Shown here: positions 1 to 32,117 of the stretch, piece by piece
How positions within the stretch are numbered: position 1 is the stretch's first letter
How the letters are laid out: each line of letters starts with the position of its first letter
Source of the DNA: a virus
Direction: 5' to 3' (one strand)
Length of the DNA: 32,117 nucleotides
Virus record (IMG/VR): IMGVR_UViG_3300047157_000004
Location: 1 to 32,117 of that record
Program-made: the position numbers and the translations under genes
The notes under the pieces: model-generated
What the model saw: the letters and a program-made list of their open reading frames with translations, nothing else
The model's database searches: none
Told to the model about the DNA's origin: nothing

Positions 1-167
1 CTCCGGCAGCAGTACACCAGTTAGCAGGGCTAGCTAAGCAAGCTAAGAGTGAGTACGTGCAGCTGGAAGCTAGCAAGGATCTACTGGATCGAGCAGGGTT
101 TAAGCCAATAGATAGATCGCAAGTACAACTAGCAGGAGATATTAAGGTTTCGATAGATCTTGGCTAA
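1..167 (+). CDS. Terminase small subunit, C-terminal fragment (cut by window edge)
   Basis: The frame is open from the first base and stops with TAA at 165-167. Its 54 codons encode exactly the same residues as the end of the complete small terminase gene at 31699-32076, from APAAVHQLAG through DIKVSIDLG. However, 21 codons use a different synonymous triplet, about 23 changed bases in 165, or roughly 86% nucleotide identity with no amino-acid change. Small terminase recognises phage DNA and recruits the large subunit for packaging. The copy is partial because the window begins inside it. It most likely represents the same locus from a second strain rather than a second gene. Confidence 0.85.
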   Translation, partial: PAAVHQLAGLAKQAKSEYVQLEASKDLLDRAGFKPIDRSQVQLAGDIKVSIDLG

Positions 168-288
168 GGGGGTAGGGGGTTAAAAAACCTCGACTAGTTA
201 CGTAGCTAGTGTCCCTCACTCACATGATTGTTAAAAAAAGCTCGCAAAAAAAGAGCTAAAAATATTTGGATTAAAAAGGGTTTTGTAA
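168..288. other. Short intergenic region after terS with G-runs and two hairpins
   Basis: No ORF is seen. Right after the terS stop there is a G-run pair (GGGGGTAGGGGGT) that also follows the stop of the other terS copy at 32077, with one mismatch. At 193-210 lies a self-complementary stretch (ACTAG..CTAGT arms with G-T wobbles), and at 239-257 a weak stem AGCTC/GAGCT with an A-rich loop. These could end or process the terS transcript, but neither is a textbook terminator. Confidence 0.4.
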
Positions 289-396
289 ATGAGTAGATTT
301 GGTGATAAGGTTCCAGAGACGTTTGACAACAGTGCTGATAATGAGACAGCTAAGAAGGCGTTAAAGAGTAGTGGATATACAAAGGAGACTGAATGA
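289..396 (+). CDS. Small hypothetical protein, 35 aa
   Basis: An ATG at 289 opens a 35-codon frame (MSRFGDKVPETFDNSADNE...) ending TGA at 394-396, which overlaps the ATG of the next gene. The peptide is charged and has no membrane segment. Its place in the chain of tiny overlapping genes between terS and terL, and a downstream AAGGAG that serves the next gene, suggest a real reading frame. I do not recognise a function. Confidence 0.55.
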   Translation: MSRFGDKVPETFDNSADNETAKKALKSSGYTKETE

Positions 397-618
397 TGTG
401 TGGTGGTGGCAAATCAACCTCTGTGTCTGCAACTAACTGAAAAGTTTTATCAGGCTGGTAAAAAGGACTATGGTGACTTACCTTCCCTAGCAATGGGTGA
501 TAAGGTTAAGCGCACTGAGGATGGTATGAAAGATATACCTAAGAAGAAAAAGAAAAAGGACGTTAACAAGTCGGCTACTAGCGCAGCTAGGTCATTGTTA
601 ATGCCGTATGCGAAATGA
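396..618 (+). CDS. Small Cys-Gly-rich-start basic protein (frame broken)
   Basis: ATG at 396, with AAAGGAG at 381-387, begins MCGGGKSTSVSATN and then meets TGA at 438-440. The +1 frame is open through that point and continues TEKFYQAGKKDYGDLPSL... to TGA at 616-618, ending in a Lys-rich tail. The two pieces read as one protein of about 73 residues if one base near 436 is extra. The MCGGG-type start recurs at 3029 in another gene, so both may belong to the small virion-associated proteins common in marine podoviruses. Function unknown. The last bases overlap the next ATG at 615. Confidence 0.6.
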
Positions 619-914
619 GTAAGACTCCAGCGTGGACACGCAAAGCAGGGAAGAATCCCAAGGGTGGTCTTAATGCTAAAGGGCGTGCATCTTATAAAGG
701 TGGTACTCTTAAAGCCCCAGTTAAGTCTGGTGATAACCCAAGAAGGGCTTCTTTCTTAGCACGAATGGGCGGTATGAAAGGCCCAGAACGTGACTCTAAG
801 GGTAAACCCACTAGACTTCTTCTTAGCCTAAAGGCATGGGGAGCATCGTCAAAAGCTGACGCTAAGTCTAAAGCAGCAGCAATTAGCAAAAGGAATAAAA
901 AGAAAAATGCCTAA
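615..914 (+). CDS. Small basic protein, DUF6321-like
   Basis: A 99-aa, very basic protein with the motif series WTRKAGKNPKGGLNAKGRAS, GDNPRRASFLARM, GPERDSKGKPTRLLLSLKAWG and ASSKADAKSKAAAIS. From memory this matches a family (DUF6321) found beside terminase genes in many marine phages; its role is not established. The start overlaps the preceding stop (ATGA) and the end overlaps the next start, so translation is probably coupled. The basic, Ala/Lys-rich composition would fit nucleic-acid binding, but that is inference. Confidence 0.8.
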   Translation: MSKTPAWTRKAGKNPKGGLNAKGRASYKGGTLKAPVKSGDNPRRASFLARMGGMKGPERDSKGKPTRLLLSLKAWGASSKADAKSKAAAISKRNKKKNA

Positions 915-1057
915 AGGATTATATGCAAACATGAATGCACGTAAGAAAAAAGGGAACAAGTAGATCTAAGAAAGATTCTACTATTAGCGATAAGGCTTAC
1001 AAAAATATGAAAGCTGGCTTCCCTAAAAAGAAAACTCTATTGAAAAAGGATAAATAA
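907..1057 (+). CDS. Small basic protein starting MPKGLYAN (frame broken)
   Basis: ATG at 907 reads MPKGLYANMNARKKKGNK and stops with TAG at 961-963. The +1 frame continues without a gap as SRSKKDSTISDKAYKNMKAG and onward to TAA at 1055-1057. A single extra base near 957 explains the break. The joined product is about 50 residues, nearly a third Lys or Arg. Short basic proteins of this kind (MPKGLYANI...) are usual in marine podovirus genomes next to terminase. The end overlaps the following ATG (TAATG). Confidence 0.55.
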
Positions 1058-1236
1058 TGGCTTGGACATTTAAGAATGGTGACGCATATACAGGCGACAC
1101 ACACGAATTAGCTGGCATGACTTACTCTGGAAAGACGCGTACTCGCGATTCTAAGCCTCTGCTAGAGGTAAAAGAGGCAGCAAAGCCTAAGAAAGAACGA
1201 AAAACTAGAGCGACACCCTTTAAAAAGGAAAAGTAA
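1057..1236 (+). CDS. Small hypothetical protein, 59 aa
   Basis: The ATG at 1057 shares its A with the TAA of the preceding frame (TAATG). It encodes MAWTFKNGDAYTGDTHELAG... and ends in a Lys/Arg/Pro tail before TAA at 1234-1236. N-terminal WTFKNGDAYTG resembles a short beta-hairpin; the second half looks disordered. It belongs to the same string of coupled mini-genes leading to terL. Function unknown. Confidence 0.6.
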   Translation: MAWTFKNGDAYTGDTHELAGMTYSGKTRTRDSKPLLEVKEAAKPKKERKTRATPFKKEK

Positions 1237-1238
1237 CC

Positions 1239-1433
1239 TTGAGTTTTCTAAATACATTGCAGCCTAAAGAGCGCGATACATTGCGTAGGGTGGTGCGGAT
1301 CGTACATATGAAGCATCATCCCAAGCATTTCCAGACAGATTTCGAAGCTGATAAAATTATTGAGGCTATTGGCCCCGAAATTGCAGCTAGAATGATTAAA
1401 GTTGGCATAGATAATAAGATATTAGATAAGTGA
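1239..1433 (+). CDS. Small hypothetical protein upstream of terL, 64 aa
   Basis: The only start in frame that fits the gap is TTG at 1239, two bases after the previous stop. The product reads MSFLNTLQPKERDTLRRVVR..., is predicted mainly helical, and ends with TGA at 1431-1433, inside the first codons of terL. Sequences of this type precede the large terminase gene in several T7-like marine phages. A helper role in packaging is possible but unsupported by any motif. Confidence 0.6.
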   Translation: MSFLNTLQPKERDTLRRVVRIVHMKHHPKHFQTDFEADKIIEAIGPEIAARMIKVGIDNKILDK

Positions 1434-2966
1434 TAGATTTTAAATACAGGCCAGATGGCGAAGTTGTTAAGGCGTTTATGAAAGACGACACGTTTTGAAA
1501 GACGACACTTTCGTGGCATTCGTGGGCCTGTTGGTTCTGGCAAGTCAGTATCTTGTTGCGTAGAAATTTTTAGACGCGCACTAGCGCAGAAGCCTAATAA
1601 GCAGGGCATACGCCGCAGCAGATGGGCAATAATCCGTAATACAAACCCACAGTTAAAGACTACAACCATAAAAACTTGGCTTGATTGGTTTCCAGAAGAC
1701 GCATGGGGCAAGTTTACTTGGTCTGTTCCCTATACACATATGATAAAAAAAGGCGATCTGGAGCTTGAAGTCCTCTTCTTAGCACTTGATAGGCCAGAAG
1801 ATGTTAAGAAATTGCTGTCTTTAGAGCTGACAGGCATATGGGTTAACGAAGCTAGAGAGATTCCTAAGTCAATTATTGATGCATGTACCATGCGTGTAGG
1901 TCGTTTTCCCTCTATGCGTGATGGCGGTGCTACTTGGACAGGCGTTATCTGTGATACTAACGCCCCAGAAGAAGATCATTGGTGGCCTATCATGTCTGGC
2001 GAAGTGCCAGTTCCTGACCATATCCCTAGAGAACAGGCTAAAATGCTGGTGAAACCCGACAACTGGTCGTTTTATACCCAACCTAGCGGTATGATAGAAA
2101 AGTTTGACGAAGATGGGGAGATAGATGACTATGTGCCTAACGATGTTGCAGAGAATAGGGAGTATATGCGCGAGGATTACTACCCAAATCTGATACGTGG
2201 TAAGACAAAAAGCTGGATTGACGTATACGTTATGAACAAATTAGGCTCAATCCAAGAGGGTAAACCTATCTATCAGATGTTTGCAGCCGATATGCACGTA
2301 GCAAAAGAGGAAATACCTATCGCTGCTGGCGCACCTTTATACATTGGTATAGATTTTGGGCTTACACCTGCTGCTACAATGGGGCAAAAGGTACGTGGTA
2401 GGTGGCTAATACAGCAAGAAATTGTTGCATTTGACATGGGTATCGTTAGATTTGCAGAAGTTTTGCGCCAAGAGATAGCTACTAGGTTCTCAACTTGCTC
2501 TGAGGTATTTATATATGGCGACCCTGCTGGTGATTTCCGCGCTCAAACTGATGAATCAACGCCGTTTCACATACTGCGTGGTGCTGGTTTGCGTGCTTTC
2601 CCTGCCCCTTCTAACTCTGTTGACCTAAGATTAGAGAGTGTTGCGTCCCAATTACAGAAAATGGCAGACGGAAAGCCAGCATTTCTTATAGATCCTCGCT
2701 GTCAGCAGCTAATAAAAGGCTTTGAAGGTGGGTATCAGTACAGACGTATGGAGGTTTCGGGCGAAAGATACGCTGATAAGCCTGATAAAAATATGTTTTC
2801 ACACGTACATGACGCATTACAGTACCAAATGTTAGGGGCTGGAGAGGGCAGAGCCTTAATAAATAACCAGAAACCAGCGTCTGCTACTGTTGCAAAGTCA
2901 ACATTTAATGTATTTGATAGCCGAAAGAAGCCACAGCGCAGACAAGGATTGTGGTCAAGACTCTAA
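1430..2966 (+). CDS. terL: Terminase large subunit (T7 gp19-like), frame broken near 1496
   Basis: This is the packaging motor ATPase and nuclease. A GTG at 1430 opens the frame (VIDFKYRPDGEVVKAFMKDD) and hits TGA at 1496. The +1 frame then runs without a stop from 1497 to 2966. Walker A is GPVGSGKS (near 1530-1553), and Walker B sits in LTGIWVNEAREIP. The nuclease half shows IGIDFGLTPAA, IYGDPAGD and HVHDALQYQ, the acidic positions of the RNase H-like domain. The joined length, about 510 residues, is normal for the family. The break lies at a 12-bp direct repeat (1480-1491 and 1497-1508), so a local duplication or assembly artefact is likely. The gene opens the morphogenesis operon, unlike T7, where it is near the end. 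Confidence 0.93.
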
Positions 2967-3028
2967 ATTGTGCATTGAAAATTATTCTTTTCTGTGCCAA
3001 CCAATGTAAAACAACCAAGGAGAATGAT

Positions 3029-3278
3029 ATGTGTTTTGGTGGCGGTAGTAAAAGAAGCCAAGCTGATATAGATGCTGAAGCAAAAGCTGCAGCGGATGCT
3101 CGTATAGCAGCAGAAGATGCAAAGCGTGAAGAAATTGAAGCAAAAGCAGAACAAAAACGTGAAGATATTGGTGAAGCAGTAGAGTCACGCGCTGAAAGCA
3201 AGAGGTATGCGCGGTGGTAAAGGTCGTCGTTCTTTGTTTAAAGCTGGCGGTGGTGGATTTTTAGATCGGTTTAGTTAA
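3029..3278 (+). CDS. Small MCFGGG-start virion-associated-type protein (frame broken)
   Basis: ATG at 3029 is preceded by AAGGAG at 3017-3022. It reads MCFGGGSKRSQADIDAEAKA, continues as a strongly charged Ala/Glu-rich helix (coiled-coil-like), and stops at 3218-3220. The +1 frame continues RGGKGRRSLFKAGGGGFLDR to TAA at 3276-3278, which overlaps the portal ATG. Glycine-rich GGKGRRSLF endings after a helical body are typical of small proteins beside the portal gene in marine podoviruses, so I read this as one protein of about 82 residues with one extra base near 3204. Function unknown. Confidence 0.6.
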
Positions 3279-4819
3279 TGGATAAAACAGCCAAGCAGTA
3301 CATACAGAAGTATGAGAAAGCCAAGTCCTTTCGCGAGAACTGGGTTCCGTTGTTTGAGGAGTGCTATGAGTATGCACTGCCTCAACGTGAAAGTTTTTAC
3401 GCTGAAACTGCTGGGCAAAGACGCGATGATCGCATATTTGACGAGACTGCGGTGGTTGGTGTTCAAGAGTTTGCTAGTCGCCTCCAATCTGGGCTTGTAC
3501 CTAATTTTGCTAGGTGGGCTGATCTCATGGCTGGTAGTGAAGTTCCTCCAAATCAGCGCGAATCTGTTGATAACGAGCTTGACGAAGTAACAGAATACGT
3601 CTTTGAGATACTACAAAACTCCAACTTTAGCCAAGAAGTACACGAATCCTTCATGGATTTAGCTGTTGGTACTGGTGTTTTATGCGTAGAAGAGGGCGAT
3701 GCACTCAATCCTGTCAACTTTTCTGCCATACCGTTGCCTCATGTGGTGCTAGATACTGGCCCAGATGATAGAATTGACCACGTTTTTCGTGAAAGAAAGG
3801 GCGTAAAGTACGATCATCTAGCTATGATGTACCCAAATGGTACGCTTGATCCTAAAGTTATGAACTATATGGGGTCAGATAAGACAACAACTGTGCTAGA
3901 AGTTATATGTCGTGACTATTCTGTAAAGAATGAAGAGGCTTATCTAAGCTATGCGTTCTGTATGACTACAAATACTGTACTAAATTACAAACAAATGAAG
4001 GGTAATGGCTCAAATCCGTTTATATGCTTCCGTTGGTCTAAGTGTGCTGGCGAAGTTTATGGTCGCGGCCCATTAATTAACGCATTATCTGCTATAAAAA
4101 CTACAAATCTTACCATTGAAATGATACTTGAGAATGCACAGATGGCTATCTCTGGCATATACCAAATGGAAGATGACGGCGTAATAAACCCAGATACAAT
4201 ACAGTTAGTCCCAGGATCTATCATACCAAAAGCTATGGGATCTAGCGGATTGCAGCCTATTCGTGCAGCAGGGAACTTTGATGTAGCCCAGTTAGTGCTA
4301 GGTGATATGCGTCAAAACATAAAACGTGCGTTATATAACGATATGTTAGGCAATCCAGACAAGACACCAGCGTCAGCAACAGAAGTAGCAGAGCGTATGG
4401 CAGACCTTTCTAGGCGCATGGGTGCTGCTTTCGGTAGGTTACAAGCTGAATTAGTCCAACCAGTGCTACAGCGCGTTATTTACATCCTTAAAAAGCAAGG
4501 ACGCATTGATGTACCTACAGTAAATGGACGTGAAGTTAAGATACGTTCGGTTTCTCCGCTAGCTCAAGCGCAATCTAACCAAGATATTTCTAGTGTTGGA
4601 CGCTTCCTTGAGATGGTCGCTGGTACATTTGGGCCAGAGATGTTGCAGCTACTTATTGATGGCGAACAAACAGCTATACATCTAGCTAAAAAGTTTGGCG
4701 TTCCTGAAAGCTTGATTCGCGATGAAGAACAGCGTAAACAAATAGCTGCATTAGCGCAACAAATGGCGCAACAACAAGCGCAGCAACAGCAAGGTGAGAT
4801 GGTTGAACAGCAAGGTTAA
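3278..4819 (+). CDS. Portal protein, T7 gp8-like head-tail connector
   Basis: The 513-aa protein forms the dodecameric ring at the capsid vertex through which DNA is packaged and ejected. The N-terminus KQYIQKYEKAKSFRENWVPL and the YALPQR, FASRLQSGLVPN and FMDLAVGTGVL segments are hallmarks of the T7-type connector (PF12236). PASATEVAERMADLSRRMG lies in the helical stem region. The C-terminus is Gln-rich (AQQMAQQQAQQQQ). Length is close to T7 gp8. The start shares bases with the upstream stop (TAATG). Confidence 0.95.
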   Translation: MDKTAKQYIQKYEKAKSFRENWVPLFEECYEYALPQRESFYAETAGQRRDDRIFDETAVVGVQEFASRLQSGLVPNFARWADLMAGSEVPPNQRESVDNELDEVTEYVFEILQNSNFSQEVHESFMDLAVGTGVLCVEEGDALNPVNFSAIPLPHVVLDTGPDDRIDHVFRERKGVKYDHLAMMYPNGTLDPKVMNYMGSDKTTTVLEVICRDYSVKNEEAYLSYAFCMTTNTVLNYKQMKGNGSNPFICFRWSKCAGEVYGRGPLINALSAIKTTNLTIEMILENAQMAISGIYQMEDDGVINPDTIQLVPGSIIPKAMGSSGLQPIRAAGNFDVAQLVLGDMRQNIKRALYNDMLGNPDKTPASATEVAERMADLSRRMGAAFGRLQAELVQPVLQRVIYILKKQGRIDVPTVNGREVKIRSVSPLAQAQSNQDISSVGRFLEMVAGTFGPEMLQLLIDGEQTAIHLAKKFGVPESLIRDEEQRKQIAALAQQMAQQQAQQQQGEMVEQQG

Positions 4820-5063
4820 TATTGGAGTCGATGGTTATCAGAGAGCTACAAGTCAAGATCTCCAGATTAGCCAGAATATTGCTGAAACATTTAGTACCCC
4901 TGCTGGTGAGGCTGTCTTAAAGTATTTGCGTTCAGTTACTATTGAAATGGTACATGGGCCTAATGTGACCACAGAAGAACTAAGACACCATGAAGGTCAG
5001 CGTTATATCGTTGGCCTTTTAGAGCGTCGAGTATCACATGCACATAGGAGTAAAAACAAATGA
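4794..5063 (+). CDS. Small protein between portal and scaffold, 89 aa
   Basis: The frame overlaps the end of the portal gene by 26 bases using a GTG at 4794; a TTG at 4803 is another possible start. The product contains FSTPAGEAVLKYLRSVTIEM and EELRHHEGQRYIVGLLERRV. This pattern (TP-G..VL..L, then H-EG-R--V--I-RR) resembles short Bbp19-like proteins in the structural cassettes of podoviruses. The role is not known; its position suggests a minor head or assembly factor. The stop overlaps the scaffold start at 5060 (ATGA). Confidence 0.65.
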   Translation: MRWLNSKVNIGVDGYQRATSQDLQISQNIAETFSTPAGEAVLKYLRSVTIEMVHGPNVTTEELRHHEGQRYIVGLLERRVSHAHRSKNK

Positions 5064-5791
5064 ATGACATACCAGTAGGATCAGAGCAGTCTACACATGG
5101 TGAAGCAGAAGAGCGTGACTTCGTAGTTGCTGAAGACGCGGCTCCAGCTAGACCAGAATGGTTGCCAGAAAAATATAAGAGTGGTGAAGATTTAGCTAAA
5201 GCTTATAAAGAACTAGAGTCTAAGCTAGGCACTAAAGAAGAAGATCTGCGCGCACAGTTTAAAGAAGAATTTGACTCTAGCAAGAATGCTGATCGCCCTG
5301 CATCTGCTGGTGAATATGCATTACCAGACTTTGTAGATGATGAAGAAGCAGTTGATAACGAGCTATTAAAGTGGTGGGCTGAACAATCTTACGACAATGG
5401 GTTTGGTCAAGATAAGTTTGAAAAAGGTATTGAGATGTATCTTCAAGCATTAGATGGGTCTGCTCCTGATCTTGATGCTGAAGCTGCAAAGCTAGGGGAG
5501 AATGCAGATCAGCGTATTGAGTCAGCTTCAATGTTCGCTACTAAGTTCTTCCCTAGCGAAACTATGCCAGCAATCGAGCGTTTGTTTGAAACGCATGAAG
5601 GTATTGTAGCTATGGAAGCCATACAAGAAGCTATGAAAGATGGCTCATTTGCTGGTGACGCTACCCCTGCAGCTGGTCTTTCAGAAGATAGCTTAAAGGA
5701 AATGATGCAAGATCCTAGGTACTGGAGTAAGAATGATCCAGCATTTGTTCGGCAAGTAGAGGCTGGCTTTAAGAAGCTTTATGGAAGCTAA
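5060..5791 (+). CDS. Capsid scaffolding protein, T7 gp9-like
   Basis: A 243-aa, very acidic protein lying between portal and capsid, as scaffold genes do. It holds RPEWLPEKYKSGEDLAKAYKE followed by Glu/Lys-rich predicted helix, PASAGEYALPDF, and a C-terminal segment (DPRYWSKNDPAFVRQVEAGF) ending in basic residues that in this family contact the coat protein. Scaffold guides procapsid assembly and leaves before DNA enters. There is no frame break. The stop overlaps the next gene by 11 bases. Confidence 0.88.
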   Translation: MNDIPVGSEQSTHGEAEERDFVVAEDAAPARPEWLPEKYKSGEDLAKAYKELESKLGTKEEDLRAQFKEEFDSSKNADRPASAGEYALPDFVDDEEAVDNELLKWWAEQSYDNGFGQDKFEKGIEMYLQALDGSAPDLDAEAAKLGENADQRIESASMFATKFFPSETMPAIERLFETHEGIVAMEAIQEAMKDGSFAGDATPAAGLSEDSLKEMMQDPRYWSKNDPAFVRQVEAGFKKLYGS

Positions 5792-6302
5792 GATAATAAA
5801 GCGTGGTAATTTTTACCTAACGCCATTTACAAAAGACCATGTTGAAGAAGTAATTTCTAACTTGAGTCCAGAAAATGTCAGGGAGATAAATCTCCTTGGC
5901 TATCATAACGTCAGAGAATGCATTGAAGAGATGATGAAATACTCTGATTGCTACCTAGTACGCAAAGAGGGTGAGGTATTTACTGCAATATCTGGTCTTT
6001 GGTACGAGGATGGCAGAGAAGCACCACAGTTTTTTGCAATGTTTTCTAAGAATATTAAGAAAAACTTTACATCTATAGCGCGTGGATCACGTATGTTAAT
6101 AACATTTTTTGATAGAACACAGGACGAAATGTGTATGCGTATATTGAGCGATCACCAGTTTATGTTGGATTGGGCAGCATGGTTAGGCTTTGAAGCAATA
6201 GGTGTAACTGAGTTTAATTCTAATCACTATGTTGATTTTGTGCGTTGCATTTCCCCACAAAAAAGTGCTTATAGTGAAACATCACGGCCCGTCGTGCACT
6301 GA
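5781..6302 (+). CDS. GNAT-fold-like phage protein (T7 gp13 / DUF2833-like)
   Basis: A 173-aa protein reading LTPFTKDHVEEVISNLSPEN, VREINLLG, FTAISGLWYE and FAMFSKNI, with a late LDWAAWLGFEAIGV segment. The order matches phage proteins of the gp13/DUF2833 type, which have an acetyltransferase-like fold but often lack a proven enzyme activity. In T7, gp13 assists internal-core assembly. Here the gene lies between scaffold and capsid rather than after the tail tubular genes. A minor acetyltransferase role is an alternative. Confidence 0.75.
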   Translation: MEAKIIKRGNFYLTPFTKDHVEEVISNLSPENVREINLLGYHNVRECIEEMMKYSDCYLVRKEGEVFTAISGLWYEDGREAPQFFAMFSKNIKKNFTSIARGSRMLITFFDRTQDEMCMRILSDHQFMLDWAAWLGFEAIGVTEFNSNHYVDFVRCISPQKSAYSETSRPVVH

Positions 6303-6380
6303 AAGGCCCATTTGGATACCCTTGTCGATGTGAAGGAACGGATACCCGAGTAACCGAAACTTTATATTTAGGAAAAGAAA
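6303..6380 (+). promoter_or_regulatory. 5' leader of the major capsid gene with repeated GGATACCC
   Basis: The 78-base gap before the capsid gene holds two exact GGATACCC copies at 6314-6321 and 6340-6347, 26 bases apart. An AGGAAAAG Shine-Dalgarno stretch lies just before the ATG. No sigma70 hexamer pair is obvious. The repeat could fold, bind a protein or mark an RNA processing site that raises capsid expression; this is inference. Confidence 0.4.
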
Positions 6381-7190
6381 ATGGCTAATACTATCGACCA
6401 AGCTTTTATTAAGCAGTTCGAAACTGAAGTCCACATGGCGTATCAACGCATGGGTTCTAAGCTTCGCAACACAGTACGTTCAACAAATGTATCTGCATCA
6501 GTAGCAAGATTCCAGAAAATCGGAACAGGCACAGCGTCAACCAAGGCACGTAACGGAGATGTTACAGCAATGGAACTAGCGCACACTAACGTAGAAGTCA
6601 CAATGGCTGACTACTACGCAGCGGAATACATTGATAAGTTGGACGAATTAAAGATCAACATCAATGAGCGTCAAGTTGTAGCTCAATCTGCTGCTGCCGC
6701 ATTAGGCCGTAAAACAGATGAGTTAATCACAGCAGCAATGGATGCTGGTGCAAACTCAACGCAAATCGCTGACACATCTGGCGCATTAGCAAAAGCTGAC
6801 TTACTAACATTGTTTGAAACAATGGGTACAGCTGACATTCCAGAAGACGGACAGCGTTATATTGCTATGTCTCCAGCTGGATACACTGACTTGTTCAACA
6901 TCAATGAGTTCGCATCAAGTGATTATGTTGGGCCACAAAGCCTACCATTTGCTGGTGGTATGACAATGAAAGAGTTCTTAGGATTTAAGATCTTCTCAAC
7001 GTCTGCTGTTGCTGGTGGTAAAAACTTTGCATACCATACATCATCAGTTGGTATCGGTATTAACTCTGATGTTTCAACAGAGCTTAACTATGTACCGCAA
7101 AAGGTTGCACACCTAGCTACATCAATGATGTCAATGGGTTCAGTAGTAATCGACAACAATGGCGTTTACGAAGTTTTAGACAACAACTAA
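6381..7190 (+). CDS. Major capsid protein
   Basis: A 269-aa protein beginning ANTIDQAFIKQFETEVHMAY, with a central NINERQVVAQSAAAALGRKT helix, the YIAMSPAGYTDLF strand, and MKEFLGFKIFSTSAV, the usual HK97-fold coat pattern of marine T7-like phages. It is shorter than T7 gp10 but normal for this group. A strong RBS precedes it, and a hairpin terminator (7197-7214) directly follows, as expected for the most highly expressed gene. No frame break. Confidence 0.92.
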   Translation: MANTIDQAFIKQFETEVHMAYQRMGSKLRNTVRSTNVSASVARFQKIGTGTASTKARNGDVTAMELAHTNVEVTMADYYAAEYIDKLDELKININERQVVAQSAAAALGRKTDELITAAMDAGANSTQIADTSGALAKADLLTLFETMGTADIPEDGQRYIAMSPAGYTDLFNINEFASSDYVGPQSLPFAGGMTMKEFLGFKIFSTSAVAGGKNFAYHTSSVGIGINSDVSTELNYVPQKVAHLATSMMSMGSVVIDNNGVYEVLDNN

Positions 7191-7196
7191 TATTTT

Positions 7197-7214
7197 AGGG
7201 GGCGAAAGCCCCCT
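7197..7214 (+). terminator. Hairpin terminator after capsid gene
   Basis: AGGGGGC - GAAA - GCCCCCT forms a perfect 7-bp GC-rich stem with a stable GAAA tetraloop, followed by TTTAA. It lies seven bases past the capsid stop. The short T-run suggests partial termination, allowing tail genes downstream to be expressed at a lower level. Confidence 0.75.
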
Positions 7215-7240
7215 TTAACTCCAATATATAGGTTGAAGAA

Positions 7241-7819
7241 ATGCCAGCAAATACACCAATAAAAGTATGTTCACGCGCTTCCGTCCTTATGGGCGGTTCT
7301 CCTATTTCATCGTTTGATGAGGGTACAGCCGAAGCTGATGTAGTTGACGCAATGTACGAGGACATAGCAAGAGCCGCGTTGACAAGTACACGCTGGCGAT
7401 TTGCTACTAACCAACAAGTATTAAACAGATTAGCTGCAGCACCTACTAGCAGATATGACGCTGCATACCAAATGCCATCAGATCTTCTTATGCTTAGTGC
7501 TGTTACAGTTAACGACGACCCGATAATATATGACACATATGGCGATAAAGTATACTGTGATACAACTACAGAAGAAGTTGTTGTTGCAGATTATATATAC
7601 AGAGCCAGCGAATCTTCTTGGCCTTCTTACTTTACACTAGCTGTAGAGTTTCAAGTAGCTGCAATGCTATCAATATCTATAGCGCGTGATGCTTCTTTAG
7701 GTAGTATGATGGATCAACAAGCTGAAAGACAGATGATAAAAGCCAGACGACTTGACTCGCAACAACAAACAACACGCAAGTTAATGACATCAAGGTTTAT
7801 AGCACAAAGGCGTAGCTAA
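7241..7819 (+). CDS. Tail tubular protein A (T7 gp11-like)
   Basis: A 192-aa protein with VCSRASVLMGGSPISSFDEG, the conserved N-terminal signature of gp11-type adaptor proteins (CSRAL..IG..PI.SF..G). It also has RAALTSTRWRFAT and YQMPSDLLMLSAV. It forms the ring that joins the portal to the nozzle. The last codon overlaps the next ATG (TAATG), so the two tail tube genes are translationally coupled. Length is typical. Confidence 0.93.
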   Translation: MPANTPIKVCSRASVLMGGSPISSFDEGTAEADVVDAMYEDIARAALTSTRWRFATNQQVLNRLAAAPTSRYDAAYQMPSDLLMLSAVTVNDDPIIYDTYGDKVYCDTTTEEVVVADYIYRASESSWPSYFTLAVEFQVAAMLSISIARDASLGSMMDQQAERQMIKARRLDSQQQTTRKLMTSRFIAQRRS

Positions 7820-10044
7820 TGCAGAAAGTAAGAATACCACAGAATAGCTTTCAGTACGGCGAAATAAGTGACAATACCGTAATGAGGACTGATAGTCCTA
7901 TCTATGCTGCCTCTGCGCAAAGCTTAGAAAACATGATTGTATTGCCAGAAGGTGCGGTAAAGAAACGTCATGGTACAAAGTTTATTGATAAATTAGTGTC
8001 AATAAACCCAAATACTATAACTACACACACAGAAATACATCTAACTTCTTTTGTCTTTGATGATAATGAGGAGTATTTAATTGCTATAGGTCATGGTTTT
8101 ATTGAGCCATTTAGGTTGTTATCTGATGGTACAGTGCAAAGATTAAATGCCGTATCTGTTGACACTCAAAACAATCCATTGCCTTTTGATAAAGATTATT
8201 TGCATCAATACAATACTGCACAATATGGGGACGTTATGTTTATATGTCACCCATTGTTTGCGCCGCGTATGCTTACAAGAACAAGCCTTACAACATTTGA
8301 GGTTAGTGTATTTAGTTTTGACGAAAGCTATGATGGTAAAGATACATATCAACCATACAGTGTTTTTCATGGCGCAAACCAAACATTAGCAGCAAGTACA
8401 TATACTGTAGGTAGCAGTAGAACATTAACTGTTAGCTCTCCTTACTTTGATACAACAGGTAAGCATAACAATGTTGTATTAAGATATGGTGGCAATGAAA
8501 TAAGAATAGATTCAGTAACGTCATCAACAGTTGCTACTGGTACTATTATAAAAGAATTATCACATAGACTTACTGTTACTAATCCATTGCGTACAAGAGA
8601 TGGTAACTCGGATATTGAAGTAACACAAATTAATCATGGGTTAATAGTAGGTAGCCAAATAACTGTATCAGATGCAGCAGCGGTTGGTGGTATAAATGCA
8701 AGTCAAATTAATGGCGTTAGAACTGTTCAAGATATATTAGACGAAAATACTTATAGCATTAATACAAATGGTGCAGCAAACGTATCTGAAGATGGTGGCG
8801 GCTTTGTAAAAATAAGCTCTAATGCTGCTACTACTAGGTGGGATGAACAATCTTTCTCTGCATTGCGTGGGTATCCAGCAGCAGTTACATTCCATGAAAA
8901 TAGATTATGTTTTGCTGGTACAATAGCTGAACCTGATACAATATTTATGAGTCAACTAGGTGAGTTTTTTAACTACGATGTTGGCGAGGCAGATGATACT
9001 GATGCTATAATTTTAGTAGCAGCTACAGGTGATGTTAATGAAATAAGATATATGAGGTCTAATCGTGACTTACAGATCTTTACGCTATCAGATGAACTGT
9101 ATATACCAACATACCTTAACCAATCTATTACACCTACAAATGCACAAATAAGAAAGCAAACACCATTTGGTACTGAGTTTGTTTTGCCTACGTCTATTGA
9201 TGGTGCAACTATTTTTGTTGAGCGTGGCGGTAGAGCAGTACGTGAGTATATATATTCTGATGCAGAAGATGCTTATATAGCAACAGGTGTATCTACAGTA
9301 GCAAGCCATCTTATAGTAGACCCAGTTGATATAGCGGTTGTGCATTCTGGATTTAATACGCAAGAGTCTTATGCTGCTATGGTTATGGGCAATGGTGACA
9401 TGGCATTGTTTAGTTCTAACAGAGCAGAGAAACGTGCAGCTTGGACTAACCTAACTACACAGGGCAGCTTCTTAGCTACTGCTGCTATAGGTGATAGACT
9501 GTTTGTTTATAACAAAATAACTAATACAGGCGGTATAGCTGAATATACTATATGTGAATTTGTAGATGATATAGGTTTAGATAATTATGCATATTATGCT
9601 TATAGTAGTAATCCTATAAATTTAATGATTTCTAATCCAAATGATACTTGGGATGTTATTGGTTTTGATGGAACTAACAAAGTTTATTTAGGTGAATTTA
9701 CTGTAGATAGCAGCATTAACATAGATTTAACTTCATATAGTAACTACACACATTTCTACATAGGTAAAAAATTTACATCCAAAGTAATTACCAATGCAGT
9801 AGATACTGTAGCAGCCAATGGGCCAGTAACGGGTGATGTGCGTGGTATAAGTACAGTTGTGCTTAACGTGAAAGACTCTACATCCATTAAGGTAAATAAC
9901 AGAACTATCAATAATATTACTGGATTTACAGGTAACAAAGAGGTTAGGCTTTTAGGATATGGTAGAAACCCACAAGTTACTATCGAGCAAAATGATCCCA
10001 TGCCATTACAAATTAATGGCTTAATATCGGAGTTGATTACATAA
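7819..10044 (+). CDS. Tail tubular protein B / nozzle (T7 gp12-like)
   Basis: A 741-aa protein. The start QNSFQYGEISDNTVMRTDSP, then ENMIVLPEGAVKKRHGTKFI, is the classic N-terminal signature of gp12-type nozzle proteins. Further marks are AAVTFHENRLCFAGTIAEPD, RGGRAVREYIYS and a C-terminal GYGRNPQVTIEQ beta segment. It forms the tail nozzle through which DNA leaves the virion. Length is close to T7 gp12 (about 790 aa). No breaks. Confidence 0.93.
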   Translation: MQKVRIPQNSFQYGEISDNTVMRTDSPIYAASAQSLENMIVLPEGAVKKRHGTKFIDKLVSINPNTITTHTEIHLTSFVFDDNEEYLIAIGHGFIEPFRLLSDGTVQRLNAVSVDTQNNPLPFDKDYLHQYNTAQYGDVMFICHPLFAPRMLTRTSLTTFEVSVFSFDESYDGKDTYQPYSVFHGANQTLAASTYTVGSSRTLTVSSPYFDTTGKHNNVVLRYGGNEIRIDSVTSSTVATGTIIKELSHRLTVTNPLRTRDGNSDIEVTQINHGLIVGSQITVSDAAAVGGINASQINGVRTVQDILDENTYSINTNGAANVSEDGGGFVKISSNAATTRWDEQSFSALRGYPAAVTFHENRLCFAGTIAEPDTIFMSQLGEFFNYDVGEADDTDAIILVAATGDVNEIRYMRSNRDLQIFTLSDELYIPTYLNQSITPTNAQIRKQTPFGTEFVLPTSIDGATIFVERGGRAVREYIYSDAEDAYIATGVSTVASHLIVDPVDIAVVHSGFNTQESYAAMVMGNGDMALFSSNRAEKRAAWTNLTTQGSFLATAAIGDRLFVYNKITNTGGIAEYTICEFVDDIGLDNYAYYAYSSNPINLMISNPNDTWDVIGFDGTNKVYLGEFTVDSSINIDLTSYSNYTHFYIGKKFTSKVITNAVDTVAANGPVTGDVRGISTVVLNVKDSTSIKVNNRTINNITGFTGNKEVRLLGYGRNPQVTIEQNDPMPLQINGLISELIT

Positions 10045-10487
10045 TGGCTTTTTTCCAATTAGCAGGTGCATTTTTATCAGCAAGAGCGCAGATTGAAGCT
10101 GGTAAGGCTAGAGAAGATGCAGCTAGAATGGATGCATTTAACACTGAAACTGAGCGCGAGCAGGGCGAGGTGCTAGCATTACAGCAAGCAGCGTCACGTA
10201 GGTACGAATATGATATTGCAACAAAAACAAACGTAGCTATGTTTGCTGCTAGTGGGCGTGATATAGGATCAGATAGATCAGTTGAAGCCTTCTTAGAAAA
10301 ACAAAAAGAAATTGCTGCTACAGATCTTAGTAGGCTTGCAGAACAAAGAAGCATGGAAGCTAGTGCAAGAACTAGAGAAGCTATGGCATTGCGGCGCGGT
10401 GGTAAAAATGCAAGACGCGCCTCTATGCTGCAAGCTACGGCTACTATGGCTTATGGAATACAAGGTGCTATTGACACAGCGAAATAA
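10044..10487 (+). CDS. Internal virion protein, T7 gp14-like
   Basis: A 147-aa protein, mostly long Ala-rich helix: FLSARAQIEAGKAREDAARM, then YDIATKTNVAMFAASGRDIG and RRGGKNARRASMLQATATMA. The pattern and the position just before the two giant virion proteins match gp14-type core proteins, which are ejected into the outer membrane during infection. The start is coupled to the previous stop (TAATG). Confidence 0.82.
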   Translation: MAFFQLAGAFLSARAQIEAGKAREDAARMDAFNTETEREQGEVLALQQAASRRYEYDIATKTNVAMFAASGRDIGSDRSVEAFLEKQKEIAATDLSRLAEQRSMEASARTREAMALRRGGKNARRASMLQATATMAYGIQGAIDTAK

Positions 10488-10510
10488 GAAATTAACTACA
10501 GGAAAATAAC

Positions 10511-13500
10511 ATGGCTGTAATCAGACAACAAACACAAGTCTTTAATAAGCCAGTTGGCGTGCGCAGAATTAACACAGGTGAAGCTGAGTTGTGGGAACAA
10601 GTAGCTGCAACAGCAAACGAGTTTAGTGAACGTGCGTATAAAAAAGATGTTATGGCTGCAAGGCAGGCTGGGGCTGAAGAGGCTATGTCGCTGTCAAGTT
10701 CAGATATAGTAGCACTAGATCCTAAAACAAATAAGCCAGTTAAGTTCCCATCTCCAGCACAGTTTGGAGCAGAAGCAACAGCTGCATATCAAGAGATAAT
10801 TAACAAACGATTTGAACAATCAGTTGATGCTGAATTAGTAGCGCAAGGCGCATATTATGCAAAATCTGCAGAAAATGCAAATCAATATAATGAATTAATA
10901 AGTAGCCATGTTGCAAATATGATTAATGCTAGTGGCGAAGATACATATTTTAGTCGGTATATAAGTGAAGCTGGTACTGCATACGCAAATAAAACATATA
11001 CTTCTATGAAGGCAGCAGAGATAGAAAGAATTAGAAAATCTGCTATAATGGGTGATCGTGCTAATGGCCATGATCATATGAACGCAATTAAAGAAACAAT
11101 CACAAGTGGGGTCTCAGTACATGCTGAAATCTTAGAATCGTTAGATAAAGAACACGCACGTTCAATTAGGTTGTATAAAGGTGAAGGAATTTCTTTTGCA
11201 GAATATACACAAAACCTAGAAAAAATTGATTCATTAAGAATATTGTCAGCGCATACATCATTAGCGCAACAATTTTCAGAATTTGATGATGTGCAGAAAA
11301 AGGAATTTTTAAGCGTCTTAGTAAACCCACAAGCAATTAGAAACTTTGAATTAAGACAATTAACAATAGATGCGCTTATAAATACTAAACCAGAAACATT
11401 AGCAAACGCATTAGCAAACGGATCTGCTAGACGTGAGGAATATGTAGAAAGCGCAACAGATTCATTTGTTACTACTATTCTTCCAAGCATAACTAATGTT
11501 ACGCAAGTTAGTGATATTGTAGATAGAATTAAAGAAGTACCATTAGAATTTAGAGATGAAGTAAAACAAAAATTGTTGTCTCACCATATATCTATGAAAA
11601 TAGATTTTGCATCAGATGATGAACAAAAAATTAATAATTTACAACTTGAACTTAACAAACCAAACCCAGACTTAATACAGTTAACTTCATTGCTAGACTC
11701 TCATCAAGTTGATGAAAATGAATTGGTTGAAGATACAGGTGAGCTTGCACAATTTATTATAGATATGGGCATTGAAGGTAGAAAAGAATTAGTTACTTAC
11801 CTTAACAGCAAAATTACACATATAAGAACAAAAGATTCATTAGTGCTTGATGCAAATCAAAAGAAAGCTCAAGATAATTTAAGAACTATGCAGACAACAG
11901 ATGATCCAGTAGCTTTTTATACTGAAGCACAAAAGCATATTTTGAAATCAGACTTTAGCAATCAACAATCAGAATTAAATACTTTAGGTAATGCTTTTGG
12001 TCATCGAATGAATCAAATAGCAAAACAAACAAGTGTTTCTTATAATGAATTAACTAAAATAAAATCATTGTTAAAAAATCCATCTGACCATACTGAAGAA
12101 GAATTATCAGAAAGTGGTAAGTATGTGCTAACTGCTTATAGAAATGCTTACGATGATATACCTACAGTTATAGATGCGTCTATAACTGCTAGACTTACTG
12201 ACATTGAAGATGAAAACAAAGCATATGAAAAAGAAATGCGGTTAGATTCAATTAATGTTACTATGCAAAATCAAGGTCAAGTGCCAGCAGGTGATTTGCA
12301 ATTCTATCAAGATGAAGTTTTTGGAAAAGACTTTTTTATCAATGCAAATAATTTAAAACAATCTCAGCCATTATTTGATATGATGCTTGATGGAAACATG
12401 ATGCCAGCAGTTACTGAATACTTTGAAGGATTAGTAAACTCAACAAACGAAAATGATATAAACAATGGTGTTGCTAAGTTTGCACAATATACAAATGCAC
12501 AAACAAATTCTAATGGCAATCCGTACAAAGGCGATAGAATAAAAGGCAAGATTAGTGCAGCTGCATATAATAAATTAGCAGCAGCACACTACACAGCAAA
12601 ACGTGAAAACATTTTACCATCTACTGCAATCTTTGAGTTAAATTCATACGATGGAAACATAACACAAGATATATTAAATGATTTAAGTGGTGATAAAAAA
12701 ACATATAAGAATTTATATCGTTACTTTGATGATAGAAATTTAAGTCCTAATTATAAAAATCAATTAATTGCTGCTATGAAAATGGCAAAGGCTAGAAATA
12801 TTACAATAGATGATGAATACGTTGATGAATTAATACAAAGCTATACTAAAGAAATAAACGCAAATGCAGATGCTAATGTTCTTGCGCCTACAATAGATGG
12901 AGCAGTTGAGTATGCTTTATCTGCGCATGTAAGCAAAATGGAAGTTATAAATTCTTTTGGTGGATTAACCGATGCATTAATAAGGGATAACCCAACTAGC
13001 CCATTAATCGGTGAAACAACTACGTTAGATCAAGTGCGCCAAGGTTTTAGAGATATACTTGGTATGAACGCTGGATTATTAATTGGTACAATTTTAGAAG
13101 AAATAGGATTTCAAGAAGGGTCTTATGATGCATCTGCCAATTTATACAATCAAGAAAGAGTAAGGCAAGGTTTAAAGAAGTTGCAAACTAGTATAGTTTG
13201 GAAACCAGATACAATTTCCTTTGCTAACGGCAAGCCTAAGTGGACAGCTGGTTATATAAATGATTTTGATAGATGGGAAAGTATATCTGTAGAAGGTGAG
13301 CCTTGGACATTAAGTCCATCAGATGATGGTTCTAAAGATAAAATGAGATTTATTGCAAAGCAGCAACACTCTAGTTCTTTAATGAGTAACGATTTGTCTG
13401 TTAGATCAAAGTTTTTTATTGAATTAATGGCAACAGTAGAGCATTTTGAAAGCCCAACACAGCTTGAAAAATTAAAAGAGTATCCACAATTAAGAGAAGT

Positions 13501-13570
13501 TTATACTGTAGAGCAAATTGCAGATATATTTAATGCAAAGAAACAAATATATAATGGAGAGAATAACTAA
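10511..13570 (+). CDS. Internal virion protein, T7 gp15-like
   Basis: A 1019-aa, mainly helical and acidic protein starting AVIRQQTQVFNKPVGVRRIN. It follows the gp14-like gene and precedes the gp16-like gene. Members of this family form the inner core and, after ejection, a trans-envelope conduit for DNA. No catalytic motif is visible. The protein is longer than T7 gp15 (about 750 aa), as is common in marine relatives. An RBS (CAGGAAAA) precedes the ATG, and the stop overlaps the next start (TAATG). Confidence 0.82.
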   Translation: MAVIRQQTQVFNKPVGVRRINTGEAELWEQVAATANEFSERAYKKDVMAARQAGAEEAMSLSSSDIVALDPKTNKPVKFPSPAQFGAEATAAYQEIINKRFEQSVDAELVAQGAYYAKSAENANQYNELISSHVANMINASGEDTYFSRYISEAGTAYANKTYTSMKAAEIERIRKSAIMGDRANGHDHMNAIKETITSGVSVHAEILESLDKEHARSIRLYKGEGISFAEYTQNLEKIDSLRILSAHTSLAQQFSEFDDVQKKEFLSVLVNPQAIRNFELRQLTIDALINTKPETLANALANGSARREEYVESATDSFVTTILPSITNVTQVSDIVDRIKEVPLEFRDEVKQKLLSHHISMKIDFASDDEQKINNLQLELNKPNPDLIQLTSLLDSHQVDENELVEDTGELAQFIIDMGIEGRKELVTYLNSKITHIRTKDSLVLDANQKKAQDNLRTMQTTDDPVAFYTEAQKHILKSDFSNQQSELNTLGNAFGHRMNQIAKQTSVSYNELTKIKSLLKNPSDHTEEELSESGKYVLTAYRNAYDDIPTVIDASITARLTDIEDENKAYEKEMRLDSINVTMQNQGQVPAGDLQFYQDEVFGKDFFINANNLKQSQPLFDMMLDGNMMPAVTEYFEGLVNSTNENDINNGVAKFAQYTNAQTNSNGNPYKGDRIKGKISAAAYNKLAAAHYTAKRENILPSTAIFELNSYDGNITQDILNDLSGDKKTYKNLYRYFDDRNLSPNYKNQLIAAMKMAKARNITIDDEYVDELIQSYTKEINANADANVLAPTIDGAVEYALSAHVSKMEVINSFGGLTDALIRDNPTSPLIGETTTLDQVRQGFRDILGMNAGLLIGTILEEIGFQEGSYDASANLYNQERVRQGLKKLQTSIVWKPDTISFANGKPKWTAGYINDFDRWESISVEGEPWTLSPSDDGSKDKMRFIAKQQHSSSLMSNDLSVRSKFFIELMATVEHFESPTQLEKLKEYPQLREVYTVEQIADIFNAKKQIYNGENN

Positions 13571-16500
13571 TGGCAGATATAGAAATTCCATTAGCTCCAG
13601 TCTATAGCGAACCAGCGGGTAAGCCTAAAGATATAGTTGGTACAAGTTATGGGCAAGCATTAGCAGCACAAACGCGCAGCATAGTAGCAGCTCCAATAAA
13701 TCAATTTAATTATTTTACAAGACAAACGCCTTATGATCCTGATTCAATCGACAGAATAGAAACCTATATTGAAAATAATGATCTATATGCACAAGATGCG
13801 CAATATTTAAGATCTTATGGGTTAGGCAGTGAAGAAAACTTTATTGCAGCTTTAGATTATATTGGTCAAAAAAATAGAGACAAAGAAGCTATGAACAACG
13901 CTTCTACTTTAACAGCATTTGTAAGTGATCCATTGTTGCCTATAACAATAGCAACGCCATATGTTGCTGTAAATTTATCTAGGGCAACAGGATTTGCGCT
14001 AGCTAAAGGTGGTTTTAAAGGTGGCCTAGAACAAGTAGCTAGAGCAAATCAATTACTTACTGGTAAAAAATATACAGCAAAAGAAATTACAAAAATAGCT
14101 GCATTAGATGCATCAGTAACAAGTGGTGCGTATAATATGTCAAATGCATTAACTGACATAGGTGTAAACCCTGATGACGTTGATGATATAATGTTTTCTG
14201 CAGCACTAAGTACGTTAGCCGATACTGCAATTTCTAGCGCATTTGGTTATAGTATTGGTAAATACATTGAGCGACCACAAAATAGTAAAGTAAGAGTTAA
14301 AAATTTTAGCACTAAATATAAATTACATTTAAATAGCGTTAACTCAAAACCAGCAAAAGATGGAACTGAACTTTCATATGCTGGTAAATGGTTTAACGAA
14401 TCTTGGTTTGGTAAAATGTTACCAAGCCCAATAAAAGCAACAGTTGTAGATAAAGATATACCAGACAAGTACACTGAAGAAATGTTGCTGTTAGGTGGAG
14501 CTAATGGACTACCATTTGTTGCAAATCAAATGGGTAAAAGTGTAGGTAATTCAGTAAATATAAATGCTGGTCGTCGTCAAGGCGAGTGGTACAAGGCTAT
14601 GGAAACAGTTGATAAAAACTATCGTGCTGTAAGCCCTAGGGGCGCACCAGAAGTTTTTAATGTTAGTGTTGCTGGAGTTATAGAGTCTGTTAGAAAAAGA
14701 ATTGGCATGACAAGCTACTCACCCGCTGATTGGCAAGACCATATTGGTAGGTTAATTATGGATGACGTTCCTTATGACAAGGTAACAGCTAATGAAGCTG
14801 AAGCAATGCAAGCTGTAAGAGCTTATTTTGAGCCGTATGGTAAAGAACTTACAGACATAGGTTTAATTAATACCAGAGATATATTTGAGGAATCTTACAA
14901 TAAAGATATTGGTAGAGCCTTTGAAGTAATAAGCGTTACTAATAAAATAATTGATCAAAACAAAACTTGGATGACTTCTGAAATATCAGACATGCAAAGT
15001 ATTATTGATAAACAAACAAAAATAAGACAATCATTAATTGCACAACAAGAAAATAGAGGCCTTACTTCTAAGCAAGTTAAATTAAAATCAGAGGTAGAAG
15101 TTACAATCAAAAATTACCAAGATCAGATTGATAATTTTAACAAACAGTTTGATATAATAAACAATGCAAAATCAATAGAAGAACTACAATTAGCTCATAG
15201 TAAATTAAATCTTACAAAGAAAATGGAAAAAGGTTTAGCTGATTTAAATGTAGCAATAAATGATATTAGAGCAAAAATAGATAATGCTGCTGATATAATT
15301 AAATACAACGACAAAAAAACTACAAAGACTAAGTACGATTTGCCGCGTATATTTAACAGACAAAAGATACATAAAGACAGAGAAGGATTTAGAAACGCTT
15401 TAATGGCAGCGTACAAAAAAGATCCTACTGTTATAAGTAAAGACGCAAAAGGTATGTATGTTGTTCAAAGACTAGCAACTGATCCAGATTCGTTGTATCG
15501 TAGAGCAGAAGAAACAATAGAAAACATTATGGAGGAAACTGAGGAAGATGCCCTTGACGCTATTTTTACTGGTTATGGTCGTAGCGGTCCTCTTGTTTCT
15601 CGCAGATTGAGCATACCCAATACTGCAATAAAAGACTATTTAGTTACTGATGTTAAAGAGCTTATGATTAATTATGGCGCAAGAGTTGCTCCAAAGCTTG
15701 AATATCACAAAGCTAACTTAAATCCTGACAATGGTAATCTTATGACTTTTGAAGAAAAGATACTTAGATTGCGAAAAGATATGGAAAAAGACAACGTACC
15801 CCCTAAGAAAATAGACAAGTTTATAAAAAATTATGTTCATACATATGATCGTGTAGTTGGAAGTGTATTAAAAAGACCTGACGCTTGGGATACAAAAACA
15901 GCTGATATGCTTAGATCTGCTACAAGTTGGACATTTCTTGGCGGTTCTGGTGTCGCAGCTTTTGGTGACGCTGCATCTATATTTATGGATCACGAACTTA
16001 ATGTTATAGGTCGTACTGTTATAGGGTTAGCAGATGATGTATCCTGGGGCATGGGAGCAAGAGAGTTGAAGCTTGCTGGCGAAGGTTTAGAAATGAAACT
16101 AGGCACTTCACATTTAAGATATATGGAAAATTTATCTAACAATATGTTTAATAAAACTGTGCCAGATAGACTTAACAATGCTTTTTTTGTTGCTAATGGT
16201 CTTGCTCCTGTAACAATAGGAATGAAAGTATTAGACAGTATTGCGCGTGGACACACAATTATTGAAGCATCAATACGATTGTCAAAAAATGAAGCAAGTG
16301 ATTTTGAAAAAGAATTTTTAGCTCGATACAATATTACACCAGATATGGCTAAACGTATAAGTAAAATGCCTTGGGAAAAATCAAAAGGTAATGAGTTAAT
16401 ACACCCAAATACTGAAGCGTGGACAGACGTAGAGGCTGTGCAAGAGTTTAGAAACGCATTGCGTAGCGGAGTTATGAACAGAATTATTATGGGTGGCCCA

Positions 16501-17016
16501 GAAGATAAACCTATAACTATGGATGGCGTAGCTTATATACCAGATCATATAGCTAGAACATTACCTTACTATGATAAAATGCCTAAAGACTCTAGGGTAA
16601 AAGGGTATGTTAGGTTTGAGTCTGGTTTCTTAGCATTGCCATTTACTTTTTATAGCTTTGTAGCTGGTGCATTAAATAAAATAACAGGTAACATGGCAGC
16701 GGGCGCAGTAAGAAATAAAACTGCACATATAGTTGTAGCTATGGCATTAGGCTACAGTATTACAAAATTCCGCACTCCTGATTGGGCTTGGGAAAAAATG
16801 GACATGGAAGATAAAGTAATGAGATCTTTTGATATGTCAGGAATTGCAGCATTACATAGTGATTTGCTATACAGAACAATTACTATGGCGCACGAAATAG
16901 GTTTTGATAGTGGATTTCCAATACAACCTAAATATAGCGGAGGCTATGATCCACTTGGTGCAGCAGTAAGTATAGGTGGCGCACCCGCAGATTGGACATT
17001 AGAAATGATGCAATGA
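13570..17016 (+). CDS. Internal virion protein, T7 gp16-like
   Basis: An 1148-aa protein of long helical stretches with a Gly/Ala-rich hydrophobic section (LRSATSWTFLGGSGVAAFGD) and another near the C-terminus (GFLALPFTFYSFVAGALNKI). The latter is typical of the membrane-active region of gp16-type proteins. I see no lytic transglycosylase motif at the N-terminus, unlike T7 gp16. The residues about 460-600 form a coiled-coil-like stretch. It is the largest protein in the window and completes the ejectosome set. Confidence 0.82.
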   Translation: MADIEIPLAPVYSEPAGKPKDIVGTSYGQALAAQTRSIVAAPINQFNYFTRQTPYDPDSIDRIETYIENNDLYAQDAQYLRSYGLGSEENFIAALDYIGQKNRDKEAMNNASTLTAFVSDPLLPITIATPYVAVNLSRATGFALAKGGFKGGLEQVARANQLLTGKKYTAKEITKIAALDASVTSGAYNMSNALTDIGVNPDDVDDIMFSAALSTLADTAISSAFGYSIGKYIERPQNSKVRVKNFSTKYKLHLNSVNSKPAKDGTELSYAGKWFNESWFGKMLPSPIKATVVDKDIPDKYTEEMLLLGGANGLPFVANQMGKSVGNSVNINAGRRQGEWYKAMETVDKNYRAVSPRGAPEVFNVSVAGVIESVRKRIGMTSYSPADWQDHIGRLIMDDVPYDKVTANEAEAMQAVRAYFEPYGKELTDIGLINTRDIFEESYNKDIGRAFEVISVTNKIIDQNKTWMTSEISDMQSIIDKQTKIRQSLIAQQENRGLTSKQVKLKSEVEVTIKNYQDQIDNFNKQFDIINNAKSIEELQLAHSKLNLTKKMEKGLADLNVAINDIRAKIDNAADIIKYNDKKTTKTKYDLPRIFNRQKIHKDREGFRNALMAAYKKDPTVISKDAKGMYVVQRLATDPDSLYRRAEETIENIMEETEEDALDAIFTGYGRSGPLVSRRLSIPNTAIKDYLVTDVKELMINYGARVAPKLEYHKANLNPDNGNLMTFEEKILRLRKDMEKDNVPPKKIDKFIKNYVHTYDRVVGSVLKRPDAWDTKTADMLRSATSWTFLGGSGVAAFGDAASIFMDHELNVIGRTVIGLADDVSWGMGARELKLAGEGLEMKLGTSHLRYMENLSNNMFNKTVPDRLNNAFFVANGLAPVTIGMKVLDSIARGHTIIEASIRLSKNEASDFEKEFLARYNITPDMAKRISKMPWEKSKGNELIHPNTEAWTDVEAVQEFRNALRSGVMNRIIMGGPEDKPITMDGVAYIPDHIARTLPYYDKMPKDSRVKGYVRFESGFLALPFTFYSFVAGALNKITGNMAAGAVRNKTAHIVVAMALGYSITKFRTPDWAWEKMDMEDKVMRSFDMSGIAALHSDLLYRTITMAHEIGFDSGFPIQPKYSGGYDPLGAAVSIGGAPADWTLEMMQ

Positions 17017-17119
17017 AAGATATTGTAGGCCAATTACCTAATAGACCATAAATTGTGCGGCATGTTTTGTGCGTTGCGCTTCTATGCAATCAATGGAAAA
17101 AAGGGTACAGAGGTGACAC

Positions 17120-19683
17120 ATGACAATAAATATAGCTAACAACAACCCACGAATAAACTACACAGCAACATCTGGTCAGACTGTGTTTACAGTTCCGTTT
17201 GAGTTTTTTGATAACACAGACATAAAAGTTTACATCGAGGGTACACTAAAGACAATTACTACACATTATTCAGTTTCTGGAGGAAATGGCTCTACAGGGA
17301 CTGTAACTATGTCTGCTGGTGTTACGTTAAATGATGAGGTAACGCTTGTCAGGGACGTTCCTATGGAGCGTACAACCGATTTAACGTCCAGTTATAACGC
17401 CGCGTCTATAGATTCGCAGCTAGATCGCATTGTTGCAGAGATTGCAGACCTTGATGATCGAGTGTCACGAACAATACAAATTAATGACTATGAGTTGGCA
17501 AGTGGTTTACTCCTCCCTGCACTTGACAGCCGCAAAGGTAAGACTATCCAATTTAACACCAGCTCTGGTGCTTTAGAGGTTGGCCCTACTGGCGCGGATT
17601 TAACAGCAATCGGTTCAGTTACCTCTGAGATTGCTACATTAGCTGGAATTAGTAGTAATATCACTACTGTTGCTGGCTCTAATGCGCAGGTTGTTGCTGT
17701 TGGTAATGCTATGACTAGCATTACTGCGGTAAATTCTGCGCTTACTAATGTAAATACTGTAGCTGGAGGTATAGCTAACATCAATTTAGTTGGTGGATCT
17801 ATTGCTGATGTTAATGATGTAGCTGATTCTCTTGGTGAAATCTCTGCGGTTCAAGCAAAGTTAACAAATATAGATACTGTAGCTGTTGCATCTACAAATA
17901 TAGGCTACAGTAGCAGGGTCTATAACACAAATTAACAACGTAGCTTCTAAGATTGCTGACGTTACTGGTGTTAATAGCTAATATAACAGCAATAACTACA
18001 GCCAATGCAAACTCAACTAATGTTAATTTAGTTGCTAATAGCATAGATGACGTTAATGATATTGGTAATGTAATAACTAAAGTAACAACAGTTGCTGATA
18101 ATATTGCTAATGTTAATGCTGTTGCCATTAGATGAATTTACTGATATTTATTTAGGTAGTAAATCTGTTGCACCAACAGTTGATAATGACGGCAATGCAT
18201 TAGCAACAGGTAGTATTTATTGGAACTCTTCAGTTGACCAACTTTATATTTGGGATGGGTCTGCATGGGATGATGCTGCCTTTACTGCATCTGGTGCTGT
18301 TACATCTTTTAATACTAGATCTGGTTCTGTTACACTAAGCTCTGCTGACGTTACTAATGCAGCTGGATTGCTTAGAACTGGCGGCACAATGACAGGAGAC
18401 TTGTCATTCGGTGACAACGACAAAGCCATATTCGGTGCTGGGTCTGATTTACAGATTTATCACACTGGGTCAGCAAGTCGGATTCAAGATATAGGTACAG
18501 GCAATCTTTATATTGCTGGTACACACTTACAGCTTACCGATGCAACAATATCTAACAATTATTTACAGGCAGTGTCTGGTGGCGCAGTTACAATTTACCA
18601 TAGCGGTGACGGCAAACTAGCCACAACATCAACAGGTATTGACGTAACTGGCACAGTTACCAGCGATGAGTTGACTGCAAATAATGGTGGAAGCAATACA
18701 AATATAAGATTGCAGAATACAAACTCTGGTTCTGGCTCAGCGGATGGCTTTCTTATTCAGCACGCTACCAATGCGCATACTTATGTTTGGAATTACGAAA
18801 ACGCAGACACAATATTTGGCACCAACGGCACAGAACGTATGCGCATCGACTCATCAGGCCGAGTTGGTATTGGGACAAGTTCGCCTAAAGATACTTTACA
18901 TTGTGTAGGGTCTGATGGAACTACTGGACGCACAGCTTATCAAGGTGCAACAGAGTTTATATTTGAAAATAATGGCGCATTTTCTTTAGACTTATCAAGT
19001 GGTAATTCTGATGCTGTTTATATAAATTGGCACGATACGGACGCTGTTCAGCAAGGTTGGATTAATTATGACCATAATGGCGATTTTATGCGGTTGGCTA
19101 CCAACGGCGCAGAACGTATGCGCATAGCCAGTGATGGCGCAGTTATTATCAATAATTCTGGTGGTGACTCGCAGATTTACTTAGGCGGCACTTCGGGCAG
19201 TAACAGGATGTATCTTGCTCGTTCTGGCAACGACACCTTTTTGTGGAACGCGGATAGTGGTGTTATGCGGTTTGGCACTAATGACACAGAAGCCATGCGC
19301 ATCGACTCATCAGGCCGTGTTGGGATCGGAGCAAGTAATAATTCTTCATACGACTCTAATGCACAAAATCTTCTACTAGCATCTTCTGGCAACACTGGTA
19401 TGACTATCAGAAGTGCTGGAGCTGCACCATATGCAATGATTCACTTTGCAGATGGAACAACTGATAATAATACTAAAAGAGCTGGTAGAATTATATATCA
19501 GCATGATGGTGATAATCTAACTATACACACTGCAAATACAGAAAGTTTAGTCTTTCTGGTGATCCAGTTTCATCTACTATTAGGTATAACCCTCTCAGAG
19601 ATTGGGTTGGGACAGGTGGCAATAACGCCACGATAAACAAAGGAGGCCAATATGGCACTAACAGAAACAACAGTAGAAGATAA
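17120..19683 (+). CDS. Tail fibre protein with T7 gp17-type N-terminus (several frame breaks)
   Basis: The first 110 or so residues (YTATSGQTVFTVPFEFFDNT, DEVTLVRDVPMERTTD, DSQLDRIVAEIADLDDRVSR) form the tail-attachment domain of T7-type fibres. A stalk of roughly ten-residue N-I-x-x-V-A-type repeats follows (17600-18125). The distal part starts with YLGSKSVAPTVDNDG and contains repeated ERMRIDSSGRVGIG-type units. The coding frame shifts by +1 near 17906, 17978 and 18127, and by -1 near 19555. With these corrected the protein reads about 854 residues, to TAA at 19681-19683. No S74 chaperone domain is visible. An RBS (GAGGTG) precedes the ATG. The fibre determines host binding. Confidence 0.85.
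18839..18861 (+). repeat. Direct repeat copy 1 in tail fibre
   Basis: A 23-bp segment encoding MRIDSSGR is repeated exactly at 19295-19317, 456 bp (152 codons) away, so it is in frame. A degenerate third unit (ERMRIASDG) lies near 19117. The repeat is more GC-rich than its surroundings. Confidence 0.8.
19295..19317 (+). repeat. Direct repeat copy 2 in tail fibre
   Basis: An exact 23-bp match to 18839-18861, in the same reading frame. It could serve as a homology seed for exchange of fibre segments between phages. Confidence 0.8.
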
Positions 19684-19891
19684 GATTGAAGTCGTTGGAG
19701 ATCACAAGCATGTGCAAGTTCGTACAGCTACAGTGATAGCTAGAGATGGCACAGAGATCAGCAGATCATTCCATCGTCACGTCTTATCTTGCTCAACTAA
19801 ATCAGGTGATACATGGGGTGACACTGACATCTCAGTGATCAGTCAACAGAAGTACAAGCAATATGCAATGCAGTTTGGACAGACGCAGTGA
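19652..19891 (+). CDS. Hypothetical protein after tail fibre, 79 aa
   Basis: ATG at 19652 with a strong AAAGGAGG just upstream. The product has VQVRTATVIARDGTEISRSF and SFHRHVLSC, then STKSGDTWGDTDIS. Similar short proteins follow fibre genes in marine phages; the function is not known. The gene overlaps the corrected fibre end by about 30 bases. Confidence 0.7.
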   Translation: MALTETTVEDKIEVVGDHKHVQVRTATVIARDGTEISRSFHRHVLSCSTKSGDTWGDTDISVISQQKYKQYAMQFGQTQ

Positions 19892-19944
19892 AGACTGCAT
19901 ACCAGACAGCTATGGATGCACAAGAAATATAGGAGGCTATACAG

Positions 19945-20136
19945 ATGAATAAAAGAACTATATCTTCTGCGCATGACAGGCTTGACGAGTTAGAAAAGCA
20001 AGTGGTTGCAATTAAAACAGAAGTTAAGATACAATTTAAAGATCTATTTGGTCGAGTTAAACGTATGGAAAGCATTATGATTGCAGCAACAGGAGCAATA
20101 CTAACCCTACTCGTTGCGGTACTAATGAAAATGTAA
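19945..20136 (+). CDS. Small coiled-coil membrane protein, XhlA-like
   Basis: A 63-aa protein with an N-terminal coiled coil (DRLDELEKQVVAIKTEVKIQ) and one C-terminal membrane span (MIAATGAILTLLVAVLM). This layout matches XhlA-type hemolysin or holin-accessory proteins. AGGAGG at 19931-19936 fixes the start. It may help in membrane permeabilisation or hold a partner at the inner membrane. The stop is followed immediately by the next ATG. Confidence 0.65.
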   Translation: MNKRTISSAHDRLDELEKQVVAIKTEVKIQFKDLFGRVKRMESIMIAATGAILTLLVAVLMKM

Positions 20137-20137
20137 C

Positions 20138-20692
20138 ATGTTACGAACAATATTAATTGGTTTGTTTATCTTAATCGGCAGCAGTCTTGCTGCTGATGAC
20201 ACAATCTACACTGATACTAACAGTACAATAACCTCTGATGGGTCGATGGATACTACTATTAATAGTCCACCACCCTCTGCAATTTCTCCCCAGATTAGCG
20301 CAAGTAACTCTGACTTATGTACTGTTGGTGTTGCTGGTGCTGTGCAGACACAGATACTTGGTATCTCTGCTGGTCGTACTGTTAGAGATATGAACTGTGA
20401 AAAATTAAAGAACGCCAAAACCATGTATGATATGGGGATGAAAGTTGCAGCCGTATCTGTAATGTGTCAGGACGAAAGAGTGTTTGAAGCCATGCTTAAT
20501 GCAGGTACGCCCTGTCCCAAGGATGGGTTGGTAGGTGATAAAGCTAGGCTAGCATGGGAAATGGAAGCGGTTAAAGAAGAGATTGAGCGTGATCAAAACA
20601 ATGTAATCAAGAGAGTCTTTGATAAAAATGGTGAAACAAAAATTGGTTTGGGTGTTATCTTTAGCACTCTTGCCTTCTTACTTGCACTCTGA
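20138..20692 (+). CDS. Exported protein with signal peptide and C-terminal membrane span
   Basis: A 184-aa protein beginning with a clear signal peptide, MLRTILIGLFILIGSSLAA|DD. A Thr/Ser-rich linker, a Cys-containing domain (SDLCTVGVAGAVQTQILGIS, MNCEKLKNAKTMYDMGMKVA, VMCQDERVFEAML, TPCPKDGLVG) and a hydrophobic C-terminus (LGVIFSTLAFLLAL) follow. Four cysteines suggest periplasmic disulfides. Related proteins occur in marine podoviruses without known function. It starts the exported-protein block. Its last 65 bases overlap the signal peptide of the next gene in another frame. Confidence 0.75.
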   Translation: MLRTILIGLFILIGSSLAADDTIYTDTNSTITSDGSMDTTINSPPPSAISPQISASNSDLCTVGVAGAVQTQILGISAGRTVRDMNCEKLKNAKTMYDMGMKVAAVSVMCQDERVFEAMLNAGTPCPKDGLVGDKARLAWEMEAVKEEIERDQNNVIKRVFDKNGETKIGLGVIFSTLAFLLAL

Positions 20693-21491
20693 TCCCTATA
20701 GTTATGGGGCTACAGGTAACGCTGCATCTAGTTCACTAAGCTGGAGCATGACAGGTGTGCTACCTGATGCATCTGGCATAGATATAAATGGTTTGATCTA
20801 TAGGTACACCACAGTAAAGAACACTGAAGATGATATGAAGGTACACGTTGGTAATCAATGCTAATGGCATGGCTATATCTTTCAGAGAGACTGATGATTG
20901 GTCAGGTGTCCCAAGCAATACAATCGTTAAGTCTTTTAATCTTAGCAATATACCAGCTGCTAATTGGGGTACTGGTTCTATTGAAGTAGAGGGAGAGGGC
21001 AGCGTTAAGGATGCAGTTGTTATTTATAACTACAGAATAGATAGATGCTTTGACCCACAGTCTGATCCTACGTGTGCTGGATATGTAAAGCCAATGCCTG
21101 TTATACCAGTAGTAGATAGTGTATGATGCATTAGAAGATGATGCTGTGAGTTGAGACACTAGAAGCTGATGAGTTTCAGTATGATGAAGATGGTAATCTA
21201 ATTCTTAGTGAAGAAGAGGAAGAAGAAGAAACTAGAATTGAGATGGGGTTAACTGCATCTGCCAATGCGCTGACTCTATTCAAGACACAGGGACAAGATG
21301 ATATTATACTAGCTATCAATCAACAAACAAATATAGCTATGTACTACAATGCATCTATTAATGGTGGCGTATATGCTGACGCTGCTGGTCTTGCTGATTC
21401 AGAGATAGCTGACAACAAGAAAGCCTTGCGCAATAACTTAGCACAACAGATACTGCATGAACAAATGGTTGATATGCAGTACAACAAATGA
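20628..21491 (+). CDS. Secreted protein with signal peptide (three frame breaks)
   Basis: ATG at 20628 (or TTG 20619) gives the signal peptide MVKQKLVWVLSLALLPSYLHS|DPYSYG. The coding frame shifts by +1 near 20852, 21118 and 21152. After correction it reads through RETDDWSGVPSNTIVKSFNL, NYRIDRCFDPQSDPTCAGYV and a Glu-rich stretch (SEEEEEEETRIEMGL) to TGA at 21489-21491, about 286 residues. The C-DPQSDPTC-GY motif is frequent in marine phage exported proteins. The family has no known function. The cysteine pair and signal peptide predict a folded periplasmic or outer-membrane protein. Confidence 0.65.
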
Positions 21492-21988
21492 GGTTTAACA
21501 TGAAATATTCTTTGGCAATACTTTCACTCTGTGCATTACCAGCATACGCTGACGTAGATATTACAGGTAACGTGGCAGCTAAGTGTGTAATACAAACAAC
21601 TAAGAGCTGGTGTGTATGGCAATCCAAGTGCAGCAGTCTAAGCACCGCCCCTGCTGATGGTGGTGTACTCCCTGTCATTAGATTTGATGTAGCTCTTGCT
21701 AATTACTACACCGCAAACATTACACACCCAACAGCATTTAGTTCTTCTCCAGCACTAACTGATACAGTGGCATGGACAGGCAGCACGAGCGTAACACAAA
21801 CAAGTGACGCTGGTATGTCAGGCTATGATGCAGCCAAGGTTGTATACGATAATACTACTGTGTTTGATCTAACTGTTGCTGGGTCTACATGGTTCTCTAC
21901 ATCTAGTACCGCTACCTATGCTGCATCTAAACCATTCTCAGGTGGGGTTTATACGGCAGTCGTACAGGCTAGTTGTGTTGCAAAATAA
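21488..21988 (+). CDS. Secreted, pilin-like (CS1-type?) protein
   Basis: A 166-aa product starting at ATG 21488 (ATGA overlap; ATG 21500 is also possible). The signal peptide is MKYSLAILSLCALPAYA|DVDITGN. The mature part starts with ITGNVAAKCVIQT and ends YTAVVQASCVAK, two cysteines placed as in beta-sandwich pilins, with YDLTVAGSTWFSTSSTATYA in between. I suggest a fimbrial-subunit-like fold; this is inference from the pattern. Residues encoded at about 21604-21640 (SWCVWQSKCSSL) look foreign, and the +1 frame there gives GVYGNPSAAV, so a compensating pair of indels is likely. Confidence 0.65.
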   Translation: MRFNMKYSLAILSLCALPAYADVDITGNVAAKCVIQTTKSWCVWQSKCSSLSTAPADGGVLPVIRFDVALANYYTANITHPTAFSSSPALTDTVAWTGSTSVTQTSDAGMSGYDAAKVVYDNTTVFDLTVAGSTWFSTSSTATYAASKPFSGGVYTAVVQASCVAK

Positions 21989-22346
21989 GCTGATAATATT
22001 TTTTTTGCTATGGGCATTTTCATCCCATGCACATGAGATGACACCAGCTTATCCTGTTGTTAAACCATCTCACGTTACTGGTGTGGTCAAGGTAGACTTG
22101 TCCTTGTTTAACTCAAGGGAAGAGATCAAGTATTATCAGATAGATATATTTGATTTGAACTGGAAGAACATTCCTTTCTCTGCAACGTACAGAATAATTA
22201 AGGTAGGATACCAATCGCGTAAGAACTTTACTGTGTATTTACGCAAGTCAGATATGGATGAAGCTGTGTATGTATGCACAACATCCAAGGTTAAGAAGCA
22301 ACTCCAATCAAAAACCCTAGTGTCTTCTAGATTTGCTCTCGACTAG
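21978..22346 (+). CDS. Secreted protein, possible periplasmic chaperone-like beta sandwich
   Basis: TTG at 21978 (GTG at 21975 is an alternative) starts inside the end of the previous gene. The signal peptide is MQNKLIIFFLLWAFSSHA|HEMTPAYP. The mature protein has VVKVDLSLFNSREEIKYYQI, FDLNWKNIPFSATYRIIKV and SRKNFTVYLR, a strand pattern reminiscent of the first Ig-like domain of pilus chaperones but shorter. About 122 residues. It follows a pilin-like gene, which supports but does not prove a chaperone-subunit pairing. Confidence 0.6.
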   Translation: MQNKLIIFFLLWAFSSHAHEMTPAYPVVKPSHVTGVVKVDLSLFNSREEIKYYQIDIFDLNWKNIPFSATYRIIKVGYQSRKNFTVYLRKSDMDEAVYVCTTSKVKKQLQSKTLVSSRFALD

Positions 22347-22359
22347 ATGGTATGCCAGC

Positions 22360-22755
22360 ATGAGGTTAGCTGCACTCTTATGTATTGTGTCTAGCTCTGC
22401 TCTTGCTGAGAGTAGTTCGTTGGCATTAACACTGCCCAGCCCACCTATGAATTACCAATCAGATAGTTTCTCTGCAAATAATTTACGCTGCAGCAATGCG
22501 GTAGGTGGCGGTATCAATCTTGAGTATGGTGTCACAGGTGTACTATCTAACCTAGACACAGCACAACGTGGTAAAGATATAGGTGTGTATGCTCGTATTG
22601 TTATACCCTTGGATCGTCCTAAGTCTCGCATTAACTGTGATGATCTATACCAAGTAGAGCTAGCACAACGTAGGCTAGAGATACAAAAGCTACGCGATGA
22701 ACTAGAAGCCTTGAAGAATTTACAAACAGATAGCAGCATGGACTTTGAAAACTAA
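22360..22755 (+). CDS. Secreted protein with C-terminal coiled coil
   Basis: ATG at 22360 gives the signal peptide MRLAALLCIVSSSALA|ESSSLAL; an upstream TTG at 22333 would destroy the signal, so I prefer the ATG. The mature part contains NNLRCSNAVGGGINLEYGVT, VYARIVIPLDRPKSRINCDD, two cysteines, and a final helix (LAQRRLEIQKLRDELEALKN) likely to form a coiled coil. 131 residues. The family is recurrent in marine phages and is uncharacterised. The stop overlaps the next start (TAATG). Confidence 0.7.
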   Translation: MRLAALLCIVSSSALAESSSLALTLPSPPMNYQSDSFSANNLRCSNAVGGGINLEYGVTGVLSNLDTAQRGKDIGVYARIVIPLDRPKSRINCDDLYQVELAQRRLEIQKLRDELEALKNLQTDSSMDFEN

Positions 22756-23234
22756 TGGTAGATCTCACAGAATTTGATGGACTTGCTGATAAAAAAATTA
22801 GTGCTGGTGGCTTTAAGCTATCGGCTGCATCCGTCTTTGCAATCATTACCTTTGTATCTACTGTGGTTGCTGGCCTGTATGGTGGGTTCGTTATGTACCA
22901 GAAGATAGAAGAGGTAGCTGGCTTAGACCTAGGAGAATACCAGCAGCAAATGGATTTGATGGATGCGCAAGTACAACAGACAGTTGACTATACCCGTGAT
23001 ATTAAGAATGGATTGCGTGATGATCTTCTTAGGGTTGAGCAGCAATCAGATCGTGTCGAGTCGTTGGTGCGCAAGACAGAAGAGAAGGTACGCAGTATGA
23101 TAGATGCAGCAGATCTTAGATTTGAATCGCAACGCGAACGCTTGCGATCAAACCAAGATGCTGAAATGAAAGACCTTGAAGATAAATTGATGGGTAAATT
23201 GCAGAAGGCATTGGACAATCCTTTGTCTGATTAG
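22755..23234 (+). CDS. Membrane-anchored coiled-coil protein
   Basis: A 159-aa product with one membrane span near residues 22-48 (AASVFAIITFVSTVVAGLYG) and a long charged coiled coil to the C-terminus (RDDLLRVEQQSDRVESLVRK and onward). The layout, an inner-membrane anchor plus a long helical stalk just upstream of holin and endolysin, resembles inner-membrane spanin components. Without a lipoprotein partner in view that is a suggestion only. The start is coupled to the preceding stop. Confidence 0.6.
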   Translation: MVDLTEFDGLADKKISAGGFKLSAASVFAIITFVSTVVAGLYGGFVMYQKIEEVAGLDLGEYQQQMDLMDAQVQQTVDYTRDIKNGLRDDLLRVEQQSDRVESLVRKTEEKVRSMIDAADLRFESQRERLRSNQDAEMKDLEDKLMGKLQKALDNPLSD

Positions 23235-23243
23235 GAGAGTAAC

Positions 23244-23555
23244 ATGGATGAGTTTAAAAAATTTGATGTCAATGGTGATGGACATATTGATAAAGCAGAA
23301 TGGGATGCACTTGAGTACGAGGATCGTAAGCGTAGGCTAGAGGACGAAGACGCTCAACGGGATGCACAACGTAAGATGACATGGTTCGCCCTGTCAGGGA
23401 TGCTCCTGTACCCCTTGGCGGTGGTGCTGGCAGATCTATTGACTTTAGTTGAGGCTGCTAAGATACTTGGTAGCATGGCAAGCGTGTATTTTGTATCGGT
23501 TGCTGGTATAGTTGCTGCGTTCTTTGGTGCGTCAGCGTTCTCGAAAGGAAAGTAA
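23244..23555 (+). CDS. EF-hand membrane protein
   Basis: A 103-aa product. Residues 8-19 are a canonical EF-hand calcium loop (DVNGDGHIDKAE; D8, N10, D12, H14 backbone position, D16, E19). A charged helix and two hydrophobic segments follow (FALSGMLLYPLAVVLADLLT and VYFVSVAGIVAAFFGA). The combination suggests a calcium-responsive inner-membrane protein next to the holin. AGGAGAG precedes the ATG. It could be a holin modulator or a second holin; no close family is recalled. Confidence 0.7.
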   Translation: MDEFKKFDVNGDGHIDKAEWDALEYEDRKRRLEDEDAQRDAQRKMTWFALSGMLLYPLAVVLADLLTLVEAAKILGSMASVYFVSVAGIVAAFFGASAFSKGK

Positions 23556-23556
23556 T

Positions 23557-23904
23557 ATGCTTGGACTTGGATTGATAGGTAAGGTTGCTGATCTTGCTGG
23601 TGCTGTCATAGATTCGAAGGCTGTTGTTAAGAAGGCTGAAGCTGAGACTAAGATGAAGCTTGCAACTGGTGAGATCTCTTGGGAGCAAGCAGCAATCAAG
23701 GCCAGCGAGAATAGCTGGAAGGATGAGGCTTGGACTGTATGCTTTATTGCAATCGTTGCGTGTTCATTTGTTCCACCGCTGCAGCCCTATATGAAGGAGG
23801 GCTTTGCTAATCTCGAAGCTGCGCCGCAGTGGTTTCAATGGTCATTGTATGCCAGCATAGCAGCCAGCTTTGGTATCCGTACTATGAAAGGATTTAAAAA
23901 ATGA
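23557..23904 (+). CDS. Putative holin (3TM type)
   Basis: ATG at 23557, just after the previous stop and preceded by GAAAGGAAAG. 115 residues: MLGLGLIGKVADLAGAVIDS, a basic-acidic middle (EISWEQAAIKASENSWKDE), then hydrophobic segments (AWTVCFIAIVACSFVPPL and WFQWSLYASIAASFGI). The arrangement matches the GTA/phage 3TM holin family. The end overlaps the endolysin start at 23901, as holin-endolysin pairs usually do. Confidence 0.75.
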   Translation: MLGLGLIGKVADLAGAVIDSKAVVKKAEAETKMKLATGEISWEQAAIKASENSWKDEAWTVCFIAIVACSFVPPLQPYMKEGFANLEAAPQWFQWSLYASIAASFGIRTMKGFKK

Positions 23905-24524
23905 GTGAGGCAATGAAGATATTGCAAGATCGTATCGGTGCATCAGCCGATGGGAACTTTGGCCCCAACACAGCGAGAGCAATCGTTGATTACTTTGGTT
24001 TGTCTCGTAAGCGTGGCGCACATTTGTTAGGTCAGGCAGCACATGAGTCAGGAATGTTTCGCTTAACCAGAGAGAACCTTAACTATTCTGCTGAGTCTAT
24101 GATGCGTGTGTGGCCTAAAAGATTCCCAACTATGGAATCGGCTGCACCTTATGCGCGTAACCCAGAGGCACTAGCTAACAAGGTGTACTCTAATCGCATG
24201 GGCAATGGAGAAAACGAAGGGGCGTTATGGGTCGGTCGCGGCTTCATCCAGTTAACAGGCAAGGCAAACTATAGAGCTTTCGCTAGTGACATGGGGCTGC
24301 CTGATGTAATGACTGACCCTGATCTTGTTGCAACTGAGTACGCATTTGAATCTGCCATGTGGTTCTTTGAATCCAATGGCTTGTTTAATATGGCTGACGA
24401 TGGTGTGAATGATTCAGTTATCACTAGCATAACCAAGCGTGTGAATGGTGGAACGCATGGTCTTGATGATCGCATGGAGCAGACAAAGAAAATACATTCT
24501 TGGATTGCACACGTTGGCGTATAA
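23901..24524 (+). CDS. Endolysin, GH19 chitinase-like lysozyme
   Basis: A 207-aa product with no signal peptide. An N-terminal segment (LQDRIGASADGNFGPNTARA) looks like a short peptidoglycan-binding turn. The catalytic core has HLLGQAAHESGMFRLTRENL, with E49 and E58 as the likely acid and base, then GRGFIQLTGKANYRAFASDM, the GH19 signature, and ITKRVNGGTHGLDDR near the end. It degrades peptidoglycan at lysis, released by the preceding holin. It is the last rightward gene. Confidence 0.92.
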   Translation: MSEAMKILQDRIGASADGNFGPNTARAIVDYFGLSRKRGAHLLGQAAHESGMFRLTRENLNYSAESMMRVWPKRFPTMESAAPYARNPEALANKVYSNRMGNGENEGALWVGRGFIQLTGKANYRAFASDMGLPDVMTDPDLVATEYAFESAMWFFESNGLFNMADDGVNDSVITSITKRVNGGTHGLDDRMEQTKKIHSWIAHVGV

Positions 24525-24539
24525 GTATATAGGTTTCTA

Positions 24540-24558
24540 GCGGAGCTTAATGCTCCGC
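24540..24558. terminator. Bidirectional hairpin between convergent operons
   Basis: GCGGAGC - TTAAT - GCTCCGC is a perfect 7-bp stem between the endolysin stop (24524) and the stop of the leftward gene (24547), which it overlaps. No U-tract follows on either side, so termination may be weak or Rho-assisted. The position between converging units supports the role. Confidence 0.55.
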
Positions 24559-24987
24559 ACGAAGCATGTCTGCTATACGTGGATGGCTAGAAAATTTAGA
24601 AGTAAATCCTGGTAAGGGTGGTCTATTATTTTTTGCAGCTTGTGTTAGTTCAAACTCATGTAGCACAAACCCATAAGTTATTTCTTTGCGTTCGGCTGCA
24701 GTCTTTGCAGTCTTTAGTATCTCTTTGTACTGGTCGTATCTGTTGCGCTGTACTGTAGATTTATAGATCAGATCTTTCTCTTCATACTCCTTGTCTGTTA
24801 AGTTTTTAAATGCACGCTCAACGCCTGTCGTGTATCCTGTTGTAAATCTTACATCATACTTCTCGATGGCTACCCTGATTGCATGGCGTGGTATGCCATA
24901 GATCCTGTTGGCTTGTGCTTTAGTCATTCCATTATTTGCATAGAATCTTATTCGTTCTATTAGCTCTGGTGTAATTGGTGTAGTCAT
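24547..24987 (-). CDS. HTH DNA-binding protein, last gene of leftward operon
   Basis: 146 aa. The N-terminus IRFYANNGMTKAQANRIYGI, then PRHAIRVAIEKYDV, has the resolvase/sigma-type helix-turn-helix pattern. The rest is charged and helical, with no catalytic motif. A strong GGAGG precedes the ATG. As the last gene after the recombination set it might be a late-gene activator or a DNA structural protein; this is inference. Confidence 0.65.
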   Translation of the reverse strand: MTTPITPELIERIRFYANNGMTKAQANRIYGIPRHAIRVAIEKYDVRFTTGYTTGVERAFKNLTDKEYEEKDLIYKSTVQRNRYDQYKEILKTAKTAAERKEITYGFVLHEFELTQAAKNNRPPLPGFTSKFSSHPRIADMLRAEH

Positions 24988-25004
24988 AAGTCCTCCGTGT
25001 GTGA

Positions 25005-25020
25005 GCGAGCCGAAGCTCGC
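25005..25020 (-). other. UUCG-capped hairpin between SSB-like and HTH genes
   Basis: On the minus strand the RNA reads GCGAGC-UUCG-GCUCGC, a perfect 6-bp stem with the extra-stable UUCG loop, located in the 41-bp gap between the two genes. No U-run follows, so mRNA processing or 3'-end protection is as likely as termination. Confidence 0.55.
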
Positions 25021-25028
25021 CCTGTGTT

Positions 25029-25424
25029 TTAGAATGGGATTGTGTCGTCATCAACGTCGAGATGTGCAGTGCTAACTTGCTGCGCTTGCTGCTGACCGCC
25101 ATGCTTCTGACTGATCTGCATAGAAAGATAGTTGTTATCATCCTTCTGTTTTTTCCAGCCCGCTATCTGCATCTGTGTGCGTGCAGCGTAGTCTTCCATT
25201 GGCCCAGAATAATCTGGTGCGTTGTCGTTGCCACGCTTGTCGTTCTCAAACAACACGCCTACCTTCTGGTAAACCTCAATGATCTTCATGCCACTCTTGG
25301 TTGTGTCTGCTACCAGTACGACCTTACGATCATTACCCTCTAGGTTTATCTTGCCCTGCAATATCATCTTCATGCTATCGAAAGGTTTGAATGCTGCGCC
25401 TGTATTCGTGTTATCATATGCCAT
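25029..25424 (-). CDS. SSB-like single-stranded DNA-binding protein
   Basis: 131 aa. The N-terminal two thirds are beta-rich (FDSMKMILQGKINLEGNDRK, VVLVADTTKSGMKIIEVYQK) and contain APDYSGP and AGWKKQKDDNNYLSM, reminiscent of compact OB-fold or DUF736-type proteins. A Gln-rich linker leads to DVDDDTIPF, the acidic tip that bacterial SSB uses to recruit partner proteins. AAAGGAG precedes the ATG. The context, beside an annealing protein and exonuclease, supports an SSB role. Confidence 0.75.
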   Translation of the reverse strand: MAYDNTNTGAAFKPFDSMKMILQGKINLEGNDRKVVLVADTTKSGMKIIEVYQKVGVLFENDKRGNDNAPDYSGPMEDYAARTQMQIAGWKKQKDDNNYLSMQISQKHGGQQQAQQVSTAHLDVDDDTIPF

Positions 25425-25437
25425 GCTTCTGGCTCCT

Positions 25438-25602
25438 TTATTTGTTTAATGTTTTGTGCGCAGCATTAATTCTGCGAACAAGTTCGTCTATAGTTTTTTG
25501 TTGTACCTTATCTCTTTCTTTATCTGGTGGGTACGTTACGCCTAGTGCCAGTAGTAAACACCTTGTGTCTACTAGTGACAATTTTATACCAACTCTAGGC
25601 AT
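25438..25602 (-). CDS. Small hypothetical protein, 54 aa
   Basis: The ATG overlaps the stop of the Rad52-like gene (TAATG). The product reads MPRVGIKLSLVDTRCLLLAL then VTYPPDKERDKVQQKTIDEL and ends TAA at 25438, 13 bases before the SSB-like start. The second half is a charged helix. Its tight coupling on both sides makes it a likely real gene, possibly a cofactor of the recombination proteins. Confidence 0.6.
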   Translation of the reverse strand: MPRVGIKLSLVDTRCLLLALGVTYPPDKERDKVQQKTIDELVRRINAAHKTLNK

Positions 25603-26054
25603 TACCAGCTACTACCAGCTGACTTAGTACCAGTGTCAGCTGCATATTTGTTGCCATCCATCTCACCTAGGAACACGTCAGCGTTACATCCGAGATGCGA
25701 TAGGGCTTTGGTTAGGCCATCAGTGACAGCCATCTTAGGTGCATCCTCGGCTAGTCTGCCTTTGGTTGCATCGAAGAACTTACGACACCCTGTGAAGGGG
25801 CCGAACATATTCATCTGCTCGCCATGCCAAACAGATATGTGTGCTAGTATACTGGCATCGCCATTACTTAGCTGCACTATTTCTGTATGTGACTGCCAGC
25901 CCCAGCCCACACCAACAGGGCCGAACTGCTCTGTCATCATGCGCACTTGGTATTGTGGATCGATAGCTGTAAAGCTACGCGACCCAAAGCTAACCTTCTT
26001 CAGATACTTGGGGTCTGACTTGGATAGCTTGTTCCATATATTTAGATTGTCCAT
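25602..26054 (-). CDS. Rad52-like single-strand annealing protein
   Basis: 150 aa. The pattern FTAIDPQYQVRMMTEQFGPV, VGWGWQSHTEIV, then KMAVTDGLTKALSHLGCNAD, fits the Rad52/22 (Sak-type) annealing family used by phages. TDGLTKALSHLG is the conserved C-terminal helix. It anneals ssDNA exposed by the neighbouring exonuclease. It is coupled to the exonuclease gene by TAATG and followed by an SSB-like protein. Erf or RecT families are less likely. Confidence 0.82.
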   Translation of the reverse strand: MDNLNIWNKLSKSDPKYLKKVSFGSRSFTAIDPQYQVRMMTEQFGPVGVGWGWQSHTEIVQLSNGDASILAHISVWHGEQMNMFGPFTGCRKFFDATKGRLAEDAPKMAVTDGLTKALSHLGCNADVFLGEMDGNKYAADTGTKSAGSSW

Positions 26055-26833
26055 TACTTGCTCCTCTTACTGATGCGTAATGCGCCACGTTTATCGCGGC
26101 GTATGGTTAATAAATCTGTGTAAACCTCACGTTCATTGTCGGCAACTATAGCTTTGAGATCTTTCTTAGCTGACTCGAATGACTTAGCTGCTGGTTCAAA
26201 CTCTATGTATTCTTGTGCTAAGTATGTGAAGTGATTGTCTGAACTAGCGTCACGTTTAATCATATCATCTATAGGTATCTGATTAATAGGTGATGCAATT
26301 GGTTGGTCGTGACCAATGGGTTCGTCGCCACTCTCGACGTGCGCCCAGAAATCAGTGCAAGCATCTAGCACTACACTTATATATGAGTCATGCTTCTTAA
26401 CGTATGCACATTCCCATCTGTTGTTACCAAAGAACACTGACATGTATGCACCATCCATATTGGATAGCCATAGATACAGTTGCACCTGTGCCATGTAGTA
26501 GTCGCACACCTTGTCTAATGTATTGTGTGCGAACGTATGCTTGGCTTCAACAAGATCGTTAGTATCTTCAAGCACACCATCAAGCGTACCTATATACGGC
26601 ACGCCATTGTGTGTGCGTGTGTACTTGTCTTGCTTCTCTAATATTTTTTTGCTGTACTCTTTCTCAAACCAACCGAGGTTCATGTCCTCTGTTTGTATGC
26701 CCATCTGTACTGCTACTTTGTGTGACAAATCTTCTGGCTCAACAAGGCCACGTTTGATTTGCCATAGCTCATACCAGTTGCCGTTCATTATTTTGACAGC
26801 GTCACTGCCGCCAATAAATCCTTTACGTTCCAT
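26054..26833 (-). CDS. YqaJ / lambda-exo type recombination exonuclease
   Basis: 259 aa of the PD-(D/E)XK fold. IGGSDA (residues 7-12), GTLDGVL with D85, VEAKH with E96 and K98, and YYMAQVQLYL with Q116/Q118 are the YqaJ signature and metal-binding residues. It resects dsDNA ends so that the Rad52-like protein downstream can anneal strands. AGGAG precedes the ATG. The two genes form a phage recombinase pair like Red alpha and beta. Confidence 0.88.
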   Translation of the reverse strand: MERKGFIGGSDAVKIMNGNWYELWQIKRGLVEPEDLSHKVAVQMGIQTEDMNLGWFEKEYSKKILEKQDKYTRTHNGVPYIGTLDGVLEDTNDLVEAKHTFAHNTLDKVCDYYMAQVQLYLWLSNMDGAYMSVFFGNNRWECAYVKKHDSYISVVLDACTDFWAHVESGDEPIGHDQPIASPINQIPIDDMIKRDASSDNHFTYLAQEYIEFEPAAKSFESAKKDLKAIVADNEREVYTDLLTIRRDKRGALRISKRSK

Positions 26834-26860
26834 TTTTATTCTCCTCTTATATGTACTTGT

Positions 26861-27346
26861 CTACTGCATTGTTGCAGTAGGATCAAGATATTTATTGAAG
26901 TCTGAGTCAACGAGATCTGTGTCAAGCAGCAGTCGTTGTCGATAGATAGAGTCAGGGTTGAGAATCCAATCTGGTATTGCGCCGCCAGATTTGATTCGCT
27001 TGACCATGAGTATAGCTGCATCGAGATTGCTCTGTGATGTCACCTTCAAGCTCTCGGTATTGCGAGAGTATTCTTCTACAGCTGTCTTCGTTGACATAAC
27101 AAACGTCTTGATTGTCGGCCACGTACGCGAAGCTTGATACTGTCGGACGTGACCATCGATCTTTTTTAATACGACCTCGAGATCTATCTTCTCGAATGTC
27201 GTAGGTATATTACTGTTGATGTCCTCGACAATAAGCTGCAGCTCTTGACCTAGTGTGTCACGATCCATGCTAGATGGTGGCGTGTAGCGTTTTAAGATAC
27301 CTTGCAGCCAGCTACCTATCATTGATGTGCGTTGGTTGTAGTCCAT
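26861..27346 (-). CDS. Hypothetical protein after replication initiator
   Basis: 161 aa, helical and mixed charge (MIGSWLQGILKRYTPPSSMD, FEKIDLEVVLKKIDGHVRQY, SLKVTSQSNLDAAILMVKRI). No Walker motif, so not an ATPase loader of DnaC type. The position right after an O-like initiator is where lambda has its helicase loader P, so a loader role by another fold is conceivable, but this is inference from context only. AAGGAG precedes the ATG. Confidence 0.6.
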   Translation of the reverse strand: MDYNQRTSMIGSWLQGILKRYTPPSSMDRDTLGQELQLIVEDINSNIPTTFEKIDLEVVLKKIDGHVRQYQASRTWPTIKTFVMSTKTAVEEYSRNTESLKVTSQSNLDAAILMVKRIKSGGAIPDWILNPDSIYRQRLLLDTDLVDSDFNKYLDPTATMQ

Positions 27347-27349
27347 ATG

Positions 27350-28021
27350 TTACTCCTTATCTATGGCTAATTTTTTTTGTGACATATCATTGATGATGTC
27401 GTCTAAGAAATCTGTGTTGGTTCTGCTGCTTGGTGCAACATCTTCTATATCATCTTCCCACCTCTCGCCATTGAGCCATGTCGTAGGGTGAGGGATGAAC
27501 TGTTTGTCTGTGCCTTGAGTAGCATCAGCAAATTTCTTAACGGCAGTAAGAATTGCAATAGGATCTGCAATCTTACATGCCTTATCGAATGCCTTGCGAG
27601 CGTGTCCCTTTGCTATTTTGCGTGGGTACGCAGACCAGAACGCATCGAAGGGGGGTGTCTGTGTGACACTCCAAGTAGTATTACTATTACTATTAATATC
27701 TATTACATTAGATATAACTTGGGGTGTCTGTGTGACACGGGTATCTTTCATATCATCCTCCATTAAATGTTTGAATCTATACACACTAGCTACGCCAGTA
27801 CGTCCAGACTTTCTTGTTAGGTAATCGTTATCTATGCACCAGTTGATAGCACGTATGACTGTGCTTCTACTCAAGCCAGTTGTCTTGACTAAAGTTGGTA
27901 TGCTTGGGAAGCACTCGCCATTTAAATCTGTATATCTAGCTAGCACAATTAAAATATATTTTGCATTAGGATTGTTTACTTGCCAATCAATAACATCTCG
28001 TAGTAATATGTCCGCGTACAT
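27350..28021 (-). CDS. Replication initiator, lambda O / DnaD-like winged HTH
   Basis: 223 aa. Residues 15-75 form a winged HTH (YILIVLARYTDLNGECFPSI, TLVKTTGLSRSTVIRAINWC). A low-complexity linker, where the origin repeats are encoded, follows, and then a C-terminal FDAFWSAYPRKIAKGHARKA and FIPHPTTWLNGERWEDD module found in phage primosomal O/DnaT-like proteins. It probably binds the origin and recruits host helicase. The gene starts after a large hairpin (28059-28097). Confidence 0.85.
   Translation of the reverse strand: MYADILLRDVIDWQVNNPNAKYILIVLARYTDLNGECFPSIPTLVKTTGLSRSTVIRAINWCIDNDYLTRKSGRTGVASVYRFKHLMEDDMKDTRVTQTPQVISNVIDINSNSNTTWSVTQTPPFDAFWSAYPRKIAKGHARKAFDKACKIADPIAILTAVKKFADATQGTDKQFIPHPTTWLNGERWEDDIEDVAPSSRTNTDFLDDIINDMSQKKLAIDKE
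27652..27738. other. Candidate replication origin inside the initiator gene
   Basis: Two identical 18-bp direct repeats (GGGGTGTCTGTGTGACAC) occupy 27652-27669 and 27721-27738, 69 bp apart. Each contains the dyad GTGTC-TGTGT-GACAC. Between them is a strongly AT-rich stretch with ATTACT/ATTAAT runs. Iterons with inner dyads beside AT-rich DNA within the initiator gene are the layout of the lambda origin. The repeats encode the duplicate peptide VTQTP in the linker. Confidence 0.7.
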
Positions 28022-28058
28022 TAGGTCTTTCCATTTCTTAATGTCCTCTTACCTGTTG

Positions 28059-28097
28059 AACCTCTGATAATAATTCACGCCCATATTATCAGAGGTT
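28059..28097. other. 14-bp perfect hairpin upstream of initiator gene
   Basis: AACCTCTGATAATA (28059-28072) pairs exactly with TATTATCAGAGGTT (28084-28097) around an 11-base loop. It lies between the HTH gene at 28089-28292, whose stop it covers, and the replication initiator start at 28021. No U-run follows on the minus strand, so an attenuator, RNA processing site or protein-binding dyad fits better than a terminator. Confidence 0.65.
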
Positions 28098-28292
28098 TAC
28101 TTTTGTGTATTCAGCAACACGCTTGCCGTTACTTACTGTAATCATTTCTTTCATAAAAGGATAGCCACTTTCTTTTAGCTCATGCATGCGTGATGCTAAT
28201 CTAAAGCAGCCATATAATTTTAATGCTTCAAATGCTGTGATAGAATTGCCTTCATCAAGGTGTGCTTTAATCATCTTCGTTTGGTTTTCCAT
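28089..28292 (-). CDS. Small HTH protein, 67 aa
   Basis: MENQTKMIKAHLDEGNSITA, then FEALKLYGCFRLASRMHELK, matches the short helix-turn-helix family (HTH_55 type) seen in phage early regions. A C-terminal VSNGKRVAEYTKV forms the wing. It overlaps the resolvase gene by 26 bases. Likely a transcription regulator or DNA-binding accessory. Confidence 0.75.
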   Translation of the reverse strand: MENQTKMIKAHLDEGNSITAFEALKLYGCFRLASRMHELKESGYPFMKEMITVSNGKRVAEYTKVNL

Positions 28293-28608
28293 TTGTCTCT
28301 CCTAGTAAGTGTTCAAATAATTCCGCTGGCATAATGACCAGGGACTGTGGTTTGCCTGTCTTTCTTTTGTAGAAGGCTATGTCCCTACCATCCAGCACAG
28401 TGAATGGGCTAGGGAAATTAGATTTGTCTCGATACTTTACCTCGGCTACCAGCTTTCGTCCGCCCAGTGTGACGTGGATGTCACCACTCCACTCTCCTCC
28501 GAGCGCACCCGAGAGGGGGACGCGGTAGTTTTCGATGCCGATTTTATCGAGCCATTCGCAGAATCTTTTTTCGTGGTAGATTCCTTTAGACTTATTTTTG
28601 TTTGCCAT
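28267..28608 (-). CDS. Holliday junction resolvase, Hjc-like
   Basis: 113 aa. KGIYHEKRFCEWLDKIGIEN with E13, YRVPLSGALGGEWSGDIHVT with D43, and VAEVKYRDKSN with E56 and K58 form the PD-(D/E)XK nuclease core of Hjc-type resolvases. It would resolve branched DNA from recombination or concatemers before packaging. GAGGAG precedes the ATG. The start region overlaps the zinc-finger gene upstream. Confidence 0.82.
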   Translation of the reverse strand: MANKNKSKGIYHEKRFCEWLDKIGIENYRVPLSGALGGEWSGDIHVTLGGRKLVAEVKYRDKSNFPSPFTVLDGRDIAFYKRKTGKPQSLVIMPAELFEHLLGETNGKPNEDD

Positions 28609-28733
28609 GTTTGCTCCTCATAACAGGTCATACATATGGTATGGTACGTGGCTGGATTAGTTGTCGCCATAATCTGCACAAAAAATTCAGTGCGTTGATC
28701 GCAAGCATCACAAGGATATGTTACTTGATTCAA
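28446..28733 (-). CDS. Small CxxC zinc-finger-type protein overlapping the resolvase
   Basis: From TTG at 28733 (TTG 28766 is another option) the frame reads YPCDACDQRTEFFV then CMTCYEEQ, two CxxC pairs typical of a small zinc ribbon. Beyond 28608 the frame lies wholly inside the resolvase gene and becomes Ser/Thr/Lys-rich, without family character. The first 42 residues look genuine, while the tail may be a frame-break artefact or an unusually long overlap. Confidence 0.45.
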   Translation of the reverse strand: MNQVTYPCDACDQRTEFFVQIMATTNPATYHTICMTCYEEQTWQTKISLKESTTKKDSANGSIKSASKTTASPSRVRSEESGVVTSTSHWADESW

Positions 28734-28977
28734 TATCTTTCGTGCTGATTTCGATCTGACAGCCAAGTGCTTCTACCCAACAAGCGAACATGAAACCAGA
28801 GGGAACACGCTTGTACTGCTCCCACTTGTGAATCAATGATGGCGTACAACCTATAGTAAATGCAAGACCTTCTTGTGATATACCTAATTGATTGCGTCTA
28901 TCAATCAGACTTGTAATCATTTCGTCATACGTTGTGGTAACATATGTATCTTGCTTATAGTTTGGAAACTTTTGCAT
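28708..28977 (-). CDS. XRE-family HTH regulator
   Basis: 89 aa. MITSLIDRRNQLGISQEGLA then FTIGCTPSLIHKWEQYKRVP is the lambda-repressor-like HTH: helix, SQEGLA turn, recognition helix SLIHKWE. There is no protease or oligomerisation domain, so it may be a small Cro-like regulator of early genes. The start overlaps the preceding gene by 23 bases. Confidence 0.8.
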   Translation of the reverse strand: MQKFPNYKQDTYVTTTYDEMITSLIDRRNQLGISQEGLAFTIGCTPSLIHKWEQYKRVPSGFMFACWVEALGCQIEISTKDIESSNISL

Positions 28978-29194
28978 TCAGTCTACGCTTATCCTTGCTT
29001 GTAGGATACGCACCTTCCATCAGCTCCATCATTCTTATAACTTTTACAGCAGTATCATATCTCAATTCAGTGCTGCCATTTAATGTACGATAGTACGTTG
29101 ACGTTGGCAGTCCAGCCTTGGTGAATACCCTATGCAAAGGGATGTCAAATCCCTTATGCTTTTCCTGTATCATATCCCAATAACTTTGTATCAT
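28955..29194 (-). CDS. Small DNA-binding-type protein, 79 aa
   Basis: ATG at 29194 is chosen (a TTG at 29212 adds six residues). The product MIQSYWDMIQEKHKGFDIPL, HRVFTKAGLPTSTYYRTLNG, TELRYDTAVKVIRMMELMEG has the spacing of a Cro/C1-type HTH (FTKAGLPTSTYYR as turn and recognition helix). It ends in a basic tail. It precedes the XRE gene, so the two may act as a regulator pair. A 6-bp hairpin (29194-29211) covers the start codon. Confidence 0.65.
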   Translation of the reverse strand: MIQSYWDMIQEKHKGFDIPLHRVFTKAGLPTSTYYRTLNGSTELRYDTAVKVIRMMELMEGAYPTSKDKRRLNAKVSKL

Positions 29195-29212
29195 GCTGCG
29201 GTTATGCAGCAA

Positions 29213-29383
29213 TCAGTCAAGCCAGTCAAGTTCATCCATCTCAACGTAGCCTTTTCCGCTACAGTTATTGCATGATCTTAATGGTATGTCATCGTTGAGG
29301 CTGGCGTAAACTATCACGCCAGTACCATCACACTCAGGACAATTGTTATACTTAGCTACAACTTCAGAATGGTATTGTGTCAT
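29213..29383 (-). CDS. DnaJ-type zinc-finger mini-protein, 56 aa
   Basis: ATG at 29383 with CAGGAGAT upstream fixes the start. C15-P-E-C18-D-G-T-G and C38-N-N-C41-S-G-K-G are two CxxCxGxG half-sites of a DnaJ-like zinc finger. The C-terminus is acidic. Such proteins are common in phage early operons and may bind single-stranded nucleic acid or partner proteins. Confidence 0.75.
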   Translation of the reverse strand: MTQYHSEVVAKYNNCPECDGTGVIVYASLNDDIPLRSCNNCSGKGYVEMDELDWLD

Positions 29384-29588
29384 GTAAATCTCCTGTGTTT
29401 TGATTATCCTCCCATGCTTTAGTTGCACGTTCAAGAAATTTCTTGCGCACAAATTTAGGATTAGTTTTCTCTAGCGCATCAGCTATATCTATGAGGTGAG
29501 AAGGCCAAGCAACCATTGGGCCCATCAGATCTGCTATAAATTCATAGTGCTGCCGTGTCATTGGCGGTGTTTTAATTGTGTGTTTCAT
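29364..29588 (-). CDS. Small protein with SSB-tip-like C-terminus, 74 aa
   Basis: ATG at 29588 with GGGAGG upstream. The product reads MKHTIKTPPMTRQHYEFIAD, LIDIADALEKTNPKFVRKKF and ends LHDTIPF. The final DTIPF is the same as in the SSB-like protein encoded at 25029-25424 and resembles the protein-docking tip of bacterial SSB. The helical body does not look like an OB fold. It may mimic or compete for SSB-tip partners. Confidence 0.65.
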   Translation of the reverse strand: MKHTIKTPPMTRQHYEFIADLMGPMVAWPSHLIDIADALEKTNPKFVRKKFLERATKAWEDNQNTGDLHDTIPF

Positions 29589-29751
29589 CTGGCTTTGCCT
29601 CCCATACGAGTTGCTTATTATTATCAAAGTGCATTGTTATATATTCATCATTGCCTTTGGTATCAGTTATCTTAAGCTCAAGAGCAGTAAAATCTTTGAA
29701 GACTTTACGCACTTGTGTAATCTTACTTACATTCATAATAGTTATATTCAT
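29572..29751 (-). CDS. Small hypothetical protein, 59 aa
   Basis: The ATG at 29751 overlaps the previous stop (TAATG). The product reads MNITIMNVSKITQVRKVFKD then LELKITDTKGNDEYITMHF and ends TAA at 29572, overlapping the next gene by 17 bases. An alpha-beta pattern. Similar short phage early proteins exist, function unknown. Confidence 0.65.
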   Translation of the reverse strand: MNITIMNVSKITQVRKVFKDFTALELKITDTKGNDEYITMHFDNNKQLVWEAKPDETHN

Positions 29752-30008
29752 TATATGTCCTTTGTAATAATAGGTTCTGGTCTGTCTTGGTACTCTGCTT
29801 TGAGACTATATCGACCAGCATCATGCGTGTCGTTCCATTGTCTACAAAAATCTATTGCCTCTTGCTCGGTGAAGAAAGCATGTGTTTCACTGCCTACTGC
29901 ATTCTTAAAATAGAAATCCTTTTCACCAGCATGCGGTTCTAAACCATTAGGCCAATCAGGATTGTCCTTCCACCATGTACGTTGGAAGCAATCATATATA
30001 TCTATCAT
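29751..30008 (-). CDS. Hypothetical early protein, 85 aa
   Basis: MIDIYDCFQRTWWKDNPDWP begins a Trp-rich N-terminus, followed by FFTEQEAIDFCRQWNDTHDA, a pattern seen in small phage proteins that follow an 'EAI-FCR' helix. No enzyme motif. It is coupled by ATGA at its start and by TAATG at its end. Function unknown. Confidence 0.65.
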   Translation of the reverse strand: MIDIYDCFQRTWWKDNPDWPNGLEPHAGEKDFYFKNAVGSETHAFFTEQEAIDFCRQWNDTHDAGRYSLKAEYQDRPEPIITKDI

Positions 30009-30181
30009 TGCTCATCCTCCTGTTTGTTGTTTTCTACAATAAAGTTTTTGATTTGCATTGCAGATATAATTGCATATGGTTTGTCATCTGCATTGGGTTC
30101 ATAAATGTATTTCATTATTGTGTTGAACAAATAATCTAACGCCTCGTAATCAGGCGTGTTAAACATGTTATCAATTTTCAT
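30005..30181 (-). CDS. Hypothetical early protein, about 58 aa
   Basis: I choose the ATG at 30181 because GGAG lies seven bases upstream; ATGs at 30193 and 30205 would add residues. The protein is acidic and helical (MKIDNMFNTPDYEALDYLFN, MKYIYEPNADDKPYAIISA). The end overlaps the next gene (ATGA). Function unknown. Confidence 0.55.
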   Translation of the reverse strand: MKIDNMFNTPDYEALDYLFNTIMKYIYEPNADDKPYAIISAMQIKNFIVENNKQEDEQ

Positions 30182-30264
30182 TTGATTCTCCATTTTGTTT
30201 TCCATTTCTATACAGTATGTTAGCACTAGCATACACGCAGTGCAAACAATTCCTTGGCGTGGCC

Positions 30265-30342
30265 TCAAAAGTACACACCAATAAACAAGGCAAGGCCAAG
30301 GGTTATACCCATGACCAAGCCTATGATTATATCTTTTATCAA
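30265..30342 (-). CDS. Possible 25-aa membrane micro-protein
   Basis: A TTG at 30342 overlaps the preceding stop (TTGA) and encodes MIKDIIIGLVMGITLGLALF, ending TGA at 30265. It is almost entirely one membrane span with a charged N-terminus. The gap between its neighbours is otherwise empty, which supports it. An in-frame ATG lies within it. Expression is unproven. Confidence 0.4.
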   Translation of the reverse strand: MIKDIIIGLVMGITLGLALFIGVYF

Positions 30343-30806
30343 AGCGTAATACCTAGCGAGGCTAAGTCTTGCGCTGTCTCTGAATCTATCTCTGTCGGTG
30401 CGCCATCTGGTGCTACGTTAGAGTTAGTAACAGTTGTATATACCTCTTCGTTCTCTGCCTGATACGCAAGCTGCGCATCATCTAGCTGGCCTTGAAGAAA
30501 CTCTACGTTGTATTGGTCAGCCTTGGCTTGAGCCAATGATGCTTGGTAGTTATTCTCTGAGATCTCGTCACCATTGCGGCGTCTTGCCCAATGTGATACC
30601 CAACCTTTTTGCTGATCGAGCCTACGTTCTTGTCTTGGTATCCAATACTCCAAGAAACGTATCTCTTGTTGTAGTTTCATCTTGCGCAAAAAGGTCATGC
30701 TATCTGCGTTGTACCAACCATCCTTGTCGGATAGTGTAGGTCTGTTGTTGAATAGTTCTGTGTTATTCACATATGTTTCTGTCATTGTTGTGATTAGATT
30801 TGTCAT
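30339..30806 (-). CDS. Hypothetical early protein with coiled-coil middle, 155 aa
   Basis: Starts MTNLITTMTETYVNNTELFN with AGAGGA upstream. The middle is charged and helical (LQQEIRFLEYWIPRQERRLD, QAKADQYNVEFLQGQLDDAQ), the end acidic. No known domain. It is the first long gene after the large inverted repeat at 30846-30925. Confidence 0.65.
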   Translation of the reverse strand: MTNLITTMTETYVNNTELFNNRPTLSDKDGWYNADSMTFLRKMKLQQEIRFLEYWIPRQERRLDQQKGWVSHWARRRNGDEISENNYQASLAQAKADQYNVEFLQGQLDDAQLAYQAENEEVYTTVTNSNVAPDGAPTEIDSETAQDLASLGITL

Positions 30807-30845
30807 TGTATATATCCTCTATATATTATTGTTTCTTATATCTCT

Positions 30846-30925
30846 GGCCAGCACCGAAGACTAATGATAGTCAAGGGCGCAAGCCAAAGGGAACCCTTGA
30901 CTATTGTTAGTCATCGGGGCAGGCG
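30846..30925. repeat. Large imperfect inverted repeat with nested dyads
   Basis: Arms 30846-30877 and 30894-30925 are 32 bases each. The inner 19 positions pair fully if two G-T wobbles are allowed, the outer part has a few mismatches, and the loop is 16 bases. Each arm contains its own dyad: GACTA-ATGA-TAGTC (30859-30872) and GACTA-TTGT-TAGTC (30899-30912). It fills the 126-base gap between two leftward genes. It may be a terminator, an RNA control element or a paired operator. Confidence 0.65.
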
Positions 30926-30939
30926 TACTTCTTATATCT

Positions 30940-31113
30940 TTATATTATTACTATCTCTTGTTCTTCTATTACGAAGAAAAGATCTAGGTCGTGCTGATAC
31001 TCAAGAGCTTCGGCTATAGTATGAGCTATTGTGTATGATTTATATCTACCTATTTCTTCTAGCTCTATCTCTGCTATGCCATCTGTGTATGGTAATCTAT
31101 TTACTGTATACAT
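30940..31113 (-). CDS. First leftward gene, small acidic protein, 57 aa
   Basis: ATG at 31113 with AAGAGGAAAG directly before it; an earlier start at 31140 lacks an RBS. The product MYTVNRLPYTDGIAEIELEE, then DLDLFFVIEEQEIVII, is acidic and beta-rich. As the first gene of the leftward operon it is likely expressed earliest, and such proteins often act on host factors, but no motif shows a target. Confidence 0.65.
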   Translation of the reverse strand: MYTVNRLPYTDGIAEIELEEIGRYKSYTIAHTIAEALEYQHDLDLFFVIEEQEIVII

Positions 31114-31139
31114 TGTCTTTCCTCTTATATTAATACTCA

Positions 31140-31156
31140 CACAAGACCACCTTGTG
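31140..31156. promoter_or_regulatory. Dyad, possible operator at leftward operon
   Basis: CACAAG-ACCAC-CTTGTG is a perfect 6-bp dyad with a 5-base spacer, 27 bases before the first leftward start codon. Operators of Cro or XRE-type proteins have this size, and two such regulators are encoded downstream. Binding is inference. Confidence 0.45.
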
Positions 31157-31179
31157 GATATGCCAATACATATGCACGG

Positions 31180-31194
31180 AAAATACTGTCAGTC
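31180..31194 (-). promoter_or_regulatory. Shared control motif, leftward copy
   Basis: On the minus strand this reads GACTGACAGTATTTT, matching 13 of 15 bases with the rightward copy at 31294-31308. It lies 67 bases before the leftward operon start. Its position and orientation suggest a promoter element or activator site. Confidence 0.5.
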
Positions 31195-31293
31195 ATTGGG
31201 ATTAAGCATAGCGACCATTTTTCTGAAGGAAAAATTGATAATCCCATTACCCCTCACGCGCAAATGAACACTTGTGAATGAGCATGTGGGGTT

Positions 31294-31308
31294 GACGGAC
31301 TGTATTTT
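31294..31308 (+). promoter_or_regulatory. Shared control motif, rightward copy
   Basis: GACGGACTGTATTTT, preceded by GTT so that TTGACG is formed. It points toward terS and matches the leftward copy at 31180-31194 in 13 of 15 positions. The two face away from each other about 100 bases apart. Confidence 0.5.
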
Positions 31309-31427
31309 ATGTTGCGAAGCGAGGCAGAATCCGCACGGGGGTTCATGTGTGTGTATGTTAATACATTCGCTCTCTGAATGGGGATGCTACTGAAACTCTG
31401 TTCTCGTTGATCGACATGGAATGCAGC

Positions 31428-31448
31428 CAACTTGATGAAGTCAAGTTG
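31428..31448. other. 8-bp perfect hairpin in control region
   Basis: CAACTTGA - TGAAG - TCAAGTTG is a perfect stem-loop. ATGG (31417-31420) and CCAT (31449-31452) outside it can extend the pairing with a bulge. It may belong to a structured leader of the late transcript. Confidence 0.5.
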
Positions 31449-31626
31449 CCATGTAATGTTGGTCATCGACGAACATAGTTTAAGCATCCTCATAGAAGAG
31501 AGTGAACGGCTAGTGTTCATCGCAGAAGAAGAGGTAAGCACCGCGATCAGGATAGAAGCCCGTAGGGCAGAGACTTTAGGCTCTGTTCACGATAGCCTGT
31601 TAATCGCCCAACGACTGTTTTGTGCG

Positions 31627-31643
31627 TTGACACAGGGTATAAT
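31627..31643 (+). promoter_or_regulatory. TTGACA and TATAAT with 5-base gap before terS
   Basis: Perfect TTGACA (31627-31632) and TATAAT (31638-31643) hexamers are only five bases apart, too close for a normal sigma70 pair. The layout copies the GAC..GTAT motif at 31294 (9 of 15 positions). TATAAT alone could be a -10 with a weak -35; the terS start is 56 bases downstream. Confidence 0.4.
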
Positions 31644-31658
31644 TGGTGTGCTAAACAT

Positions 31659-31681
31659 GGGGGGAGAGAGGGAGAGGGGGG
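31659..31681 (+). other. Near-mirror purine tract upstream of terS
   Basis: 23 consecutive purines, G6 then alternating A/G then G6, nearly mirror-symmetric, lie 17 bases before the terS ATG. Such tracts can form triplex DNA. A role in packaging initiation or transcription pausing is inference. Confidence 0.5.
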
Positions 31682-31698
31682 CTACAGTAGGAGTTAAT

Positions 31699-32076
31699 AT
31701 GGCAAACATAGCATTAAGGAAACTAACACGTAAGCAAACAGCATTGGTTGAAGCGTATGTAGCAAATGGTGGTAATCTTACACAAGCCTCACAAGAAGCT
31801 GGATACGCTGAAGGCGACAGCGGAAGAGTGACGGCACAGAAGAGTATGAAGCTAGCCCATGTGCAGCAGTACATGATGGAAGTAGTGGCGAAGGAGTTTA
31901 GTAGACATGCTCCGGCAGCCGTACACCAGTTGGCAGGGCTAGCCAAGCAAGCTAAATCTGAGTACGTGCAGCTGGAAGCTAGCAAGGATTTACTAGACAG
32001 GGCAGGGTTTAAGCCGATAGATAGATCTCAGGTGCAATTAGCAGGGGACATCAAGGTGTCTATAGATCTGGGATAA
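31699..32076 (+). CDS. terS: Terminase small subunit (complete copy)
   Basis: ATG at 31699 with TAGGAG upstream; longer in-frame extension to 31432 is not phage-like. 125 aa: LRKLTRKQTALVEAYVANGG, NLTQASQEAGYAEGDSGRVT and KLAHVQQYMMEVVAKEF form the HTH DNA-recognition region of small terminases (KQ..FV..YV..G.A..AA..AGY). The C-terminus FKPIDRSQVQLAGDIKVSID likely contacts the large subunit. It binds the packaging site and starts the late operon. The C-terminal 54 codons recur at the window start with silent changes. Confidence 0.9.
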   Translation: MANIALRKLTRKQTALVEAYVANGGNLTQASQEAGYAEGDSGRVTAQKSMKLAHVQQYMMEVVAKEFSRHAPAAVHQLAGLAKQAKSEYVQLEASKDLLDRAGFKPIDRSQVQLAGDIKVSIDLG

Positions 32077-32117
32077 GGGGGTGGGGGGTCAAAACTCTCG
32101 GGCACTATGTTATGTTA

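Follow-up and report, generated by a model that had tools for sequence, protein, structure and literature searches.

A conserved block of exported proteins in marine phages with a one-domain PapD-related protein and a predicted pilin-like partner

The run of exported-protein genes lying between the tail fibre and lysis genes of a marine phage reads best as one functional unit, and we put at about even the chance that it is a late, exported and usually lysis-linked module remodelling the envelope or surface of the infected cell, with a g3-g4-g5 core that is the phage version of an unrecognised, usher-less chaperone/pilin-like locus of bacteria. The window, that is the whole stretch of DNA analysed, is a viral record of 32,117 bases (IMGVR_UViG_3300047157_000004) with terminase, portal, head and podovirus-type tail genes. 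Its closest isolate by terminase is Pelagibacter phage EXVC031P Hodr (61% identity), in whose genome the g1-g6 module was not found. Genes g1 to g8 all lie on the + strand between the tail fibre region and a GH19 endolysin (Table 1).

Table 1. Genes of the exported-protein block and its surroundings (window positions)
Gene	Position	Strand	Features
g0	19945-20136		63-aa coil, C-terminal TM; weak XhlA/hemolysin-like PHROG match
g1	20138-20692	+	signal peptide, four-cysteine periplasmic domain, C-terminal TM segment
g2	20628-~21491	+	signal peptide, CxDPQxxPxC pair in N-terminal region, acidic linker, conserved C-terminus
g3	21488-21988	+	signal peptide, pilin-like subunit by fold search
g4	21978-22346	+	signal peptide, predicted single-domain PapD-type chaperone
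g5	22360-22755	+	signal peptide, two conserved cysteines, amphipathic beta segments, C-terminal helix
g6	22755-23234	+	N-terminal TM anchor and coiled coil; i-spanin-like in topology only
g7	23244-23555	+	EF-hand plus TM segments
g8	23557-23904	+	TM protein matching phrog_2524, a family without assigned function
endolysin	23901-24524	+	GH19 chitinase-like; last gene of operon

An earlier, sequence-only reading had pointed to five consecutive signal-peptide genes at 20138-22755. Judged by a simple heuristic (n-region charge plus an AxA-like site), g1 to g5 indeed carry export signals on the + strand: the n-region charge is at least +1 in 26-28 of 28-31 members for g1 to g4 and in 21 of 21 for g5, and the AxA-like site is found in a share of members that ranges, by gene, from 26 of 28 (g2) to all. 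The tight overlaps that it described are present, membrane proteins do follow the block (g6 with its TM segment and coil at 22755, and the TM protein g7 at 23244), and its estimate of some 2.6 kb, about 8% of the genome, agrees with the 2.6 of 32.1 kb, or 8.2% of the window, computed here for g1 to g5. The conserved C-terminus of g2 is QQILHEQMVDMQYN. At the edges of the block, g0 was present in just 23 of the initial 143 sequences examined, g7 is a usual neighbour of the module outside its invariant core, and g8 would be holin-like from its position. Proteins combining an EF-hand with TM segments recur near marine-phage lysis genes (window 23244-23555; L226 3870-4226) and are possibly calcium-sensing, holin-like proteins.

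The association of these genes is not due to chance, since their order is kept in every relative long enough to show it. Scanning viral contigs with g3, g4, g1 and g5 yielded some 300 loci, many of them overlapping on the same contigs. Every locus with g1, g2 and at least 1 kb of downstream sequence also carries g3 and g4 (223 of 223, many sharing contigs), and all six genes occur in the order g1-g6 in 161 of 161 eligible non-Vibrio loci, many again sharing contigs, with g6 always the last of the six outside Vibrio phages. Thus the conserved synteny in other marine phages that would be expected of a joint system was found, and independent occurrence of the genes was not seen in those 161 loci. 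The gene order holds even in the remotest members, where g4 is down to 34-37% identity. The phage backbones differ (podovirus-like, T4-like and others): one locus (L059) has head genes of another type, another (L131) a tail fibre gene and fibre assembly genes, and some adjoin T4-like gp32/gp59. Many loci have tail or fibre proteins with no detectable similarity to those of the window; in the majority of these, g3 is 76-97% identical.

Several genes of the record are damaged. Relative to L001 and L002, which are 94-95% identical to it in nucleotide sequence and keep their frames intact, the record has frame-shifting indels at 20856, 20868, 20883, 21118, 21148, 21607, 21631 and 22330. Accordingly, g2 is split across three frames here and is a single ORF in the relatives, and the end of g4 is lost to the indel near 22330, where the relatives' g4 frame continues and overlaps the start of g5. 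In g3 the frame is shifted and restored locally, so that residues ~40-48 read SWCVWQSKC, nine garbled residues. The two extra cysteines in g3 are therefore artefacts of the frame shift; its genuine pair, in alignment numbering, is C29/C159. The tail fibre gene (17120-19636) is also split, with indels at 17905 and 17978-17979 relative to L009 and L021; both halves match one ORF in relatives (L004), so sequencing or assembly indels occur outside the block too. Programmed frameshifting in g2 was considered and rejected, as the indels affect several genes at scattered sites and close relatives lack them. As g2, g3 and g4 of the record are damaged, intact relatives were used for all family analyses.

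No Pfam family recognises g3, g4 or g5, Pfam and PHROGs searches of g0 to g8 gave no function for g1 to g5, and a profile search of PDB sequences was negative for g2, g3, g4 and g5. Likewise, the literature searched held no description of the g3-g4-g5 trio. Profile comparison nevertheless shows that g4, a single-domain protein, and the N-terminal domain of the PapD-family pilus chaperones are related. Aligned by hhalign with 17 bacterial PapD_N sequences, phage g4 scores z 11 (z 5 for each clade alone) and bacterial g4 z 19.6 (75%, E 2.5e-5), where z is measured against column-shuffled controls and cross-controls give z 0-1.7. The alignment is in register with PapD N-domains and the predicted strand order matches. 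The AlphaFold model of g4 (pLDDT 82, seven strands) predicts an Ig fold; such folds are common, and the top Foldseek match is a copper SOD subunit (8aca), with PapD-family chaperones (SfaE, FimC, Caf1M, FaeE) dominating the list from rank 2 down at E 1e-3 to 1e-2 and the FimC-FimI complex among the matches. Phage and bacterial members share residues P25, N45, D95, C102 and C118 without exception, and the last two strands bear one cysteine each, a pairing similar to that of Caf1M-type chaperones. Including its signal peptide, g4 measures 115-138 residues in phages and bacteria alike; it lacks a second domain and differs from a two-domain chaperone of ~230 residues. The possibly chaperone-like protein that the sequence-only reading had placed in the block is thus g4, by its PapD_N profile score and the fold search.

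The pilin-like member proposed in that reading would be g3, by predicted fold and gene partnership and not by sequence. Its model is mediocre (pLDDT 67), and Foldseek matches it to FimG, CfaB, PapA and CsuA/B at E 5e-3 or weaker. Membership of the SCPU pilin family was tested by profile comparison and is unsupported (z 1.2-1.6, not significant). The mature N-terminus of g3, DVDITGNVEAKC, resembles the donor strand of CsuA/B, AVTGQVDVKLNIST, which was checked as the solved CsuA/B sequence; this likeness is suggestive only. The block gave no match to known virion or spanin families, ordinary folds of which would have spoken against a module. The third member of the trio in both phages and bacteria is g5, the sole third gene common to all carriers.

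The module extends to Vibrio phages in the form of its core. This link was found through g5, as tblastn of g3 and g4 against phage records gave no direct match. The g5 search matches 42 Vibrio phage records and g3 alone 179. In Vibrio phage Hades gp143, gp144 and gp145 correspond to g3, g4 and g5 and are followed by a short lipoprotein, a holin and an M15 endolysin; all seven of the Vibrio phages read (58-127 kb) keep this order of the trio, and most of them also share the g3/g4 overlap of the window. Profile comparison of g3 with its Vibrio counterpart by hhalign gives 96% (E 3.5e-9). Taking the g5 scan and the Vibrio regions together, g3-g4-g5 is present in 86 of 89 loci, the remaining three being short or split. 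A large protein always precedes the trio in the seven Vibrio phages, and the four such proteins scanned all match phrog_10818. In the seven Vibrio phages g5 is followed by the short lipoprotein (SGCTxNxxIDTDYA; L229 4227-4430, L230 5854-6030, L233 5020-5205 and L235 5077-5262), and next comes a small conserved gene (SPDxExxxEAI).

The trio is also carried by bacteria. With the g5 profile it was found in 10 of 398 sampled Pseudomonadota genomes (L373 and L386-L394), one of the ten being the centre of that sample; in L373 it lies on the reverse complement at 4566-5931. Profile comparison shows bacterial and phage members to be homologous (g3 89-98%, g4 94%, z 17-48), strongly so for g3 of marine phages, Vibrio phages and bacteria. 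GC-rich genomes have the order pilin-like, chaperone, g5, with a further pilin-like gene behind g5 in some of them; in the remaining genomes the order is chaperone, g5, pilin-like. Neighbours, named by eye from sequence, include cytochrome P450, enoyl-CoA hydratase, PEP synthase and its regulator, acetate kinase and adenosine deaminase. These metabolic and regulatory genes indicate chromosomal, not prophage, sites for most of the bacterial loci; L393 also has a serine recombinase nearby. A scan of the genome collection with g4 returned one metagenome-bin contig and one chance match, and a g5 match in G052 was a false positive. The metagenome bin found with g4, a Rhodobacteraceae bin (G001), holds contigs with g1 or g5 of the module (C64, C76, C105, C121, C174 and C176) from several different phages; at 37-39% GC, they are probably phage contigs binned with it and give a weak hint of the host.

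PapD-type chaperones normally need an outer-membrane usher. The usher family PF00577 was matched in none of 28 phage records and gave no match in 7 of the 10 trio-bearing bacterial genomes, records that may be incomplete in both cases; of the other three, two have a match over the cut-off elsewhere in the genome and one a match below it. If g4 and g3 do act as a chaperone-subunit pair, delivery has to rely on a different component. The natural candidate to stand in the usher's place is g5, as no other third gene is shared by every carrier. Like chaperone-usher pili (PapD, FimC and Caf1M chaperones; Fim, Pap, CFA/I and archaic Csu pilins), the module pairs an exported subunit with a periplasmic chaperone in adjacent genes, and its subunit fold is predicted to be pilin-like too. 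It differs in that the chaperone is a single domain, that the phages and most trio-bearing bacteria gave no usher match, that there is an extra conserved partner, g5, that no Pfam family matches the trio, and that phages carry it in a late operon.

Under this scenario, g4 would bind and stabilise g3 in the periplasm, and g3 would then be released into a polymer or complex. With its cysteine pair, beta segments and coiled coil, g5 may receive or anchor g3 in place of an usher, and g1, g2 and g6 may link the complex to inner membrane and periplasm. Expressed together with the lysis genes, such a complex would alter the infected cell's envelope or surface just ahead of release, its product most likely being a surface or periplasmic fibre or scaffold. 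In its fullest form, which we put forward tentatively as possible but short of probable, bacteria and phages share a new usher-less pathway in which a one-domain chaperone hands a pilin-like subunit to g5 as the outer-envelope partner, and phages of several morphotypes use it, with g1, g2 and g6 added, to erect a structure on the cell as it dies.

A structure on the infected cell, at its surface or in the periplasm, fits the evidence best, and a precedent exists in the curli (type VIII secretion) cassette of pelagiphages, a multigene surface-structure cassette that has moved between phage morphotypes (PMC9599517). The likeness lies in the proposed role, a surface-structure cassette in marine phages, but the proteins are unrelated: Pfam searches of g0 to g8 found no CsgA/B, CsgF or CsgG match. 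If the proposed reading is true, phages rebuild the host surface late in infection, as with that cassette, and a chaperone/pilin-like system works without the usher held to be essential. Such a system, which occurs in 10 of the 398 Pseudomonadota genomes sampled and abundantly in marine phages, would have escaped the family libraries that were searched. For a block of hypothetical genes that marine phages conserve strictly, this reading would offer a testable function, with the Vibrio phages and bacterial loci as culturable models. Of the envelope-modifying role first proposed, then, the joint exported module is upheld by its conserved order and its pilin- and chaperone-like members, and the purpose (exclusion, masking or an appendage) is not distinguishable by sequence, which accommodates a fibre, a scaffold or weakening of the outer membrane alike.

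That last possibility underlies a rather unlikely alternative, in which the module assists lysis by breaking or weakening the outer membrane where a phage lacks classical spanins, with g6 as the inner-membrane coil and g1 to g5 as the periplasmic or outer-membrane parts. Of 50 non-redundant loci, 33 have an endolysin some 4 kb or less downstream, from one of three mutually unrelated families (GH19, 23; GH108, 8; M15, 2). Therefore the module is usually made with lysis genes, the T4-like carriers being exceptions, and this adjacency, seen in about two thirds of the loci, is also compatible with a part in lysis. Moreover, the g1 gene of pelagiphages and roseophages is often near lysozyme genes, and g6 has an i-spanin-like topology and a weak Rz-like PHROG match (E 0.065). 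Like two-component spanins, the module is late, lysis-linked and equipped with a predicted membrane-anchored coiled coil, and Vibrio phages add a short lipoprotein after g5; however, a simple lipobox scan found no o-spanin lipoprotein in the window, which in this alternative would match a spanin-less phage, and the module core is chaperone/pilin-like and also bacterial. We know of no spanin that features a chaperone/subunit pair. A pure lysis role is less likely because bacterial chromosomes carry the trio outside a prophage context, and some module loci adjoin T4-like replication genes, not lysis genes. In a published census, recognisable spanins are absent from 91 of 677 phages, but Vibrio phage pVp-1, which bears the trio, is listed there with a two-component spanin (PMC6139136).

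Unlikelier still is a role in superinfection exclusion or receptor masking, whereby the exported proteins would block the phage's own receptor or coat the cell against sibling adsorption. Receptor-blocking proteins such as T5 Llp and phi80 Cor are familiar, the module follows the tail fibre gene in the window, and the Vibrio trio sits between the large phrog_10818 protein and the short lipoprotein. Something that blocks a phage-specific receptor should, however, co-vary with the fibre, and such a blocker is less likely because g3 stays constant across dissimilar tails. In L059 and L067 the genes upstream of the module are head genes, not fibres, the late position is not ideal, and the lipobox scan of the window found no lipoprotein.

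We think it improbable that phage g3-g4 poisons or caps host chaperone-usher pili, as FimI does in ending type 1 pili, so that a receptor is lost or aggregation changes. The FimC-FimI complex is among the fold matches, and of 142 genomes sampled from the class of G001, 13 carry SCPU genes and 13 carry PapD_N genes; yet such pili are absent from most sampled genomes, 7 of the 10 trio-bearing bacteria gave no usher match, and g1, g2, g5 and g6 are left unexplained. Least probable is a place for the proteins in the virion, as parts or as decorations acquired outside the cytoplasm during release. Their late position and a putative carbohydrate-binding protein among g2 and its pelagiphage analogues might suggest this, but all carry signal peptides, bacterial chromosomes hold copies and no structural PHROG matches.

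The g1 domain is also found in SAR11 and Roseobacter phages (HTVC202P, HTVC115P, HTVC033P, HTVC023P, Mosig, Baldr, CRP-207 and CRP-810), where it is followed by a larger, often exported protein; g3-g4-g5 was not found in these phages. The pelagiphage pairs also have a TM-coil gene, as does the module. Across SAR11 and Roseobacter phages this pairing of g1 with a large, mostly exported protein with acidic linkers is recurrent (L143, L144, L145, L148, L224, L225 and L226), often near lysis genes, and some of these large proteins have an N-terminal carbohydrate-binding-like domain (TNGNFETGNxxGW). Genes for HlyC-like lysine acyltransferases recur in marine-phage late regions near the module, as in L144 (11243-11692) and in four further downstream proteins.
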